From positions 1 to 58,555 of the IMG/VR virus record IMGVR_UViG_3300006793_004421: a DNA stretch of 58,555 nucleotides; one strand, written 5' to 3'. Below are positions 1-58,555 of the stretch, piece after piece (position 1 is the first letter of the stretch; every line of letters starts with the position of its first letter). The stretch comes from a virus. The translations under genes and the position numbers were made by a program. The notes below the pieces were generated by a model. It was not told where the DNA came from. It worked only from the letters and a program-made list of their open reading frames with translations, and searched no databases.

Positions 1-1617
1 TGCTAATGCGGCTAAGTCTGCATCATATGCTTGTACGTTTACGCCAATGTCTGCGTCAACTACCATAGTTGCATCGTAAGCCATTACGTCTGAACCAATA
101 GCAACACCCAATGCTGTTCTAGCATCACTTGCAGATGTACTACCTGTTCCGCCTTTAGCAACTGGAACTGTTCCTAAACTAATATCACCTGCTGAAGATA
201 ATGCAAGTGGACTTGTGGCACTAACTGCTACTGTACCTGTTGCGGCTGGCAATGTAATAGTTACATCGGCAGTACTTGCAGGACCTATTAGTGTTGCTTT
301 ATTAGTACCGTTGTTTGTTCCTTCTAAAAACTCAATCTTACCACCTGTTGTAGCAGTAGGAGATAGAGTAGGATCAGTTAAAGTTTTGTTTGTTAGTGTT
401 TGCGTTGCCGCAATACCAACAAGTGTTTCGTCACTAACCGCAGTATTAAATTCAGCAAAAGTTCCTGTTACAGTATTATCAGTTAAACTAATTGACTTGT
501 TTGTAAGTGTATCGGTTGTATCTCTACCTACTACAGTTTCATCGCTAACTGCGGTATTAAGTTCTGCTATTGTACCTGTTACTGTATTATCAGTTAAACT
601 AATTGACTTGTTTGTAAGTGTGTCTGTTGTATCTCTAGCTACTACACTTTCGTCACTAACGGCTGTATTCAATTCTGCTATGGTTGTCGTTAATGTATTG
701 TTTGCTAAGTTAACACTTTTATTAGTCAACGTATCCGTTGTAGCTTTACCTACGAACGTGTCGTTGCTATCGGGCAATGCCCAACTGTTACTTGCACTAG
801 GTTTAATAGCGGCTATGATTGGTGATGTTAAAGTTTTGTTTGTTAAAGTTTGTGAACCTACAAGTGTTGTTACAGTACTGTCTATTGCCCATTCAATAGA
901 GTCTGTTGCAGGTGTTGTTGTAATATCAATACCTGTTCCGCCTGTTAAGTTTAAAATATCTTGAATGTTGTCAGCAACAACAGGAGCTTCACCTGCTACT
1001 TGGATAGTTTTAAATACGTCTTTTGCTCCACCGTAATCAGCAGTAGCAACTCCACCACTGGTGTATGCACTAAATCCTGTGCCGTCAATTGGTGCTGTTA
1101 ATTGTCTATCTGAATACAAAGCAAATGTAGTACCAGTTAGTACGTCCATGAAGTACTCGTTACCGTTAACGTTGGTCATTCCTACAACATCAACTAGTGT
1201 TACTTCTGTACCATCTGTAAATGCGTGAGCGTTAGTTGTTGTAACTACAACAGGGCTGGCCGCTGTGATGTTGCTAATTGATTTACTAACACCACCCACC
1301 AGTGCCGCAATAGTCATCTGGTTTGCATTATCTCTAGTAATGGTCATGTTACCACCAGCAACTAAATTAATATCGTTTGAAATATTATTAACGTCAGTTA
1401 GTCTAATTGCAGTAGTTGACAATGGAACAGCTAAAGTATATTCAACATCGAACTTAAATGTGTCTGACGATAAGTCTACATTATTCCATGCAACACCATT
1501 TCCTCGTATAAAGTTAATACTATCAGTTACATTATCCGCCTCGATAGTCTGCTCAAGAGTCGTTCCATCAGGTGAATAAAGTTTAACATATCTAAAAAAA
1601 TCGTAATAAGCAGTCAT
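1..1617 (-). CDS. Tail fibre / virion structural protein, C-terminus beyond window
   Basis: The minus strand is open without a stop from an ATG at 1617 down to base 1, giving 539 residues of an incomplete protein beginning MTAYYDFFRYVKLYSP. It is rich in Thr, Asn, Ala and Gly and has repeated TLTNK(S/T)...TVTG..AELNTAVSDET units, the composition of phage fibre shafts. Near the left edge it has a 'VAKGGTG' motif common in tail fibres. An AATAAATAC late promoter lies 27 bases upstream, and AGAGGAAC before the ATG serves as ribosome site. Plus-strand open frames at 215-964 and 1265-1579 are shadows of this gene. Fibre assignment is by composition and motifs; the host receptor cannot be inferred. 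Confidence 0.85.
   Translation of the reverse strand, partial: MTAYYDFFRYVKLYSPDGTTLEQTIEADNVTDSINFIRGNGVAWNNVDLSSDTFKFDVEYTLAVPLSTTAIRLTDVNNISNDINLVAGGNMTITRDNANQMTIAALVGGVSKSISNITAASPVVVTTTNAHAFTDGTEVTLVDVVGMTNVNGNEYFMDVLTGTTFALYSDRQLTAPIDGTGFSAYTSGGVATADYGGAKDVFKTIQVAGEAPVVADNIQDILNLTGGTGIDITTTPATDSIEWAIDSTVTTLVGSQTLTNKTLTSPIIAAIKPSASNSWALPDSNDTFVGKATTDTLTNKSVNLANNTLTTTIAELNTAVSDESVVARDTTDTLTNKSISLTDNTVTGTIAELNTAVSDETVVGRDTTDTLTNKSISLTDNTVTGTFAEFNTAVSDETLVGIAATQTLTNKTLTDPTLSPTATTGGKIEFLEGTNNGTNKATLIGPASTADVTITLPAATGTVAVSATSPLALSSAGDISLGTVPVAKGGTGSTSASDARTALGVAIGSDVMAYDATMVVDADIGVNVQAYDADLAALA
370..770 (-). repeat. 111-bp tandem repeat inside fibre gene
   Basis: About three and a half copies of a 37-codon unit encode LTNKSISLTDNTVTGTIAEL and its following linker. 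The block starting at 480 recurs at 591, exactly 111 bases later, with near-identical sequence, and diverging copies flank them. Such repeats build fibre shafts and can expand or contract by recombination. Confidence 0.75.
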
Positions 1618-1643
1618 GTTCGTATTTGTTCCTCTTGTATATT

Positions 1644-1652
1644 GTATTTATT
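1644..1652 (-). promoter_or_regulatory. Late promoter for minus-strand fibre
   Basis: Read on the minus strand this is AATAAATAC, matching the T4 late consensus TATAAATA at 7 of 8 positions and the GATAAATAC form repeated through this window. It precedes the fibre ATG with a leader of about 22 bases that holds AGAGGAAC. Confidence 0.65.
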
Positions 1653-1657
1653 AAATA
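1650..1657 (+). promoter_or_regulatory. Weak late-promoter-like motif overlapping the divergent one
   Basis: ATTAAATA overlaps the opposing minus-strand late promoter by three bases and ends exactly 5 bases before the ATG at 1663. The second base deviates from the NATAAATA form, so this is a weaker call. Confidence 0.35.
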
Positions 1658-1662
1658 ATGCT

Positions 1663-2217
1663 ATGCTTGTAATTGGCAACGGTGAAACTAGATATAACAT
1701 TGATTTAGGTCTGTTTAGAGATACTAAAATAGGATGTAATGCCCTGTATAGAGATTATGCAGTGGATCATTTAGTCTGTTGCGACAAGCGAATGGTCAAA
1801 GAAGTACTAGAAGCAAACACATTTAAGGGTACTTTATATACCCGTAAAGACTGGTTTGAGGATTTCAAAGGAGTTGAGTGCTTACCCGACTTACCTTACA
1901 AAGGTACAGCAAGACCAGATGATCCTTGGCATTGGGGCAGTGGTCCTTTTGCTGTACTAATTGGAGCAAGATTAGCATATGAATGGAAAGAAACAGTTAA
2001 CCTAGTAGGGTTTGATTTGTACAATGGAAATATTTACAAGGATACTAAGAACTATGCTAAATCAGATGCAAGGCCAGTAGATCCTAGTTATTGGATACAC
2101 CAGATGAACAAAGTATTTGAACACTTCCCTAGTGTTACGTTCAATTATTACTCTACAGAAAAATGGCCAGATAAGTACTATAACATAAAGAATTTTAATT
2201 TAGAGGAACTTAAATGA
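1663..2217 (+). CDS. Conserved phage protein with GNGE(T/S)R Rossmann-like N-terminus
   Basis: The 184-residue product starts MLVIGNGETRYNID. The ATG at 1663 is preferred over a TTG at 1642 because it places the GNG motif at the N-terminus. An 'xIGNGxSR' start followed by 'GCNALYRDY' and 'VCCDKRM' resembles nucleotide-sugar-binding folds of the GT42/DUF115 type; a 'WHWGSGPFAVLIGARLAYEW' segment lies mid-protein and 'VNLVGFDLY' follows. This may be a glycan-related enzyme, but no catalytic residue can be assigned. It overlaps the next gene by 4 bases (ATGA). Function is uncertain. Confidence 0.7.
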   Translation: MLVIGNGETRYNIDLGLFRDTKIGCNALYRDYAVDHLVCCDKRMVKEVLEANTFKGTLYTRKDWFEDFKGVECLPDLPYKGTARPDDPWHWGSGPFAVLIGARLAYEWKETVNLVGFDLYNGNIYKDTKNYAKSDARPVDPSYWIHQMNKVFEHFPSVTFNYYSTEKWPDKYYNIKNFNLEELK

Positions 2218-2864
2218 ACTACGAAGCAAAACATCACGATTCGTTTCCTACTTTGGTTACTAGTTTTGATATCGAAGGACACGAAAGTGAGAAGACCTGT
2301 GTAGAGATGATCGATGCTTTTAATGAGTATGGACCTGATCACCCGTTAGTTGCAAAAGGAAAAAGTAGTTATCAAAAAGGCGACGAACAGTTTTTAAACG
2401 ATCATAAACTTATTCCTCTTTGGAAAACTATACAAGAATGTATTGATGTATACACACAGCATCTTGGTGTTGATTATACTCTATTATCAACTAGCTGGTT
2501 TAATTCTTTGTTCAATGGTGGCGCAGTTGACGCCCACAGACATGAACGCAGTATTATTAGTGGTGCATACTATCCGTATGTAGACAAAGGTAGTTCACCT
2601 ATTGTATTTAGAAACCCTAACCAAGTAAACTTTATGAACTATGCACCCTTGGGGTTAACAGACTACAATAGATATGAATTAGAATGTTTTCCTAAAACAG
2701 GATTATTAGTTTTGTTTCCAAGTTGGCTAGAACATCGTGTTATTACAAACCAAACAGAAAAAAGATACACAGTTAGTTTTAACACAATTAGACATAGCGA
2801 CAGAGCCGCATTTATGAACATACGAGATTATAGGATTGACCCGCATGAAAGCACAGATAGTTGA
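2214..2864 (+). CDS. 2OG-Fe(II) oxygenase-like protein (TIGR02466-type), copy 1
   Basis: The product has 216 residues. Residues 108-117 (HRHERSIISG), followed by AYYPYVD, give the first metal-ligand region of the double-stranded beta-helix fold. The segment GLLVLFPSWLEH supplies the distal His, and KRYTVSFN the 2-oxoglutarate-binding Arg strand. This matches the short phage oxygenases known as TIGR02466; substrates are unknown, with protein or nucleotide hydroxylation both possible. The gene begins within the preceding stop (ATGA) and is followed by a paralogue, so the pair probably arose by tandem duplication. Confidence 0.75.
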   Translation: MNYEAKHHDSFPTLVTSFDIEGHESEKTCVEMIDAFNEYGPDHPLVAKGKSSYQKGDEQFLNDHKLIPLWKTIQECIDVYTQHLGVDYTLLSTSWFNSLFNGGAVDAHRHERSIISGAYYPYVDKGSSPIVFRNPNQVNFMNYAPLGLTDYNRYELECFPKTGLLVLFPSWLEHRVITNQTEKRYTVSFNTIRHSDRAAFMNIRDYRIDPHESTDS

Positions 2865-3447
2865 TGGACCGTTTAGGAAAGCAAACTATCCTCTCTTTCC
2901 TACACTAGTACAAGTTTACAATTTACAAGATAACCCTAGTAACATTGACATAATCAATTACATTGACGAGCAAGAATTATCTGAATGGCCAAAAGACATT
3001 GGTGATGGTTCTTCAACTAGTCAAAACGAAATGAACATTCTTGATAACTTTGATATTAAAAAAGATATTGAAAATTGTGTAAACGAATATTGTATTGATG
3101 TTGGACTAGACAAATTAGAAATTGGAAAGAGTTGGATTAATATACAAAGACAGAAAGGCTACATTGCTAGGCACAGACACGAACTTAGTATTATTAGTGG
3201 AGCATACTATCCATTTGTAGAACCAAATAGTTCACCGTTAGTTTTTGGAAGTCCAATACTAGGAGCTAAAATGGGCGAGATACATAACCAAGCTACAGAA
3301 TATACTGCTAACGAAATGGAATTTGATGTACGTACAGGCTTTCTTGTATTGTTTCCAAGTTGGTTATATCATTATACAATTCCAAACCCTTCATTAAAAC
3401 GAGTAACCTTAAGTTTCAATACATACCACAAAACACTTGACAAGTAG
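2845..3447 (+). CDS. 2OG-Fe(II) oxygenase-like protein (TIGR02466-type), copy 2
   Basis: The ATG at 2845 (MKAQIVDGPF) is chosen over an in-frame TTG at 2836; it overlaps the end of copy 1 by 20 bases. The 200-residue product keeps the same ordered motifs as copy 1: RHRHELSIISGAYYPFVE, GFLVLFPSWLYHY and KRVTLSFNT. The N-terminal half is much more diverged than the catalytic core, suggesting a shared chemistry on different substrates. No ribosome site is obvious, so translation is probably coupled to copy 1. Confidence 0.75.
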   Translation: MKAQIVDGPFRKANYPLFPTLVQVYNLQDNPSNIDIINYIDEQELSEWPKDIGDGSSTSQNEMNILDNFDIKKDIENCVNEYCIDVGLDKLEIGKSWINIQRQKGYIARHRHELSIISGAYYPFVEPNSSPLVFGSPILGAKMGEIHNQATEYTANEMEFDVRTGFLVLFPSWLYHYTIPNPSLKRVTLSFNTYHKTLDK

Positions 3448-3465
3448 TAATTTTTAATATATAAT
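3437..3465 (+). promoter_or_regulatory. Consensus sigma-70-like promoter upstream of queD-like gene
   Basis: TTGACA at 3437-3442 and TATAAT at 3460-3465 are both perfect hexamers with a 17-base spacer. Transcription should begin near 3472-3473. The operon downstream (QueD-like through UvdE) is therefore likely read early by host polymerase. Confidence 0.8.
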
Positions 3466-3472
3466 ATTACAC

Positions 3473-3553
3473 ATGTTAGAGGACTTTTATGCGTCGACCC
3501 TCTTTAAATACTCCGCCGTTATACTTATAGGAGAAGAATATGGCTTATTATAG
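3473..3553 (+). CDS. Possible 26-codon leader peptide overlapping queD start
   Basis: The ATG at 3473 lies at the predicted start of transcription and opens a 26-codon frame (MLEDFYASTLFKY...) that ends 14 bases inside the next gene, in another frame. A second short frame, MRRPSLNTPPLYL, occupies 3489-3530. The leader also has an AGAGG/CCTCT inverted pair (3478-3482 and 3499-3503) and CTCC at 3511 that could pair with the ribosome site GGAG at 3530. Expression is not shown by anything except position. Confidence 0.3.
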   Translation: MLEDFYASTLFKYSAVILIGEEYGLL

Positions 3554-3986
3554 CACAAAACATTACGGACACAACATAGGATTATCAGCGGTCTTTAGAC
3601 AACCTAACGCAGATCATTCGCATTGCCATTTACTACATGGTTACAGTTTAGCATTTACATTTACATTTGGATGTGATAAACTAGATGACAAAAACTGGGC
3701 AGTAGACTTTGGTGGATTGAAACCTTTGAAGAAGTGGTTAGAAGATCACTTTGATCACAAGACAGCAATTGATAAAAAAGATCCACACTTAGATAAATTT
3801 ATGGAACTGCAAGAACTTGACCTAGCTGAAATTGTTGTAATGGATGGTGTAGGTGCAGAGAAGTTTGCCGAACACGCATTTAACTTTGCAGACAAACTTG
3901 TACGTGAAGCAAGTGACAATCGTTGCTATTGCGTAAGAGCAGAATGTGCAGAACACGGCGCCAACTCAGCAATCTACGAAGGATAG
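3540..3986 (+). CDS. queD: 6-carboxy/6-pyruvoyl-tetrahydropterin synthase-like protein (QueD family)
   Basis: The 148-residue product matches the QueD/PTPS family. In bacteria QueD makes 6-carboxytetrahydropterin from dihydroneopterin triphosphate on the route to 7-deazaguanines. Visible family features are H28-C29 in the catalytic region, LLHGYS at 31-36, 'NWAVDFGGLK' and the C-terminal AECAEHGAN segment. The usual third zinc ligand in HGH is a Tyr here (HGY), as I recall for some marine and alphaproteobacterial relatives. No other deazaguanine gene is in the window, so the product could serve DNA modification encoded elsewhere or host queuosine/folate. RBS AGGAGAAG lies 6 bases before the ATG. 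Confidence 0.85.
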   Translation: MAYYSTKHYGHNIGLSAVFRQPNADHSHCHLLHGYSLAFTFTFGCDKLDDKNWAVDFGGLKPLKKWLEDHFDHKTAIDKKDPHLDKFMELQELDLAEIVVMDGVGAEKFAEHAFNFADKLVREASDNRCYCVRAECAEHGANSAIYEG

Positions 3987-3990
3987 TTTA

Positions 3991-4542
3991 ATGATTTGGG
4001 AACAAGTAAATGAGGATCGTAAAAAACTTAAGGTAGCACATTATAAAAATGCGTTTCCAGAAGCAGTAAATGATATTAACTTTACAACACTAGTAGAAGT
4101 AAATCAGTATAAGTCTACAGTTACAAACGTAGATGAATTTGTAAAAGGAAGTACACACATTTCTGACATTGGTTCAGACAAGCGTATACAAAAATATTTG
4201 TTAGAGTTTCAAAAACACTATGACAGACATGAAACTGAAGCACACTTCAATGCTAGTTTGTTCTTTTCATTAAGTGACGGGCATAATAGCTTGTTCCTAC
4301 ATAATGATTACGAAACTGTTTTGCTTATACAAGGATACGGTGAAACTGCATATCTTGTAACAGATGGAGAAACAATGAACAAGCAAATTTATCATTGTAA
4401 AACAGGAGATGCTTTACTGTTACCAAGACTTACAAATCATAAACCTTTAATCTTAGGTCCAAGAGTTACATTAAGTTTGGGTGCTAATCCTTTAAAAGCA
4501 ATGACCAATAAAAACTTTGGTCCAGTTAATTCGACAATGTAG
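3991..4542 (+). CDS. Cupin-fold protein, possible metal-dependent oxygenase
   Basis: Start is set at ATG 3991 (MIWEQVNEDRKK), five bases after the preceding stop; an upstream in-frame ATG at 3946 lies inside queD. The 183-residue product has an HNDYETV element followed by YHCKTGDALLLPRLTNHKP, giving H-x-D...H as expected for a facial-triad metal site in cupin/JmjC-like folds. It probably belongs to the 2OG-oxygenase/cupin superfamily, but the substrate is unknown. It sits between a pterin enzyme and a glycosyltransferase. Confidence 0.6.
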   Translation: MIWEQVNEDRKKLKVAHYKNAFPEAVNDINFTTLVEVNQYKSTVTNVDEFVKGSTHISDIGSDKRIQKYLLEFQKHYDRHETEAHFNASLFFSLSDGHNSLFLHNDYETVLLIQGYGETAYLVTDGETMNKQIYHCKTGDALLLPRLTNHKPLILGPRVTLSLGANPLKAMTNKNFGPVNSTM

Positions 4543-4553
4543 AGGAAGTTAAA

Positions 4554-5255
4554 TTGCCCAACCATGTAGTTTGTTTAAAGCACGGTAAGAAATATTCAGC
4601 AGAATACGTTAATGTTCTTTACAGAATGGTAACACGCAATCTTACCGTGCCACATAACTTTGTTTGCTTTACAGAAGATCCAACAGGTCTTGATATGGGT
4701 ATACAAGTTAAGCCCTTGCAATTAAACAGCGACATCAACGGTTGGTGGTACAAAACAATGTTCTTTAATCCAGACTTTGGATGTTACGGTACTGTATTGT
4801 TTTTAGATTTAGATGTTATTGTGTTTGGAAATATTGATAAGTTGTTTACATACAAGCCGGGCGAGTTTTGTGTAATACGTGATTTTAATCGTAGTGTGCA
4901 AAGTCAATGGGACAGAATGAATTCAAGTTGTTTTAGATTAGAAACAGGACAACATGCAAATGTATATCATGAGTTTATGTCTAATCCAGGACAAAATGCA
5001 CGTAAGTATCACGGAGATCAAGATTGGCTGTATGCTAATGTAAAATCTCAATATAACTTTTGGCCAGATGAATGGATACAAAGTTATAAATGGGAGATGC
5101 GTGGACGTCCTGAGATGAATAGATACAACGGCAAACGTAACTTTGTTGCCCCAGGTGAACCAAAGATATTACCTGACACAAGTATTGCAGTATTTCACGG
5201 AGACCCTAACCCAAAAGACTGCATTGATCCTTGGTGCAAGGAGAATTGGAAATAA
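4554..5255 (+). CDS. GT-A-fold glycosyltransferase with DxD motif
   Basis: A TTG start at 4554 is supported by GAGGAAG seven bases upstream; no ATG lies near. The 233-residue protein starts with a VVCLKHGKKYS strand, contains 'GTVLFLDLDVIVFGN' with the D-x-D metal/sugar-nucleotide site near residue 85, and ends with 'HGDQDWL' and 'VFHGDPNPKDC', an arrangement like GT8-type enzymes. It may modify host glycans, phage DNA or virion proteins. It is followed by a phosphomannomutase-like gene (TAATG overlap), which suggests a sugar-nucleotide theme for this operon. Confidence 0.75.
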   Translation: MPNHVVCLKHGKKYSAEYVNVLYRMVTRNLTVPHNFVCFTEDPTGLDMGIQVKPLQLNSDINGWWYKTMFFNPDFGCYGTVLFLDLDVIVFGNIDKLFTYKPGEFCVIRDFNRSVQSQWDRMNSSCFRLETGQHANVYHEFMSNPGQNARKYHGDQDWLYANVKSQYNFWPDEWIQSYKWEMRGRPEMNRYNGKRNFVAPGEPKILPDTSIAVFHGDPNPKDCIDPWCKENWK

Positions 5256-5959
5256 TGGACAAATATATTTTTGATGTTGATGGAACACTAACACCAAGTC
5301 GTGGACTAATTGACTTAGAATTTAAAATGTTCTTTAATACATTTTGTTTGACACATGATGTATATCTTGTTACAGGTAGTGACCGTGCTAAGACTGTAGA
5401 ACAACTAAGTGAACCAACATACAATCTAGCAAAACGTGTATACAACTGTTCAGGTAGTGATGTATATGAAGGTAGAATCAATGTTCATCGTAGCGATTGG
5501 ATTTTACCACGTAGTTGTAGTCATTGGTTAGAAGATAAACTAGAAGAAAGTGCGTTTGAACTTCGTACAGGATTGCATATTGAAGCAAGGCCGGGTATGG
5601 TTAACTTCAGCATAGTAGGACGTAAAGCAACGCCCGAACAACGTCAGCAATATGTTAAGTACGACAAGAAACATAACGAACGGGTGAACATTGCCGCTCT
5701 GTTCAATTTAGAATTTCAAGAACTAAAAGCCGTAGTAGGTGGAGAAACTGGTATTGATATATTTCCAAAAGGGTATGACAAAAGCCAGATTATAAGAGAT
5801 TTTGATCCAACTGATACACTACACTTTTTTGGTGATGCAATGGAAACTACAGGAAATGACTACCCTTTGAAAAAAGTAATCATTGACAATGACCTAGGAA
5901 TGTGCTATAATGTAAACAGTTGGAAGGATACCCGAGAACTGTTGAATGAAGAAAAATAG
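5255..5959 (+). CDS. Phosphomannomutase-like HAD-family enzyme
   Basis: ATG 5255 overlaps the preceding TAA by one base. The 234-residue product has HAD motif I DVDGT at 7-11 (nucleophile D7, general acid D9), VTGSD as motif II, 'GIDIFPKGYDK' with the motif III Lys and 'HFFGDAMETTGNDYPL' as motif IV. The 'ARPGMVNFSIVGR' and 'KYDKKHNER' segments closely follow eukaryotic-type phosphomannomutases (PF03332), so interconversion of mannose-6-P and mannose-1-P for GDP-mannose is a reasonable guess. A simple sugar phosphatase role cannot be excluded. Confidence 0.75.
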   Translation: MDKYIFDVDGTLTPSRGLIDLEFKMFFNTFCLTHDVYLVTGSDRAKTVEQLSEPTYNLAKRVYNCSGSDVYEGRINVHRSDWILPRSCSHWLEDKLEESAFELRTGLHIEARPGMVNFSIVGRKATPEQRQQYVKYDKKHNERVNIAALFNLEFQELKAVVGGETGIDIFPKGYDKSQIIRDFDPTDTLHFFGDAMETTGNDYPLKKVIIDNDLGMCYNVNSWKDTRELLNEEK

Positions 5960-6599
5960 TAACTTTATAAAATATACAAAAATAGGTGCAGTAGCAGTCC
6001 TAGGACTAGGTCTTAGCTATGGCATTGGTACCTTTACACCCAACACATGGACTATAAATGATATAGTCGCAAAAGCAGAAGAAAATATTATAGGAGAATG
6101 GAACGAGTTTGGGTTTCATGAACCTTCAATAGAATATACAAACAATGCTCAATTTATAACTGGCGTAGCTCGTTGTATTGACTTTCTTAATTTACATACA
6201 GAAATAAGCAAACGTGTTCCACGAGATATTATTGTTGCAATGGCAATACTAGAAACAGGATATGGTAAAAGTAGATTTGCACTTGAAGGTAACAACTTAT
6301 TTGGTATACGTACATGGGACAAAAATACACCACAATTGAAACCTTTAGAGTTGCCCAATGCGGCATTTGGTGTTAAAATATATAAAACAAAGTGTGCTTC
6401 TGTAAAAGATATGATTCACACTATTAATACGCATCGTGCGTACATAGACTATAGAGATGAACGTGACAGACAAGAAGCAACAGGAGTTTTAGATATTGAT
6501 GCACAAGTAGACCAATTACACAAGTGGAGTACAAATCCAAACTACACAGCATTAGTAAAAGAAAAGATTTTAATATTACAAGGCAAACAACATGACTAA
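5946..6599 (+). CDS. Membrane-anchored Bax-like glucosaminidase
   Basis: The 217-residue product starts MKKNSNFIKYTK and has a hydrophobic segment at about residues 13-30, a signal anchor or signal-anchor-release sequence. The rest matches the Bax/flagellar-type N-acetylglucosaminidase family (PF01832): 'VPRDIIVAMAILETGYGKS' carries the catalytic Glu, followed by 'GNNLFGIRTW' and 'NPNYTALVKEKI'. It would cut peptidoglycan from the periplasmic side. The gene overlaps the previous one by 14 bases and the next by 8. A separate GH108 endolysin is encoded at 36778, so this may be an early cell-wall remodelling enzyme or a second lysin. Confidence 0.8.
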   Translation: MKKNSNFIKYTKIGAVAVLGLGLSYGIGTFTPNTWTINDIVAKAEENIIGEWNEFGFHEPSIEYTNNAQFITGVARCIDFLNLHTEISKRVPRDIIVAMAILETGYGKSRFALEGNNLFGIRTWDKNTPQLKPLELPNAAFGVKIYKTKCASVKDMIHTINTHRAYIDYRDERDRQEATGVLDIDAQVDQLHKWSTNPNYTALVKEKILILQGKQHD

Positions 6600-7611
6600 A
6601 CGTATAGGCTTCGCATGTAAGTACATGCACTCAGATCAAACGCAGAAGAAGAAACTGCTAGAAGAAATTCAACGACCACTAAATACACGCAGTACGACAG
6701 TACAATGGCTTAACAGGCAAACACGTGAAGTAGCAGAAGAACGCCTGTGGGACATTATGGTACACAACATTCAGTCGTACAGTAACTTGATCGAATACGT
6801 AGGAGGATTACCTAATGAACTTAGAATGGTTAGACTCGGTAGCGATTGCCTTCCGGTATATACGCAACAAGATTGGTCATACTTTTGGCGAAAGCCTGAC
6901 GTCCGTGATTACTGTAGTAAACATCTCGCCCCCGTCGGCGACAAAGCAAGGGCCCTCGATGTCCGACTATCGATGCACCCAGGCCAATTTACTGTACTTG
7001 CGAGCGACAACCCCGACATTGTAGATAGGAGCATAGAAGAATTTGAATATCATACCGACATCATACGCTGGATGGGATACGGCAAACAATTCCAAGACTT
7101 TAAATGCAATGTCCATATATCAGGCAGACAAGGTCCATCCGGTATCATCAATGTCCTGCCAAGACTATCTCAAGAAGCGAGAAACTGCATTACGATCGAG
7201 AACGACGAGAACTCGTGGGGGCTCGACGCATCGCTCGAACTTGAAAAACATGTCGCATTGGTTCTTGACATACACCACCACTGGGTGCGTACAGGTGAAT
7301 ACATACAGCCCACCGACGATAGATTTACTCGCGTAGTAGATAGCTGGCGTGGTGTGCGTCCTGCAATGCATTACAGCTACAGTCGTAACGAACATTTACC
7401 ACAAGACTTTGCACACGACACTATGCCCGATATGGAACAGCTACTAGAAGCAGGCCATAAGAAGCAGAAACTTAGAGCCCATAGTGACTACTATCCTAAC
7501 AAACTTGTTAATGATTGGGCATTGAGCTTCTTAGAACATTCTGACATTATGTGCGAGAGCAAGTGCAAAAACTTAGCCAGCATTGAACTATACGAACAAT
7601 ATAAAGCGTAA
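6592..7611 (+). CDS. uvdE: UV-damage endonuclease (UvdE/UVDE family)
   Basis: The 339-residue TIM-barrel protein has the family landmarks in order: MTKRIGFACKYM at the N-terminus, 'RLGSDCLPVYTQQDW', 'RLSMHPGQF', 'CITIENDENSWG', 'LVLDIHHHW' and 'LRAHSDYYPN', which supply the His/Glu/Asp metal ligands. UVDE nicks DNA 5' to UV photoproducts. The middle of the gene is far richer in GC than its surroundings (34 of 60 bases at 6901-6960 and 32 of 60 at 7201-7260), a sign of recent acquisition from another genome. A plus-strand frame at 6815 and a minus-strand frame at 7165 are shadows. Confidence 0.9.
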   Translation: MTKRIGFACKYMHSDQTQKKKLLEEIQRPLNTRSTTVQWLNRQTREVAEERLWDIMVHNIQSYSNLIEYVGGLPNELRMVRLGSDCLPVYTQQDWSYFWRKPDVRDYCSKHLAPVGDKARALDVRLSMHPGQFTVLASDNPDIVDRSIEEFEYHTDIIRWMGYGKQFQDFKCNVHISGRQGPSGIINVLPRLSQEARNCITIENDENSWGLDASLELEKHVALVLDIHHHWVRTGEYIQPTDDRFTRVVDSWRGVRPAMHYSYSRNEHLPQDFAHDTMPDMEQLLEAGHKKQKLRAHSDYYPNKLVNDWALSFLEHSDIMCESKCKNLASIELYEQYKA

Positions 7612-7614
7612 ATA
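7607..7614 (+). promoter_or_regulatory. Late-promoter-like CGTAAATAC
   Basis: CGTAAATA followed by C overlaps the uvdE stop and precedes the small membrane gene at 7643. The second base differs from NATAAATA, so this is a weaker member of the set. Confidence 0.45.
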
Positions 7615-7642
7615 CTACACATTAACTTTTAAGGAGATTATA

Positions 7643-7816
7643 ATGATCGATACTATTAAAGAATGGGTAAGTGAACGTTTTGAAGAACGTACATCTTGGG
7701 ATGGAGCAATGCTTATTGCTATTGGCGTAATTGTGCTAATCGCAGGACCATTTGCAAAATTAGCGGCTTATGCGGCAATCGCATATGGTGCTTGGACTTT
7801 ATTCAAATCTGAATAA
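7643..7816 (+). CDS. Small membrane protein, 57 aa
   Basis: The ATG at 7643 has an excellent ribosome site (AAGGAGAT) and is preferred over an upstream in-frame ATG at 7583 inside uvdE. The product starts MIDTIKEWVSERFEERTSWDG and then has a long hydrophobic stretch, 'AMLIAIGVIVLIAGPFA' plus 'LAAYAAIAYGAWTLF', consistent with two transmembrane helices. I do not recognise a function. Small size and late-promoter context would allow a holin-like role, but it is not next to an endolysin. Confidence 0.7.
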   Translation: MIDTIKEWVSERFEERTSWDGAMLIAIGVIVLIAGPFAKLAAYAAIAYGAWTLFKSE

Positions 7817-7829
7817 TCACTTTAGACCA

Positions 7830-7863
7830 ATGATTGACATCACAATTTGCTGATGTCGGTCAT
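7830..7863. terminator. Strong hairpin between convergent genes
   Basis: ATGATTGACATCA at 7830-7842 pairs with TGATGTCGGTCAT at 7851-7863: 13 base pairs including two G-U wobbles, with an 8-base loop. It lies just after the plus gene ending at 7816 and covers the stop codon and last codons of the minus gene ending at 7840. There is no U-tract on either side, so it may act as a 3'-end stabiliser rather than a classic terminator. Confidence 0.55.
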
Positions 7864-8124
7864 TGTATCTACCCTAACATTGAGTTTCTTGCGTTGTAAT
7901 ACGCCAGCTTTTTGAGCAAAACGTTTAGGATCGCATTTTTCACATACGTGTGAGTAGTCATTTGTTAGGCGCTTAGGGTCTACTTGTCCTTTGTCGCGTG
8001 AGAATTCTTCATGGCAGTTATCACATTCAAAGAATACAATCGTCTTTTTACGCTTGTACGGATGATGTCCACGCTTACCTTTACGCATATAGTATTGAAT
8101 TTTCTTTTCAGTTCGTAAAAACAT
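7840..8124 (-). CDS. Zinc-ribbon protein, 94 aa
   Basis: The product begins MFLRTEKKIQYY from the ATG at 8124; an in-frame GTG at 8145 overlaps the TATAAATAC promoter and is less likely. A Met at about 8088 is an alternative. After a basic stretch it has CDNCHEEF and HVCEKC, two C-x2-C knuckles about 26 residues apart, typical of a zinc ribbon. It is a lone minus-strand gene between plus-strand genes and probably binds nucleic acid. The function is unknown. Confidence 0.7.
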   Translation of the reverse strand: MFLRTEKKIQYYMRKGKRGHHPYKRKKTIVFFECDNCHEEFSRDKGQVDPKRLTNDYSHVCEKCDPKRFAQKAGVLQRKKLNVRVDTMTDISKL

Positions 8125-8132
8125 AGTAATAG

Positions 8133-8140
8133 TATTTATA
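8133..8140 (-). promoter_or_regulatory. Late promoter TATAAATA (minus strand)
   Basis: The complement reads TATAAATAC, a perfect T4 late-promoter octamer. It ends 8 bases before the ATG at 8124, so the transcript would have almost no leader. Confidence 0.7.
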
Positions 8141-8165
8141 ATCACATTCGGATTATAGATTAACA

Positions 8166-8173
8166 GATAAATA
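8166..8173 (+). promoter_or_regulatory. Late promoter GATAAATA before iscA-like gene
   Basis: GATAAATA is the commonest form of the late motif in this window. It is divergent from the minus-strand TATAAATA at 8133-8140, with 25 bases between them. Confidence 0.65.
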
Positions 8174-8191
8174 ATAATGATAGGAACAACA

Positions 8192-8515
8192 ATGTCGATA
8201 GTTACTTTAACAGACTCAGCTAAAGCACAGATGTGTAATATGGTTGAAGAACATAAAAAGCCAGCAGTTAGGCTTTCATTAAAGGGCGGCGGCTGTGCTG
8301 GTTTTAAATATGAATGGACTATGGAAGCAGATATTAACGCAGAAGACGAAGTAGTTGAATTCGATAAAGGTAAATTTGTAGTAGATCCATCTAGTGTGAT
8401 GTATTTACTAGGTAGTACAATTGACTACAAGAAAGAAATGTTTGGATCTTACTTTGCAGTAGAGAATCCAGGAAGTACTTCAAGTTGTGGTTGTGGCGAG
8501 TCAATAGGATTTTAG
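8192..8515 (+). CDS. A-type iron-sulfur carrier (HesB/IscA family)
   Basis: Start is taken at ATG 8192 (MSIVTLTDSAKAQM) because TAGGAAC lies just upstream; an ATG at 8177 is possible. The 107-residue protein has the three conserved cysteines of A-type carriers: C35 in GGGCAGFKY and C99/C101 in the C-terminal SSCGCGESIGF. These proteins accept Fe-S clusters and pass them to target apoproteins. The window also encodes a ferredoxin at 32364, a candidate client. Confidence 0.9.
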   Translation: MSIVTLTDSAKAQMCNMVEEHKKPAVRLSLKGGGCAGFKYEWTMEADINAEDEVVEFDKGKFVVDPSSVMYLLGSTIDYKKEMFGSYFAVENPGSTSSCGCGESIGF

Positions 8516-8525
8516 GGAATAATAC

Positions 8526-11500
8526 ATGTCAAAATTAAATATTAATATTGGTACAGAGGGTAACGATAATACTGGTGATAGTATTAGAGAAGCGTTTAGA
8601 AAAGCCAATGAAAACTTTACAGAACTTTATGCTGTATTTGGTATCGGCGGACAGATTAGCTTTACAAGTTTAAGCGATGTTCCAGATGTACTAACTGCAT
8701 ACACAGTACCACAAGCTAACGCAGAAGGATCAGCGATTGACTTCAAGACGCTAGTTGGCGGAACTGGAATGACTATTAATTCAACTAGTCCAAACCAAAT
8801 TGTTATCAGCAACACATCAAGTATTATTAGTACAGACGGACAACCAAGTTTAGGTGGTCCACTTAATGCGGCCAACCAGGCCATAGCAAACGCACCTGTT
8901 TCCCTAAGTGCAGTTAACGCATTGAATACAGTACATGGTACTAACTTTACTATTGATGATTTAATAATTAACAAAGGTTATGCTGACGGACGTTACTTGC
9001 GTTCAACAGGTTCACCTGGTGGCGAAGGACAAATTAGAGTTAGAGAAGAACCAGTTGATGCCGCGGCATACACTCTTAATATTACAAGTTTTGCAAACGG
9101 TAACGTTGTAACTAGTGGAGGACATGGATTCTCTACAACTGCAAATGGTATTAGCTACATTTATAATTCAACAGGTACAGATGCAACAGGGTTAACAACT
9201 GGTGTTAAGTATTACCTACGTTATGTAAGTGATACACAATTAAGTGTTCACACAACACTAGCAGAAGCACAGAACGATGATGACTTATCAAGAGTTAAAG
9301 TTGGTATTGTATCAGGTTCAGGTACTGGCACACAAACAATGGTTGACGCAGAGTATGATGCAACCTTAGCAGGATATTGGATTAGTACAGAAGCATTACC
9401 ACGTAAGAGTATTACTAGACGTGAAGGTGACACTATGTCAGGTGCATTGTACTTACATGATCACCCAGGCTCACAAGCAGGAGCAGGAGCGCCAGGTGGT
9501 ATTACAGACATGCAGGCGGCTACAAAATACTATGTAGACAATAGTGCATATCCTTCTAAAACAAATTTATTCGTAAGTACCAAAGGTGACGATACAATGG
9601 CTAACGTTCCAGTTGGTCAAGAAGGTCGTTCATGGAACTATTCATATGCTTCAGTTGCGGCCGCGGCGGCAAAAGCAGAAGAAGTTATTACTACAAGTCC
9701 TATTAAGATTGGACCTTACGCACAACACATTACATATGCATCAGGACAGAATAATTCAACTGTTGCTTCGTCAGGTGTTACAAGTTCAAGCGGTTACGAA
9801 GAAGTTAAAATTCTTACAGACGCAAACAAACAATTTATAATTGATGAAACTATTGCTTTCTTAGAAGCTACATATCCTACTTTACTTTATGATGCAACTC
9901 TATGTCGCAGAGACTTAGGATTTATTGCAGAAGGTATTGTATTAGATATACTAGATGGAACATTTGCAAACTACCACAGTAGAAATGCTGGATTAAGATA
10001 TTACAGTAGTGCAAGTGGGCAGATTGCTAGACGTACACAGTACACAGAAACAATAGCATCACTTAACTTTGCCAAAGCTCTACATGCTAAAGTTATTACT
10101 AACACACTAGAAACTAACTTATACCAGAGTGTTACTACACAGACTACAATTCCAGCACAAGTAGTTGACTTAGTTGGACAAACAGCAGTTGCGGCTAAAT
10201 GGGATATTATTAAAACAATAGTAACAGGACCAACTATAGCAAGTGCTCCACAACTAGTTGAAGGTAGTAGTTGGACTATTACTATTACTAACGGTGGACA
10301 AGGATTTGTTGATCAAAACATAGTTTCAAACCAAGACTTAGTTCCTGGTAAGATTATAACTTTTGAAACAAGTGGCGCAGTTGGTAGAATTGTATCAACA
10401 ACAAGAGGTGCATCAGTTGATACTATTGAAATAGAATTACTTGAACCAATTACTCCAGTAGTTGGTGAAGAAATGAATTACGGTAATGCGTTCTCAATTA
10501 AAGATATTAGCATACACGTTGAATCAGGAACATACTTTGAACAGTTTCCAATTAAGGTTCCAGCAGGTGTATCAATAAAAGGTGACGAGTTTAGACGTGT
10601 TAATATTAAACCAGCACCAGGACCAAGTACATCAATTTGGGCTGATAGTTATTTCTACAGAGAACCAACGTTTGACGGCCTTGCATTAAAAACAGAATAT
10701 AATCCAAATGCTGTTGAACTATTAACAGTTAATAAAGAATTCCTTAAAGACGAAGTTGTAGCTTGGATCGATGCACAGATTGTTATTAACACAGGTATAT
10801 GGAACGGCTTTACATACGATAGTCAAAAATGTGAAAGAGATGCAGGAATCATCATTGATGGTTTAATATATGATCTTCAATGGAGTGGTAATGAAAAGAC
10901 TCACTACAATGCATCAAGATATTACAATGGCGTAGTAAGTTTAGTAGCTGGCCAACAAGATCAGACTGCCGCGGCAATGGCACAGTTAAAACTGATTATT
11001 CAAAACTTTATTTTTGCTAACGCAACATACACAAGTTTACAAAGCCCTGTAAGAACAACACAAACAATTGATTCTACAGCAGGTGAAGCGGCGGCAAGTA
11101 CACAGGTTGGTACATTACTTGATATGGTTGGTGACGTTATTACTAACGGACTACCTAACTTACCAGCACTTGACTCACCAAGTTACGGTTACCATTACTT
11201 AACAGATTACAGTAACGCTTCAAGTACACCTAAAGACAACAAAGACATGGACGTCTTCTTAATGAATGACGCAACTATTATACGTAACATGAGTGTCCAA
11301 GGACACGGTGGGTTTATGTGTGTATTAGATCCAGAAGGTGTTGTACTTACTAAGTCACCATACATACAAACAGGTTCAAGTTTCTCACAGAGTATTAATA
11401 AACAAGCGTTTAGAGGCGGTATGTTTATTGACGGATTTGTTGGTAACTTAAGAACTGTTGTAAACAGTAAAACAGATAACTTCACACTAAACGTACAAAG

Positions 11501-14500
11501 TGCGGCAGGTGAAGGATTAAGAATTAAACGTCCGCAAGTACCAAGTCCTTTTTACATTAACGGCAAACGTCATCAAGTAAATGCTATTACTAGTTACGAC
11601 CAAGCGGCAGGTACTGCAACACTTATACTAGATCCAACATCAAATGATGGAACTGGTTTTGATCAACCAATGCCAACTAACATTGTATTACAAACAGCTG
11701 GTAACAGATCAATGTTGGCAAACGACTTTACACAAGTTAACGACTTAGGTTATGGTACTGTAGCTGTTAACACAGGACTTTCAGAACTTGTTTCACAGTT
11801 TACATATTATTGTCAAGCGGCATACTATGCAGGCAGTGGTTCAGAGATTAGATCACTTAACGGTTCTAACGCTTATGGTGAATACGGACTAGTAAGTACA
11901 GGTTCAGATCCAAACGAAATTCCAGACATTATTACAACAACTAATAGATTTACATCACCATTTAAAATCTTTGATGATGGTTCAGGATTTGATCATCCAG
12001 AAGACCAGTTGTTTATATATGCATACGACTTTGACGGTGTTCCAAGAACTAATTCAGAAATAGAAATTGATCATGGTGGATCACTAGGAACTACTAGATA
12101 CGAAATTACAACTGTTGAAGCAATAACACAACCTGGATCACCTCCGACTGGTGTTGTTAGTAACACAGTTTATAAATTAAACATGGCAACAACAGGTGCT
12201 AACCAAACTAGTACTACAGGACTTAAGGCAGTATTATCAAACGGCCAAATTGGTACTATTAGAGTTGGACAAACTGTTGAGCTATCAGGTGTTGATGTTG
12301 CTACAACTAGACCAAGTAGTGCATTGATATTTGATCAATCAGTTGAATCAATCTACAGAGTTATTAGCTTTAACACAACAAACGCACTAGGTACAGCATT
12401 ACCAAGTGGTACACAGCAAGTTAGACTTGATAGTACATACGAATATATTAAACTAGTTGTTGATGAAACAAATTCACAGTTAAACACACATGCTGGTACT
12501 GGTACTACAATGGGTGCTACAGCAGGCGATAATGTTATTGCTGTTGTTAGTATTTTCTCACAGAAACAATTAGATCAACTTAATGCAGGTGATATGATCT
12601 TTACCTGGAATGGTAAAACACATACTGTTACAGGCTATACACAAAGAACAGGCTTTGGTACAATTAGTATTCAAGACTTAGCTGGTACAGATATTAACTC
12701 ACCAGCATCAAGTCCAGGACTTGTAAGTTCAGTTTACAATGCAACCAACACAGTTACACTAAGAGTAGGTTTACGTGATGGTGAGGGTGGTAACATTACT
12801 GTTAACATTTCAACAACTAGAGCAACAGGACATGACTTCTTAAATATTGGTACAGGTGGATTTAACACAAGTAACTATCCAAACGTTGTATTAGGTGCAC
12901 CAACGCAACCTAAGGACGTATCAAGACAAGTTGACGAAAGAGATAAAGGTAGAGTATTCTACGTAAGTACAGACGAAGATGGATTCTTTAGAGTAGGTAA
13001 GTTCTTTACAGTTGACCAAGGTACTGGTACAGTTACATTTAGTGCTTCAATTGCATTGAGTAACTTAGATGGTATTGGATTTAAACGTGGTGTTGTTGTA
13101 GCAGAATTTAGTGCTGATGACGGCATGACAGATAATGCTACTGACACAGTTCCAGTTGAATCAGCAGTACGTGGTTACGTTGCAAGAAGATTAGGTTGGG
13201 ACCACGGTGGTAACCCATATGCTAACATTATTGGCCCAGGGGCATTAGCAAGAGATGGAACAACTTCTCTAACTGGTAACATTAATGCAGGTGGTAACAC
13301 ATTTACAAACTTATCAGATCCAGCTAACCCACAAGAAGCGGCAACCAAAAGTTACGTTGATAGTTTAATTGATGCAGGTGATACACTACCTGAAATGATT
13401 GACTTTGAAACTAATGGGTTGACAGGCAACCAAATGATTGCCACAACAGGATTGTTTAGAATTTATACACAACCAGCAACAGGTGGCAACTTCCAAAACG
13501 GTGATACTATTACAGGTAATGGATCAAGTGCAACAGGTACTATTGTAGATATTACAAATGTTACACGAGGCGGTGTTGCAGAAAACTTAATTGTATACAC
13601 AGCAGTAACAGGAACAATATTAAATTCAGACATTGTTGAAACAGCAGGCGGTGTGTCAGCACAAGTTACAACTGGTCCTATTATGGAGTTTGCAAACTTA
13701 GTTGAAACAGCAACTTCAGATATCAATGTTTTTGTTGCAAGAGATGTAAGTGGTGCAACAGTTGACTTTAGACTTAGAGCAGATAGTATTATTAATGCTG
13801 ATGTAAATGCAAGTGCAGGTATACAGCAAAGTAAACTAGCACTAGAAGAAGCAACTACAAGAGCTAATAGTACTGGCATTACACAAAACGATTTAGGTGT
13901 TGCTAGTTTTGACAGTGATATATTTACAGCTGACCAAGGTTGGATTACAATCGACAATGGTGCATTAGACTATAGAAAAATTATTAATATTGCAGACGGT
14001 ACTGTAATTGGTAGAGCGGCAGGTGACTCAAGTACAGGTGATGTAAGTGAAGTTCCATTTGCTACTATTGTTAGTGAAGGTGGCGGTGTACAAGAAGCTG
14101 TTAGTACAACAGGAGCAATAAACGCTCTTGTTAAAACAGATGCTTCAGGTGTAGCAACAGTACAAGGACTTAAAGTTGACAGTTACTTAGTAATGGATAC
14201 AAGTGGTACAGAGTTACAACTTTCAACTCCAGGTGGTGCATTGTTTATGACATCAGCAGGTACTGTTACTCCAACAGTTGAAATGCCTGGATCACTTAAC
14301 ATTGGTGCAACTGGTGTTACACAAGGATTCTTCCAAACTAACTCAGCACTAGCAGGCGAAAGTAGACTAGGTGTTGATTGGATACACAGTAGCTTTATTG
14401 AAGCACCGGGTGAACTTGATGCAAACTCAACAGGTATTGGTATTGGTGCTAACACAGGTTATAGTGCGGCAGGACAAATTGCTTTAATTAGTGATGGTGC

Positions 14501-15011
14501 TGTAATTGTTAAAACAACATCAACAGGATTTGAACCAGGATTAGATAACACATATAACATTGGTACAAGTTCAGCTAGATACAACACAGTTTATGCAGGT
14601 GTACTAAACGGTACATCAACACAATCACGTTACGCTGACTTGGCAGAGAACTACTTAGCAGATACAGAGTATGAAACAGGTACAGTATTAGTGTTTGGTG
14701 GAGATGAAGAAATAACTACAACAACTGCAAAAGGCGACAGACGAGTAGCTGGTGTTGTTTCTGAGAAACCGGGTTACTTAATGAACGGTGATTTAGAAGG
14801 TAGCTTTGTAACTGCTATTGCACTACAAGGTAGAGTTCCAGTTAAGGTACTTGGCACAGTTGAGCCAGGAGACTTAGTTGTAACATCAAGTATACCAGGA
14901 TACGGAATTGTCGATAACGATCCTAAAGTAGGAACTATTATAGGTAAGGCACTAGGGGCTAAGGAAGATCCCGAACGTGGAATTGTCGAAGTAGTTGTGG
15001 GGAGAGTATAA
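8526..15011 (+). CDS. Giant tail-fibre / virion protein, 2161 aa
   Basis: The N-terminus (NINIGTEGNDNTGDSIREAF) is an attachment-like module shared with the proteins at 15011 and 21606. Two copies of a cysteine-containing domain follow, near residues 428 ('NKQFIIDETIAFL...CRRDLGFI') and 730 ('NKEFLKDEVVAWI...CERDAGII'). A beta-helix-like segment near residue 665 ('ISIHVESGTYFEQFPIKVP') resembles pectate-lyase folds. The C-terminus has 'QSRYADLAENYLAD' and 'VAGVVSEKPGYLMNG', a conserved terminal domain of marine phage fibres. Late expression is likely, read through from the promoter at 8166. A frame at 9586 and six minus-strand frames are shadows. Confidence 0.85.
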   Translation: MSKLNINIGTEGNDNTGDSIREAFRKANENFTELYAVFGIGGQISFTSLSDVPDVLTAYTVPQANAEGSAIDFKTLVGGTGMTINSTSPNQIVISNTSSIISTDGQPSLGGPLNAANQAIANAPVSLSAVNALNTVHGTNFTIDDLIINKGYADGRYLRSTGSPGGEGQIRVREEPVDAAAYTLNITSFANGNVVTSGGHGFSTTANGISYIYNSTGTDATGLTTGVKYYLRYVSDTQLSVHTTLAEAQNDDDLSRVKVGIVSGSGTGTQTMVDAEYDATLAGYWISTEALPRKSITRREGDTMSGALYLHDHPGSQAGAGAPGGITDMQAATKYYVDNSAYPSKTNLFVSTKGDDTMANVPVGQEGRSWNYSYASVAAAAAKAEEVITTSPIKIGPYAQHITYASGQNNSTVASSGVTSSSGYEEVKILTDANKQFIIDETIAFLEATYPTLLYDATLCRRDLGFIAEGIVLDILDGTFANYHSRNAGLRYYSSASGQIARRTQYTETIASLNFAKALHAKVITNTLETNLYQSVTTQTTIPAQVVDLVGQTAVAAKWDIIKTIVTGPTIASAPQLVEGSSWTITITNGGQGFVDQNIVSNQDLVPGKIITFETSGAVGRIVSTTRGASVDTIEIELLEPITPVVGEEMNYGNAFSIKDISIHVESGTYFEQFPIKVPAGVSIKGDEFRRVNIKPAPGPSTSIWADSYFYREPTFDGLALKTEYNPNAVELLTVNKEFLKDEVVAWIDAQIVINTGIWNGFTYDSQKCERDAGIIIDGLIYDLQWSGNEKTHYNASRYYNGVVSLVAGQQDQTAAAMAQLKLIIQNFIFANATYTSLQSPVRTTQTIDSTAGEAAASTQVGTLLDMVGDVITNGLPNLPALDSPSYGYHYLTDYSNASSTPKDNKDMDVFLMNDATIIRNMSVQGHGGFMCVLDPEGVVLTKSPYIQTGSSFSQSINKQAFRGGMFIDGFVGNLRTVVNSKTDNFTLNVQSAAGEGLRIKRPQVPSPFYINGKRHQVNAITSYDQAAGTATLILDPTSNDGTGFDQPMPTNIVLQTAGNRSMLANDFTQVNDLGYGTVAVNTGLSELVSQFTYYCQAAYYAGSGSEIRSLNGSNAYGEYGLVSTGSDPNEIPDIITTTNRFTSPFKIFDDGSGFDHPEDQLFIYAYDFDGVPRTNSEIEIDHGGSLGTTRYEITTVEAITQPGSPPTGVVSNTVYKLNMATTGANQTSTTGLKAVLSNGQIGTIRVGQTVELSGVDVATTRPSSALIFDQSVESIYRVISFNTTNALGTALPSGTQQVRLDSTYEYIKLVVDETNSQLNTHAGTGTTMGATAGDNVIAVVSIFSQKQLDQLNAGDMIFTWNGKTHTVTGYTQRTGFGTISIQDLAGTDINSPASSPGLVSSVYNATNTVTLRVGLRDGEGGNITVNISTTRATGHDFLNIGTGGFNTSNYPNVVLGAPTQPKDVSRQVDERDKGRVFYVSTDEDGFFRVGKFFTVDQGTGTVTFSASIALSNLDGIGFKRGVVVAEFSADDGMTDNATDTVPVESAVRGYVARRLGWDHGGNPYANIIGPGALARDGTTSLTGNINAGGNTFTNLSDPANPQEAATKSYVDSLIDAGDTLPEMIDFETNGLTGNQMIATTGLFRIYTQPATGGNFQNGDTITGNGSSATGTIVDITNVTRGGVAENLIVYTAVTGTILNSDIVETAGGVSAQVTTGPIMEFANLVETATSDINVFVARDVSGATVDFRLRADSIINADVNASAGIQQSKLALEEATTRANSTGITQNDLGVASFDSDIFTADQGWITIDNGALDYRKIINIADGTVIGRAAGDSSTGDVSEVPFATIVSEGGGVQEAVSTTGAINALVKTDASGVATVQGLKVDSYLVMDTSGTELQLSTPGGALFMTSAGTVTPTVEMPGSLNIGATGVTQGFFQTNSALAGESRLGVDWIHSSFIEAPGELDANSTGIGIGANTGYSAAGQIALISDGAVIVKTTSTGFEPGLDNTYNIGTSSARYNTVYAGVLNGTSTQSRYADLAENYLADTEYETGTVLVFGGDEEITTTTAKGDRRVAGVVSEKPGYLMNGDLEGSFVTAIALQGRVPVKVLGTVEPGDLVVTSSIPGYGIVDNDPKVGTIIGKALGAKEDPERGIVEVVVGRV

Positions 15012-15652
15012 TGGCACAACAAAACATAAACATTGGGTCAAGTGCTAACAAGGGTGATGGAGATCCGATTAGAGTTGCATTTACAAAAGTTAATGCAAAC
15101 TTTACAGATTTATTTGCAAGAGTAGTTGTACTTGAAGGCGGTGGCATTGCTGTTGCACAAGATATACAAGGTGATATTTTTGCACAAGATAGTTCACTAG
15201 CATACAACTCAGCTACTAATACATTTATTGGAAACTTTCAAGGACCACTTGACGGTGATGTAACAGGTTCAGTATTTGCTGACAATAGTACAGTATTAAT
15301 AGATGGTGTAGCAGGAACTATTAGTGCCGGAGCATTAACAGGTAACTTGCCAGCATTAGATGGTTCAGCACTAACAGGTGTTGTAACAGGTTCTAACACA
15401 GGAGTAATTAACTTCAATGGTGCTACATTAAATTTTGTAAGCACTACATTTAACGGTTTAGACTTTGCTGACTTAGGAACAACTCCAACTACACTAGCAG
15501 GTTATGGAATTACTGATGCGGCAACATCAGCACAGGGAGTCTTAGCGGCAAGTGCATTACAAGCAGAGACGATTACACTAACAACATTAAAAGCAGAAGT
15601 TGCGGCAAGTACTGACTTTGCAGACTATCAAACAAGAATAGCGGCACTATAA
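15011..15652 (+). CDS. Short fibre-like virion protein, 213 aa
   Basis: The N-terminus (NINIGSSANKGDGDPIRVAF) matches the module that starts the giant fibre. The middle is Gly/Thr/Asn-rich with TGNLPALDGSALTGV, a fibre-shaft repeat motif, and the C-terminal part has TTLAGYGITDA, common in T4-type fibres. The ATG overlaps the previous stop (TAATG). It may be an accessory or distal fibre subunit. Confidence 0.75.
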   Translation: MAQQNINIGSSANKGDGDPIRVAFTKVNANFTDLFARVVVLEGGGIAVAQDIQGDIFAQDSSLAYNSATNTFIGNFQGPLDGDVTGSVFADNSTVLIDGVAGTISAGALTGNLPALDGSALTGVVTGSNTGVINFNGATLNFVSTTFNGLDFADLGTTPTTLAGYGITDAATSAQGVLAASALQAETITLTTLKAEVAASTDFADYQTRIAAL

Positions 15653-15659
15653 TGAGTAC

Positions 15660-15667
15660 GATAAATA
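15660..15667 (+). promoter_or_regulatory. Late promoter GATAAATA
   Basis: GATAAATA lies 18 bases before the ATG at 15686, leaving a short leader with AGGAAA as ribosome site. Confidence 0.65.
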
Positions 15668-15685
15668 TGAGTATAGGAAAACAAA

Positions 15686-18424
15686 ATGGCAAATAGAATA
15701 CCACTTATAGTTGACACATTAGATGACAACAAAATCAAAGAATTACCAGCAGGTGATAATTTAGATTTAGGTAACGCTGGGCTTACCAATGTTGGAAGTG
15801 TAAATGCTACAGACGTTACAATTAACGGAGTATCATTTAACAATCCATTTAGTGGTAACTACAACGACCTAACTAACAAACCAATTATTCCTGTTGTACC
15901 AAGTGCTATTAGTGCATTTGCTAACGATAGTGGATACTTAGTATTTGGTACTGACACTGATAGTATTCCAGAAGGACTTACTAACTTGTATCATTCAACT
16001 GCAAGAGTTGATGCTCGTATACAGTCAGCTAACTTATCAAGTTTAGGTAACGTTGATGCAGTTACATCAGCAGACGACGGCAAAGTTGTTTACTATAATC
16101 ACGAAACACAAACATTTAAATTTACAAACGTTGTTACTGAATCAGATAACTTGCAGTCAATACTTACAAGAGGTAACACTAGTGATAAAGATATTATTAC
16201 AACAGGTAAAGTATATTATCAAAACGTGTGGGCTACAATCGATGATTTACCAAGTCCAAGTACATACCATGGCATGTTCGTACATGTTCATAGTACAGGC
16301 AAAGCATATTATTCACATGCAGGTGAATGGAAAGTATTACAAAACGAAGGTGAAAACTTTACATCATTTAGCGTAGGTGCTGATGACTCAACATTAAGAA
16401 GCATTGGTAACGGAGAATCATTTAAAATTTCCGGTGGCACAGGTATTAGTACTTCAAGTACAGCTGAAGGCGACATTACTATTACGTTAGGTAACTTAAC
16501 AGATTTAGCAAACGTAAGTGCAGGAGCTCCAAGCAACGGACAAGCACTAGTTTGGAACAACGCACAAACAAGATGGGAACCAGGAAACGTAGCTGGTGGT
16601 ATTTCAGACATTGGTGACTTAGGTGACGTTGATGTTACAGTAACAACACCAGTAGACAACTATGTATTAAGTTGGGACAATGGTAACAGTTATTGGCGTC
16701 CTAGAGCATTAAACAACTTAGATGCTTCAACAGTTACTACACAATTAGATAGTACAGCGGCAAACCATTACATTCCGTTTGTTGCGGCAGGTAGTGCAAG
16801 TCAACAAGCATTGAGAACAGATGCTGGTATTACTTACAATCCTAGTACTAATGTTATTTCACTTAATACTATTGTTGCAACAACTGAAATACAAACTAGC
16901 GGATTAGCAGTTACAGGTAACATAACAGGTACAGCTTCTGAAGTTAACTTTGCAGATGCAGTTAGATTAACAAGTGGTAAAGAATTAAGATTATATGACA
17001 CAGCTAACGTTAAGTATAACGCATTCAAAAGTCCAGCGGCACTAACAACTAGTGTTTCATGGACATTACCAGACGGCGACGGTACTACTAACCAAATTTT
17101 AAAAACAGACGGTAGTGGAAACTTAGCTTGGACAGATAACAACGCAGGCGGAAATTCATTTAGTACAATAATTGTATCAGGACAAAACAATGTTGTTGCA
17201 GATACTGCAAACGACTCATTAACTCTTGTAGCTGGTACTAACGTAACAATTACAACTAATGATTCTACAGACACAATTACTATTAACGCATCAGGCGGCG
17301 GTGGAGGAGGAACTCCAGGTGGTAGTGATACACAAGTACAATTTAATGACGGTGGTACATTTGGTGGCGATTCAGATCTAACTTATAACAAAACTACTAA
17401 TACACTAACTGGTGTTAATTTAATAGCAACTGGTAAAATTGAAGCACCAGAAATATTTTCAAGCTCAACTGGTATTCCAACTATTACTAGTGCAAGTAAT
17501 ATTATACTTGATGCGGCCAATGCTGTTGTATTACAAAAAACAGTACTAAGATTAGGATCGTATGATACTAACGGATTAGCAACACTAACTGGACAAGCAG
17601 GTGATGTAGTTTACAACAGTTCAGAAAAACAAATGCAATTCTGGGATGGTACAGCATGGAAATCATCTAGTGATACTTTTAGATTTAGTGTTGGTGCAGA
17701 TGACTCTACACTAAGAGAAGTAAGCAATCAAGAAAGCATTAAATTTATTGGCGGAACAAATGTTACAACATCAAGTGATGCTGAAGGTAACATAACAATT
17801 AATGCAAGTGGTGGCGGAAGTTATGGCAACAGTGATGTTGACACACACTTAAACCAAAGTAATCCAACAAGTGGTTACGTTCTTTCTTGGAACGGCTCAG
17901 ACTATGCTTGGGTAGATAACGCTACGGCTGTAAGTGTTGCTCTTAACGATATTTCAAACGTAACAGCACCAAGTCCAAGTACTAATGATTACTTAAAATG
18001 GAATGGAAGTGCATGGGTTAACGATGCTATTTCAGGAATTAGTATTAGTTCTCCAAGTGCAGGCGACATGGTTTATTACAATGGTACTGCTTGGACGGCA
18101 ACACAAGGTCCAGTATACTATTACACAGTATCATCAAATGGATCAAGTGCATACAGATTTGCAGGACCAGGTGTTGGTGCATCGACAGATAATCCAAACC
18201 TAACATTATACAAAGGTGCTACATATGTCTTTAATAACACTACTGGTTCAGGACATCCATTTGCTATTAGAGTAAGCAGTGGTGGTGCTTCATTTACAGA
18301 AGGTGTTAGTGGATCAACAACAGGAACACAAACATTTACAGTACCACATGAACCAAGTGATACAACATTGGTATATCAGTGTACTATTCACGGGGGCATG
18401 GTAGGTAACTTAACGATAGTTTAG
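15686..18424 (+). CDS. Fibre-like virion protein with C-terminal cupredoxin-like domain
   Basis: The 912-residue product is a repetitive Gly/Thr/Asn-rich fibre protein with 'TDLANVSAGAPSNGQALVWN' and 'SFSVGADDSTLR' elements, the latter seen twice (near residues 230 and 670). The last ~100 residues form a compact domain: 'YRFAGPG', 'LTLYKGATYVFNN', then H857 in GHPF and C899-x2-H902-x2-M905 in QCTIHGGM. The His...Cys-x2-His...Met order is that of type-1 copper sites, though plastocyanin has four residues between His and Met. Copper binding is therefore an inference; the fold may be kept only for carbohydrate or surface contacts. Late promoter at 15660. Confidence 0.8.
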   Translation: MANRIPLIVDTLDDNKIKELPAGDNLDLGNAGLTNVGSVNATDVTINGVSFNNPFSGNYNDLTNKPIIPVVPSAISAFANDSGYLVFGTDTDSIPEGLTNLYHSTARVDARIQSANLSSLGNVDAVTSADDGKVVYYNHETQTFKFTNVVTESDNLQSILTRGNTSDKDIITTGKVYYQNVWATIDDLPSPSTYHGMFVHVHSTGKAYYSHAGEWKVLQNEGENFTSFSVGADDSTLRSIGNGESFKISGGTGISTSSTAEGDITITLGNLTDLANVSAGAPSNGQALVWNNAQTRWEPGNVAGGISDIGDLGDVDVTVTTPVDNYVLSWDNGNSYWRPRALNNLDASTVTTQLDSTAANHYIPFVAAGSASQQALRTDAGITYNPSTNVISLNTIVATTEIQTSGLAVTGNITGTASEVNFADAVRLTSGKELRLYDTANVKYNAFKSPAALTTSVSWTLPDGDGTTNQILKTDGSGNLAWTDNNAGGNSFSTIIVSGQNNVVADTANDSLTLVAGTNVTITTNDSTDTITINASGGGGGGTPGGSDTQVQFNDGGTFGGDSDLTYNKTTNTLTGVNLIATGKIEAPEIFSSSTGIPTITSASNIILDAANAVVLQKTVLRLGSYDTNGLATLTGQAGDVVYNSSEKQMQFWDGTAWKSSSDTFRFSVGADDSTLREVSNQESIKFIGGTNVTTSSDAEGNITINASGGGSYGNSDVDTHLNQSNPTSGYVLSWNGSDYAWVDNATAVSVALNDISNVTAPSPSTNDYLKWNGSAWVNDAISGISISSPSAGDMVYYNGTAWTATQGPVYYYTVSSNGSSAYRFAGPGVGASTDNPNLTLYKGATYVFNNTTGSGHPFAIRVSSGGASFTEGVSGSTTGTQTFTVPHEPSDTTLVYQCTIHGGMVGNLTIV

Positions 18425-18437
18425 AGGAACATAGACC

Positions 18438-19958
18438 ATGGCTGAAAAAGAATATATTGTTTCATTACATAAGGGTGCTGATAAAAATCTAATCCTGTCT
18501 GACTTAAACAGAGATACGACTAGTGATAGTGCTATCGATAGTGCTATTGTTCCAGATAGAACTGTTAGTATTACAGATCAAAGATCTTCTAGTAAGAGAA
18601 TGTTTCATGTTACACTTACAGAAGATGAAGCTCAATCATTATTAAATCATCCAGACGTTGGCGGTGTTAACGAACCTTTAGAATGGGACGATGATTGGCT
18701 AGACTACGAACAAGAAGCAAACTGGACAAGAGATAATTCAAGTACTATAAGAACTAACTGGGGATTACGTAGACACATAGTAGAATCAAACCCGTGGGGT
18801 ACTGGTTCACAAAACGCTGACCTAGATGGTGTTTACCCATATCATTTAGATGGTACTGGTATTGACTACATACACCAAGAAAGTAAATTTAGATTTGACC
18901 ATGAACAATGGCAAGACAAAGATGGCAATAGCCGTTTACAAGAATTCCAATGGAACACACTTCCAAACATGGGTAGTATTCCTACTATTGATTATTCAAA
19001 TGTATCAGGATCAAGTTACCACGCAACGCATTGTGCAGGAATTGCTGTTGGTAAAGATTATGGCTGGGCTAAAAATGCAAACATTTATTGCTTACCTATG
19101 GACATTGTAAATAGTGCATTATGGTTTGATGCTATTAAAGAATTTCACAAAGCAAAAACACCCGACCCTGTAACAGGAGTTGTGCGTCCAACTGTAGTTG
19201 GTGCTAGTTGGGGATATAAAGCATACTTCACAAGTATGACTGCTATTCAGTTTAGAGGAGCAAACGTTGGTACTGTTAAAAGTTCGCAGTACGGAATGAT
19301 TGGAGATGGTATTAACAGATTTAATGCTAACTTATATAACTTAAATGCTGAAGTTGAAGAAATGCAAGATGAAGGTGTACACTATATGAAAAGTGCCGGT
19401 AACCAAGGACAAAAACTTTGTTACGAAGGCGATATAGACTACGATAATTATATCTTGCGTAGTGTTTCAACAGGTGGTATTTCGTCGGGTAACCCGATAT
19501 ACTATAACAGAGGTGCAGGTAATATTGGTCCTGAAACTATTGTTGTAGGTAATATTGATAGTGCATTATATTCAAACTCAGAAGCGTGTGCTACATCAAG
19601 TGATAAAGGTCCACGTGTTGATGTATACACAGCAGGTACTGACATTGTTAGTGCTACAAATACAAATTCAACAGCAGTTGCAAACTATTCAGGAACAAGT
19701 ATGTCAACACCACAAGTATCCGGAATGAGTTGTTTAGTTTTACAAGTTAATCCAGGTTGGTCTCCAGCACAGTTACGTAAGTGGTGGCAAGACAATGCAC
19801 TTAAAGAAGGTTTATATCAAGGATCAACAGACGAAAATGATGCTACTACATTCTTTGCAAACAACAGAAATTTAATGAGCCCAGATGCAACATCTAATAG
19901 AATTGCACAGTTTCCGTTTGCGGCACATTTTGGCGTAACATATAAGGACGGAGCATAG
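18438..19958 (+). CDS. Subtilisin-like (S8) protein, catalytic Asp replaced by Glu
   Basis: The 506-residue protein has an I9-like N-terminal region ('RMFHVTLTEDEAQSLLNHPDVGG') and an S8 domain. His195 in YHATHCAGIA, Asn in KSAGNQGQ and Ser421 in SGTSMSTPQVSG are intact. At the place of the catalytic Asp the sequence reads HQESKFRFDH, with E148 seven residues before the His, where its neighbour has DDGVQVDH. The DG pair after it is also lost. Activity may be weak or absent. It lies in the fibre block directly before a second subtilase and shares its layout, so the two arose by duplication. RBS GAGGAAC precedes the ATG. Confidence 0.85.
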   Translation: MAEKEYIVSLHKGADKNLILSDLNRDTTSDSAIDSAIVPDRTVSITDQRSSSKRMFHVTLTEDEAQSLLNHPDVGGVNEPLEWDDDWLDYEQEANWTRDNSSTIRTNWGLRRHIVESNPWGTGSQNADLDGVYPYHLDGTGIDYIHQESKFRFDHEQWQDKDGNSRLQEFQWNTLPNMGSIPTIDYSNVSGSSYHATHCAGIAVGKDYGWAKNANIYCLPMDIVNSALWFDAIKEFHKAKTPDPVTGVVRPTVVGASWGYKAYFTSMTAIQFRGANVGTVKSSQYGMIGDGINRFNANLYNLNAEVEEMQDEGVHYMKSAGNQGQKLCYEGDIDYDNYILRSVSTGGISSGNPIYYNRGAGNIGPETIVVGNIDSALYSNSEACATSSDKGPRVDVYTAGTDIVSATNTNSTAVANYSGTSMSTPQVSGMSCLVLQVNPGWSPAQLRKWWQDNALKEGLYQGSTDENDATTFFANNRNLMSPDATSNRIAQFPFAAHFGVTYKDGA

Positions 19959-19959
19959 T

Positions 19960-21582
19960 ATGGCTGAATATATTGTAGTTACAGAAAAAGGTATAGACGT
20001 TGCAGTAGTTGATACTGATTTACAAAGAGATACATCAACTGATGATTCTGTTAACAGTAGTCTTGTACCTGATAGAATTGTACCAGTAGTTAATGCTAGA
20101 CCTGCTAATAACAGAATGACGCATTATGATCTTACTGACGAAGAAGCCGCGGCATTATCAAATGATCCAAGAGTGCTATCAGTAGCAGGTGTTCCAGACA
20201 AAGAAACACAAGAACTGTATGCTACACAAAATGCAGAATTTCAAAGAAGTTTTACAAACGGTTCAAATAGTGTTAACTGGGGATTAGATAGACATACTGA
20301 TCCAGACTTAACTTACAATTCATCAAGCACACGTACAGCTGATTATAATTATACACTAGACGGAACAGGTATTGACATGGTTATTCAAGACGATGGTGTA
20401 CAAGTTGATCATCCTGAATGGGAAGATGCAAACGGAGTAAGTAGATTTCAACAAGTTGATTGGTATGAACTAACAGGATTAGCAGGAACAATGCCTAGTA
20501 GCTTTTATGCTAACACATCAAATGATACAAATGCCGCAGGTGCTCATGGAAGTCATTGTGCAGGAATTGCCGCAGGTAAAACATACGGTTGGGCAAAGAA
20601 TGCAAAAATTTATTCAATGAGAATCTTTGGTGGAAGTAATCATAGTATCGATACTGATCGTTATGATTTAATTAGATTATTCCACGAACAAAAACCAGTT
20701 GATCCAGATACAGGATTTAAACGTCCTACTATTGTAAATCAAAGTTGGGGGTATAGTTGGTATTATAGAAATGGTTCTTTTGGTTCTGCACAAGTACAAT
20801 CAATTTTTTATAGAGGCGTTGATCAAAGTATTGCGGCACAGCAATGGACAAGTGGAACATTTTCACAATACGGTGCAGTAGCAAGTAGACATCCAATGTC
20901 ATACACACCAGCTGATGTTGAACAAGAACAATTAACTGATGCAGGAGTAATATGTGTCAAAGCCGCAGGCAATGGATATCATCCATGTGCTGGTTCTTCC
21001 GCAGGAGAATATGCTGATACAATATATGACAGTTACTATACACTTAATGAAACATGGGCTAGTTATATTACTGCTGGTAATCCTATATACTATAATAGAC
21101 CAAGTAGTCCACATTCATTAGACACAATATGGGTTGGCAACATGGCGGCTGATCAATATGGTTCAGAAGAATTTTTAAGAGAAGATAGTGAGCGTGGTGC
21201 TAGACTAGATATCAATGCCGCAGGTGAACAAATTACAAGTGTTACAAGTGGTGCATCTACATACAGTACTAAACAAGCATACCCAGGTAATAGCAGTTAT
21301 TATATTGCAAGAATTAGTGGAACAAGTATGGCGGCTCCGCAAGTAACAGGAATGGGTGCTTTATGGTTACAAGCAAACCCAGGTGGTTCAGCGGCGGACT
21401 TTAAGAAGTTCTTAGCAAATAGTTCAAAAGAAGATTTATATGATAGCGGAAACGCTGACAGTTTTAATGCTAGTAATAACATTCCTAGATTATATGGTGG
21501 TACACGTAAAGTAGCGTACTGGCCTTATAATAGTCCAAACAACGTTAGCTACAAAGGTACTAGCGGTAGTGGACAAGGATAA
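19960..21582 (+). CDS. Subtilisin-like (S8) serine protease with intact triad
   Basis: The 540-residue protein has an I9-like propeptide region ('RMTHYDLTDEEAAALSNDP') and then the S8 fold. Asp144 (QDDGVQVDH), His196 (AHGSHCAGIAAG) and Ser456 (SGTSMAAPQVTG) form the triad, and Asn of KAAGNGYH the oxyanion hole. It begins one base after the upstream subtilase stop. The location among fibre genes under late control suggests a virion-associated protease acting on host surface proteins or on fibre maturation. No signal peptide is seen. Confidence 0.9.
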   Translation: MAEYIVVTEKGIDVAVVDTDLQRDTSTDDSVNSSLVPDRIVPVVNARPANNRMTHYDLTDEEAAALSNDPRVLSVAGVPDKETQELYATQNAEFQRSFTNGSNSVNWGLDRHTDPDLTYNSSSTRTADYNYTLDGTGIDMVIQDDGVQVDHPEWEDANGVSRFQQVDWYELTGLAGTMPSSFYANTSNDTNAAGAHGSHCAGIAAGKTYGWAKNAKIYSMRIFGGSNHSIDTDRYDLIRLFHEQKPVDPDTGFKRPTIVNQSWGYSWYYRNGSFGSAQVQSIFYRGVDQSIAAQQWTSGTFSQYGAVASRHPMSYTPADVEQEQLTDAGVICVKAAGNGYHPCAGSSAGEYADTIYDSYYTLNETWASYITAGNPIYYNRPSSPHSLDTIWVGNMAADQYGSEEFLREDSERGARLDINAAGEQITSVTSGASTYSTKQAYPGNSSYYIARISGTSMAAPQVTGMGALWLQANPGGSAADFKKFLANSSKEDLYDSGNADSFNASNNIPRLYGGTRKVAYWPYNSPNNVSYKGTSGSGQG

Positions 21583-21585
21583 ATA
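21578..21585 (+). promoter_or_regulatory. Late promoter GATAAATA
   Basis: GATAAATAC overlaps the end of the subtilase gene and precedes the ATG at 21606 with a purine-rich AGAGAGAG ribosome site. Confidence 0.7.
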
Positions 21586-21605
21586 CAATATAAGAGAGAG
21601 AAAAT

Positions 21606-22310
21606 ATGGCTTTACAAACAATTAACATTGGTACACTAGCAAACGATGGAACAGGTGATGATCTTCGTGAAGCGTTTATTAAGGTAAATCAAAACTTTGA
21701 TGACTTAGATTTACGCTCTCCAGAAAGCACAACTGTTGCTAATATGGGTGCTGTGGGTGAAGGTTTATTTTCACAAAAAGTTGGAGCAGAAATCCAACTT
21801 AAAAAACTAGTACAAGGTTCTAATGTAACGCTAACAAGTACTCCACAAGGAGTTACGATTAACGCTACAGGCGGATTACAAGCATTAAGCGTAGTTTCAG
21901 ACTCTGGAAGTGTAGTACTTGCAGATGGCGGAGCTCTTAACATATACGGTGGCGCAGGTACAACTACATCAGTAACAGGTAATGTTTTAACAATTGATTC
22001 AAATGCAGTAATATCAACAGATACTACTCCAGCATTAGGTGGTAACTTAGATGCCGCTGGTTTTAACATAAGCAATGTTGGAACTATTACAGCAAGTGAT
22101 TTTAACGGACCTGTAACAGGTAACTTACAAGGCTTAGTATACGGAATTGATATTAGAAGTATTGAACCAAATACAGCAGGATTTGACTTTGGAACGCTAA
22201 GTAATGATGTAAGGGGTTTTAGTGACTGGCTACTTTACGAAACAGACATAGACTTTGGAGGATATATGACTCCTGATGCTAGAAATTTTGACGCAGGAGT
22301 GATAAGCTAA
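21606..22310 (+). CDS. Fibre-like virion protein, 234 aa
   Basis: This protein again starts with the shared module, INIGTLANDGTGDDLREAF, followed by a Thr/Gly/Asn-rich body with 'DTTPALGGNLDAAGFNISNV', a common fibre motif also present in the giant fibre. The C-terminal 60 residues are acidic and aromatic ('RGFSDWLLYETDIDFGGYM'), perhaps a docking patch for another subunit. It is probably a minor fibre or baseplate-associated protein. Confidence 0.75.
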   Translation: MALQTINIGTLANDGTGDDLREAFIKVNQNFDDLDLRSPESTTVANMGAVGEGLFSQKVGAEIQLKKLVQGSNVTLTSTPQGVTINATGGLQALSVVSDSGSVVLADGGALNIYGGAGTTTSVTGNVLTIDSNAVISTDTTPALGGNLDAAGFNISNVGTITASDFNGPVTGNLQGLVYGIDIRSIEPNTAGFDFGTLSNDVRGFSDWLLYETDIDFGGYMTPDARNFDAGVIS

Positions 22311-22311
22311 T

Positions 22312-23190
22312 ATGGCAACATTAACAATTACATCAAATGGATTACCTAATCCAGCACAATTTGGTAAAACGTTCGGCAACAATGCATTTGCACCTAGTTC
22401 GAACACAGCTCAATCGCAAACTTATAACTATTCATTCACATTCAGAGGTGGAGAGAATACTGAAAACGCACAGCTAATTACTTCATTAGCACCATTAGGT
22501 ATTATGTCAAATGGTGTTGTGTTTTACGGACCATCAGCAGGTATTGGTGTTGTACCCCCAGGGTTAGATGCTACAGCAGATGCACCATCAGTAGGCTTTG
22601 AATATAACGCACAACAATTTAGAACAAATTACGGAAGTGACGATGCAGGTGGATGGCCAGAAACAAATGGTCAATATCATTACATGTCAGCAATGTTCTT
22701 ATTTTTACCAACAGGTTCAGCTGAAGCAACTGCGGGTTGGAATACAGACATGGTTGCTACAGAAGCAAGTCCAACTCCAACATATTACACAGGAAGTAAC
22801 TTCAGTGGAGATCACTTTAGACATACAGATGGACACAGTAAGATTGTAGGTTATGCATTTGACGGTTATCCTATTTACGGTCCTTATGGCTATTCAGACT
22901 TTAATGATCCAGCTTCAGTAGTAACTAGAATGACTAGTTCATATCAATACTATAGCAGTGAACAACCAGGGCGTGGTTATTTGTATTCAGAAAAGAACGC
23001 AGGTGCGTTTGTTAATGATCATGAATATCAAATAGGTACAGGTACACTAGATGAATACAATGGTAGATTTGCAAAAACTCCAGAATATCCAGCAGGTACA
23101 TATGCATACTATATGAGCGTAGATGCAAGTTTACAGCCCGTATATCCATACATTGTAGGTCCTAGCACTAAACAACAACGTGCATTCTAA
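22312..23190 (+). CDS. YHYH-domain virion protein
   Basis: The 292-residue protein contains the YHYH family landmarks (PF14240): GQYHYM, 'GHSKIVGYAFDGYPIYGP', 'LDEYNGRF' and 'GTYAYYMSVD'. YHYH domains occur in bacterial secreted proteins and in marine phage structural genes; their activity is not established. The gene starts one base after the previous stop, so it is co-translated with the fibre-like protein before it. Confidence 0.8.
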   Translation: MATLTITSNGLPNPAQFGKTFGNNAFAPSSNTAQSQTYNYSFTFRGGENTENAQLITSLAPLGIMSNGVVFYGPSAGIGVVPPGLDATADAPSVGFEYNAQQFRTNYGSDDAGGWPETNGQYHYMSAMFLFLPTGSAEATAGWNTDMVATEASPTPTYYTGSNFSGDHFRHTDGHSKIVGYAFDGYPIYGPYGYSDFNDPASVVTRMTSSYQYYSSEQPGRGYLYSEKNAGAFVNDHEYQIGTGTLDEYNGRFAKTPEYPAGTYAYYMSVDASLQPVYPYIVGPSTKQQRAF

Positions 23191-23203
23191 TAATAACATA
23201 TCC

Positions 23204-23211
23204 GATAAATA
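23204..23211 (+). promoter_or_regulatory. Late promoter GATAAATA
   Basis: GATAAATAC lies between the arms of an ATATCC/GGATAT inverted repeat (23198-23203 and 23225-23230) and precedes the ATG at 23237. Confidence 0.7.
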
Positions 23212-23236
23212 CTAGTAAGTTAAAGGATATGCAAAA

Positions 23237-26200
23237 ATGGCAGTACCAAGTTGGACTCAAAAATCAGGTTATAATCTAGCAACTCTACAAGAAAGAGTTA
23301 CAACATCGGTTTCATTACCGTTGGACCCAACTGTTGGCGGCAACAGTGGATTTAATCCTAGCAATCAAAGTTTAAGTTTTCCGGCGCAACCAGCGTTAGG
23401 TAATGCTAGTGACATTAGCATTAGTATTGACCATGTTGATACTTATGGTGCTAACGTAACTACATCATATCCATCACCAGCTATACGTGTTCCAACAATT
23501 CCAGGATTAACAGGTAAACTAATTCCTGTTGTTATTATATTACACCCACAAGGTAGTACAGGTGCTAATATGATTAACGATTGGCAAAACTATCTAGGAG
23601 ACCATATTATTATTGCTCCAGATAAACCGTTAAATGATTGGAATGTAATCGACGAAGATACTAACAAATCTCCAGACATTGAAATGCTACGTCAACTAGT
23701 TGCTAAACTTAAACAGTTTTCAAATGTAGACGGTGGCGAAATTAAATTACTTGGTATTAACAATGGTGGACTATTAGTTAATCGTGCAATACTAGAATTA
23801 GACGTAGTTGGTATAAAAGATTACGCTACTATTAATGCTCCGTTGTTTAGTCCAATGTTTAGAAACGGAACTTTTTACTTTCCGTCATCAGAAGCAAATA
23901 CAGGTAATGCCGCAGACGATTATAACACAAATACGTCTGTTAAACAAGCTAAAAGAATATTAACGATACAAAGTACTGATGGCGACACAGACGTTGCTAC
24001 AACGAACGATATGATGCCCTACGTAGGAGGTTTTGTTGACCCAAGTACTAACGTAGCACCTAACTATAGTACAACACCAGTTACATGGTTAAGTGGACAA
24101 GAAACAGCATATCAATGGGCTAAGTCACAAGGCTATATTGGTGGACAAATACCAGATGTTGGTGGAACATTTTACGGACAATATAATACATATTATTATT
24201 CATACCTAGCAGGGCAAGTACTACACTACAAAACAAGTGGAAGTAGTGACTATGTAACAACTGAATTATGGTATAGAGATATTGTAAGAAGTTACTTTAC
24301 ATATACACCATCAATTCTAAAAGACATTTATCTAGCAGACGGATCACCAACTAGTATCAGCTTAAACACAGATGTTGTTACATTAATTAGTGGTGAGTTA
24401 CCTCCTGGTATGAGATTAGAACAAAGTAAAATTGTTGGTACACCCTTTGAAGTATCACGTAACACCGAATTTAAATTTGTATTACGTGCAACCAATGACG
24501 ATGGTTTAAGAGATAGAACATTTACAATAACCGTTGAAGGACCTGATGATCCTGTATGGGCAACATCAGAAGGACTATTACCATTAGGACGAGGAAGTGC
24601 TACATTTGTTTTAGATAGTAGTATTGTTGACTTTCAATTAGAAGCAATTGATGCTGATTTGCCTACAGGGCAAACACTTGAATATTTTATTGGTGACGAT
24701 GATGGCGAATTACCGCCAGGATTACAATTAACATCAGACGGACGTTTAGTAGGAATTGTTGATCCTATTTTAGCAATAGATAAAAATGCAGGTAGTGGAT
24801 TTTATGATGCATCACAGTTTGACTCATATGCGTTTGACTTTGGTTTAAGAAGTGCTAACGGATTTGAAAGTTATTACTATGACACAAAAGGATACGATGA
24901 TGCTATCCTAACACAAAGTAGAAAAAAATTAAATCGCAGATATGCATTTGATGTAAGTGTAAGTGATGGCGATACAATTATTAAAAGAGCATTTGAAATA
25001 TTTCTTGTAGGAGATGACTTCCTACGTGCTGATAACACAGTTATGCAAATTGGTACTGGTGTGTTTAAAGCAGACAACACTTATTTAAGAACACCTGTTT
25101 GGTTAACTCCAGCAGACTTAGGATTTAAACGTGCAAATAACTATGTAACAATTTACTTAGATGTGTTTGATCCACAAGCTGTACTAGGTGATTTGACATA
25201 TACATTTGAAGCAACTAATCCTGACAACACTCCTAGTACACTTCCACCAGGAATGGTATTAGATATTACTACTGGTGAAATTGCAGGTCGTGTTCCATAC
25301 CAACCAGCAGTTACAAAAGAATACAAATTTACAATTAATGCACAACGCTTTACAAGTATTGGGCAAGAACTAATTGCTGAAAAAAGAAAAACATTTACAG
25401 TTAAAATATTAGGTGAAGTTGAAAGTACAATTAAGTGGACAACAACATCAGACTTGGGCAGTATCAAAGCAAACTTTGTTAGTACGTTTTATGTAAATGC
25501 ATTAACAAGTGTTACAGACAGTTCATTACTTTACACATTAGCAAGTGGTAGACTTCCACCAGGATTAAGTTTAAACTTTGATGGAGAGATTGTTGGTAAA
25601 GTTAGACAGTTTGCAACTAGTACAGGCGATGGTCTTTCAACTATTGATAATAATCAGTTTACACTTGACGGCGGTACTACAACTATAGATAGAAAGTTTA
25701 TCTTTACAGTACAAGCAAGAGACCGTTTTGGATTTAGTTCAACAACTAGATCATTTAATATTATTGTAAAAGATCCTGACAACTTAACATATAGTAACTT
25801 ATACGTTAAGCCGTTATTCAAAGAAACACAACGACAAATATACAAAAACTTTATTGGTGACAGTAACATCTTTACACCAAACAGCATTTATAGACCAAAC
25901 GATACACAATTTGGATTACAAAAAGAAGTTAAGATGTTAGTATACGCTGGCATTGAAACTAAAGAAATTAAAGAGTATGTTGCGGCTTCTAGAAAAAATC
26001 ATAAACGTAAAAGATTTAACTTTGGATCTTTGAAAACTGCTGAAGCTAAAAACAGTGGATCAAACACAGTACTATATGAAGTAATTTATGTAGAAGTAAA
26101 AGATCCGTTAGAAGCAACTAAAGGCAAAGTGTCTAAGTCAATAAGCATTGCTAATAAAAAGAAAATTACAGTTGATAGTGTTGAATATGAAACTCGTGAT

Positions 26201-26797
26201 GATGCTAGTAAAGAAGGAGCAGGTGAAGCTGTTTTCCAAATTAGAAATAGTATTAATCAAATTATTAATGTTAGAGCATTTGGTAATGACTTAGAAATTA
26301 TTACTAGAGCAGGTTCTGTTATATATGATGCAAACGGAACTATTGAAATTACAACTAGAAATGGTGCTACATTAAAAGCAGGACAAATTGCTACTACAAG
26401 TAGTGATCCGTTTAGATTTAGACCAACACATAATACAATTAAAGTAGACAGTGATGCTGTCCAAATTAGTAACCCAGCTGACCAAAAACGTTTCGTAAGT
26501 AACGTAACAAATATGCGTGAAAACATAGCAGACGCAGGTGTTACAGAAGGTAGTTTCTTACCAATTTGGATGTCAACTGCCCAAGGTACAGGTGTACAAG
26601 AACTAGGGTATGTAACAGCAGTACCGTTATGCTACTGTAAACCAGGAACAGCGGCACAAATTTTATTAAATATAACTAATAGTGGGTTCGATTTTAAGAA
26701 TTTAGACTTTGAAATTGATAGATACATTGTTGATGCTACAACAGGCAACAGCGATGAGCAGTATATTGCTTTCGGAAACTATCAATATAATGTTTAA
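23237..26797 (+). CDS. Large virion protein: degenerate alpha/beta-hydrolase-like domain plus He_PIG repeats
   Basis: The 1186-residue product has three parts. Residues ~85-230 look like an esterase (IILHPQGSTG, 'HIIIAPDKPLNDW', 'KLLGINNGGLLVN'), but the nucleophile position of G-x-S-x-G is N175. Residues ~380-870 contain at least four Ig-like He_PIG repeats, marked by 'SGELPPGMRLEQ', 'ELPPGLQLTSDGRLVG', 'LPPGMVLDITTGEIAG' and 'RLPPGLSLNFDGEIVG'. The C-terminal ~300 residues are mixed and Lys-rich. Ig-type repeats on phage structural proteins usually mediate weak surface binding. Late promoter at 23204. Confidence 0.8.
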   Translation: MAVPSWTQKSGYNLATLQERVTTSVSLPLDPTVGGNSGFNPSNQSLSFPAQPALGNASDISISIDHVDTYGANVTTSYPSPAIRVPTIPGLTGKLIPVVIILHPQGSTGANMINDWQNYLGDHIIIAPDKPLNDWNVIDEDTNKSPDIEMLRQLVAKLKQFSNVDGGEIKLLGINNGGLLVNRAILELDVVGIKDYATINAPLFSPMFRNGTFYFPSSEANTGNAADDYNTNTSVKQAKRILTIQSTDGDTDVATTNDMMPYVGGFVDPSTNVAPNYSTTPVTWLSGQETAYQWAKSQGYIGGQIPDVGGTFYGQYNTYYYSYLAGQVLHYKTSGSSDYVTTELWYRDIVRSYFTYTPSILKDIYLADGSPTSISLNTDVVTLISGELPPGMRLEQSKIVGTPFEVSRNTEFKFVLRATNDDGLRDRTFTITVEGPDDPVWATSEGLLPLGRGSATFVLDSSIVDFQLEAIDADLPTGQTLEYFIGDDDGELPPGLQLTSDGRLVGIVDPILAIDKNAGSGFYDASQFDSYAFDFGLRSANGFESYYYDTKGYDDAILTQSRKKLNRRYAFDVSVSDGDTIIKRAFEIFLVGDDFLRADNTVMQIGTGVFKADNTYLRTPVWLTPADLGFKRANNYVTIYLDVFDPQAVLGDLTYTFEATNPDNTPSTLPPGMVLDITTGEIAGRVPYQPAVTKEYKFTINAQRFTSIGQELIAEKRKTFTVKILGEVESTIKWTTTSDLGSIKANFVSTFYVNALTSVTDSSLLYTLASGRLPPGLSLNFDGEIVGKVRQFATSTGDGLSTIDNNQFTLDGGTTTIDRKFIFTVQARDRFGFSSTTRSFNIIVKDPDNLTYSNLYVKPLFKETQRQIYKNFIGDSNIFTPNSIYRPNDTQFGLQKEVKMLVYAGIETKEIKEYVAASRKNHKRKRFNFGSLKTAEAKNSGSNTVLYEVIYVEVKDPLEATKGKVSKSISIANKKKITVDSVEYETRDDASKEGAGEAVFQIRNSINQIINVRAFGNDLEIITRAGSVIYDANGTIEITTRNGATLKAGQIATTSSDPFRFRPTHNTIKVDSDAVQISNPADQKRFVSNVTNMRENIADAGVTEGSFLPIWMSTAQGTGVQELGYVTAVPLCYCKPGTAAQILLNITNSGFDFKNLDFEIDRYIVDATTGNSDEQYIAFGNYQYNV

Positions 26798-26801
26798 CAC
26801 G

Positions 26802-26809
26802 GATAAATA
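26802..26809 (+). promoter_or_regulatory. Late promoter GATAAATA
   Basis: GATAAATAC lies 22 bases before the ATG at 26832, and AGAGGAAC serves as ribosome site. The layout matches the minus-strand fibre promoter at 1644. Confidence 0.7.
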
Positions 26810-26831
26810 CATACACTAGAGAGGAACAAAT

Positions 26832-27410
26832 ATGGCAAGTAATATTGATAACACGAGTATTGATTCGACATTTCCGGTAGCTGGACAAGACAACGACAGC
26901 CAAGGATTTAGAAATAACTTCAATACTATTAAGAACAATTTCACAGCCGCAAAGAATGAAATTGAAGATTTGCAGACAAATACTGCAAAATTAAATGCGG
27001 CTAACAACTTTCTAGGTAACGATGTAAGTGGAGCAAACCTAATTGCTAACACAGAGAAACATTACCCAGGTGGTACTGTTACAGGTCCAACAAACGTAAG
27101 TTTTACTAATGGTAACTTCCAAACGTTTACTATTGGATCTAACACACTTACACTAACGTTCACTGATTGGTCTACTGCTAACAAAGTTGGTAAGATTAGA
27201 CTAATGCTTTTGGATACGCTAGGAGACAGTACAGCACGTACAGTTTCATTTGCTACAGAAAACGGAACTATTAAGTATGGTACAAACGGAGACAATCCTT
27301 TTCCATCACCGTTTATTGTAAACAGCAACAGTGATCCAGTTTGCGTTGACGTATGGACTTATGACGGTGGAATAACAGTCTACGCACAGTACGTCGGTCA
27401 ATTCTCATAA
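26832..27410 (+). CDS. Virion protein with DNDSQGFRNNF-type N-terminus
   Basis: The 192-residue product starts with 'STFPVAGQDNDSQGFRNNF', followed by a short helix rich in Asn and Lys and a beta-rich C-terminal domain ('FTNGNFQTFTIGSNTLTL...GITVYAQYVGQF'). This pattern is common in T4-like marine phage structural proteins, where the N-terminus resembles the INIGT-type module of other fibres. The role is unknown but late and structural. Confidence 0.7.
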   Translation: MASNIDNTSIDSTFPVAGQDNDSQGFRNNFNTIKNNFTAAKNEIEDLQTNTAKLNAANNFLGNDVSGANLIANTEKHYPGGTVTGPTNVSFTNGNFQTFTIGSNTLTLTFTDWSTANKVGKIRLMLLDTLGDSTARTVSFATENGTIKYGTNGDNPFPSPFIVNSNSDPVCVDVWTYDGGITVYAQYVGQFS

Positions 27411-27421
27411 GGTATTAAATA

Positions 27422-27646
27422 ATGGATCATCCACTACTATCAGATCTCTCGTCTTTAACAGACGAAGAAATATCAGAAAAGGTTAATAGCCTAACTCAAA
27501 AGTGGTTCCAAACTAGAAATCCCGAAGCTCAGTATCAAATCCAAACTATGTTAGATACATATAAATTAGAAATGATTGACAGATCGAGCAAATCAAAACC
27601 AGAAGATGGCAATAAAGATCTTGACAATCTTATCAACATAAGTTAA
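27422..27646 (+). CDS. Small conserved phage protein, 74 aa
   Basis: The product (MDHPLLSDLSSLTDEEI...) is hydrophilic and predicted helical: a 'KVNSLTQKWFQTRNPEAQYQ' region followed by a charged tail ending DLDNLINIS. I do not recognise a function. It follows the virion protein by 11 bases, and its 3' end holds the sigma-70-like promoter of the next gene. Confidence 0.6.
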   Translation: MDHPLLSDLSSLTDEEISEKVNSLTQKWFQTRNPEAQYQIQTMLDTYKLEMIDRSSKSKPEDGNKDLDNLINIS

Positions 27647-27649
27647 AAT
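27621..27649 (+). promoter_or_regulatory. Sigma-70-like promoter, leaderless geometry
   Basis: TTGACA at 27621-27626 and TAAAAT at 27644-27649 have a 17-base spacer. Six bases separate the -10 from the ATG at 27656, so the start of transcription falls on the start codon. No ribosome site is present. Confidence 0.55.
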
Positions 27650-27655
27650 AAGTGT

Positions 27656-28180
27656 ATGCTTATGAAAACTGATGACTTGGGTATCCCCAGATTTACAAAC
27701 AAAGACTTAATTGATATGATCTATACAGGACATATCGACAAGTGTCATATTGTTCTTTGTGATCCAAGTGATGATATTGATAAGTTTAATACATTAGCAC
27801 AGGATAACGGATTAGCAGGACTTAATACCTATATACCGTTAGATGTTGATAAAGAAGAATTTGATGAAACACTCCAAACAGACTGGTTTATGCCTGAAAA
27901 GTATAAAACCATGGACATTTATAATTACGTATTAGATAAGTGTCCTAACGATACTGCTAAAATGGCTAGAACTTGTGAAGAACTAACAGAGTACGATAGA
28001 CGTAATATGTTTGACTTATTAAAGTATATGGTATATTTGGTAGACTTTATGCGTGAAAACGATATTGTATGGGGAGTGGGTAGAGGTAGTAGTGTATCCA
28101 GCTATGTACTATACTTAATTGGTGTACATAAAGTAGATTCCGTCCAGTTTGACCTAGACTACCATGAGTTCATGAGATAA
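27656..28180 (+). CDS. PolC/DnaE-like fragment protein, 174 aa
   Basis: The N-terminal part (residues ~1-125) is unlike anything I recognise. The C-terminal 45 residues, 'DIVWGVGRGSSVSSYVLYLI' followed by 'VDSVQFDLDYHEFM', match the GRGSxxxSLVAYLLGI...DLxFERF segment of bacterial replicative polymerase III alpha subunits. The frame stops just where DnaE continues to its catalytic aspartates, so no polymerase activity is expected. It may bind DNA or a polymerase partner. The start could also be ATG 27662. The promoter at 27621 suggests leaderless early expression. Confidence 0.7.
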   Translation: MLMKTDDLGIPRFTNKDLIDMIYTGHIDKCHIVLCDPSDDIDKFNTLAQDNGLAGLNTYIPLDVDKEEFDETLQTDWFMPEKYKTMDIYNYVLDKCPNDTAKMARTCEELTEYDRRNMFDLLKYMVYLVDFMRENDIVWGVGRGSSVSSYVLYLIGVHKVDSVQFDLDYHEFMR

Positions 28181-28183
28181 ATA
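28176..28183 (+). promoter_or_regulatory. Late promoter GATAAATA
   Basis: GATAAATAC overlaps the preceding stop codon and precedes the ATG at 28209; CAGGAGAA lies in the leader. Confidence 0.7.
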
Positions 28184-28208
28184 CGTATATAACCAGGAGA
28201 ATATAATT

Positions 28209-28637
28209 ATGGCAATGAAGCAAACAGGTCGTAAAGTTTACAAAAGTATGCAAGGTAAGTCCGTTGATATGGATCTACTACGCCAACGTAATGAACTTAC
28301 ACCAGCAGTAGGAAATGCTAGAGTTAATGCACGTGGTGACGAATTAGGTCCAGGTGGACAAATTGTTCGTAAGCGTGATGAAATTCTAGACGAGTATTAC
28401 AAAGATCACCCTCAAGCAGTTGCAGACGAAGTAGCAGGAACACAACCGGTACAAGAGCCAGTTGCAGAACCTGTAGCGGAAGTTAAAGAAACTGTTAAAG
28501 CTACACCGAAAAAAGCAGTAAAAGCTACTCCTTCTAAAATAGAAGCAGAGATGGCGGCTATTGATGAAGAAGCAGACGAAACAGGTACAGCGTGGGTAGA
28601 AGACGCTGATGGTAATTTTGTGAAAAAAGGTGACTAA
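28209..28637 (+). CDS. Conserved phage protein with Ala/Val/Lys-rich tail
   Basis: The 142-residue product starts MAMKQTGRKVYKSMQGKSVD, with 'RQRNELTPAVGNARVNARGD' next, a segment I associate with T4-like marine phages. Residues 75-115 are low-complexity (VAEPVAEVKETVKATPKKAV), probably disordered, and the tail is acidic, ending TAWVEDADGNFVKKGD. Late promoter and position suggest a virion or assembly role. It overlaps the GroES-like gene by one base. Confidence 0.65.
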   Translation: MAMKQTGRKVYKSMQGKSVDMDLLRQRNELTPAVGNARVNARGDELGPGGQIVRKRDEILDEYYKDHPQAVADEVAGTQPVQEPVAEPVAEVKETVKATPKKAVKATPSKIEAEMAAIDEEADETGTAWVEDADGNFVKKGD

Positions 28638-29071
28638 TGGAACTTAATACTACTATGATGGGCCAAGGCCCTAAGATGAAGACAAAAGTATCTGGCAGAG
28701 TGCGTCCAATACATGACGGAGTACTTGCAATGGATATGGAATTTGGCGAACGTACTACTAAAGGTGGTATTATTTTGTCAAGTGACGACGGCAAAGAAAG
28801 AGGCATCCGTCCAAGATGGTGTCAAATCTATGCAATCGGACACGAAAATAAAGACCCTTACGAAGTCGGCGATTGGATCTATGTAGAACATGGTCGTTGG
28901 AGTAGAGGATTTATTACTGATGACCCAGAGCATGGTGAAGTTGAACTTAGACTTATTGATGTCAATGGCATTATGCTTACAAGTAAAGACAAACCCGATG
29001 ATGACGGTATGGGTACTGAAACAGACCTTTCACAACCTAGTATTGACCCAAGCGAATTCGTTCGTGCATAA
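28637..29071 (+). CDS. GroES/gp31-like co-chaperonin
   Basis: The 144-residue protein has the GroES layout: 'VRPIHDGVLAMDMEFGERTT' followed by KGGIILSSDDGKERG (the mobile-loop region), 'CQIYAIGHEN' and 'YEVGDWIYVEHGRWSRGF'. T4 gp31 replaces GroES on host GroEL to fold the major capsid protein, and the same role is likely here. A C-terminal acidic extension of about 35 residues goes beyond normal GroES. A Met at residue 14 (MKTKVSGRV) could be an alternative start. Confidence 0.75.
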   Translation: MELNTTMMGQGPKMKTKVSGRVRPIHDGVLAMDMEFGERTTKGGIILSSDDGKERGIRPRWCQIYAIGHENKDPYEVGDWIYVEHGRWSRGFITDDPEHGEVELRLIDVNGIMLTSKDKPDDDGMGTETDLSQPSIDPSEFVRA

Positions 29072-29099
29072 CACCCTATAAAAGAAAGAGGATTATCTT

Positions 29100-29510
29100 A
29101 TGGCTGAGATTGACTTAAACAAATACAAAGAATTTGTTGACGCAGTTACTTCCGATGAAAGCTCAAAGAATGACGACTTTACAAGTCATTGGGCACAACT
29201 AAACTATTCCCCAGAAGTTAATATGCCAAGACTATTAACTGCCTCTATGGGACTAGGAGCCGAAGCAGGCGAATTTACCGAAATTATTAAAAAAATTATG
29301 TTCCAAGGTAAGCCTTTAGACAAGGATAACATTTGGCACATGCAACGTGAACTAGGTGATATCATGTGGTATTGGATGCAAGGATGTATGGCATTAGACA
29401 TTGATCCTAACGAAGTCATTCAAATGAATATTGATAAACTTAAAGCACGTTATCCTGGTGGTGAATTTGATGCACATTATTCCGAAAACAGAGTCAAGGG
29501 CGATTTGTAA
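29100..29510 (+). CDS. mazG: MazG-like nucleotide pyrophosphohydrolase
   Basis: The 136-residue product has the alpha-helical MazG metal motifs: GLGAEAGEFTEIIKK (ExxE) and 'ELGDIMWYWMQ' (ExxD), followed by 'NIDKLKARYPGGEFDAHYSE', the tail of the phage MazG group. These enzymes hydrolyse nucleoside triphosphates or (p)ppGpp-like substrates. RBS AGAGGATT is present. It ends just before a leaderless-type promoter. Confidence 0.85.
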   Translation: MAEIDLNKYKEFVDAVTSDESSKNDDFTSHWAQLNYSPEVNMPRLLTASMGLGAEAGEFTEIIKKIMFQGKPLDKDNIWHMQRELGDIMWYWMQGCMALDIDPNEVIQMNIDKLKARYPGGEFDAHYSENRVKGDL

Positions 29511-29518
29511 AAAAGAGC

Positions 29519-29547
29519 TTGACTTTTCAGTAAAGATAGTTTATAAT
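29519..29547 (+). promoter_or_regulatory. Sigma-70-like promoter, leaderless geometry
   Basis: TTGACT at 29519-29524 and TATAAT at 29542-29547 are separated by 17 bases, and 6 bases remain to the ATG at 29554. The -35 context AGAGCTTGACTTTTCAG is almost repeated at 57659, before the sliding-clamp gene. Confidence 0.75.
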
Positions 29548-29553
29548 TAACTT

Positions 29554-30174
29554 ATGAACTATGATCTTGATAAAATAATAGTACTTGACGATGTGGTGCC
29601 ACAATGGTTACATGACCAAGCCATAAGTCAAGTACTAAACACTCCAGTTAGTTACGGACACAGAGGATTAGGGCCTGATCAAGGTCACCCAATCTTTAGT
29701 CAACAATACACTCACGAACAAGTGGATAAAGCACCGTGGACTTTGAAAGCAGTTTGGCACGCTTTTGAACATCATAAACATATGATTGATGAAGATGTTG
29801 GCGATATACAATTAAATCAAATACAAATTAATCTTACTACAAAAGAACACACAGGAGCATTACACGTTGACAGTGGTGATGACGTACCTGCATACACAAT
29901 GGTGTATCTTGTTCAAGGAGATACAGGTATGGACTTTTGGGATAACAATCCTGATCGTGGTGGAAAGAAGATTGACGAAGTAGAATACAAAGAAGGTAGA
30001 TTAATAGTCTTTCCAAGTCGTTATATTCATAGAGGTATACCTACTAACAAAGTAAGTCCTCGTGTTACTGCTGGTTATGTGTTTAGTGGTAAGAGTACAC
30101 AGTTTGCTAGAGACCGTAATATTGTATTACCCATATTTAAAAAGGAACAAGAGAACTTTGCCTACCATAGATAA
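29554..30174 (+). CDS. 2OG-Fe(II) oxygenase, copy 1 of second pair
   Basis: The 206-residue product has the prolyl-4-hydroxylase-like arrangement: H104-x-D106 in GALHVDSGDD, then a distal His in SRYIHRGIP and Arg in SPRVTAGYVF. 'QLNQIQINLTTKEH' precedes the HxD motif. The N-terminal 'IIVLDDVVPQWLHDQAI' is typical of phage oxygenases of this group. The target is unknown. It differs from the TIGR02466-type pair at 2214. Confidence 0.8.
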   Translation: MNYDLDKIIVLDDVVPQWLHDQAISQVLNTPVSYGHRGLGPDQGHPIFSQQYTHEQVDKAPWTLKAVWHAFEHHKHMIDEDVGDIQLNQIQINLTTKEHTGALHVDSGDDVPAYTMVYLVQGDTGMDFWDNNPDRGGKKIDEVEYKEGRLIVFPSRYIHRGIPTNKVSPRVTAGYVFSGKSTQFARDRNIVLPIFKKEQENFAYHR

Positions 30175-30796
30175 AAATAATATTTTAGTATTTGATGATT
30201 TAGTTCCAGACTATCTAATGAATCAAATGGATTCTAGTATTCCACATATGCCTTTGCGTTTTGGTCATAGAGGACTAGGACGTGACGAAGGTTATACTAC
30301 GTTTAGCGAACAATGGACACGTGAAGTACAACAAGGTGCAACTGTAGAACATACAAATTTTTTAGTCGACATGCCATGGGAGTTTAAAACGTTCTGGTGT
30401 GTAGTTAATAGCTTTCGAGAAACACTCTTTAAAAATTTACATCAAGGATTACAATTAAATCAAGTACAAGTCAATCTTACTACAAAAGAACACGTAGGAG
30501 GGCTACATACAGATGCACCCGACGACACGGCACAGTTAGAAATGCCTGGTTGGTTACCTTCGCATACATTAGTATACTTTATGGAAGGCGATAGCGGGTT
30601 AGATTTTTGTGAATACGATAGTGTAAACTTTGAGGTAAAAACTGTGGAACACATTGAATGGAAAAAAGGACGTTGTGTAGTATTTCCAAGCAGTTATCCA
30701 CATAAAGGATTAGCACCTATAAACGTAAGCCCACGTATTACAGTAGGATTTATTTTTAACGGACTTCCGTTACAACGACAAGAGGACAAACAATGA
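30158..30796 (+). CDS. 2OG-Fe(II) oxygenase, copy 2 of second pair
   Basis: The likely start is TTG at 30158 (MPTIDKNNILVFDDL), preceded by AAGGAACAAGAG; the longer frame from 30062 has an out-of-family N-terminus inside copy 1. The product (~212 aa) repeats copy 1's landmarks: 'LRFGHRGLGRDEGYTTFSEQ', 'LNQVQVNLTTKEHVGGLHTD', 'FPSSYPHKG' and SPRITVGF. It is a clear tandem duplicate, sharing the same HxD...H...R set. It overlaps copy 1 by 17 bases. Confidence 0.75.
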   Translation: MPTIDKNNILVFDDLVPDYLMNQMDSSIPHMPLRFGHRGLGRDEGYTTFSEQWTREVQQGATVEHTNFLVDMPWEFKTFWCVVNSFRETLFKNLHQGLQLNQVQVNLTTKEHVGGLHTDAPDDTAQLEMPGWLPSHTLVYFMEGDSGLDFCEYDSVNFEVKTVEHIEWKKGRCVVFPSSYPHKGLAPINVSPRITVGFIFNGLPLQRQEDKQ

Positions 30797-31206
30797 CAAT
30801 AGGTATTACATTTAGTAGTTTTGATTTGTTCCATAGTGGACATGTTGCTATGCTCAAAGAAGCAAGTGAAAATTGTAACTATTTGATTGTAGGATTACAA
30901 ACAGATCCAACTATTGATAGACCAGAAAAGAATAAACCTATACAAAGTGTATTTGAACGATATGTCCAATTAAAAGGTTGTAGTTATATTGATGAAATTA
31001 TTCCGTATGCTACAGAACAAGATCTAAAGGATATACTGTTAACTTACACATTGAACCGTAGATTTATTGGTGAAGAATACCGTGATAAAGAGTTCACAGG
31101 TAAGCAGATTTGTGTTGACAAAGGCATAGAATTGTATTATAATAAAAGACAACACTCATTTAGTACATCTAATTTGAGAAAACGAATAAGCGAGGCACAG
31201 ACATGA
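30793..31206 (+). CDS. TagD-like cytidylyltransferase
   Basis: The 137-residue product has H14-S-G-H17 (the HxGH nucleotide-binding motif) in 'FSSFDLFHSGHVAML', 'RYVQLKGCSYIDEIIPY' and a C-terminal STSNLRKRI, the order seen in glycerol-3-phosphate cytidylyltransferases. It would use CTP to activate a small phosphorylated alcohol or sugar. The size is that of a stand-alone TagD (about 130 residues). It overlaps its neighbours by 4 bases on both sides. Confidence 0.8.
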   Translation: MTIGITFSSFDLFHSGHVAMLKEASENCNYLIVGLQTDPTIDRPEKNKPIQSVFERYVQLKGCSYIDEIIPYATEQDLKDILLTYTLNRRFIGEEYRDKEFTGKQICVDKGIELYYNKRQHSFSTSNLRKRISEAQT

Positions 31207-32117
31207 AGGAACTTTGGGTAGAAAAATATCGTCCTAAGACAGTAGACGGTTATGTGTTCAGAGATGAACATCAAAAGAAACAAGTACAAACGTGGATTAA
31301 AGATAAAACTATTCCGCATTTGTTATTCAGTGGTAATGCTGGTATTGGTAAAACAACACTTGCTAAACTATTATTCAACGAATTAGATCTAAATGATTTA
31401 GACATATTAGAAATTAACGCAAGTAGAACAAACTCCGTAGAAGATGTACGTGCTAAGATTGTAAACTTTGTACAGATGATTCCATTTGGTGACTTTAAGG
31501 TTGTACTACTTGATGAGGCTGATTACTTGAGCCCAAATGCACAAGCGGCACTACGTGGTGTGATGGAAGAGTATCATACTACTGCAAGGTTTATTTTAAC
31601 TTGTAACTATCCTAACAGAATTATTCCTGCACTACACAGTAGATGTCAGGGCTTTCATATTGCAAAAGTTGATCAAACAGAGTTTACTGCTCGTGTTGCA
31701 GAGATTTTAATTACAGAAGGTGTACAACCTGACTTAGATACACTTGACACATATGTAAAAGCAACGTATCCAGACTTACGTAAATGCATTAATACAGTAC
31801 AAATGAATAGTACAGAAGGCGTACTAGTCAAACCTAATGAAGCTGACAAGACAGAAGCTGATTGGAAACTTGATATGGTGCAACTATTTAAACAAGGCAA
31901 GATTACAGAAGCACGTAAACTTGTTTGTGCAAGTGCTAGAGCTGAAGAGATGGAAGATATCTATCGTTGGCTTTATGACAACATTGAATTGTTTGGTGAC
32001 CCTGACCAACAGGACAAAGCTATTATGATTATTAAACAAGGCTTAGTAGATCATACATTAGTTGTAGATCCAGAAATTAACTTAGCCGCTACATTGATTA
32101 AACTTGGTAAAGTATAA
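31203..32117 (+). CDS. 44: Clamp-loader large subunit (gp44 type)
   Basis: The 304-residue AAA+ protein starts MKELWVEKYRPKTVDGY, the typical RFC/gp44 beginning. Walker A is at residues 44-51 (GNAGIGKT), Walker B in VVLLDEADYLS, and the sensor/SRC arginine finger in ALHSRCQGF. gp44 oligomers with gp62 load the gp45 clamp on primer-template DNA. No gp62 is recognised next to it. A plus frame at 31837 is a shadow. Confidence 0.9.
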   Translation: MKELWVEKYRPKTVDGYVFRDEHQKKQVQTWIKDKTIPHLLFSGNAGIGKTTLAKLLFNELDLNDLDILEINASRTNSVEDVRAKIVNFVQMIPFGDFKVVLLDEADYLSPNAQAALRGVMEEYHTTARFILTCNYPNRIIPALHSRCQGFHIAKVDQTEFTARVAEILITEGVQPDLDTLDTYVKATYPDLRKCINTVQMNSTEGVLVKPNEADKTEADWKLDMVQLFKQGKITEARKLVCASARAEEMEDIYRWLYDNIELFGDPDQQDKAIMIIKQGLVDHTLVVDPEINLAATLIKLGKV

Positions 32118-32362
32118 TGAAAATCCGATACTACAGGCAAATAGACGGGCCAAGGTGGATAGGATTTGCACTAGCGATTGTAGCCGCTTTTATTCTTTCG
32201 GAAGCAAACCCCGAAACACAATGGATAGGTTGGGCTTTGGCCTCGTGTAGTTGTGTTATGTGGGTATACTTTGGGATAAAGGACAAAGACACACCTAGAG
32301 CATTGATGGAAGGTATGTACTTGTTATTATCTTTACGTGCAATATGGAACTGGGTGGTATAG
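32117..32362 (+). CDS. Small membrane protein, 81 aa
   Basis: The product ([14 protein letters not shown]...) has three hydrophobic stretches: '[13 protein letters not shown]', '[19 protein letters not shown]' and '[15 protein letters not shown]'. It overlaps gp44 by one base (TAATG). The function is unknown. Confidence 0.6.
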
Positions 32363-32363
32363 T

Positions 32364-32684
32364 ATGAGTTATTTGGTTAATGATAATTGTGTTAATTGTA
32401 AGCATATGACATGTGTAGAAGTATGTCCTGTGGACTGTTTTTACGAAGGCGAGAATATGCTTGTTATTAACCCAGATGAATGTATAGACTGCGGTGTATG
32501 TGAACCAGAGTGCCCTGTAGATGCTATTATTACTGAGGATCAGGACGATGGAACTTGGTTTAAGATCAACGCTAAGTACAGTTATGAATGGCCCAACATT
32601 ACAAAGGTCAGAGAAGAAGATGTTTTAGCGGATAAGATACCGGTTATTGATGTTATGTCAACTAAGCCGGGTAAAGGAGATTAA
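32364..32684 (+). CDS. fdxA: Seven-iron ferredoxin (FdxA type)
   Basis: ATG 32364 ([12 protein letters not shown]) is chosen because the ferredoxin fold starts there. The 106-residue protein keeps all nine cysteines of Azotobacter ferredoxin I: C9, C12, C17, C21, C25 and C40, C43, C46, C50. They bind one 3Fe-4S and one 4Fe-4S cluster. '[14 protein letters not shown]' and '[10 protein letters not shown]' are near identical to bacterial FdxA. It likely donates electrons, but the partner is unknown; the phage IscA-like carrier could mature it. Confidence 0.9.
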
Positions 32685-32686
32685 TA

Positions 32687-33016
32687 ATGGCAATAACAAA
32701 AATGAGAGCAAGTCATATATTGCTATCTTATAGAGGTGCAGAGAATTCTACGCATGGCAGAGGCATTGGTGAAGCAATGCAAGAAGGTGAACGTATTATT
32801 AAACAACTACATGAAGGAGGTGTTTCTTTTGATCAAATGGCAAAAGAGAATTCTGCATGTCCAAGTAAAAACAATGGCGGAGACCTAGGTTGGTTTGAAC
32901 CAACTGATATGGTATTAGAATTTAGTACAGCATGTGCGGCAATTCCAAAAGGTGATTTAGGTCCACATCCTTTTGTAACAAAGTTTGGTGTCCATGTTAT
33001 ATGGAGAACAGGTTAG
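32687..33016 (+). CDS. Parvulin-type peptidyl-prolyl isomerase
   Basis: The 109-residue product is a stand-alone rotamase: MRASHILLSY at the N-terminus, 'VSFDQMAKENSACPSKNNGG' then DLGWFEPTDMV and 'FVTKFGVHVIW' at the end, the PpiC/parvulin motifs in order. No signal peptide, so it acts in the cytoplasm, probably on phage proteins. Confidence 0.85.
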   Translation: MAITKMRASHILLSYRGAENSTHGRGIGEAMQEGERIIKQLHEGGVSFDQMAKENSACPSKNNGGDLGWFEPTDMVLEFSTACAAIPKGDLGPHPFVTKFGVHVIWRTG

Positions 33017-33018
33017 TA

Positions 33019-33252
33019 ATGACTGTTAAACAGACTAAAGAACAACAAGCAAATATGCAATCAGACGCAATAGAAATGGCTGGTTGGAAACGTGTTAAAA
33101 AAGACTTTCCGGGTAATCTTATACAAGTTAGTATGCTAGAACGTGAAATTGAATATGCAAAATCCTGTTTACGTGAACACGATACAGGTCACATACACAC
33201 AGCCATTAGTTGGCTAGAACATAGAATAGAGGAATTAAAGAATGAACGTTAA
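33019..33252 (+). CDS. Small helical protein, 77 aa
   Basis: The ATG at 33019 (MTVKQTKEQQANMQ) follows the preceding stop by two bases and is preferred over ATG 33001 inside the parvulin gene. The product is charged and helical, with 'LEREIEYAKSCLREHDTGHI' and 'WLEHRIEELKNER', possibly a helical hairpin. I do not recognise a function. It overlaps thyX by 11 bases. Confidence 0.6.
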   Translation: MTVKQTKEQQANMQSDAIEMAGWKRVKKDFPGNLIQVSMLEREIEYAKSCLREHDTGHIHTAISWLEHRIEELKNER

Positions 33253-33910
33253 ATTAGTATCTTACTCAAAGGCAACAGATGATTTTTCAGCTGAAGGCGT
33301 TGACAATTTACAAGAACTAATAGCATTTTGTGCCAAGGTCAGTAACCCTGCGGCACAGATTAACAACGAAACCAGTGAACGTTTAATTAAATATTTGATT
33401 AAACATCAACATTGGTCACCTTTAGAGATGGTCAATGCTTGTTTAGAAATTAAAACTACACGTGATATTGCACATCAAATTGTAAGACATAGAAGTTTTA
33501 GTTTTCAAGAGTTTAGTCAGCGTTATGCTAAGCCAGATGAACAAGGCGACATGTTTGAATATAGTGAAGCACGTTTACAGGATACAAAGAATAGACAAAA
33601 CAGTATTGAGACCGACGACACAAACTTAGCTATTTGGTGGGACGCACAACAAAAGTATATTGCCGAAGCATCTAAGGTTGTTTATGACAATGCTATTGAA
33701 AAAGGTATTGCTAAAGAACAAGCACGTAAGATATTACCTGAAGGTATTACTAAAACAACATTATACATGAACGGTACTCTACGTAGTTGGTTACATTACA
33801 TTGATTTACGTGGTGCTAATGGTACACAAAAAGAACATATGGAAATTGCTCATGCATGTGCAAAAGTAATTGCAGAGATATTTCCTTTAATGGAAACAAT
33901 TAATGACTAA
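33242..33910 (+). CDS. thyX: FAD-dependent thymidylate synthase ThyX
   Basis: The 222-residue product has the ThyX signature RHRSFSFQEFS (RHR-x7-S), preceded by 'HWSPLEMV' and followed by 'QRYAKP', 'ARKILPEG' and 'SWLHYIDLR'. It makes dTMP from dUMP using FAD and methylene-tetrahydrofolate, supplying DNA synthesis. It overlaps the next gene by 8 bases. Confidence 0.92.
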   Translation: MNVKLVSYSKATDDFSAEGVDNLQELIAFCAKVSNPAAQINNETSERLIKYLIKHQHWSPLEMVNACLEIKTTRDIAHQIVRHRSFSFQEFSQRYAKPDEQGDMFEYSEARLQDTKNRQNSIETDDTNLAIWWDAQQKYIAEASKVVYDNAIEKGIAKEQARKILPEGITKTTLYMNGTLRSWLHYIDLRGANGTQKEHMEIAHACAKVIAEIFPLMETIND

Positions 33911-34658
33911 ACCAGAACCTGTAATATTTTTTGAAACTGAGAGATGGGCTGTACGTAAACATGCACCTATTGAACCAGCTGGTAAATTTAAACCAGACGT
34001 ATGGAAGAGGATGCCTGCCTATGTGAATAAACAAAAGCATAAAGCAGACAGTGATCAAACTGTAAAAGGTTGTCCAGGTATCAAAGATTTTATGGAAACA
34101 GGGTTTGTTATTCCTGCTTGGTGTGATATGGAAATTACTCCTAGCGAATGCGGTAACTTTGTAAACACACGTTATAGTGATTCTAGTTACAATGATGCAC
34201 ATCATCCACCAGATCAAGTAAGTGTTCCAGGTGCAGAAATATTAACCAAGTTTGGTGTAAGAGCCTCAGTTAAATTAGACTGTCCTTGGAAGATATGGAG
34301 TAAGCCTAACTGGAGTGTACTGTATCAACCTATGTTTTATCATGAAGATAGGAACTACGAAGCAATACCTGGTATTATTGACCATGACTTAGGTGCTTTG
34401 ATTAGTCCAGTTAATATTATGTTAAAAGAGATTAAGCCCACTTTCATAAAAATGGGTGAACCTTTAGTGCAACTGATCCCAATTAAAAGAGAAACAGTTG
34501 TCGCTCGTTCAGGTGACCTGAGCGAAACAAGTGTTAATAGACACAATGCTATTATAGGACTACAAAATATAATCTTTAATACATGGTCTAAATGGCAACA
34601 CGCTAAGAAGACCTATATCGTCGATAAAAACGATACAGATCTTCCAGGTGATAATTAA
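33903..34658 (+). CDS. Conserved phage protein, 251 aa, unknown
   Basis: The product starts MTKPEPVIFFETERWAV. It is soluble, with aromatic segments ('CPWKIWSKPNWSVLYQPMFY') and a 'FIKMGEPLVQLIPIKRE' stretch reminiscent of cupin or dUTPase-like beta domains, but no convincing catalytic motif. It ends immediately before the convergent phoH stop with no intervening base. Confidence 0.65.
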   Translation: MTKPEPVIFFETERWAVRKHAPIEPAGKFKPDVWKRMPAYVNKQKHKADSDQTVKGCPGIKDFMETGFVIPAWCDMEITPSECGNFVNTRYSDSSYNDAHHPPDQVSVPGAEILTKFGVRASVKLDCPWKIWSKPNWSVLYQPMFYHEDRNYEAIPGIIDHDLGALISPVNIMLKEIKPTFIKMGEPLVQLIPIKRETVVARSGDLSETSVNRHNAIIGLQNIIFNTWSKWQHAKKTYIVDKNDTDLPGDN

Positions 34659-35378
34659 TTACTCATCGCCGTAAACAGCTAGTACTTCTTTAACTGCATC
34701 ATGCCTTTCAATATCATGGGTTTGGAATCTGACTATGTCAATGTGTGATGTTTCTCTATGTTTTTCTAACGATTTAATAAAATCAATCAAACCGTTATTA
34801 CTCAACTTATCAGCTTGAGCTAAATCGCCTGTTACTACCATCTGTGATCTCTCACCGATACGTGTTAATAACATTTTCATTTGGTTTGGCGTTGCGTTTT
34901 GCATCTCGTCCGCAACAATTATTGATCTTTTAAACGTTCGACCCCTCATATAAGCTAAAGGTGAAATTTCAATAACACCATCGTACATCATACCTTCAAG
35001 TTCTTTAGCACTAAAGTACTCTTTAAAAACATCAAAGATAGGTCTTGTCCATGGAGCCATTTTCTCTTCCATTGTTCCTGGTAAAAAACCAAGATCTTCG
35101 TCAGCTGAAACAGCAGGTCTAGTAACAACAATTTTGTCAATCTTCTTTTCCTTGAATAACTTAATAGCCACCTGGACCGCTAGTAGGGTCTTACCGGTTC
35201 CCGCAGGACCAACACCGAAGACTATGTCTTTCTTCGGGTCCAACAGTTTTAGCATATATGTTTCTTGGTTTTTATTTCTTGGAAGTATGTTGATTTGTTT
35301 TGGTTGTTGTTTTGAAAAGCTAATAACGTTGTTATCAGCCGGGGTTTTATGAGCTCTTGCTCGTCTTTTAGCACCCAT
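34659..35378 (-). CDS. phoH: PhoH-like ATPase
   Basis: The 239-residue product has Walker A at residues 57-64 (GPAGTGKT), 'TRPAVSADEDLGFLPG', and Walker B in SIIVADEMQNATP, followed by 'VVTGDLAQAD'. This is the PhoH ATPase core, widespread in marine phages; its role is unclear but RNA-related activity has been suggested for bacterial PhoH. It is one of three minus-strand genes. GGAGGAAC just before the ATG is a strong ribosome site. Confidence 0.9.
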   Translation of the reverse strand: MGAKRRARAHKTPADNNVISFSKQQPKQINILPRNKNQETYMLKLLDPKKDIVFGVGPAGTGKTLLAVQVAIKLFKEKKIDKIVVTRPAVSADEDLGFLPGTMEEKMAPWTRPIFDVFKEYFSAKELEGMMYDGVIEISPLAYMRGRTFKRSIIVADEMQNATPNQMKMLLTRIGERSQMVVTGDLAQADKLSNNGLIDFIKSLEKHRETSHIDIVRFQTHDIERHDAVKEVLAVYGDE

Positions 35379-35414
35379 TAAGTTCCTCCTTCATGAGTTA
35401 ATATAAAGACAGTC

Positions 35415-35430
35415 ACTGTAGATTCACAGT
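35415..35430. repeat. Short inverted repeat upstream of phoH
   Basis: ACTGT and ACAGT flank six bases, giving a 16-base palindromic element about 37 bases upstream of the phoH ATG in the divergent intergenic region 35379-35534. It might be an operator or an mRNA hairpin. The rest of this region holds the plus-strand late promoter; no gene is seen. Confidence 0.3.
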
Positions 35431-35500
35431 ACTACTGCCCTACAAAAATATTTACCTATGTACGCACAAGACAAATCTGCGTAGTTATAGATCGTATCCG

Positions 35501-35508
35501 GATAAATA
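35501..35508 (+). promoter_or_regulatory. Late promoter GATAAATA
   Basis: GATAAATA lies 26 bases before the ATG at 35535, with AGGTGAAA in the leader as a weak ribosome site. Confidence 0.65.
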
Positions 35509-35534
35509 AGTGTATAAGAATAGGTGAAAACAAC

Positions 35535-36056
35535 ATGCGTGATGTATTAGATATTATTACAAACATTGAAAGTATATACGAAAGTGATACTGCTTTAAGT
35601 GTTTTAAAAGACTTTGAACGTGTATTAGACGAATTAGATCTATATGTGTATGCTAACTGGGAAGATGGCGAGTTAGTTGAGGGTCCTAAAATAGAAAGAC
35701 ATTGGGTTAAGGCTTCATTTATGTGGCCTAAGGACAAAATGCCTGATCCAGCAGGTGGTAAAAGACTGCTAGATTATGACTGTTATGTTTCGTATGAAAA
35801 AACAGCTATTTTAAAACCACGAAAAATTAAAGAACCAGACGATATTCGTCCAGGTACTAAGAAGGGCAAACTAGATAGAGAACCAGTTTGGGTAGTAACT
35901 ATTAAAATGCCGAAAGAACTTATATTAAATATCTATAGCGGATACAAAGAGCAGTTAGACTTCACTAAAGAACCAGCTGTTGCATCAACTCAACCAGCAG
36001 TTGACGATGTTGCACAAGAAGGTGAAACAGCCGCAGTTGAAGGCGGAGCAGTTTAA
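35535..36056 (+). CDS. Conserved phage protein with disordered tail, 173 aa
   Basis: The N-terminal ~135 residues are soluble (MRDVLDIITNIESIY, 'HWVKASFMWPKDKMPDP', 'RPGTKKGKLDREPVWVVTI'). The last 35 are low-complexity Ala/Val/Glu. I recognise the type from T4-like marine phages, but not a function. Late promoter and a one-base overlap with the next gene suggest a virion or tail-assembly pair. Confidence 0.6.
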   Translation: MRDVLDIITNIESIYESDTALSVLKDFERVLDELDLYVYANWEDGELVEGPKIERHWVKASFMWPKDKMPDPAGGKRLLDYDCYVSYEKTAILKPRKIKEPDDIRPGTKKGKLDREPVWVVTIKMPKELILNIYSGYKEQLDFTKEPAVASTQPAVDDVAQEGETAAVEGGAV

Positions 36057-36766
36057 TGGGATTAATAGCTGGAGATCTAAACGACTTAGTATTACCTATA
36101 TTTGAAATTGACAGTTTCAAATCAAAGATGGGTGATGACAAAGATATTGTAGTATGTAGCTTTAGCTGTATGTCTGAAGCACCTGCAAAAGACTTAATGA
36201 ACTTCTTTGAAAAAGGATATTCATATGTACTTGATGCAGATGTTACTTCAGGAGAACAAACTGATGGTACCTACAAAGTATTTGTAGAAATTGAACGCCA
36301 CAAAGATGTTCCAAGTCAAATAATAGAAATGTTAGATGGTGTTGGTAAGTTAGCTAATATAGATAAATTCAAATTTCGTTATTACAAAAGTTTCAAAAGT
36401 CAAGAAGCACAAATGGAAAACATTTCAGCAACAGTTCCATTAGACAAGAGTGCATATGAAATCAAAGTAAACGAAAACAACATGGACAACTACAAGAACT
36501 TCTTTAATAAGAGTTACCTTGATAGTATAGACTTAAAAGAAGATAAAATTAAGTTTAGTAAGATATGGGCTGACACACTTACTTACAATGTTGTTGATTT
36601 TGGTAAAAGTAGTCACATAGAAACTACAATCACTGAAAAATATGATGTCAATTCTTTCGCAGAAATAATTTTCCTTACTAAATATATTGGAGACTACAAT
36701 ATATCCAAGTATGGAGATAATTTACTAATCGAAAATAATGGTTATACTGTTGTCCTAAAAAAATAG
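36056..36766 (+). CDS. Conserved phage protein, probable virion-associated, 236 aa
   Basis: The product begins MGLIAGDLNDLVLPIFEIDS followed by FKSKMGDDKDIVVCSF, a segment typical of T4-like marine phage proteins. The rest is a mixed alpha/beta protein with no enzymatic motif that I can see. It precedes the endolysin gene by 11 bases and would be expressed late. Confidence 0.6.
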   Translation: MGLIAGDLNDLVLPIFEIDSFKSKMGDDKDIVVCSFSCMSEAPAKDLMNFFEKGYSYVLDADVTSGEQTDGTYKVFVEIERHKDVPSQIIEMLDGVGKLANIDKFKFRYYKSFKSQEAQMENISATVPLDKSAYEIKVNENNMDNYKNFFNKSYLDSIDLKEDKIKFSKIWADTLTYNVVDFGKSSHIETTITEKYDVNSFAEIIFLTKYIGDYNISKYGDNLLIENNGYTVVLKK

Positions 36767-36777
36767 GAAACCATAAA

Positions 36778-37287
36778 ATGCAAGAAAATTACGATAAGTG
36801 TTTAGAGACAATTTTACACCACGAAGGTGGATATGTAAATCACCCTAGCGACCCAGGTGGGGAAACAAATATGGGTGTTACTAAAAAAGTTTATGTAGCG
36901 TTCGGCGGAACTAAGGATATGAAAGACTTAGAATTCGACGATGTTGCACCTATCTACAGAAAAAACTACTGGGATAGAATGAAGTGCGATAACGTACCAG
37001 CAGGGTTAGACCTATGTTTATTTGACTTTGGTGTTAACGCAGGTACAGGTAGAAGTGCTAAATTTTTACAACGTATGATTGGAACTACTGCTGATGGCGG
37101 TATTGGACCAAACACACTTAAAAAATTAGCTGACTACATTGATACGCATGGACTTGAAGAAACCATTAAAGAGTTCCAAGAAGATCGTCAAGACTATTAT
37201 GAAAAACTATCTACGTTTAAAACGTTTGGTAGAGGTTGGACACGTAGAGTAGACGAAACAACGGAACTTGCATTGTCAATGGTATGA
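36778..37287 (+). CDS. GH108 endolysin (N-acetylmuramidase)
   Basis: The 169-residue product has the GH108 signature 'HHEGGYVNHPSDPGGETNMG' with catalytic Glu16, then 'YWDRMKCDNVPAGLDLCLFD' and, in the C-terminal half, 'GTTADGGIGPNTLKKL' of the peptidoglycan-binding type-3 region. It has no signal peptide, so it needs a holin or other membrane breach. It is followed by spanin genes, completing a lysis cassette. Confidence 0.88.
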   Translation: MQENYDKCLETILHHEGGYVNHPSDPGGETNMGVTKKVYVAFGGTKDMKDLEFDDVAPIYRKNYWDRMKCDNVPAGLDLCLFDFGVNAGTGRSAKFLQRMIGTTADGGIGPNTLKKLADYIDTHGLEETIKEFQEDRQDYYEKLSTFKTFGRGWTRRVDETTELALSMV

Positions 37288-37424
37288 GCCAGTACTGCCA
37301 AAACTGCGGAAGACAGCACGAAGGTAGACTAATTGAAACGTTTACAGACGGTGATAACAAACCAGTACAAGTTATCGTCTGTGAACAACATAGATATGAG
37401 GTGAAAGATGATAGGGTCGATTAA
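37284..37424 (+). CDS. Tiny zinc-finger-like protein, 46 aa
   Basis: An ATGA overlap links this frame to the endolysin gene. The product (MSQYCQNCGRQHEGRLIETF...) has C5-x2-C8, then H12 and C33/H36, enough for a small zinc knuckle. It ends 17 bases inside the i-spanin gene. Tight coupling at both ends and the cysteine pattern support it, although it is very short. Confidence 0.55.
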   Translation: MSQYCQNCGRQHEGRLIETFTDGDNKPVQVIVCEQHRYEVKDDRVD

Positions 37425-37893
37425 AATTGCAATAGTAATTATTATGATGGCCGGTGCCGGTGGCGGTGTTATGTATGTAAAAACACTAAAGTCTGACTTG
37501 GCTACATCAGAAGCAAACAATTTAAAGTTAGAACAAAGCGTTGAGGATCAAAAGGCAGTAATTGCACAAGCACAAGCTGACTTTGAATCACAAAAGAAAA
37601 TTACAGCTAACTTAGATGCACAAAACAAAGCACTACAAGCCGAGTTTCAAGCATTAGATAAACGCTTTAATAAAATTAACGGTCGAGGTGAAGTACGTGA
37701 CATTGGCAAACTTGCAGATGAACGTCCTAAATCAGTTGAACGTGTTATTAACGGTGCGACAGTAAAGGCAATGAGATGTGTAGAAATTGCTATGGGGTCG
37801 CCATTAACGGAGAAAGAGAAAAATGCTACTAAAAAGTCTGAAATCAACTCAGAGTGTCCTAGTATTGCTAATCCTAAGTACGTTCCTTATTAG
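37408..37893 (+). CDS. Inner-membrane spanin-like protein (Rz type)
   Basis: The 161-residue protein has a single N-terminal hydrophobic segment ('IKIAIVIIMMAGAGGGVMYV') followed by a long coiled coil ('LKLEQSVEDQKAVIAQAQAD' and onward to about residue 90) and a periplasmic C-terminus with two cysteines. Placed after the endolysin and with an out-of-frame lipoprotein gene overlapping its 3' end, it has the layout of an i-spanin. Confidence 0.75.
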   Translation: MIGSIKIAIVIIMMAGAGGGVMYVKTLKSDLATSEANNLKLEQSVEDQKAVIAQAQADFESQKKITANLDAQNKALQAEFQALDKRFNKINGRGEVRDIGKLADERPKSVERVINGATVKAMRCVEIAMGSPLTEKEKNATKKSEINSECPSIANPKYVPY

Positions 37894-38212
37894 TGGATGT
37901 AGTTCTGTTAAGCAACTAGAGATTTTTAAAACAGAAGTTCCTAGAGAACCTCTTGCGTTGCCTGAACCGTTAACTCCAAAACTAGAAGAACTCAAATGGA
38001 CTATCATTACTAGCGAAAACGCTGATGAAGTATTTGAAAAACTTAAAGCGGGTGGAGTAGATCCTGTGTTATTTGGATTAACAGATGACGGCTACGAAGC
38101 TCTAAGTAAAAACTTTGCACAAATACGTGCATACATGCTACAGCAAGACGAAATTATTAAATCTTATAAAGAGTATTACGAGTCTACAGACAAGAGTAAA
38201 CCTAAGAAGTAA
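37823..38212 (+). CDS. Outer-membrane spanin-like lipoprotein (Rz1 type)
   Basis: The 129-residue product has a lipoprotein signal: 'VLVLLILSTFLISGC' with lipobox LISGC at Cys26, followed by a Pro-rich segment (VPREPLALPEPLTPK) as in Rz1 proteins and a helical C-terminus. The gene starts inside the i-spanin frame (71-base overlap), preceded by GGAGAAAGAG. Rz/Rz1 pairs fuse inner and outer membranes at lysis. Confidence 0.75.
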   Translation: MLLKSLKSTQSVLVLLILSTFLISGCSSVKQLEIFKTEVPREPLALPEPLTPKLEELKWTIITSENADEVFEKLKAGGVDPVLFGLTDDGYEALSKNFAQIRAYMLQQDEIIKSYKEYYESTDKSKPKK

Positions 38213-38367
38213 TGCGTTTATGGACAGTCTTGTTGTTGGTTGTCCTACTGACCTCCTGTGCTAAAAATAAATGTTCTGTCCGTCCTGGTGCAGACGTTGA
38301 TATTGATTCCCTTACAAAAGAAGGTATTGTAGTATCGCCCAAAGGCGAGATGACTTGTTCCTTCTGA
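38212..38367 (+). CDS. Small lipoprotein, 51 aa
   Basis: An ATG overlaps the o-spanin stop (TAATG). The product MRLWTVLLLVVLLTSCAKNK has a lipobox LLTSC with Cys16 and two further cysteines (C21, C49) in a short mature part. It resembles a second Rz1-like lipoprotein, or a superinfection/lysis regulator. The stop overlaps the late promoter at 38366. Confidence 0.6.
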   Translation: MRLWTVLLLVVLLTSCAKNKCSVRPGADVDIDSLTKEGIVVSPKGEMTCSF

Positions 38368-38373
38368 TAAATA
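38366..38373 (+). promoter_or_regulatory. Late promoter GATAAATA
   Basis: GATAAATAC overlaps the stop of the small lipoprotein gene and lies 25 bases before the ATG at 38399; CAGGATTACACT precedes that ATG. Confidence 0.7.
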
Positions 38374-38398
38374 CTAACATAATACACAGGATTACACT

Positions 38399-38686
38399 AT
38401 GATTGAAATGATAGAACGCATGGCTAGTGATAGACTATGGATATATACCGCACTTGCCGGCAGTATATTTGGGGCATTATTCATTGCATACATGAGAGAT
38501 ACACGTATTGCACTATGGGTATTCGGCAAATGGGACACACTTTTAGACAGTTTACGAGATCGCTTTGGTTGGACATGGTTTAACCAAGATCCAGATGCGT
38601 GGAAAAAGGTAAACCCAAACATTGCTCGTAAGATTGACGAGCTCGAATCACGTATAAAAACTTTAGAAACTAAAAGGAAAAAATAA
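38399..38686 (+). CDS. Single-pass membrane protein with coiled-coil tail, 95 aa
   Basis: After a short polar N-terminus the segment 'LWIYTALAGSIFGALFIAYM' forms one transmembrane helix, followed by an aromatic stretch ('WVFGKWDTLLDSLRDRFGWT') and a charged helix ending 'IDELESRIKTLETKRKK'. Next to the lysis genes it could be a holin or pinholin candidate, but no family is recognised. It overlaps the next gene by one base. Confidence 0.65.
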   Translation: MIEMIERMASDRLWIYTALAGSIFGALFIAYMRDTRIALWVFGKWDTLLDSLRDRFGWTWFNQDPDAWKKVNPNIARKIDELESRIKTLETKRKK

Positions 38687-40479
38687 TGTCAGCACAGGAT
38701 GATAAGAACAGAGCAGAAGCCCAGAAGCGTGATGCTCAAAATCAAATAAACCAACATAACTCAGAAAAAGCTAAAGCAGAAAATCAAAAGAAATCTGCAC
38801 AACAAGAAGCAAACACAGCAAACACAAACAAAACACACGCACAAGAAGAACAAAAGACTGCACAACAGCAACAACAGGCGGCTGAAGCGGCACATGATCA
38901 AGCAATTAAAGATCATGACGATGCTCTTGCAAAACAAAAAGAAGCAGATGATAATTATGCGGCGGCACAGGCACAAGTTGCACAAGCTGAAGCAATGGTA
39001 CAAGATGTATCAAGACCACAATACTCAATTCAAGTTGCTGACCACGCTGAAACATCAGTTGGTGAAACAGTAGGCGACGAACATGCAGGTGCTAGTTATG
39101 AAGCTGGTGCAAGTGCAAGTTATGACGCAAGTGCAAGTGCAGGTTATGAAGTAACTGACCACAGCGTTGCAGTTGGTGCTGAAGCAAGTGTACACGCAGA
39201 AGCAAGTGCAAATGCAGGTGCTGAAGCTCACGCTGAACAAGAAATTGTTCCAGGTGTAGATGCACACGCTGACGCAAGTGCTGAAGCAGAAGGTAAAGTA
39301 AGTGCAGATGCAGAAGCACACGCAAAAGCAAGTGGCGGTTGGGACGGCAGTGATGCAACAGCGGCGGCAACAGTAGGTGCAAGTGCAAGTGCAGATGCAA
39401 CAGCAACAGGATCAGTAGATGGTAGTGTTGGTGTTGATACACCCTTAGGTGATGTTAGTGTTGATGCAGGTGCAGAAGGTACAGCAGGTGCTCACGCTGA
39501 AGCATATGCAGAAGCAGGTGGACATGCAAGTGTTGGAGAACATGGAGTTGACGTAGGCGGTGGTGCTATTGCAGGTGCTAACGTTGGAGTTGATGCTGAA
39601 GGTTCAGCACACATAGGCGGCGCTGAAGTAAGTGGCGGTGCTGGTGCAAGTATTGGCGGACAAATTGGTGCTCAAGGTTCTGCACACGCTACATACGAAG
39701 ATGATACAATCTCGTTTGGTATTGATGGACAAGCGGCTTTGCTAGTTGGACTAGATGTTGATGTGAATGTTGACATTGATATTGGACCACTAGTAGACGG
39801 TGCTAACGCTATTCTAAATGCAGGTGGAACAATGGACGAAGCATTGAACCATGTAACTGATGGAATTGATCAAGCACAAGCAGAAGCAATGAAAGTTGCA
39901 AACCAAGCACAAGCGGTTGCTAAACAAGGCGAAAAAGTTGCAAAACAAACTGTAGATGCATGTAACTCGGCAGTAAGTGCTACCGAAGATGCAATTAACC
40001 AAACTGGTCAAGCAATGACTGATGCGGCTAATGCAGTTGCACATTGGGGTAACGAAGTAGGTAAGTGGACTACAAGCGTATTTAATGCTAATAACGCTGT
40101 TAAAGCGGCTAACAGCACTATTAACGCATGTAACAGCGCCATTAATGCATGTAACAACACTATTAATCAAGCAAATAATGCCATTAATAGTGCAACAAAA
40201 GCTATCAATGATGCGGCTAATGCAGTTTCTAATACAGCTAAAAAGGGTTGGAAGAGTGTTAAGAAATTCTTTTCAGACTCACGCTTAAAAGAAAACGTTG
40301 AATTTGCAGGCAAAGTCAACGGTATTAACACTTACACATATAATTATGTGTGGAATAATGCAGTACAAACAGGTGTAATGGCACAAGAGCTATTAGAAAC
40401 TAAGTATGCAGATGCAGTTGATACACACCCATCAGGGTATTATACAGTTAACTACAGTAAGTTACCTACTATAAACTAA
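38686..40479 (+). CDS. Ala-rich fibre with C-terminal S74 autochaperone
   Basis: The 597-residue protein starts with a Gln/Lys/Asn coiled coil (to about residue 105), then a long Ala/Gly/Ser/Asp repeat region of alternating small and polar residues ('AGASASYDASASAGYEV', 'AEAHAKASGG'), then Asn-rich heptads, and ends with an S74 intramolecular chaperone. The self-cleaving dyad is S530 and K535 in FSDSRLKENV, and 'GVMAQELLETKYADAV' follows. Cleavage before S530 would release a ~68-residue chaperone from a trimeric fibre. It lies outside the main fibre block, beside lysis genes, under the promoter at 38366. Two minus-strand His/Leu- and Cys-rich frames are shadows. Confidence 0.8.
   Translation: MSAQDDKNRAEAQKRDAQNQINQHNSEKAKAENQKKSAQQEANTANTNKTHAQEEQKTAQQQQQAAEAAHDQAIKDHDDALAKQKEADDNYAAAQAQVAQAEAMVQDVSRPQYSIQVADHAETSVGETVGDEHAGASYEAGASASYDASASAGYEVTDHSVAVGAEASVHAEASANAGAEAHAEQEIVPGVDAHADASAEAEGKVSADAEAHAKASGGWDGSDATAAATVGASASADATATGSVDGSVGVDTPLGDVSVDAGAEGTAGAHAEAYAEAGGHASVGEHGVDVGGGAIAGANVGVDAEGSAHIGGAEVSGGAGASIGGQIGAQGSAHATYEDDTISFGIDGQAALLVGLDVDVNVDIDIGPLVDGANAILNAGGTMDEALNHVTDGIDQAQAEAMKVANQAQAVAKQGEKVAKQTVDACNSAVSATEDAINQTGQAMTDAANAVAHWGNEVGKWTTSVFNANNAVKAANSTINACNSAINACNNTINQANNAINSATKAINDAANAVSNTAKKGWKSVKKFFSDSRLKENVEFAGKVNGINTYTYNYVWNNAVQTGVMAQELLETKYADAVDTHPSGYYTVNYSKLPTIN
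40120..40224 (+). repeat. Five 21-bp repeats encoding heptads
   Basis: Five consecutive 21-base units each start ATTAA or ATCAA and encode INxxxx(A/T): INACNSA, INACNNT, INQANNA, INSATKA, INDAANA. The register is exact, giving a trimeric-coil neck just before the S74 chaperone. Confidence 0.8.
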
Positions 40480-40489
40480 GAAAAAACTA

Positions 40490-40527
40490 GAAAGGTTGTT
40501 CGATTTATTTTGGACAACCTTTCCTTT
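40490..40527 (+). terminator. Rho-independent-type terminator
   Basis: Bases 40490-40501 and 40512-40523 form a 12-bp stem (one G-U pair) around a 10-base loop and are followed by CTTTT. It ends the lysis/S74-fibre operon. The gap 40480-40559 holds only this and the following late promoter. Confidence 0.75.
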
Positions 40528-40532
40528 TGACT

Positions 40533-40540
40533 GATAAATA
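40533..40540 (+). promoter_or_regulatory. Late promoter GATAAATA
   Basis: GATAAATA lies right after the terminator and 19 bases before the ATG at 40560, with AGTAGGAGA as ribosome site. Confidence 0.7.
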
Positions 40541-40559
40541 GTACAGTAGGAGAAATAAA

Positions 40560-41000
40560 ATGAACCCTTTTGATCAATTTGGAATGGATCTAACAGATGT
40601 GTTAGCCCCATGGATAGCGATACTAATTAGTATCTCAGCGGCCTTTTGGTTTAAGGACTTTGCACATAATTTAATGAGCGGACTAAAGTTCAAAATGAAT
40701 CCTGCGTTTAATGAAGGCGATCATATTATACTAGATGACACTGATGCTATCATAGTTAAAATAGGGTTGCGTGAAAGTGTGTTTGGAGTTTACGGTGATC
40801 GTGGTTATACTTGGAGATATATTCCAAATGATCGTATTAAGTTTCACAAGTTAGAAAAAGTTATCAATAAAAATCTACACTTGGATTCTGAGGCTGAAAA
40901 AGGTAGACGCTTACAAGAAATGATTGATCAAGCACAGAGTGCTCAGATTAAGAATAACAAAGATAACATAGAGAAAATTAAAAATGGAAAAAGAGATTAA
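40560..41000 (+). CDS. Minimal MscS-like membrane protein, 146 aa
   Basis: One hydrophobic helix ('VLAPWIAILISISAAFWF') is followed by a segment that tracks the MscS pore end and beta domain: 'DFAHNLMSGLKFKMNPAF', NEGDHIILDD, then IPNDRI as in bacterial MscS ('GxxxxxxxPFxxGDxI...IPNxxI'). The C-terminal 40 residues are a charged helix. E. coli MscS has 286 residues and three helices, so this is a stripped-down version. It might gate or disturb membrane tension at lysis, but no function is proven. The start overlaps no other gene; it overlaps the next by 17 bases. Confidence 0.65.
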   Translation: MNPFDQFGMDLTDVLAPWIAILISISAAFWFKDFAHNLMSGLKFKMNPAFNEGDHIILDDTDAIIVKIGLRESVFGVYGDRGYTWRYIPNDRIKFHKLEKVINKNLHLDSEAEKGRRLQEMIDQAQSAQIKNNKDNIEKIKNGKRD

Positions 41001-41328
41001 AGAAATCAAAACTGATACCGAAGTGAAAGAAGATACTGCGGTAAAGAAAGTTAAATTCGAACTAGAAGTAGATACTAATGTAGTTGATAGTGGTAAGAAC
41101 CCTTATATGCATCTTATCTTTTTAGCAAGGGCTGTAGATGCATGGAGAATTTTTCCAAGAATCTTTTTATCAGTTTACATCTACTTACTGTATGATGTTA
41201 CAACATGGTTTATGAACTTACCAGAACCTAACTTAGAGCAATCGGGTTTGGTTAGTATTGTCGTTGGTGCAGGGGCGGCTTGGTTTGGTTTATATGCAGG
41301 TACTTCTAAGAAGAATCCAGACAAATAG
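40984..41328 (+). CDS. Membrane protein with two helices, 114 aa
   Basis: The charged N-terminal 40 residues are followed by 'FPRIFLSVYIYLLYDVTTWF', a short MNLPEPNLEQSG loop and 'LVSIVVGAGAAWFGLYAGTS', the typical look of a conserved T4-like marine phage membrane protein. A holin-like role is possible, since it lies near the lysis cassette and pairs with the MscS-like gene. I cannot assign it. Confidence 0.6.
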   Translation: MEKEIKEIKTDTEVKEDTAVKKVKFELEVDTNVVDSGKNPYMHLIFLARAVDAWRIFPRIFLSVYIYLLYDVTTWFMNLPEPNLEQSGLVSIVVGAGAAWFGLYAGTSKKNPDK

Positions 41329-41331
41329 AGC

Positions 41332-41360
41332 TTGACAACAGCCTAAGATAAGTATATAAT
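41332..41360 (+). promoter_or_regulatory. Consensus sigma-70-like promoter, leaderless geometry
   Basis: TTGACA at 41332-41337 and TATAAT at 41355-41360 have a 17-base spacer; six bases then lead to the ATG at 41367. The proteostasis operon downstream would be transcribed by host polymerase from the start codon itself. Confidence 0.8.
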
Positions 41361-41366
41361 ACTACT

Positions 41367-42215
41367 ATGGATTATTACGAACTTTTAGGCGTTCCAAGAA
41401 ACGCTACAGAATCAGATCTTAAGAAAGCATACAAGAAACAAAGTATGCAACACCACCCTGACCGCAATGGTGGAAGTGATGCTAAGTTCAAACAAATTAA
41501 TGAGGCATACTCAGCACTAAAGGATCCACAGAAAAGGCAAATGTATGACCAATATGGTACTGCTGATCCTCAACAAGCACAGGCACAACAGCAGAGTCAT
41601 TTTTCAAATTCTTTTGGTGGTGCTAATTTTGAAGATATATTTGGACAAATGTTTGGAGGACAACCAAACATGCGTAGACAAATGCATAATCAAGATATAA
41701 CTATTGCCGCAGATATTGATTTGGAAGATATCGTAAAAGGTAAAGATGTTATTGCTACATATAGGCTACCAAGTGGCAGAGAAGAAACAGTAGAGATTAA
41801 ACTTCCACGTGGTTGTAGACCAGGAGATAGGATACGTTATTCGGGTATGGGTAGCGACTTACACCCACATGCTCCAAGAGGTGATTTGCACGTTCAGTTG
41901 CGAGTCAGAAGACACCCCGAGTACACTCAAGATGGCATAAATTTATATATAGACAAGAAGTTAAATTTATTTGATTTCGTTTTAGGCACAAACTTAACTA
42001 TCAAAACAATCCACGATCGTACATTGAGTGTTAATGTACCAGCTGGATCTAACCCAGGCACAGTTTTTAGTATTGGAGGTCAAGGTTTACCTGACAGACG
42101 TTCAGGACAAACGGGCAACTTATACATTAAAGTATTAGGTGTAACACCTAAAATAAACGATGAGAAAATTAGAGAACAGTTAAGAAGAATACAAGATGAA
42201 ACTAAAACTACTTAG
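41367..42215 (+). CDS. J-domain co-chaperone (CbpA/DnaJ type II)
   Basis: The 282-residue product has an N-terminal J domain with HPD at 30-32, a short Gly/Phe-Gln region ('FSNSFGGANFEDIFGQMFGG') and the C-terminal beta domains ('GRPGDRIRYSG'-like, 'PAGSNPGTVFSIGGQGLP'). The cysteine zinc-finger repeats of type I DnaJ are absent, so it is CbpA-like. It would steer host DnaK. It overlaps the deformylase gene by 20 bases. Confidence 0.88.
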   Translation: MDYYELLGVPRNATESDLKKAYKKQSMQHHPDRNGGSDAKFKQINEAYSALKDPQKRQMYDQYGTADPQQAQAQQQSHFSNSFGGANFEDIFGQMFGGQPNMRRQMHNQDITIAADIDLEDIVKGKDVIATYRLPSGREETVEIKLPRGCRPGDRIRYSGMGSDLHPHAPRGDLHVQLRVRRHPEYTQDGINLYIDKKLNLFDFVLGTNLTIKTIHDRTLSVNVPAGSNPGTVFSIGGQGLPDRRSGQTGNLYIKVLGVTPKINDEKIREQLRRIQDETKTT

Positions 42216-42723
42216 ATACCCAGATCCATTTTTAAACAAAAAGGTTGCACCTTTTGACTTTGATAAGCATGATGCTAAACAAATCGAAGCTGAGATGATT
42301 GAACTAATGACTAAAGAAAATGGTGTAGGATTAGCGGCAACACAAGTTGGTCTTGATGCACAAATATTCATTATCAAACCAGAAGGATTAGAAGGGTACG
42401 AAGACAATAAACCTTTCGCATTAATTAATCCTGTGATTACAGCCGTAAGTCAAGAAACTGTACTAGGTGAAGAAGGTTGTTTAAGTTTTCCATTATTGTT
42501 CTTTAAAGTTAAAAGACCAACAGGAATGGTAATAGAGTGTCTTGACTCTAGCGGTAAAGAGTGTACAATAGAGTTAGTAGGTTGGAATGCAAGAATTGCA
42601 GGACATGAATACGATCACTTATATGGAATCAACTATGTTGATCGTGTAAGTAAATTAAAACTCGACATTGCTAAGAAAAAGCAATCAAAATTATTAAAAA
42701 GATTTGGAGCCTATATAAAATAA
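42196..42723 (+). CDS. def: Peptide deformylase
   Basis: The 175-residue product has the three deformylase motifs: GVGLAATQ at 43-50, EEGCLS with metal ligand C95, and HEYDH at 137-141 with H137 and H141 as ligands and E138 catalytic. It removes the N-terminal formyl group from new proteins. Phage deformylases of this type are known in marine T4-like viruses. It shares an operon with DnaJ-like and ClpA-like genes. Confidence 0.9.
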   Translation: MKLKLLRYPDPFLNKKVAPFDFDKHDAKQIEAEMIELMTKENGVGLAATQVGLDAQIFIIKPEGLEGYEDNKPFALINPVITAVSQETVLGEEGCLSFPLLFFKVKRPTGMVIECLDSSGKECTIELVGWNARIAGHEYDHLYGINYVDRVSKLKLDIAKKKQSKLLKRFGAYIK

Positions 42724-44990
42724 TGGTAGAACCTAGCGAAAATTTACAGAAAATATTTGACAAAGCATTAGATGTAACTAAGAAACTTAATCACGAATAT
42801 CTTACACTAGAGCATTTGTTATTTTCAATGTTGTGCGAAGAAGACTTTTCAAACATTGTATCAGGATTCAATCAAGTAGATCCAGAATTCATGAAAAAGA
42901 ATGTTGAGAACTTTCTTAAAACAAAGTGCAACGACTTGTTAATGACTGACATTGAAAATCTTCCTAAGAAATGGAAGCCTAAGAAAACACAGGCAGTAGA
43001 ACGTGTACTAAACAGAGCGTTTACACAAGTGTTGTTTAGTGGTCGTAACAGTATTGAAGTTACTGATGTGTTCTTAAGTATGTTTAACGAAAAGAAAAGC
43101 TGGGCATTATACTTTATTAACGAAGTAGGTATTGAAAAAGAAAAGTTTGCAGACTATCTAAACAATGAGCTAGAAGCAAATTACGAAGATGAAGAAATGC
43201 AAGGCATGGCTAATCGTGCATTGCGTTCGTTTACAACTAATCTTAACGTTGATGCAGAAACAGGTAAGATTGATCCTGTTATTGGACGCTCAGAGGAACT
43301 TGAAAACATTGCACTAGCAATAGGACGTAGACAAAAGAACAACGTACTACTAGTTGGTGAACCAGGTGTAGGTAAAACTGCTATTGCAGAAGGACTTGCA
43401 TACAATATTGTACAAGGTAACTGTCCTGAATTCCTTAAAGAATATAACGTATACAATTTAGACATTGGTAGTATGTTAGCAGGTAGTAAGTACAGAGGTG
43501 ACTTTGAAGAAAGATTTAAATTAGTTATTGCTGGCCTTAAGAAGAAAGGCAAAACTATTATGTTCATTGACGAAGCACACATGATTAGTGGTGCAGGTGC
43601 AGGCGGACAAGGTCAATCAAACGACTTAGCTAATATGTTAAAGCCTATTCTAACAAAAGGTAATATTAAAGTTGTAGCAAGTACTACATGGGAAGAATAT
43701 AGAAAGTTCTTTGAAAAAGATCGTGCATTGATGCGTAGATTTGCTCGTGTAAGTGTTGACGAACCTAGCAACGAAATTACTAGAGATATCTTACAAGGTA
43801 TTAAAAAGTATTACGAAGAATTTCATAAAGTATCTATCACAGACGAAGCTATTGATACTGCAATTAAACTTAGTGTGAAGTATCAAACAGATAAGAAGTT
43901 ACCTGACAAAGCTATTGACTTACTAGATGTAGCATGTTCAAGATTTAAACTTAAAGAAGAACCAAACAAAACAGTTGGTATGAAAGAAGTACAGTTTGAA
44001 CTTGCTAAGATGGTTAACATGCCTAAAGAACAAATTATGGAAACTGAAACTAGCAACCTTGCTAACTTAAACCATAATATGAAAGCTGAGATTTACGGAC
44101 AAGACGAATCAATTGATAGTATTGTTGATAAGATTCACGTAGCACAAGCAGGACTTAAAGCAGATAACAAACCAATTGGTTCATTTGTGTTTATGGGACC
44201 AACAGGTGTAGGTAAAACTGAAACAGCAAAACAACTTGCAAAACAATTAGGTGTAAAACTAATTAGATTTGACATGTCGGAGTATCAAGAGAAACATAGT
44301 GTTGCTAAACTAATTGGTTCACCTCCAGGATATGTAGGCTTTGAAGAAAATAGTGGCTTACTAATTACTAAAGTACAAGAGAATCCAAACTGTGTATTAC
44401 TACTTGATGAAATTGAGAAGTCACACCCAGATGTAAGTTCATTATTGTTACAAATTATGGACAACGGATTTGTTACAGGTAGTAACGGTAAGACTGCTGA
44501 CTGTAGAAACGTTGTACTAATTCTTACAACTAACTTAGGAGCCGCAGAAGCTGAAACTAATGCAGTAGGCTTTGGCGAGATGGAAAAAGATCACGATGAT
44601 GGTGAGCTTAAAAAGTTCTTTGCTCCAGAGTTTAGAAATAGACTAGATGGTATTATGACATTTGGTAAACTAGACAAGAACACAATGATTAAAATTGTTG
44701 GTAAGTTCTTAGTTGATCTTAAAGTTATGTTAACTGACAAAGGCGTTGAAACTACTATATCAGACGAAGCTATTGACTTCTTAATTGATAAAGGATTTGA
44801 TAGCAAGATGGGTGCAAGACCACTGCAACGTGTCATCGATAATGATATTAAAACTCCGTTGTCTAAAGTATTATTGTTTGGTGATCTTAAAAATGGTGGT
44901 ACACTACATATTAATGTTAAAGATGGTGCATTTGATTTACAAACAGTAAAGAGTAAATCCAAGGAGCCAGAAACCGTTGATCAAAATTGA
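42723..44990 (+). CDS. clpA: ClpA-like AAA+ unfoldase
   Basis: The 755-residue protein has the full ClpA layout: a Clp_N repeat domain (to ~150), D1 with Walker A GEPGVGKTAIAEGLA near residue 210 and 'TIMFIDEAHMI', and D2 with Walker A GPTGVGKTETAKQL near 490 and 'CVLLLDEIEKSHPDV'. There is no ClpB-type middle domain, and the length is close to E. coli ClpA (758). The loop that docks on ClpP reads V615-G-F where ClpA has IGL. No phage ClpP is in the window, so it may use host ClpP. Confidence 0.92.
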   Translation: MVEPSENLQKIFDKALDVTKKLNHEYLTLEHLLFSMLCEEDFSNIVSGFNQVDPEFMKKNVENFLKTKCNDLLMTDIENLPKKWKPKKTQAVERVLNRAFTQVLFSGRNSIEVTDVFLSMFNEKKSWALYFINEVGIEKEKFADYLNNELEANYEDEEMQGMANRALRSFTTNLNVDAETGKIDPVIGRSEELENIALAIGRRQKNNVLLVGEPGVGKTAIAEGLAYNIVQGNCPEFLKEYNVYNLDIGSMLAGSKYRGDFEERFKLVIAGLKKKGKTIMFIDEAHMISGAGAGGQGQSNDLANMLKPILTKGNIKVVASTTWEEYRKFFEKDRALMRRFARVSVDEPSNEITRDILQGIKKYYEEFHKVSITDEAIDTAIKLSVKYQTDKKLPDKAIDLLDVACSRFKLKEEPNKTVGMKEVQFELAKMVNMPKEQIMETETSNLANLNHNMKAEIYGQDESIDSIVDKIHVAQAGLKADNKPIGSFVFMGPTGVGKTETAKQLAKQLGVKLIRFDMSEYQEKHSVAKLIGSPPGYVGFEENSGLLITKVQENPNCVLLLDEIEKSHPDVSSLLLQIMDNGFVTGSNGKTADCRNVVLILTTNLGAAEAETNAVGFGEMEKDHDDGELKKFFAPEFRNRLDGIMTFGKLDKNTMIKIVGKFLVDLKVMLTDKGVETTISDEAIDFLIDKGFDSKMGARPLQRVIDNDIKTPLSKVLLFGDLKNGGTLHINVKDGAFDLQTVKSKSKEPETVDQN

Positions 44991-45630
44991 CAGTACTAAA
45001 TTATTCTTTGACAAATACAAGTATAAAGTTGATCTAAAAAATGCTTTAGGCTTTGTTTTTAGAAACAAGAACTTTACTTTAGCAAGAAAATCAATAGACG
45101 AAGCCATACTCCAATCAGATTCAGGTAATGTGAAATGGGGTGTTGGCTTACGTCAAATAGTTGTTAGCTCAGAAGATTTAGCAGACTTACAACTACTACT
45201 TTCAGAATTTACAACACAAAAAGAAGCGTTCACACTTCGTTGTGAACAGTATCACTTAGGTGTTTACACTAACAATTTTCAATGGTGCGAACAACTAGAT
45301 AAAAAATTAAATGCAGTAACTACAGTACACATGCCAGTCAACGATGTGGATTTGCCAAAAGGTGTTATCATTAACGACACTATCAACTTTGCATATAAGA
45401 TTACGCTTAACGGTACAAGTGATCCAAACTTAGCTGACTTCTGTATTAAGAATAGAGATAAGATTAAAGTAGGTAATCGTGTTTTAAGTGACATTAAACG
45501 TGGTTATAACTTGAAAGGTATGTACATGTATGTTAAAGATGAAGGCACTATAACACTAATTAGACTGTTCTTAAAGAAGGATTTGATGCGAATCGACAAA
45601 ATAGTAAGTAGTAAAGATCTAGATAAATAA
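44977..45630 (+). CDS. Unknown protein after ClpA, 217 aa
   Basis: A TTG start (MIKIDSTKLFFDKYKYKVD) overlaps clpA by 14 bases, so translation is likely coupled. The protein is soluble and mixed alpha/beta, with 'GNVKWGVGLRQIVVSSEDLA', 'FQWCEQLDKKLNAVTTVHMP' and a basic C-terminus. I recognise no family. Its place in the proteostasis operon would suit an adaptor or modulator, which is only a guess. The last codons overlap a late promoter. Confidence 0.6.
   Translation: MIKIDSTKLFFDKYKYKVDLKNALGFVFRNKNFTLARKSIDEAILQSDSGNVKWGVGLRQIVVSSEDLADLQLLLSEFTTQKEAFTLRCEQYHLGVYTNNFQWCEQLDKKLNAVTTVHMPVNDVDLPKGVIINDTINFAYKITLNGTSDPNLADFCIKNRDKIKVGNRVLSDIKRGYNLKGMYMYVKDEGTITLIRLFLKKDLMRIDKIVSSKDLDK
45622..45629 (+). 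promoter_or_regulatory. Late promoter GATAAATA, leaderless geometry
   Basis: GATAAATA ends exactly 5 bases before the ATG at 45635. In T4 the octamer occupies -13 to -6, so transcription would start on the A of the ATG. Confidence 0.7.
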
Positions 45631-45634
45631 CTAT

Positions 45635-45973
45635 ATGTCCAATAGTACAACAATATTAACAGCAAACACACACCCAGGGGATAGTTCAACACAGACTGTT
45701 ACAGGTGATAAGTTTAAGGGAGACGGCTACTACGGTCGTGCAGATGGTTTCCATACTGTACAATATAACCTATTAGCTTTTAACGGAACAATTAAGATGC
45801 AGGGAACGTTAGCAGTAACGCCTACAGATAATGATTGGTTTGATATAACTAATACAGATGAAACAGGGTCCGATGGTAACTTCTTTAAAAACTTTACCGG
45901 CAACTTTGTTTGGGTTAGAGTGTTAGCAGTTTACACATCAGGAGCAGTAAATAGTGTACTGTTAAACCACTAG
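45635..45973 (+). CDS. Small beta-rich virion-type protein, 112 aa
   Basis: The product (MSNSTTILTANTHPG...) is Thr/Asn/Gly-rich with 'VQYNLLAFNGTIKMQGTLAV' and 'FVWVRVLAVYTSGAVNSVLL', a beta-sandwich look common to minor virion proteins in marine T4-like phages. The late promoter just upstream gives no room for a leader, and no ribosome site is seen. Confidence 0.6.
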   Translation: MSNSTTILTANTHPGDSSTQTVTGDKFKGDGYYGRADGFHTVQYNLLAFNGTIKMQGTLAVTPTDNDWFDITNTDETGSDGNFFKNFTGNFVWVRVLAVYTSGAVNSVLLNH

Positions 45974-45981
45974 GAGATAAG

Positions 45982-46575
45982 ATGGAACATTTTGTAAGAA
46001 TAGTAATGGAGAAACAGGAAACGACTAAAGTATTAGACGAAAGTATCTTTCCTGATCAAAACATTTACGAAACTGAACAGGGTGGTAGTGCATGGGAAAT
46101 TGCTTTACCAAGACAACTGTCAGAAGACGAATCAAACGAATATGCTGAGAAACTAGCAAACTATATGTTTGAACAAGGTTACGATGACTTTGATATTGAA
46201 ATTAGTGCAGGACTTGGCGAAGATATTATTGAAGAAACATATGACGACGATGATGAGTTTTATGAGCAGTACGGCGTTATGCATTGGAACGAAGATGATG
46301 ATCCAATGGACGAAGCAGAGTACCAAGGACGTAAAGTAAAACTTGGCAAGCCTATGCAAGGCGATGTTAAAAAATTTAAGGTATATGTAAAAGATCCTAA
46401 AACAGGTAATGTAAAAAAAGTAAACTTTGGACACGGCGGATCAAGTGTTAAAGGTAAAGCTATGAGCATTAAAAAGAATAATCCAAAAAGACGTAAGAGC
46501 TTTAGAGCAAGACACAACTGTGATAATCCAGGACCACGTACTAAGGCACGTTACTGGTCATGTAGGAAGTGGTAA
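45982..46575 (+). CDS. Acidic protein with basic Cys-containing C-terminal tag, 197 aa
   Basis: The N-terminal ~110 residues are strongly acidic (ETYDDDDEFYEQYG). After DEAEYQGRKVKLGKPM the chain turns strongly basic and ends RHNCDNPGPRTKARYWSCRK plus W. I have seen such 'SFRARHNC...W' tails in marine phage proteins, but no function is established. The sharp charge switch suggests a nucleic-acid-binding tail, and the acidic part may shield it. It precedes the internal-protein-like block. Confidence 0.65.
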   Translation: MEHFVRIVMEKQETTKVLDESIFPDQNIYETEQGGSAWEIALPRQLSEDESNEYAEKLANYMFEQGYDDFDIEISAGLGEDIIEETYDDDDEFYEQYGVMHWNEDDDPMDEAEYQGRKVKLGKPMQGDVKKFKVYVKDPKTGNVKKVNFGHGGSSVKGKAMSIKKNNPKRRKSFRARHNCDNPGPRTKARYWSCRKW

Positions 46576-46576
46576 C

Positions 46577-46915
46577 ATGAAGATAAACGAGTTTGCGGAT
46601 ATAGATCCAACGAAACAAAATGATTTAGGATTTGATGTCATCGGTGACATGCAAGTGTTTATGAAGAATGACCCAATGTTCTATCGCAAACAGTATTATC
46701 CAACAATGGCAAAACTACAAGATAAATTAAAAGGTGGCAGAAGTCCTGTACCAGATGACTTATCTAGTATGATTGACTCTTGCTGTAAACATTACTGTAA
46801 TAAATTTGATATTCCTAAAGACCCTTCAAGACTTTTAACTAAAGAAGAATATAACTCATTAGCAGAAATAATCTGTAGCGAGGAAATGGAAGCCCTTAGA
46901 GACGGAGAGTACTAA
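46577..46915 (+). CDS. Conserved phage protein, 112 aa
   Basis: ATG 46577 (MKINEFADIDPTKQND) follows the previous stop by one base; an in-frame upstream ATG at 46520 lies within the earlier gene. The product has 'RKQYYPTMAKLQDKLKGG' and 'MIDSCCKHYCNKFDIPKDP' with three cysteines. The opening MKINEF resembles the MKxxxEF start of T4 internal proteins, but no cleavage site follows. Function unknown. Confidence 0.6.
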   Translation: MKINEFADIDPTKQNDLGFDVIGDMQVFMKNDPMFYRKQYYPTMAKLQDKLKGGRSPVPDDLSSMIDSCCKHYCNKFDIPKDPSRLLTKEEYNSLAEIICSEEMEALRDGEY

Positions 46916-48840
46916 TGTTTTTACGTGAGCTGTTTGAAGCACCTAAGACTGCGGTGTTTGCATTTGGTAGAATGAACCCTCCTACAATAGGACATGCAAA
47001 ATTAGCTGACGTAGTTAAATCACAAAAGGGTGATCCTTTTTTATTCTTAAGTCAAAAACAACATAAAAAAACAGACCCACTACCATTCCCAGAAAAGATG
47101 TATTTTGCATCTAAAAGTTTTCCAGGCGTTGAAGTAGGTGATCCTAAAGTAAACACTATTATAAAAGCTATGCAAAGTCTAGAAGCTAAAGGCTATACAG
47201 ACATTATATACGTAGCAGGTAGTGACAGAATTCAATCGTTTACTAAATTATTAAATGATTACAACGGTAAAGACTATAACTTTAACAGTATTAATATTGT
47301 AAGTGCAGGCGAGCGTGATCCTGATGCAGAAGGTGCTGAAGGTATGAGTGCAAGTAAAATGAGAGCCGCGGCACAAGAAGGAGACTTTGATAGTTTCAAA
47401 CAAGGTGTTGCTAATGCACAGATGGCACAGCAAATGTACGACCAAGTTAGAAAAGGCATGGGTATAGCACAAGACGAAAATGTTAAAGAATGGGTAGGCC
47501 CTGCATTAGGTGCTTTGAAGTACGGAAAACATGCACTTAAAATTGCTAAATGGCTTTACAATAATAAATGGGCAATTACATTCTTTGTAGGGTTGTGGAA
47601 AGTTGGCGGTTGGGTTGCTGATGCTATGGCATGGGCTAAACGTTTCTTAGATCATCCTGTTACAAAAGCATTAGGCACATATGGACTTCCAGCAGTAGGT
47701 ATTGCTGTAGCATTATATGGTGGTAGAAAATTATATATGCAACTAGTAGATATGGAGAAGAAAGGCCTAAGCCAAGAAGAAATGGAAAAGGAACTTACAG
47801 AGTTCAAACCAGATACTTCAGAAGCAGATGCATTTGAAAAAGAGTTAGAAGAATTTAATGACAAATATTTTGCTACTGAAAGTTTAGACGAATATAGTGT
47901 AAAGCAACAAAGACCAAAACTTGATGTACTTAATAACATTGCTGATCGTAAAGACAGTAAACCTTTTCCGTTAAGTTATAAAGACACAGGTGGTGCAAGT
48001 AGCGGAGGTGAAGTATTAATTACTCCACAAGAAGCAAAGAAGTTTATTAAGTTTTACGATAGTAGAGCTGAAGATGAACAAGAGCTAATGCAAAAAGCAC
48101 TAAAGAGTGTTAACGGTATTAAGAATTTATTTAATAACTTAAACATTAATGTAAGTGTTAAAGTACCAAACAATAAAGATATTTCAACACAAGACCCAAT
48201 AGATAAACTTAGATCTAACTTAACTAAAGAAGCATCAAATAGTAACTTAGAACAAGACCTAATTGATATGTACAAAGGAGACGGCGAAGCTGGTCTTGCA
48301 ATGTATATGGTTGACTATTTAAAGTTTACAGAAAAAGAAGTTTCACAAGCATTTAAAAAAGCAGGCGGTGATATTTATAAAATGATTAGTAACGTTGCCG
48401 CTATGAAAAGCGAAGGCGAAAAAATTCCTAATCCTAAAGATACATTTCTTACAAAGTCTGATACAGCATACGATTTCCTACGTGTAGGTAAAACTATTTC
48501 TAATTTAGATGCTGTAAAAAAAGGTGCAAACAGAGATGAACCAGATGTAATGATTGTTCCCTTTGGTGGTAAGAAAGAAAAACAACATCTTAAAAAAGGC
48601 CTTAAGCGTGTAGGTTATAAAACACAAGACGCTGGTAAGCCTGGAGATGATGCACACGTAGATGAAAACTTTGCTGATGGTAAGAAAAAAGGCAAAAGCC
48701 GTCCAGGTAGAGTAAAGAAGTCAGGTGCTAGTTGTAACGGCACAGTAACACAATTACGTAAACGTGCAAAGAACGCATCAGGTGAGAAAGCTAAAATGTA
48801 TCACTGGTGTGCTAATATGAAATCAGGAAAGAAGAAATAA
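46915..48840 (+). CDS. Multidomain protein: targeting-like peptide, nucleotidyltransferase, membrane segment, basic tag
   Basis: The 641-residue chain begins MFLRELFEAPKT, with an L-F-E|A site after residue 8 like T4 prohead-protease sites. Residues 13-150 form an HxGH-type nucleotidyltransferase ('FAFGRMNPPTIGHAKL', T24-I-G-H27, and MSASKMRAAA), closest to NMN adenylyltransferase-like enzymes. Hydrophobic stretches at ~210-260 ('WAITFFVGLWKVGGWVADAM', 'YGLPAVGIAVALYGG') follow, then a long soluble region. The end is basic with two cysteines ('KSGASCNGTVTQLRKRAKN', 'YHWCANMKSGKKK'). It overlaps neighbours by one base each way. Confidence 0.75.
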   Translation: MFLRELFEAPKTAVFAFGRMNPPTIGHAKLADVVKSQKGDPFLFLSQKQHKKTDPLPFPEKMYFASKSFPGVEVGDPKVNTIIKAMQSLEAKGYTDIIYVAGSDRIQSFTKLLNDYNGKDYNFNSINIVSAGERDPDAEGAEGMSASKMRAAAQEGDFDSFKQGVANAQMAQQMYDQVRKGMGIAQDENVKEWVGPALGALKYGKHALKIAKWLYNNKWAITFFVGLWKVGGWVADAMAWAKRFLDHPVTKALGTYGLPAVGIAVALYGGRKLYMQLVDMEKKGLSQEEMEKELTEFKPDTSEADAFEKELEEFNDKYFATESLDEYSVKQQRPKLDVLNNIADRKDSKPFPLSYKDTGGASSGGEVLITPQEAKKFIKFYDSRAEDEQELMQKALKSVNGIKNLFNNLNINVSVKVPNNKDISTQDPIDKLRSNLTKEASNSNLEQDLIDMYKGDGEAGLAMYMVDYLKFTEKEVSQAFKKAGGDIYKMISNVAAMKSEGEKIPNPKDTFLTKSDTAYDFLRVGKTISNLDAVKKGANRDEPDVMIVPFGGKKEKQHLKKGLKRVGYKTQDAGKPGDDAHVDENFADGKKKGKSRPGRVKKSGASCNGTVTQLRKRAKNASGEKAKMYHWCANMKSGKKK

Positions 48841-49040
48841 TGTTCAGTCAACAATGTAAATTACACCTAGAAGAAAAAGGCGAAACAGGTTTACAGCATA
48901 TGAAAGCCGCACTAAAGACCGCAGTTAAATTACAACTGTTGGTTCCAGCTTTAATATTACATAGTGTTGCTCCACGTTGTTTTACAGATACAGCATCACG
49001 AGTAATGAAAGATATTTTAGATGAACGAGATACAAATTGA
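48840..49040 (+). CDS. Small membrane protein, DUF6356-like
   Basis: The 66-residue product has 'HLEEKGETGLQHMKAALKTA', a hydrophobic 'LQLLVPALILHSVAPRCF' and a polar tail. The HLxExGxxxxxHMKxA...HxxxPxxF pattern fits the DUF6356 family of short bacterial and phage membrane proteins, of unknown function. It starts at TAATG with the previous stop. Confidence 0.6.
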   Translation: MFSQQCKLHLEEKGETGLQHMKAALKTAVKLQLLVPALILHSVAPRCFTDTASRVMKDILDERDTN

Positions 49041-49155
49041 TATTGAGCATTACGTAAAAAAATTAAAAGAACACGAAGCTCGACGTGCTAGTTTTAACGA
49101 GCGAATGGAATATTGGAATGGATATAAAAACTCTACAGAGACTAGCAGGGATTAA
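49021..49155 (+). CDS. Tiny helical protein, 44 aa
   Basis: An ATG at 49021 inside the end of the previous gene opens MNEIQIDIEHYVKKLKEHEA followed by RRASFNERMEYWNGYKN, a charged amphipathic helix. It overlaps the previous gene by 20 bases and the next by 38. Codon content looks coding, but at this length the call is tentative. Confidence 0.45.
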   Translation: MNEIQIDIEHYVKKLKEHEARRASFNERMEYWNGYKNSTETSRD

Positions 49156-49345
49156 CGAGTTTTCAGGTTATACTGAATACAACGTTAATGAAAATCCTAG
49201 CATTACTGCAACTGCTCTAAAGAAGAAAGAAAAAGCAATGGGTGTTAAACCAGGTGATAAAGATTGGTTTAAACTTTGGTTTAGTAGACCTTATATGACT
49301 AACCAAAATATGCCACAGGGTTTTAGAGGAAGAAAAAAGAAATGA
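49118..49345 (+). CDS. Small basic protein with conserved tail, 75 aa
   Basis: The start at ATG 49118 (MDIKTLQRLAGINEFSGY) is chosen over ATG 49085, whose extra residues do not look conserved. The tail 'ALKKKEKAMGVKPGDKDWFK' to FRGRKKK is basic. It overlaps the next gene by 4 bases. I place it in the internal-protein-like block by location and charge; function unknown. Confidence 0.6.
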   Translation: MDIKTLQRLAGINEFSGYTEYNVNENPSITATALKKKEKAMGVKPGDKDWFKLWFSRPYMTNQNMPQGFRGRKKK

Positions 49346-50232
49346 GATGGCATGAGATATCAGAAGGCGTAGGACGCATTGTAAAAGGTGTTAACACAAC
49401 TCCTGATGTCGGAGTGGACCAAACTAGTATTGAAGCAAAGAAATTTGGTAATTCGGTTGACAAAGATGGAAAGCCGTTGTATACTATGCATAAGAAAGCA
49501 CATAAGAATACAAAACCAAATACTTTATTTAATATGGGGATGACTGAGTCGCAAATAAAAGAATTAAAATCAAAAGAACTATCAGCAGTTAGTGAAATAT
49601 ACGTAGACATGGACGGAGTGTTAGCTGATTTCTTTCCAGCTTGGAAGAAGATAGTAGGTAAAGATTGGCGACAAATTACAGACATTGAAAGTGCATTACA
49701 AACAATTAGAGACAAAGATGATTTTTGGTTATCATTACCATTAACAAACAATGCTCAAAACTTATTAAACATTATTAAAGATCTAAAAGGCGAGTACAAA
49801 ATATTAAGTGCTCCGTTAGCTAACGATCCTAAAGCAGAACCACACAAGCGTGAATGGGTTAAAAAGAACCTAGCGTTTTTTCCACCTAAAGAAGTTATTA
49901 TATCCGCAGACAAATACAAGTGGGCTAAACAAGCTGATGGTACACCTAACATACTAATTGACGACTTTGGATCTAATATTAGAAACTGGGAAGCTAAAGG
50001 CGGAGTTGGATTTAAGCACAAAGATCATAAGTTTGAACGTACTGCTGGACTATTAAAGGATTACTTTAATAAGCCTGTAGAAGAACGTGAACTTAGCAAA
50101 GACGAAGATAAAGAAAAAGAACGCATAGTAAAGGGCATGAAAAAGAATAAAAGTGACTTTAAGAAGCGTTATGGCGACAATGCTGATGCAGTTATGTACG
50201 CAACAGCAACCAAGATGGCTAAATCAGGATAA
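49342..50232 (+). CDS. Internal-protein-like HAD nucleotidase with basic tail
   Basis: The 296-residue product starts MRWHEISEGVGRI: I-S-E|G after residue 8 fits the T4 prohead-protease rule. A basic linker (to ~80) precedes a HAD domain of the 5'(3')-deoxyribonucleotidase type: D89-M-D91 in 'YVDMDGVLADFFPAW', 'KILSAPLANDP' and 'ILIDDFGSNIRNW'. The C-terminus is a basic tail, 'ERIVKGMKKNKSDFKKRYG' to ATKMAKSG. It overlaps its neighbour upstream (ATGA). Confidence 0.75.
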   Translation: MRWHEISEGVGRIVKGVNTTPDVGVDQTSIEAKKFGNSVDKDGKPLYTMHKKAHKNTKPNTLFNMGMTESQIKELKSKELSAVSEIYVDMDGVLADFFPAWKKIVGKDWRQITDIESALQTIRDKDDFWLSLPLTNNAQNLLNIIKDLKGEYKILSAPLANDPKAEPHKREWVKKNLAFFPPKEVIISADKYKWAKQADGTPNILIDDFGSNIRNWEAKGGVGFKHKDHKFERTAGLLKDYFNKPVEERELSKDEDKEKERIVKGMKKNKSDFKKRYGDNADAVMYATATKMAKSG

Positions 50233-50235
50233 ATA
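50228..50235 (+). promoter_or_regulatory. Late promoter GATAAATA, leaderless geometry
   Basis: GATAAATA overlaps the preceding stop and ends exactly 5 bases before the ATG at 50241. Confidence 0.7.
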
Positions 50236-50240
50236 ATGTT

Positions 50241-50471
50241 ATGTTAATACGTGAACTATTTCAAAAAGACCTAGAAGAAACTGCAACAGCAGGCGGTACA
50301 AGTGCAGGTGCTATAGCAACTGTGGCAAATCCAGTACATGCACATGGGCAAATACCACGTGATAAGAACGGTGTACCTAAAAAGAAGTCTAAGAAAAAAG
50401 CTGACGGCACAGTAGTCAATGCACTAGATGCGTCAGACAGTTTCTTTGGTGGCAAAGTAGCTAAACGATAA
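50241..50471 (+). CDS. Small internal-protein-like basic protein, 76 aa
   Basis: The product starts MLIRELFQKDLEETATAGG, nearly the same opening as MFLRELFEA of the large protein upstream, but Gln replaces the cleavage Glu; L-E-E|T at residues 11-13 is a weaker alternative. The rest is disordered and Lys-rich ('GVPKKKSKKKADGTV'), ending DSFFGGKVAKR. It is leaderless by promoter geometry. Confidence 0.6.
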   Translation: MLIRELFQKDLEETATAGGTSAGAIATVANPVHAHGQIPRDKNGVPKKKSKKKADGTVVNALDASDSFFGGKVAKR

Positions 50472-50474
50472 ATA
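50467..50474 (+). promoter_or_regulatory. Late promoter GATAAATA
   Basis: GATAAATAC overlaps the previous stop and lies 19 bases before the ATG at 50494, with AGAGAGATAAAG as ribosome site. Confidence 0.7.
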
Positions 50475-50493
50475 CTATTAGAGAGATAAAGTG

Positions 50494-51189
50494 ATGAAAA
50501 TGAACAAAAAACAACTAAAAGAAGGTTTAGCAGACATGGCTTACAAAGCTGAGTCAGACCATGAAGTACAGATGGCTAGAGCTGAATTATACAAAATTGC
50601 AAAATACAGTATCAAACTACACGAAATGCTTAAAGGTGTTGACGAGTCAGCAGGCTTAGAAGGCTGGGTACAAAGTAAAATTACTAAAAGTGCAGATTAC
50701 TTAGGTAGTGTTTATCATCACTTAGACTACCAATTTAAATTTGACGAAGTAGCAGAAGCAGTAACTGAATCTGAAAGAGACACACATTGTTCAGACAAGT
50801 GTTGTGGAGCAGATGTTAAAGCAGAAGACTGTGGATGTGCGGCAGACTGTAAAGGTTGTAACTGTAATGACCCTAAAGTATCCGAAGGCATTGATGCCAT
50901 GAAAAAAGCTGGCAATGCAAAAGCTGACGCAGAAGCAAAAGACCGTAAAGCAAGTAAGAAAAAGAACGAATCATACAAAGAATCACTAGCAAGTAGACTA
51001 AGTGAAAAAGTTAGCTCATGCTGTGCAGACTGTGGCAAAGATAGTTACACTACATTAAATCTTTCAGATGAAGAATTAGATGAAGTAGCTGGTCCTGATA
51101 AATGTTGGAAAGGCTATAAGAGAGCTGGAACACAAAAAGGTACTGGTAAGAATGCAGGCAAACGTGTTAACAAGTGCGTAAAGGCATAA
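50494..51189 (+). CDS. Internal-protein-like, Cys-rich basic-tailed protein, 231 aa
   Basis: ATG 50494 is preferred to the GTG before it. The N-terminus MKMNKKQLKEGLADMAYK has an L-K-E|G site after residue 10. A helical domain follows ('ELYKIAKYSIKLHEMLKG', 'DYLGSVYHHLDYQFKF'), then a cysteine cluster ('CSDKCCGADVKAEDCGCAAD', 'CKGCNCN') and 'SSCCADCGKDS' that may bind zinc or iron. The end is basic: 'GPDKCWKGYKRAGTQKGTGK' to KRVNKCVKA. Function unknown. Confidence 0.7.
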   Translation: MKMNKKQLKEGLADMAYKAESDHEVQMARAELYKIAKYSIKLHEMLKGVDESAGLEGWVQSKITKSADYLGSVYHHLDYQFKFDEVAEAVTESERDTHCSDKCCGADVKAEDCGCAADCKGCNCNDPKVSEGIDAMKKAGNAKADAEAKDRKASKKKNESYKESLASRLSEKVSSCCADCGKDSYTTLNLSDEELDEVAGPDKCWKGYKRAGTQKGTGKNAGKRVNKCVKA

Positions 51190-51190
51190 C

Positions 51191-52177
51191 ATGAAAATTA
51201 CGGATCTAATGGAAGCACCTCCCGGAGGTTGGCTTAATACCAAAGCAGTACTAGGTAAAGCAGACGACTTGGTTAGAAATAATCGTTTAGGTAAAGGCAT
51301 GGCTAATACCAACACAGCAATTTCTAAAAAGTTTGGTGGCGCTCATGGTAACAAAGCACCAATTGATCCAGAAGGTGGCATTGACGATAAAGAAACAGAT
51401 GATTGGATTGCAGGCAAAGGTACTAAAGATACTAAAGATGCAAAACCAAAAGCACCAACAAAAGATACTGGTGCAAAACCTTTAGACAAAGCACCAACAA
51501 CAGAACCTAAATCAATTGATGATTTAAAACCAGGTAGTGCATACAACGATGGCACAGCAACTTGGACATGGACTGGAACAGATTGGTCCGACGGTGCAGT
51601 TAAACTAGATCCTGCAACAGGATTTAAACAATTTAAAAAATCTAAAAACAAATTTGTAAAAGAAGGTCCATTTAAAGGTGTTGGCAAAGCCTTGATGAAG
51701 AGAAAGCTCAACAAACAATATAAAAAAGCAGACCTTGCAAATTTTGATAAATCAGGAATAGACACAAAAGGAAAAACTCCTGATGAAGTCGGGCAAATGA
51801 AGTCAGATTACTATCATGACAATATGGATAAGGCTGATAGAGCAAAAAAAGCCAAGGACCGGTTATCAAGAAATAAAAAAGTAAAAGAAGCACCTGGTGC
51901 GGCGGCTCCAGCAGATGCAAAACCAGATCCAAAACAAACACAACAGGTTGCACAAAAAGCAACAGCATTAAAAGGTGTTGTTGGTGGTAAAGCAAGTGGT
52001 GCTCAAATTGCAAAAGGATTAGATAAAGTTGCGGCAGGTGAAACATTACCGCCAAACATTATTAAAGCGATTGCTCCATATGCAACTGCTATTCAATCTA
52101 TGATGTCAAATCCTCAACTGTTTGGTAAGTTCAAAGCACTTATGAAACAAGCTGAAGCTGGACAGAACCAGCAATAA
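51191..52177 (+). CDS. Internal-protein-like disordered basic protein, 328 aa
   Basis: The protein starts MKITDLMEAPPGGW, with L-M-E|A after residue 8. Most of the chain is low-complexity, rich in Lys, Asp, Pro and Ala ('KDTKDAKPKAPTKDTGAKPL'), with a short WTWTGTDWSDGA element and a helical C-terminal part ('AIAPYATAIQSMMSNPQLFG'). It begins one base after the upstream stop. Disorder, charge and the N-terminal site fit a DNA-associated head protein. Confidence 0.65.
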   Translation: MKITDLMEAPPGGWLNTKAVLGKADDLVRNNRLGKGMANTNTAISKKFGGAHGNKAPIDPEGGIDDKETDDWIAGKGTKDTKDAKPKAPTKDTGAKPLDKAPTTEPKSIDDLKPGSAYNDGTATWTWTGTDWSDGAVKLDPATGFKQFKKSKNKFVKEGPFKGVGKALMKRKLNKQYKKADLANFDKSGIDTKGKTPDEVGQMKSDYYHDNMDKADRAKKAKDRLSRNKKVKEAPGAAAPADAKPDPKQTQQVAQKATALKGVVGGKASGAQIAKGLDKVAAGETLPPNIIKAIAPYATAIQSMMSNPQLFGKFKALMKQAEAGQNQQ

Positions 52178-52197
52178 CAATACCGTAAACACCCCTA

Positions 52198-52205
52198 CAT
52201 AAATA
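52198..52205 (+). promoter_or_regulatory. Late promoter CATAAATA, leaderless geometry
   Basis: CATAAATA ends exactly 5 bases before the ATG at 52211. No Shine-Dalgarno sequence lies between. Confidence 0.65.
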
Positions 52206-52210
52206 ATTGC

Positions 52211-52750
52211 ATGTTCATACCAAACAGGCAAAATCTAGAGTTCAAAGAATCTGCTGACATCTATACCCACGTATATGATGATTTCGAAACACTCAATCCA
52301 ATACTAGCTGAAAAAATTAAAGCTAGAGGCGATTGCCAATTTCGAAAAACAAACGTTAAAGCAGATATGACAGAATGGACAATGTTTAAGGATCCTGACT
52401 TTCAAAAGATTATTAACTTTGCTATTGATGTTGTACAAAATGGTCTTGAACATATGGTTGGTGGTGAATATCAAATAACAGATTGTTGGGGTGCAGTATA
52501 TCAAAAAGGCGATAGTTGTAGACCACATGCACATCATCCTGCTATTTGGAGTTTCGTTTACTATGTAGACGCAACACCAGATGATGCACCTTTGGTATTT
52601 CCAACAAGTAGTAATGCAATATTTCCAAATTCAGGACTTATAATAGTATTCCCAGGTTGGGTAACACACGAAGTACCAGAACAAAAGAATGATAAAGAAC
52701 GAATAGTAATAGCAGGTAATTTAACAATTCATCGTACACAAGCGGAATAA
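52211..52750 (+). CDS. 2OG-Fe(II) oxygenase-like protein (TIGR02466-type), copy 3
   Basis: The 179-residue product has 'GDSCRPHAHHPAIWSFVYYV' followed by 'GLIIVFPGWVTHEVPEQ' and ERIVIAGNL, the same ordered elements as the pair at 2214-3447 but in a more compact protein. The His-rich HAHH stretch and distal His would hold iron. Unlike the others it is under a late promoter, so its target may be a virion or late protein. Confidence 0.7.
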   Translation: MFIPNRQNLEFKESADIYTHVYDDFETLNPILAEKIKARGDCQFRKTNVKADMTEWTMFKDPDFQKIINFAIDVVQNGLEHMVGGEYQITDCWGAVYQKGDSCRPHAHHPAIWSFVYYVDATPDDAPLVFPTSSNAIFPNSGLIIVFPGWVTHEVPEQKNDKERIVIAGNLTIHRTQAE

Positions 52751-52755
52751 AGTTG

Positions 52756-52784
52756 TTGACAAGCAATAATAGTTCGTGTATAAT
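52756..52784 (+). promoter_or_regulatory. Sigma-70-like promoter before dsbA-like gene
   Basis: TTGACA at 52756-52761 and TATAAT at 52779-52784 have a 17-base spacer. The transcript would have a 22-base leader with TAAGGAG as ribosome site for the ATG at 52813. Confidence 0.8.
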
Positions 52785-52812
52785 GTACATAACAATTAAT
52801 TAAGGAGTTGAT

Positions 52813-53073
52813 ATGAGTGATAGAACATATGGCGCTGAAGAAAAAGCCAAACTAGAAAGATTGGTTAATGAAGGCGTAACAGTACTACAAGAAGTAGAAG
52901 ATCTAAACTTAGGTCTAAAAGATACTGTAAAAGCAGTAGCAGAAGAACTAGACATTAAGCCTAGTCTTATTAACAAAGCAATTAAGATCGCACAAAAAGG
53001 TGAATGGCATAAAGTTGCTGACGAATTTGATGATTTAGAAACACTAGTAGCCACAGTTGGCAGGGACAAATAA
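52813..53073 (+). CDS. dsbA: DsbA-like dsDNA-binding protein (late transcription accessory)
   Basis: The 86-residue product (MSDRTYGAEEKAKLERLVNE...) is helical, with 'TVKAVAEELDIKPSLINKAI' and 'EWHKVADEFDDLETLV'. This is the size and pattern I associate with T4 DsbA-like proteins of marine phages, where DsbA binds near late promoters. Assignment rests on remembered family patterns and is moderate. It has its own consensus promoter. Confidence 0.6.
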   Translation: MSDRTYGAEEKAKLERLVNEGVTVLQEVEDLNLGLKDTVKAVAEELDIKPSLINKAIKIAQKGEWHKVADEFDDLETLVATVGRDK

Positions 53074-53075
53074 TT

Positions 53076-53354
53076 TTGAATAGAGCAATCGACTTTTTTA
53101 AAACAAGCTATAGGCTAAGCCCTGTTGCATTCTATTGCGAAATGATTGAGGCATTGTTCTTAATCTCAGCAAGTGCAATATTGAGCTTTACTATATTAGA
53201 TCCCGCAACAACAATATTTGTACCATTATATTTGGTTGGAAGTTTATTGGGTATTGTTAGTGCAGTTATTAGACAAGCGGCATTTGTAATTATACTTTGT
53301 TCTTGGTTTTCAGCAATGAATCTTTGGGCATTAATACAGTTGTTCGTAATATGA
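53076..53354 (+). CDS. Membrane protein, 92 aa
   Basis: A TTG start (MNRAIDFFKTSYRLSPVAFY) follows the previous stop by two bases. Three hydrophobic segments follow: 'IEALFLISASAILSFTIL', 'IFVPLYLVGSLLGIVSAVI' and 'AAFVIILCSWFSAMNLWAL'. It is conserved-looking but of unknown function. It overlaps the next gene by 4 bases. Confidence 0.6.
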   Translation: MNRAIDFFKTSYRLSPVAFYCEMIEALFLISASAILSFTILDPATTIFVPLYLVGSLLGIVSAVIRQAAFVIILCSWFSAMNLWALIQLFVI

Positions 53355-53674
53355 AATATATGGTTGACATAGATCAAACAATCTGTTATAATAGTAACAG
53401 TGAATATGAATTTAGTGAACCAGATGTTCAACGTATACAACATTTCAATAAGTTGTATAATGAAGGCAATGAAATACATTATTGGACTGCTAGAGGCGGT
53501 ACCACAGGCAAAGATTGGAGTGAGCTTACTAAAGACCAATTTGCTGAATGGGGTGTACTATACACAACATTGAGTTTTAGAAAGCCACACTATGACATTT
53601 GGATAGACGACAAGGCAAGAGAGGCAAATGAATATTTTAGAGAGATTAAAGAAGAAGGTAATCGTCGGCCATAA
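53351..53674 (+). CDS. Small HAD-like phosphatase
   Basis: ATG 53351 (MKYMVDIDQTICYN) overlaps the membrane gene by ATGA and places HAD motif I (D6-x-D8-x-T10) at the N-terminus; a longer frame from 53297 lies inside the previous gene. The 107-residue protein continues with 'HYWTARGGTTGKDWSELTKD' and 'KPHYDIWIDDKA' as motif IV. It has no cap domain, like small phosphatases in capsule and sugar loci. Confidence 0.7.
   Translation: MKYMVDIDQTICYNSNSEYEFSEPDVQRIQHFNKLYNEGNEIHYWTARGGTTGKDWSELTKDQFAEWGVLYTTLSFRKPHYDIWIDDKAREANEYFREIKEEGNRRP
53364..53392 (+). promoter_or_regulatory. Possible sigma-70-like promoter inside HAD gene
   Basis: TTGACA at 53364-53369 and TATAAT at 53387-53392 with a 17-base spacer lie within the coding sequence for HAD motif I. 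The hexamers could be a by-product of the codons, or could serve the polymerase gene at 53726. Confidence 0.35.
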
Positions 53675-53725
53675 GCGACAGTATTGGTTTTTGTCAGCCC
53701 CAAGTGACATGCGAGGAGTAAAAAT

Positions 53726-56395
53726 ATGAGTTATGTAGACGCACAGTTCGATCGTGATCAGGATTTGATCAGAGTAGTCGAACGAAAAGATGGTAAGCGT
53801 TCTTACGCAGAATACCCAATCAAATACACATTCTATTATAAAGATCAACGTGGTAAGTACAAAAGTATTTACGGTGATCCATTAAGCAGAATCGTTGCTA
53901 AAAATACAAAACAGTTTCGTAAAGAACTAGCTATTAACAATACTAAAGAATTGTTTGAAAGCGATATCAATCCAATCTTCCAATGTTTAAGTGAAAACTA
54001 TTTAAATGCAGATTCGCCTAAGCTGAATGTTGCGTTCTTTGATATTGAGACAGACTTTGATCCAGAACGTGGCTTTGCTGATCCAAGTGATCCGTTTATG
54101 CCTATTACTGCTATTAGTGTACACTTACAATGGTTAGATACATTAGTTACATTTGCTATGCCTCCAAAAGGCTTAACTATGGAACAGGCAGAAGAAGAAG
54201 TTAAAGATTTCCCTAACACATACTTGTATGAAAAAGAAGGCGATATGCTAGAAGCATTCCTTGACATTATACAAGATAGTGATATACTTACAGGTTGGAA
54301 CAGTGAAGGTTATGATATTCCGTATACTGTCAACCGTGTAAAAAGAGTTTTAAGTAAAGATGATACAAGACGTTTTTGTTTGTGGAAACAACTTCCTAAA
54401 AAACGTGAGTATGAAAAGTATGGTCGTAAAGCAGAAACATATGATCTAGTTGGTCGTGTACATTTAGATAGTTTAGAATTATATCGTAAGTATACATATG
54501 AAGAAAGACACACATATAGACTAGATGCTATTGGTGAACTAGAAGTTGGTGAAAACAAGACTGTATACGAAGGTACATTAGATCAACTTTATAACAACGA
54601 CTTTAAAACGTTTATTGAATACAACAGACAAGACGTTGCACTACTAGACAAACTAGATAAGAAACTAAAGTTTATTGACCTTAGTAACGAACTAGCACAC
54701 AGTAACACAGTTTTACTACAAACTACTATGGGTGCAGTTGCAGTTACAGAACAAGCTATTATTAACGAAGCACATCACAGAGGTATGCAAGTTCCTAACA
54801 GAGTAAAACGTGAGCCAGGTAGTGATCCTGCCGCAGGTGCCTATGTTGCATTTCCTAAAAAAGGTGTACACAAGTGGATTGGTAGTATGGACTTGAACAG
54901 TCTGTATCCTAGTGTTATTCGTGCATTGAATATGGATCCAGCAACAGTTGTTGGACAACTACGTCCAGACTTAACTAACGCAATGGTTGAAGATGCAATG
55001 ACGCTTCAGAAGAAGTCGTTTGCAGGTGCTTGGGAAGGACGCTTTGGTACTATCGAATACGAAGCAGTTATGGAGCAAAAGAAAGACGTTAGTATTACTG
55101 TTGACTTTGAAAACGGTGAAAGTGAAATACTTAGTGGTGCTGAAGTATACAAATTAATATTTGATTCGCACAAGCCGTGGATGCTAACTGCTAACGGAAC
55201 TATATTAACTAACGAGTTTGACGGAGTTATTCCAGGACTACTTAAACGTTGGTATAGTGAACGTAAAGAATTGCAAAAGCAAAAAGGTAAAGCTATTGAT
55301 GCCGGCAACAAAATTGAACAAGCGTTTTGGGATAAACGACAGCTAGTTAAAAAGATTAACTTGAACAGTTTGTATGGTGCTATTCTAAATCCAGGTTGTA
55401 GATTCTTTGATCCACGTATTGGACAATCAACTACACTAACAGGTAGAGCTATTGCAAAGCACATGAGTGCAGAAGTAAACAAAGTTATTACAGGCAAATA
55501 TGATCATGTAGGCGATAGTATTATCTATGGTGATACAGATTCTGTTTACTTTAGTGCCCACCCTGTACTAAAAGAAGATATTAACAAAGGTGCTATTCCT
55601 TGGGGTAAAGAAAACGTTCTTAAACTTTATGATCAAATTTGTGAAGAAGCAAATGAAACATTTCCAAAGTTTATGATGGAAGCATTTCATTGTCCAAAAA
55701 GCAGGTCGGACGTTATTGCGGCAGGTAGAGAAATTGTTGCAGAGTCAGGCTTGTTTATTACAAAGAAACGTTATGCGGCTTTGATTTATGATAACGAAGG
55801 CGAACGTATGGACGTCGACGGTAAAGTAGGTAAAGTAAAAGCAATGGGTCTTGATCTTAAACGTTCAGACACTCCTGTGTTTATGCAAGACTTTTTAAGT
55901 GAACTATTGCTTATGGTACTTACAGATAAAACAGAAGCTGAGATACTTGAGAAGATTACAGAATTCCGTACTGCATTTAAGCTACGCCCTGGCTTTGAAA
56001 AAGGTTCGCCTAAACGTGCAAACAAGATTGGCGAGTATCAACGTAAAGAAGCAAAGATGGGTAAAGCTACTATGCCTGGACACGTAAGAGCAAGTATCAA
56101 TTGGAATACACTTAAACGTATGAACGGCGACAAGTATTCACAAGAAATTGTAGACGGTATGAAAGTTATTGTTTGCAAACTAAAACAGAATCCATTAGGA
56201 TATACAAGTGTTGCGTATCCAACAGACGAACTCCGTATTCCGGACTGGTTCAAAGAACTACCGTTTGATGATGACGCAATGGAATCAACTATTATTGACA
56301 ACAAACTAGATAACTTGATTGGTGTGTTGAACTACGATATCTCAAGCACATTACAGAACAATACATTTAGTTCGTTGTTTGACTTCGGAGAATAA
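53726..56395 (+). CDS. 43: DNA polymerase family B (gp43 type)
   Basis: The 889-residue product has the T4 gp43 order: exonuclease motif FFDIETDFD near residue 107, 'LTGWNSEGYDIPY' and 'NRQDVALLDKL', then polymerase motif A 'SMDLNSLYPSVIRALN' near 390, motif B 'KKINLNSLYGAILNPG' near 541 and motif C YGDTDSVYF near 600. It is close in length to T4 gp43 (898). GAGGAGT precedes the ATG. Four minus-strand frames are shadows. Confidence 0.95.
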   Translation: MSYVDAQFDRDQDLIRVVERKDGKRSYAEYPIKYTFYYKDQRGKYKSIYGDPLSRIVAKNTKQFRKELAINNTKELFESDINPIFQCLSENYLNADSPKLNVAFFDIETDFDPERGFADPSDPFMPITAISVHLQWLDTLVTFAMPPKGLTMEQAEEEVKDFPNTYLYEKEGDMLEAFLDIIQDSDILTGWNSEGYDIPYTVNRVKRVLSKDDTRRFCLWKQLPKKREYEKYGRKAETYDLVGRVHLDSLELYRKYTYEERHTYRLDAIGELEVGENKTVYEGTLDQLYNNDFKTFIEYNRQDVALLDKLDKKLKFIDLSNELAHSNTVLLQTTMGAVAVTEQAIINEAHHRGMQVPNRVKREPGSDPAAGAYVAFPKKGVHKWIGSMDLNSLYPSVIRALNMDPATVVGQLRPDLTNAMVEDAMTLQKKSFAGAWEGRFGTIEYEAVMEQKKDVSITVDFENGESEILSGAEVYKLIFDSHKPWMLTANGTILTNEFDGVIPGLLKRWYSERKELQKQKGKAIDAGNKIEQAFWDKRQLVKKINLNSLYGAILNPGCRFFDPRIGQSTTLTGRAIAKHMSAEVNKVITGKYDHVGDSIIYGDTDSVYFSAHPVLKEDINKGAIPWGKENVLKLYDQICEEANETFPKFMMEAFHCPKSRSDVIAAGREIVAESGLFITKKRYAALIYDNEGERMDVDGKVGKVKAMGLDLKRSDTPVFMQDFLSELLLMVLTDKTEAEILEKITEFRTAFKLRPGFEKGSPKRANKIGEYQRKEAKMGKATMPGHVRASINWNTLKRMNGDKYSQEIVDGMKVIVCKLKQNPLGYTSVAYPTDELRIPDWFKELPFDDDAMESTIIDNKLDNLIGVLNYDISSTLQNNTFSSLFDFGE

Positions 56396-56396
56396 T

Positions 56397-56939
56397 ATGG
56401 CTGTACATGGAATGATAGATTTAGAAACACTAGGCGTTGAGCCAGATAGTGTAATCATAACTCTAGGTGCTATCAAATTTGATCCGTACACTAATGAAGA
56501 TCCTCATAGTGGATTATACCTACGTTGTGACATCGAAGAACAAAGTGAAAAGCTAGGCAGAAGTATTGACGACAATACTCTTGCTTGGTGGACTAAACAA
56601 GATCAAAACATTCAAGACGAAGCATTTGGTGAGCATGAAGATCGAGTTAACATGGATCAACTTACAAAAGCAATTAATAAATTTTGTGTAGGTGTTGACC
56701 AACTATGGTGTCAAGGTCCATTGTTTGACTATGCAATATTACAAAACTTATATAAGAATATTAACAAGCCTTGTCCTTGGAACTTTTGGCAGATTAGAGA
56801 TAGTAGAACTATCTTTAGTATGATGCCTACAGATCCACGTAAAGCAATACAAGAAGAACTGCACAATGCTCTAGCTGACTGTTACTATCAAGCTAAGTGT
56901 GTACAACAAACGTTTAAAGCATTTGGAGTATCTAAGTGA
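56397..56939 (+). CDS. dexA: DEDD 3'-5' exonuclease (DexA-like)
   Basis: The ATG at 56397 (MAVHGMIDLETLG) starts one base after the polymerase stop. The 180-residue product has MIDLETLG as exonuclease motif I (D and E), 'PLFDYAILQNLYK' as motif II and 'HNALADCYYQAKCV' as motif III. This fits the T4 DexA/Rv2179c-like exonuclease group. Confidence 0.85.
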   Translation: MAVHGMIDLETLGVEPDSVIITLGAIKFDPYTNEDPHSGLYLRCDIEEQSEKLGRSIDDNTLAWWTKQDQNIQDEAFGEHEDRVNMDQLTKAINKFCVGVDQLWCQGPLFDYAILQNLYKNINKPCPWNFWQIRDSRTIFSMMPTDPRKAIQEELHNALADCYYQAKCVQQTFKAFGVSK

Positions 56940-57703
56940 GAATACTACTAACAGGACATAAAGGTATGGTTGGAACAGAGTTGTATACTGCTCTAACTAA
57001 AGAACATCGTGTTATTGGTATTGACTTAAAAGACGGCAATAACTTACTAGACTGTTCGTTAGACTTCGAAGTTGATCTAGTAATTCATCTTGCAGGCGAA
57101 AGCGGAATACCAAAAAGTTTAGAAGAGCCTGATTTGTATTTTCAACACAATGTAATAGCAACCAAAAGATTATTTGATCATTTTAAAAATACTAGAATAT
57201 TATATGCTAGTTCAAGTACTGCAAAAGAACCTAACAGAAATCCGTATGCTTTAACCAAACATACAGTTGAACGCATTGCACCACATTCAAGTCTAGGTAT
57301 GAGATTTACAACTATATACAGTAACAACTCAGAACTTAGGCCAAACATGTTAATACCTCGAATTATACGAAATGACGTACCACACGTAACGAATCATAAA
57401 AGAGACTTTATTCATGTTGCTGATATTGTAAGTGCAATACTTACATTAATCAAAAACGAAGATGTAAAAGGAGTTATTGATATCGGAACTGGCAAAAGCC
57501 AATCACTAAAAAGTATTTTAAAAGAATTTGGAATGAATCCACAAATGAAAATGGATACTCCCAATGAAAGAGCTGATAATGTTGCTGACATATCAGTATT
57601 ACAAGGCTTGGGTTGGAAAACAACAATTGAGCTAATACAATTCTTAAAAGACAAGAAAGAGCTTGACTTTTCAGAAAAACCTAAATATAATGTATATAAC
57701 TAA
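56936..57703 (+). CDS. NAD-dependent epimerase/dehydratase (extended SDR)
   Basis: The GTG start overlaps the previous stop (GTGA). The 255-residue product has the nucleotide-binding start RILLTGHKGMVG (GxxGxxG), 'VDLVIHLAGESG', an active-site Y-x3-K in 'NRNPYALTKHTVE' and 'RDFIHVADIVSAI'. It probably converts a sugar nucleotide, in line with the phosphomannomutase-like and glycosyltransferase genes at the left of the window. Confidence 0.85.
   Translation: MRILLTGHKGMVGTELYTALTKEHRVIGIDLKDGNNLLDCSLDFEVDLVIHLAGESGIPKSLEEPDLYFQHNVIATKRLFDHFKNTRILYASSSTAKEPNRNPYALTKHTVERIAPHSSLGMRFTTIYSNNSELRPNMLIPRIIRNDVPHVTNHKRDFIHVADIVSAILTLIKNEDVKGVIDIGTGKSQSLKSILKEFGMNPQMKMDTPNERADNVADISVLQGLGWKTTIELIQFLKDKKELDFSEKPKYNVYN
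57663..57691 (+). promoter_or_regulatory. Sigma-70-like promoter for sliding clamp
   Basis: TTGACT at 57663-57668 and TATAAT at 57686-57691 have a 17-base spacer. The upstream context matches the promoter at 29519 (AGAGCTTGACTTTTCAG). A 21-base leader carries GGAG. Confidence 0.75.
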
Positions 57704-57718
57704 TGGAGAAATGTTAAA

Positions 57719-58450
57719 ATGAAAGATATCTTACAAGACGTTGTTGCTCATACACATTCACTAGGATTTTTAACTTTAGTAAAAGTTACTGGTGAAGATG
57801 CCGCAACGACAATCGAATCAATGGCAGAAGATAGAAGTGTTATCTTAACTGCTACAACAAAGGCGGCAGTAAACGAATTTAAAGGAACCTTTGGTATGCC
57901 TAACTTAGATAAGTTAGCACTACACTTAAAAAATCCTGAGTATCAGAAGCAGTCAAAGATTACTGTAGAGCAACAGGAACGTAACGGTGAAACTTTGCCT
58001 ACACACTTGCACTTTGAAAATGAAGCAGGTGACTTTGAAAATGATTATCGCTTTATGAATAAAGCAATCATTGATGAGAAACTTAAAACTGTAAAGTTTA
58101 AAGGTGCATCATGGGACGTAACTATTGAGCCTACAATGGCTTCAATTACTAGAATGAAATTGCAAAGTGCGGCACATTCAGAAGAAACTACATTTACAGT
58201 TAAAACTGAAAATGATAACTTAGTGTTTAGTTTTGGTGATGCTTCGCAACACGCAGGTTCATTTGTATTCCAACACGCAGTTGGTAGTGAATTGAAACAT
58301 GCTTGGAGTTGGCCTGTAGCACAGGTACAAGCTATTTTAAATCTTGATGGTAAAGTAACTATGAAGATTAGTGATCAAGGTGCAATGGCATTAAGTGTTG
58401 ATAGTGGTTTAGGTCAGTATGACTATATTCTACCAGCACAAACAAAATAA
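57719..58450 (+). CDS. 45: Sliding clamp (gp45 type)
   Basis: The 243-residue product has the size of T4 gp45 (228) and ends with 'MALSVDSGLGQYDYILPAQT', the clamp C-terminus. It has two similar beta-sheet halves and no enzymatic motif. gp45 holds the polymerase on DNA and in T4 also activates late transcription. It lies four genes downstream of the DsbA-like gene and is driven by its own promoter. Confidence 0.85.
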   Translation: MKDILQDVVAHTHSLGFLTLVKVTGEDAATTIESMAEDRSVILTATTKAAVNEFKGTFGMPNLDKLALHLKNPEYQKQSKITVEQQERNGETLPTHLHFENEAGDFENDYRFMNKAIIDEKLKTVKFKGASWDVTIEPTMASITRMKLQSAAHSEETTFTVKTENDNLVFSFGDASQHAGSFVFQHAVGSELKHAWSWPVAQVQAILNLDGKVTMKISDQGAMALSVDSGLGQYDYILPAQTK

Positions 58451-58457
58451 GGACTTT

Positions 58458-58555
58458 ATGACAAGTGTTGATATTAATGACGATGACAAAACATTTGAAA
58501 ATGAACAAAGTACAGTAACTATACCTCTTAAGGAGTATGACAGGTTGAGAGAAAA
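58458..58555 (+). CDS. Partial gene, N-terminus only
   Basis: An ATG eight bases after the clamp stop, preceded by AAGGAC, opens MTSVDINDDDKTFENEQSTV and continues to the window edge, with VTIPLKEYDRLRE next. This acidic start followed by an 'xxIPLxEYDRL' helix is seen in small phage proteins of several kinds. Only 32 codons are visible, so no function is offered. Confidence 0.5.
   Translation, partial: MTSVDINDDDKTFENEQSTVTIPLKEYDRLRE

Follow-up and report, generated by a model that had tools for sequence, protein, structure and literature searches.

A cut-down relative of the MscS channel core encoded close to lysis genes in a marine T4-like phage

Can a phage protein of only 146 residues be a true relative of the bacterial channel MscS, and what might such a protein do in the neighbourhood of lysis genes? 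The question is raised by a gene in a 58.6-kb virus record, the whole of which (58,555 nucleotides) was analysed here and is called the window. The source is a marine T4-like phage; its DNA polymerase is closest to those of large T4-type phages, with Sinorhizobium phage Phosso as the best match (51%). A preliminary description of the locus had proposed a single transmembrane helix followed by an MscS-type pore and beta-domain pattern, had regarded such mechanosensitive-channel-like proteins as unusual in phages, and had suggested that, next to lysis genes, this one could contribute to gating lysis or shield the infected cell against osmotic shock. The 146-residue reading frame and the motifs quoted for it (FAHNLMSGL, PAFNEGDHIIL, and IPNDRI) are all present at 40560-41000 on the plus strand, and the surrounding features are collected in Table 1.

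Table 1. Features in and around the MscS-like gene of the window
Feature	Position	Strand	Remarks
GH108 endolysin	36778..37287	+	context
Rz-like inner-membrane spanin	37408..37893	+	phrog_739, 1e-11
Rz1-like lipoprotein spanin	37823..38212	+	phrog_812, 5e-11
95-aa protein, no family match	38399..38686	+	many related contigs have a homologue 5' of the MscS-like gene
MscS-like protein, 146 aa	40560..41000	+	ATG start; minimal MscS-superfamily architecture
Match to the first part of Pfam PF00924 (TM3b and first beta strands)	40662..40775	+	sub-threshold
TM114, 114 aa	40984..41328	+	phrog_10198 (unknown function); predicted helical hairpin 42-78, 84-108; candidate holin

We assessed kinship with MscS from sequence profiles and from predicted structure. 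When a profile of 94 distinct phage relatives was compared by hhalign with an alignment of the E. coli MscS, MscK, YnaI, YbiO, and YbdG cores, the match had a probability of 96.3% and a score of 57.1 over 90 collinear columns (phage residues 3-97), whereas none of 60 column-shuffled control profiles exceeded 21.0 and a score of 15.9 was obtained with the reversed profile. The top-ranking PDB sequence in a phmmer search was the MscS of 3udc/3t9n (E 0.014), with a collinear alignment that spans residues 6-114. The best 50 Foldseek matches of the phage model in the PDB were all MscS-family entries, with E values from 3e-4, and VIA-align superposition on MscS chains reached a Z of up to 9.3 over residues 11-102. 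The MscS pore and beta-domain pattern originally read from the letters is therefore borne out by the hhalign match and the MscS-like predicted fold. The corresponding Pfam check held for fold and for profile-profile comparison but not for the single sequence: PF00924 matched the protein alone at E 0.0085 and 16.6 bits, and its ORF, when the whole record was searched in six frames, at 17.4 bits, against a curated cut-off of 20.2 bits that acts, for a single sequence, as a threshold of sensitivity and not as a structural feature. Among 30 aligned members of the family, 14 had a PF00924 match with E <= 0.1, the best being 1e-4. The NCBIfam MscS model gave E 0.005, far below its cut-off, and PHROGs gave no usable match for the protein; neither of these nor Pfam returned a holin match for the protein.

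It is also conceivable that the resemblance is coincidental, of the kind that any transmembrane helix with a small beta barrel behind it could show. The PF00924 match below its cut-off would sit well with that explanation, and unrelated small barrels, including a tudor domain, gave VIA-align Z values of 7.2 and lower, for which reason the fold evidence taken alone is moderate. Coincidence would not, however, lead one to expect an hhalign score of 57 against no more than 21 in the controls, nor best structural matches dominated by MscS entries, and we regard it as exceedingly improbable. Together, profile match and fold make the kinship convincing, and homology of the phage protein to the MscS core, that is, to TM3 and the beta domain, is very probable.

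The next question is how much of MscS has been kept. AlphaFold2, run on a 30-row alignment of the family (mean pLDDT 82, pTM 0.50), agreed with the single transmembrane helix first proposed: the model has one membrane helix, TM3-like, at residues 3-46. Its beta strands lie at residues 55-89, within an MscS-type beta domain that spans residues ~50-100, and a C-terminal helix of ~30 residues follows at 111-142. The protein begins at the TM2/TM3 level and so lacks the TM1-TM2 tension-sensing paddle, and the C-terminal helix stands in place of the alpha/beta cage with its side portals. Since TM1-TM2 and the cage are missing, the phage protein is a real but cut-down MscS relative and not a canonical MscS channel. 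Gating of MscS is usually attributed to the TM1-TM2 paddle, and we know of no demonstration of gating by a TM3-only form; with the paddle gone, the label "mechanosensitive" is unsupported as it was given.

Comparison with known systems places the protein at the small end of the superfamily. E. coli MscS, YnaI, MscK, YbiO, and YbdG have the TM3 and beta core in common with it, collinear over ~90 residues, but they own a TM1-TM2 paddle (and more) and a C-terminal cage that it does not have. Microsporidian MscS2, from Nematocida displodere, consists of TMH3 and the beta domain only and forms heptamers (PMC11262690). The phage protein has this same minimal architecture, keeping only a TMH3-like helix and the beta domain, a likeness drawn on architecture alone and to a protein that, unlike ours, belongs to a eukaryotic parasite. 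The TcMscS of Trypanosoma cruzi is a miniature, mechanosensitive channel of TM2, TM3, and beta domain with no cage (PMC12334622). Its TM3 and beta core (9bgq/9bgu) aligns with the phage model at Z 8.2 and an rmsd of 6.0-6.1 A over 94 residues; TcMscS has TM2 and an N helix, however, and has been shown to be mechanosensitive, whereas the phage protein is smaller and has neither element.

Mean charge in the flanks of the helix is -2.6 before it and +2.4 after it (94 family sequences), and a predicted N-out/C-in topology, as in MscS, therefore fits. Conserved positions include K32-D33 near the TM3 kink, G41 (aligned with EcMscS G121), the E52-G53-D54 turn, IPN, N90, K100, H107, and D109, and two motifs, VFGxY and GY(T/V)W, are specific to the family. 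The residues close to the constriction of the pore, F/L/I29 and W30 (the latter largely conserved), are apparently bulkier than those of EcMscS, so the pore of the phage protein might be shut or might not conduct. The pattern I130-N133-I137 in the C-terminal helix is almost invariant and by eye suggests a possible coiled coil; most members have the region, but the L071-L080 branch has a shortened version of it or none, and it is therefore dispensable for the family.

How widely is the gene distributed? An alignment-based search recovered relatives on at least 544 viral-contig stretches and a peptide-pattern search recovered 111, so that the contigs of uncultivated phages that carry the gene number several hundred at the least. 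When four family members were searched by tblastn against 50,697 named phage records, no credible relative was found, one run returning three chance-level matches (E 6-8). Only three contigs of a bacterial genome collection (L082-L084) carry the gene, and we rejected them as host loci: their neighbours are phage-type TM114 or GTA-type holin genes, and they resemble prophages, or contigs of phages that were binned with bacterial MAGs. Most of the supposed phages matched by E. coli MscS or YnaI are apparently bacterial contigs or prophages, and were likewise discarded; Microcystis phage MaAM05 encodes one candidate for a full-size MscS relative. The MscS-like gene was single-copy in all 25 contigs and records examined, and it is under purifying selection, with a median dN/dS of ~0.10 (NG86; 77 close pairs, which are not independent of each other).

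Within the window, the GH108 endolysin and the Rz/Rz1-like spanins sit ~2.3-3.8 kb upstream of the MscS-like gene, and the start codon of TM114 overlaps its end. Downstream of TM114 are genes for DnaJ, peptide deformylase, and a ClpA-like ATPase, which run consecutively at 41367-44990; the same trio also lies 3' of an Rz/Rz1-like pair in Phosso. The Phosso genes at the equivalent position upstream of DnaJ were considered as possible MscS relatives and dismissed, being by eye of Rz/Rz1 type. Between 38686 and 40479, the window encodes a 597-aa Ala/Ser/Gly-rich protein with a C-terminal S74 endosialidase-type chaperone domain, which went undetected in many contigs related to the window. Farther away are two adjoining proteases of 506 and 540 aa at 18438-21582, subtilisin-like (S8-type) by eye, and, at 6592-7611, an ORF that by eye resembles a UV-damage endonuclease (UvdE-type).

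The order GH108-Rz-Rz1-...-MscS-TM114-DnaJ is stable within the lineage of the window. Across 119 distinct contigs, from which duplicates had been removed by a hand-made list, TM114 lies within 300 bp of the MscS-like gene in 46, a homologue of the window's Rz, Rz1, or GH108 gene lies within 4.5 kb in 42, and at least one of these neighbours is found in 50; the scan covered homologues of the window's own lysis genes, and unrelated lysis genes would escape it. TM114 stands upstream of the MscS-like gene, in reversed order, in the L137/L152/L153 clade. A GTA-type holin gene (PF11351, E 4e-16 and 4e-11) is directly 3' of the MscS-like gene in L078, L080, and L083, and genes of tail, baseplate, or terminase type adjoin the MscS-like gene in L058, L061, and L141. 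A lipase-like gene (cluster 11, phrog_21992 esterase/lipase) is found downstream in L033, L043, and L050, and near the MscS-like gene at 38 loci, a number in which the same contigs are partly counted repeatedly. The lysis neighbourhood is thus recurrent, not general. Placement next to lysis genes is correct for this locus, with its GH108, Rz, and Rz1 genes, and for some lineages, but most contigs have no detected lysis neighbour; and the proposal that the protein gates lysis is not upheld in that form, a lysis gene not having been found alongside it in many related phages.

TM114, the two-helix neighbour, matches phrog_10198 and nothing else, and none of the databases used names it a holin. 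Two-helix proteins of phrog_10198 are encoded by phages of Vibrio, Roseobacter, and Pelagibacter, in some cases with lysis genes as neighbours, and their carriers include phages CRP-406, VH7D, and Mosig (L173, L174, and L172). Because TM114 adjoins lysozyme in Roseobacter phage CRP-406, is near an M15 peptidase in CRP-6, and in contig G008 has an Rz-like gene ~0.5 kb away, it is plausible as a candidate unannotated holin family. Of the nine contigs of at least 110 kb, six have a TM114 gene, which in four cases stands apart from the MscS-like gene, and the distance between the two genes ranges from ~9 kb to >100 kb in G005, G008, G009, and G019. We also considered whether TM114 could be a split-off TM1-TM2 paddle; a hairpin is predicted, yet in several contigs the protein is encoded far from the MscS-like gene and in 13 of 25 examined it was not found, and we rejected the idea.

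What, then, could the protein do? The fullest explanation that we can offer, tentatively and with a little less than even confidence, is a late, ring-forming pore of the inner membrane that leaks ions or osmolytes before lysis. On the strength of homology and of microsporidian MscS2, we infer that its subunits would form a ring within the inner membrane of the host, heptameric if it follows its homologues, with the beta domain in the cytoplasm and the TM3 ring as a narrow hydrophobic pore; formation of an oligomeric ring as such is fairly likely. From gene position only, we infer that it would be produced late in infection and would then act on turgor or membrane potential, the late-gene and lysis contexts (endolysin/Rz/Rz1, TM114, GTA-type holin, and tail/baseplate) being counted for this. 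Such a small leak or relief pore would adjust turgor and membrane potential before the holin, endolysin, and spanin system ends the infection. Alternatively, the ring could be a lysis regulator or pinholin-like trigger that depolarizes the membrane or binds TM114 and thereby sets the time of lysis. This would suit the overlap of the two genes here and their adjacency in 46 of 119 contigs, kept even where the order is reversed, as well as the lysozyme and Rz-like neighbours of TM114 in CRP-406 and G008 and the GTA-type holin as next gene in three contigs. Most lineages, however, do not have TM114 adjacent, and in four contigs it is ~9 kb or more distant. Furthermore, the endolysin has no obvious N-terminal export signal (by eye) and so would need a large hole, which an MscS-sized pore is unlikely to provide, and TM114 itself is no more than a candidate holin; we therefore consider a regulator of this kind rather unlikely.

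Two further alternatives were considered. The protein might block superinfecting DNA as a non-conducting ring, or serve as a membrane scaffold that anchors another protein through its C-terminal helix. The bulky pore-face residues and the presence of that helix region in most members would agree with this, and a nonconducting function is claimed for the MscS relative MSL10 (PMC6261518); the L071-L080 branch, though, has a shortened C-terminal region, and a SieB match was at chance level and confined to one member, which makes this explanation quite improbable in our estimation. Or the protein might join or cap host MscS-type channels as a dominant modifier and alter their gating during infection. 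Retention of the subunit-interface core (TM3 and beta domain) with the remainder absent is what such a modifier would require, but the conservation of VFGxY and GY(T/V)W suggests a family that assembles with itself, and we think a modifier decidedly improbable. For the late pore, finally, a more specific version can be formulated, in which a large family of marine phages uses a single-helix MscS core without a paddle as a dedicated device that sets the osmotic or electrical state of the cell, and hence lysis time, with the two-TM partner of some lineages belonging to it; taken jointly, these propositions are unlikely to hold.

Viral relatives of these channels have been described before. MscS and MscL relatives are listed for large eukaryotic DNA viruses, among them an Aureococcus virus MscS-like protein that has 261 aa and three predicted TMs and is larger than the phage protein (PMC6163359); it turned up in our fold search with the phage model. 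Viral MscL has been reported in estuarine viromes (PMC13288924), and gp51 of Paraglaciecola Antarctic GD virus 1 (PANV1) has an HHpred match to MscS 6RLD (PMC9239159). The latter is a phage protein with one weakly predicted TM, which we liken to the present family by description only. MscS-like genes of viruses and phages have already been reported (PMC6163359, PMC9239159); phage MscS-like proteins are already known from PANV1 gp51, and what is new here is a variant, not a new kind. A search of the open-access literature found no description of the present family.

Scanned one at a time, members of the family either miss the curated cut-offs or match no PHROG, and for that reason they are likely to remain "hypothetical" in annotations. 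As a conserved family that has only the pore helix and the beta ring, they provide a natural minimal construct for testing the MscS core alone. They also raise the question of whether phages take control of the turgor or membrane potential of their host ahead of lysis, and, if the more specific version of the late-pore explanation is true, a late single-helix MscS pore would be a distinct device for lysis control or osmotic management.

Follow-up and report, generated by a model that had tools for sequence, protein, structure and literature searches.

In bacteriophage T4, the internal proteins IPI-III and Alt bear a capsid-targeting sequence (CTS) that is cut by the prohead protease gp21; cleavage occurs at L/I-X-E, the propeptides are 7-65 residues long, and CTS fusions are packaged and delivered (PMC9026906). 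The phiKZ-like giant phages (SPN3US, phiKZ) likewise have ejection proteins that travel inside the head and are substrates of a prohead protease (PMC9026906, PMC10052503). Furthermore, published virion mass spectrometry (MS) finds an NMNAT/cytidylyltransferase in the cyanophages S-SM1, S-SZBM1, S-CREM2, and S-SCSM1, and the accessible portions of these reports describe it as virion-associated and give no targeting mechanism.

We analysed a marine phage DNA stretch of 58,555 nucleotides (the window), for which an earlier note had proposed that the products of a gene cassette at 46915-52177 are packed into the head, trimmed, and injected. The cassette resembles T4 IPI-III and Alt in the short N-terminal peptide ending in L/I-x-E, in its several small, mostly basic proteins, and in its lineage, where relatives have a gp21-type protease and a gp23-type capsid protein, but differs in that its cargo includes a nucleotidyltransferase and an HAD nucleotidase, C-terminal tails are swapped, one protein carries a copy of a capsid-protein arm, and cleavage is putative. 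Its nucleotidyltransferase and the cyanophage virion enzymes have homologous catalytic domains and both begin in the manner of internal proteins, although the letters are MxLRELFE here compared with the cyanophage-style MKxFxxFLxE, and the window gene is accompanied in its cassette by several further genes for tagged proteins. The phiKZ-like ejection proteins may be comparable in being borne in the head and trimmed there. We consider it quite probable that the cassette joins T4-type capsid-targeting N-termini to enzyme cargo and encodes proteins that a large phage of the T4 superfamily carries in its head, because the site is kept amid varying letters, relatives have gp21 and similar capsid-protein sites, and an orthologue of the nucleotidyltransferase is found in the virions of the four cyanophage isolates. 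The proposal was thus supported in part, namely in its targeting core: head loading is likely, cleavage of the tags after Glu is probable, and injection into the host may be supposed.

N-terminal sites in the window and in related loci

Four genes, at 46915, 49342, 50494, and 51191, had been described as starting with a short peptide that ends in (L/I)-x-E followed by Ala or Gly, and this was confirmed; (L/I)xE|(A/G), in which the bar marks the putative cleavage position, ends at residue 8 or 10 in each. The ATG starts and coordinates of these genes and of a fifth, at 50241, were verified; the ORF of the 50494 gene begins with GTG at 50491, and the ATG at 50494 yields MKMNKKQLKE. The fifth gene had been said to lack the Glu, which was incorrect, as Glu stands at residue 13 (DLEE|TATAG; DLGE|TATAG in two relatives), and this gene therefore also begins with a peptide that falls in the 7-19-residue range and closes with (L/I)xE. 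A scan with the pattern ^M.{3,10}[LIVM].E[AGS] returned exactly 4 of the 70 called genes of the window, namely, the four tagged ones, all of which lie among the seven that make up 46915-52177 (a region picked post hoc; hypergeometric 4e-5); the background rate of the same pattern after internal methionines is 4.2%. Internal [LI]xE[AGST] is absent from the mature parts of all five window proteins. Depletion of internal sites was dropped as support, the ratio over 145 tagged relatives being 1.27, which means no depletion.

The comparison set consisted of 80 related loci and the window. In this set, [LIVMF]xE ending at residue 7-13 was found in 203 of 431 cassette genes (47%) compared with 161 of 950 other genes (17%), counts that are inflated by kinship among the loci. 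When residues 2-16 encoded by the cassette genes were shuffled, 91 matches were obtained on average and 120 at most, and the enrichment over control genes was above every shuffle. Among the 43 distinct orthologue N-termini of the nucleotidyltransferase family, 40 (counted by eye) have [LIVMF]xE and three lack it; the N-terminus of the HTVC008M nucleotidyltransferase is without the site. The HAD family has it in 23/23 distinct orthologue N-termini and the Cys-rich family in 16/18, with Glu in 18/18. Homologues lacking the site at the same place had been named as one observation that would speak against the proposal, and the site is kept to this extent in all three families. The letters vary around a constant site (MFLRELFE|A, MKFKDITE|A, MLITEILE|A, and MRAWELLE|A); in alignment A1, M1 is invariant and E8 nearly invariant, and residues 2-7 are not among the conserved positions. 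All 24 distinct cyanophage N-termini read MKxFxAFL(x)E|A, with the x of LxE freely variable. It might be argued that the N-termini are alike by chance or by simple descent, through gene duplication and tail swapping, and some shared descent is certain from the C-terminal tails swapped between genes, in addition to the inflation of counts by related loci. However, orthologue N-termini differ at nearly every residue save the site, the shuffles never reached the observed count, and unrelated enzyme families of S-CREM2 bear the tag, so that this explanation deserves hardly any credence.

Assembly proteins and virions of relatives

The search for a gp21-type protease gene, which the earlier note had suggested, succeeded in relatives and not in the window: the 58.5-kb window, a fragment, has none, perhaps simply through being incomplete, and gp22 and gp23 were not seen in it either, whereas a gp21 protease and gp23 are present in three IMG/VR relatives (G003, G011, and G015) and phage C48C1. 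The gp23 pro-sites of relatives read L(S/A/Q/I/M)E|(S/T/A) at the expected position, those of cyanophage capsid proteins read LLTE|A, FLAE|A, and ILTE|A, and the N-terminus of a gp22-type scaffold, MLDALKTLFE|N, resembles the cassette tags. By DNA polymerase, the window is nearest to Phosso and Atu_ph07; the surroundings of DNA polymerase in these two phages hold no equivalent cassette, and the Atu_ph07 virion MS is therefore unusable here.

These sites also bear on the idea that targeting occurs without cleavage, the octapeptide docking to the prohead core or shell with (L/I)xE as part of an unprocessed docking helix. It would account for the scaffold N-terminus, which bears the same LFE helix with a hypothetical cut, and for the Asp, Asn, or Trp directly after Glu in some family members, and targeting and processing are separable in T4 IPIII mutants (PMC9026906). 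We nevertheless regard docking alone as rather unlikely, given that, in alignment A1, conservation is higher at Glu than elsewhere in the helix, that the P2 position is free to vary in cyanophages, and that the same LxE|(A/S/T) signature occurs at capsid-protein maturation sites.

All four virion-detected cyanophage orthologues of the 46915 product start with an internal-protein-like tag (e.g., MKKFSAFLNE|A), and the S-SM1 protein shares 39% identity with it over 182 aa (E=1e-37). In S-CREM2, the packaged SAM hydrolase and kinase have the same kind of tag; the strict T4/cyanophage tag, a pattern set after inspecting S-SM1 and some S-CREM2 N-termini, occurs in four of 219 genes, all of which were detected by MS (4/52 vs 0/167, p=0.003). 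For the loose site pattern, the virion proteins of S-CREM2 showed no significant excess (11/52 vs 21/167, p=0.10), and one strict-tag gene of S-SCSM1 (SSCSM1_30) was undetected in virion MS. We found no paper linking these proteins to capsid targeting. Carry-over as a source of the MS detections is allowed by the authors of two proteome papers, which would suit cassette proteins that act in the infected cell, with the tag serving, for example, as a membrane or replication-compartment signal and the cyanophage MS reflecting carry-over of abundant proteins. Such an intracellular role is, however, very improbable in view of the detection in four independently purified cyanophages, the strict S-CREM2 tag on so few genes, all detected, and the resemblance of the tags to the scaffold N-terminus and capsid-protein sites. 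Several cyanophage papers with NMNAT-like enzymes in virions left packaging versus carry-over undecided, and the conserved tag provides a simple mechanism; it may also serve as a sequence rule by which marine T4-superfamily and jumbo phages could be searched for likely head cargo.

Putative cargo genes

All coding features given here and below lie on the plus strand. The gene at 46915..48840 encodes a nucleotidyltransferase-fold protein of 641 aa, with a putative propeptide MFLRELFE|A (46915..46938), an NMNAT/PPAT-like domain, a long linker, and a basic Cys tail. The product matched a PHROG cytidyltransferase (6e-56), and across 36 orthologues its T-x-G-H and SASKMR motifs show little or no variation (alignment A1). 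Its AlphaFold model (pLDDT 87; first 10 residues of low confidence, pLDDT 59) gave PPAT, NadM, and NaMNAT as the best PDB matches in Foldseek, and a PDB sequence search with the product gave no match. Pfam CTP_transf_like was found in 36/36 family members at E<=0.1, the window protein being under its cut-off. With its xGH-type and SxSKxR-type motifs and Rossmann-like fold, the product belongs to the NMNAT/PPAT-like superfamily. The basic Cys tail (ENFADG...MYHWCANMKSGKKK; 48664..48837) is common to unrelated proteins, the corresponding tail cluster 0 holding 77 proteins from several N-domain clusters; the MYHWCANM tail had no match among phage isolates. The sharing of C-terminal tails by cassette proteins had been overlooked in the earlier note.

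The gene at 49342..50232 encodes an HAD 5'(3')-deoxyribonucleotidase-like protein of 296 aa, which matched Pfam NT5C (PF06941; 3e-8, 34.1 bits, cut-off 24.8) and PDB 3bwv (6e-4) and has a putative propeptide MRWHEISE|G (49342..49365). Its C-terminal tail (...YATATKMAKSG; 50089..50229) recurs on some 46915 orthologues, and similar stretches occur in cyanophages, HTVC008M, and SCTP-2. The Cys-rich protein (50494..51189; 231 aa) has 13 Cys in its mature part (alignment A2), a putative propeptide MKMNKKQLKE|G (50494-50523), and a C-terminal tail (CWKGYKR...NKCVKA; 51103..51186) of tail cluster 14, found in 30 proteins. The basic low-complexity protein at 51191..52177 (328 aa, pI 9.8) has a putative propeptide MKITDLME|A (51191-51214); MKITDLME|AP occurs in four loci including the window, and the site is shifted yet retained, as NINE|AP, in L005 and one near-identical locus. 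The upstream neighbour (45982..46575) has a possible longer propeptide LDE|S, with Glu at residue 20, and a tail RARHNCDNPGP..RYWSCRKW (46495-46572); 34 of 53 distinct N-termini of proteins bearing this tail contain [LI][DN]E[SD] within the first 34 residues. NCBIfam and PADLOC searches gave no match, and the T4 late promoter TATAAATA occurs just twice in the window, each time on the minus strand.

In the head-cargo reading, each cargo protein would start with a capsid-targeting sequence of 8-13 residues ending in (L/I)xE, which may bind the gp22-type core late in assembly, so that the protein is caught in the prohead. A gp21-type protease would then cut after Glu and release the matured cargo, be it an enzyme or a small basic protein, inside the head before DNA entry, in the manner of T4 IPI-III and Alt. 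After injection, the NMNAT/PPAT-fold nucleotidyltransferase and the deoxyribonucleotidase could act immediately on host nucleotide or cofactor pools, and the HAD, Cys-rich, and 51191 proteins may share the fate of the nucleotidyltransferase. If this is true, enzymes of nucleotide or cofactor pools enter with the DNA, ahead of any phage gene expression, and the cassette amounts to a natural inventory of proteins that can be packaged.

Fifth protein and candidate assembly signals

The 76-aa protein encoded at 50241..50471 combines the shifted site with a match to capsid-protein arms, neither of which the earlier note had recognised. Its putative propeptide, MLIRELFQKDLEE|T (50241..50279), ends at Glu 13, giving the junction MLIRELFQKDLEE|TATAGGTSAGAIAT; relatives read MRIRDIISE|VASAGATSAG, MKIKELLE|TATAGSTSSG, and MLIRELFQKDLGE|TATAG. 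By sequence comparison, 50280..50333 encodes a copy of the N-arm of the mature capsid protein (TATAGGTSAGAIATVANP vs TATAGATSAGNIATLNR), and an HMM from 45 capsid-protein N-arms of related phages matches the protein with E=4e-7; the protein itself had no match among phage isolates. A small basic protein at 49118..49345 bears the scaffold-tail-like LQRLAGI (49133-49153). All 15 listed gp22 C-termini have (R/K)RLAG(L/I), and L[KRQ].LAG[VIL] is found on 36 distinct cassette N-termini and internally 3 times in 1978 proteins. We tentatively suggest, with more doubt than confidence, that three borrowed assembly signals address the cargo, namely, the scaffold N-helix (LFE| tag), the scaffold C-terminal RRLAGL tail (49118), and the mature capsid N-arm (50241), each leading to a different prohead site, with the swappable C-tails perhaps tethering cargo to DNA; such a scheme would be a modular address code by which enzymes are loaded into phage heads. 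The putative sites also yield candidate gp21-substrate peptides, MFLRELFEAPKT, MRWHEISEGVGR, and DLEETATAGG.

Putative N-terminal sites and their conservation

The earlier note had described four genes (46915, 49342, 50494 and 51191) whose products start with a short leader ending in (L/I)xE↓(A/G), where ↓ denotes the putative cut, and all of these sites were present, at residues 8-10. These N-termini and that of the fifth gene (50241) were confirmed to be real ORF starts. The pattern was matched by 4 of the 70 called genes in the window, only those four, all within seven adjacent genes; the hypergeometric value for this clustering (4e-5) serves as a guide rather than a test, because the region was picked after inspection.

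Conservation across relatives is a stronger test than clustering inside the window. Among 80 IMG/VR loci with a relative of 46915, [LIVMF]xE was kept in 40 of 43 distinct N-terminal strings of its orthologues (counted by eye) with leaders differing in letters (MFLRELFEA, MKFKDITEA, MLITEILEA, MRAWELLEA), and in an alignment of 36 orthologues, M1 was invariant and E8 nearly so within the first ten residues. In the family of the HAD protein (49342), the site was kept in 23/23 distinct strings, immediately ahead of the conserved GRIVKGVNTT and behind quite dissimilar leaders (MKFQEISE, MRLRQLYE, MKWQDIKE, MRYKDIKLAE), and in that of the Cys-rich protein (50494), the pattern was found in 16 of 18 and Glu in all 18. 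A site at residues 7-13 occurred in 47% of all cassette genes versus 17% of other genes, and the 203 sites observed among cassette genes exceeded all shuffled N-termini (mean 91, maximum 120); because the gene calls came from a simple longest-ORF script and the loci are mutually related, the enrichment p-value overstates the evidence, and it is the size of the difference that matters. In the whole contig of the relative G003 (145 genes), about 6 of 11 pattern matches fall in the cassette.

The fifth protein and the head-maturation genes

The fifth protein (50241) had been thought to be without the Glu site, which proved incorrect, as a site is located at residue 13, MLIRELFQKDLEE↓TATAGGTSAGAIATVANP. 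Its relatives read MRIRDIISE↓VASAGATSAGNIATVANP and MKIKELLE↓TATAGSTSSGSIATIANP. The stretch after the site copies the N-arm that the capsid protein of related phages has once mature, YLAE↓TATAGATSAGNIATLNRVILPVIRR, and an HMM from 45 such arms matched the fifth protein (E=4e-7) and also >20 other cassette proteins.

The search for a gp21-type prohead protease (Peptidase_S77) succeeded in three cassette-bearing IMG/VR relatives and phage C48C1, which also have gp23. Among the clade strings listed, nearly all have L(S/A/Q/I/M)E↓(S/T/A) as the capsid-protein pro-site; cyanophages have LLTE↓A, FLAE↓A or ILTE↓A. These putative cuts were placed by position. In the clade's scaffold gp22, (R/K)RLAGL forms the C-terminus, and the N-terminus reads MLDALKTLFE↓N or MLDIVKQLFE↓N. 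Sequence comparison establishes the site and how well it is conserved, along with the relatives' protease and capsid sites; we infer core binding, cleavage, injection and function of the cassette proteins. The system would work like that of T4 internal proteins, class membership being putative as to cleavage and injection.

A 75-aa protein in the window carries LQRLAGI near its N-terminus (49133-49153), similar to the conserved gp22 C-terminal RRLAGL of related phages.

Virion proteomics of isolates

Packing into the head, as originally proposed, is supported for the nucleotidyltransferase family of relatives by the published mass spectrometry of others, and the remaining proteins may be packaged likewise. 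According to the respective papers, the virion of S-SM1 contains the cytidylyltransferase T4-GC190 (PMC3037559), which is SSM1_190 (MKKFSAFLNE↓AERS; 39% identity to 46915 over 182 residues), and the same enzyme type is present in virions of S-SZBM1 (MRFRQFIIE↓A; PMC9146016), S-CREM2 (MKNFSSFLTE↓A; PMC10665884) and S-SCSM1 (MKSFLQFLKE↓A; PMC9602691). Among virion-detected S-CREM2 proteins, gp13 and gp136, both hypothetical, bear similar tags, as do the SAM hydrolase (MKDFDSFLEE↓F) and the kinase (MKRFDAFLTE↓E). All four S-CREM2 genes with the strict tag pattern were virion-detected (p=0.003), as was one of two in S-SCSM1; the loose pattern was not significantly associated with detection in S-CREM2 (p=0.10). 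Homologues outside this group (Asteriusvirus, Cr30, HTVC008M) were without such a leader. Excerpts of the S-CREM2 paper (PMC10665884) made no mention of targeting or cleavage, and searches of open-licence papers yielded no earlier link of these proteins to capsid targeting.

A CTS-like FASFMAE↓A lies about 25 residues into the Cas9-like gp12 of S-CREM2 (L278:7704-10313, minus strand), which the authors of that study detected in virions. The C48C1 cytidyltransferase (L001:14989-15055) is annotated from an internal Met, and its ORF runs upstream to VIKNFSQYLLEEEREVYFTFGRMNPPT, giving a tag-like N-terminus. In Phosso, an isolated jumbo phage, a 237-aa protein a few genes ahead of the DNA polymerase (L091:18570) starts with MKTTKDIIFETLLLE↓AEAK, a possible longer tag.

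Putative cargo proteins and genomic setting

The 58,555-base virus fragment is probably a piece of a T4-superfamily jumbo phage, because its DNA polymerase (53726) is nearest to those of Sinorhizobium phage Phosso and Agrobacterium phage Atu_ph07, then jumbo coliphages. This gene flanks the cassette on one side and DnaJ-like and ATP-dependent protease genes (41367-44990) on the other; tail and virion genes lie upstream.

The nucleotidyltransferase domain of the 46915 product contains T-x-G-H and SASKMR motifs, and its predicted fold is nearest to PPAT, NadM and NaMNAT; 49342 is NT5C-like. Without leaders, four of the five cassette proteins are basic (pI 9.2-10.3), and the Cys-rich protein has a pI of 6.3. 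Unrelated proteins have C-terminal tails in common (MYHWCANM, YATATKMAK, CWKGY..NKCV, RYWSCRKW), which shows domain shuffling; as a guess, the tails could act in DNA binding or retention. Short exchangeable tails at 45982-52177 also include NALD..FGGK.KR; they are joined to unrelated domains, and in relatives a given tail occurs on different proteins. A small protein directly after the end of 46915 (48840-49040) matches DUF6356 (PF19883, above cut-off).
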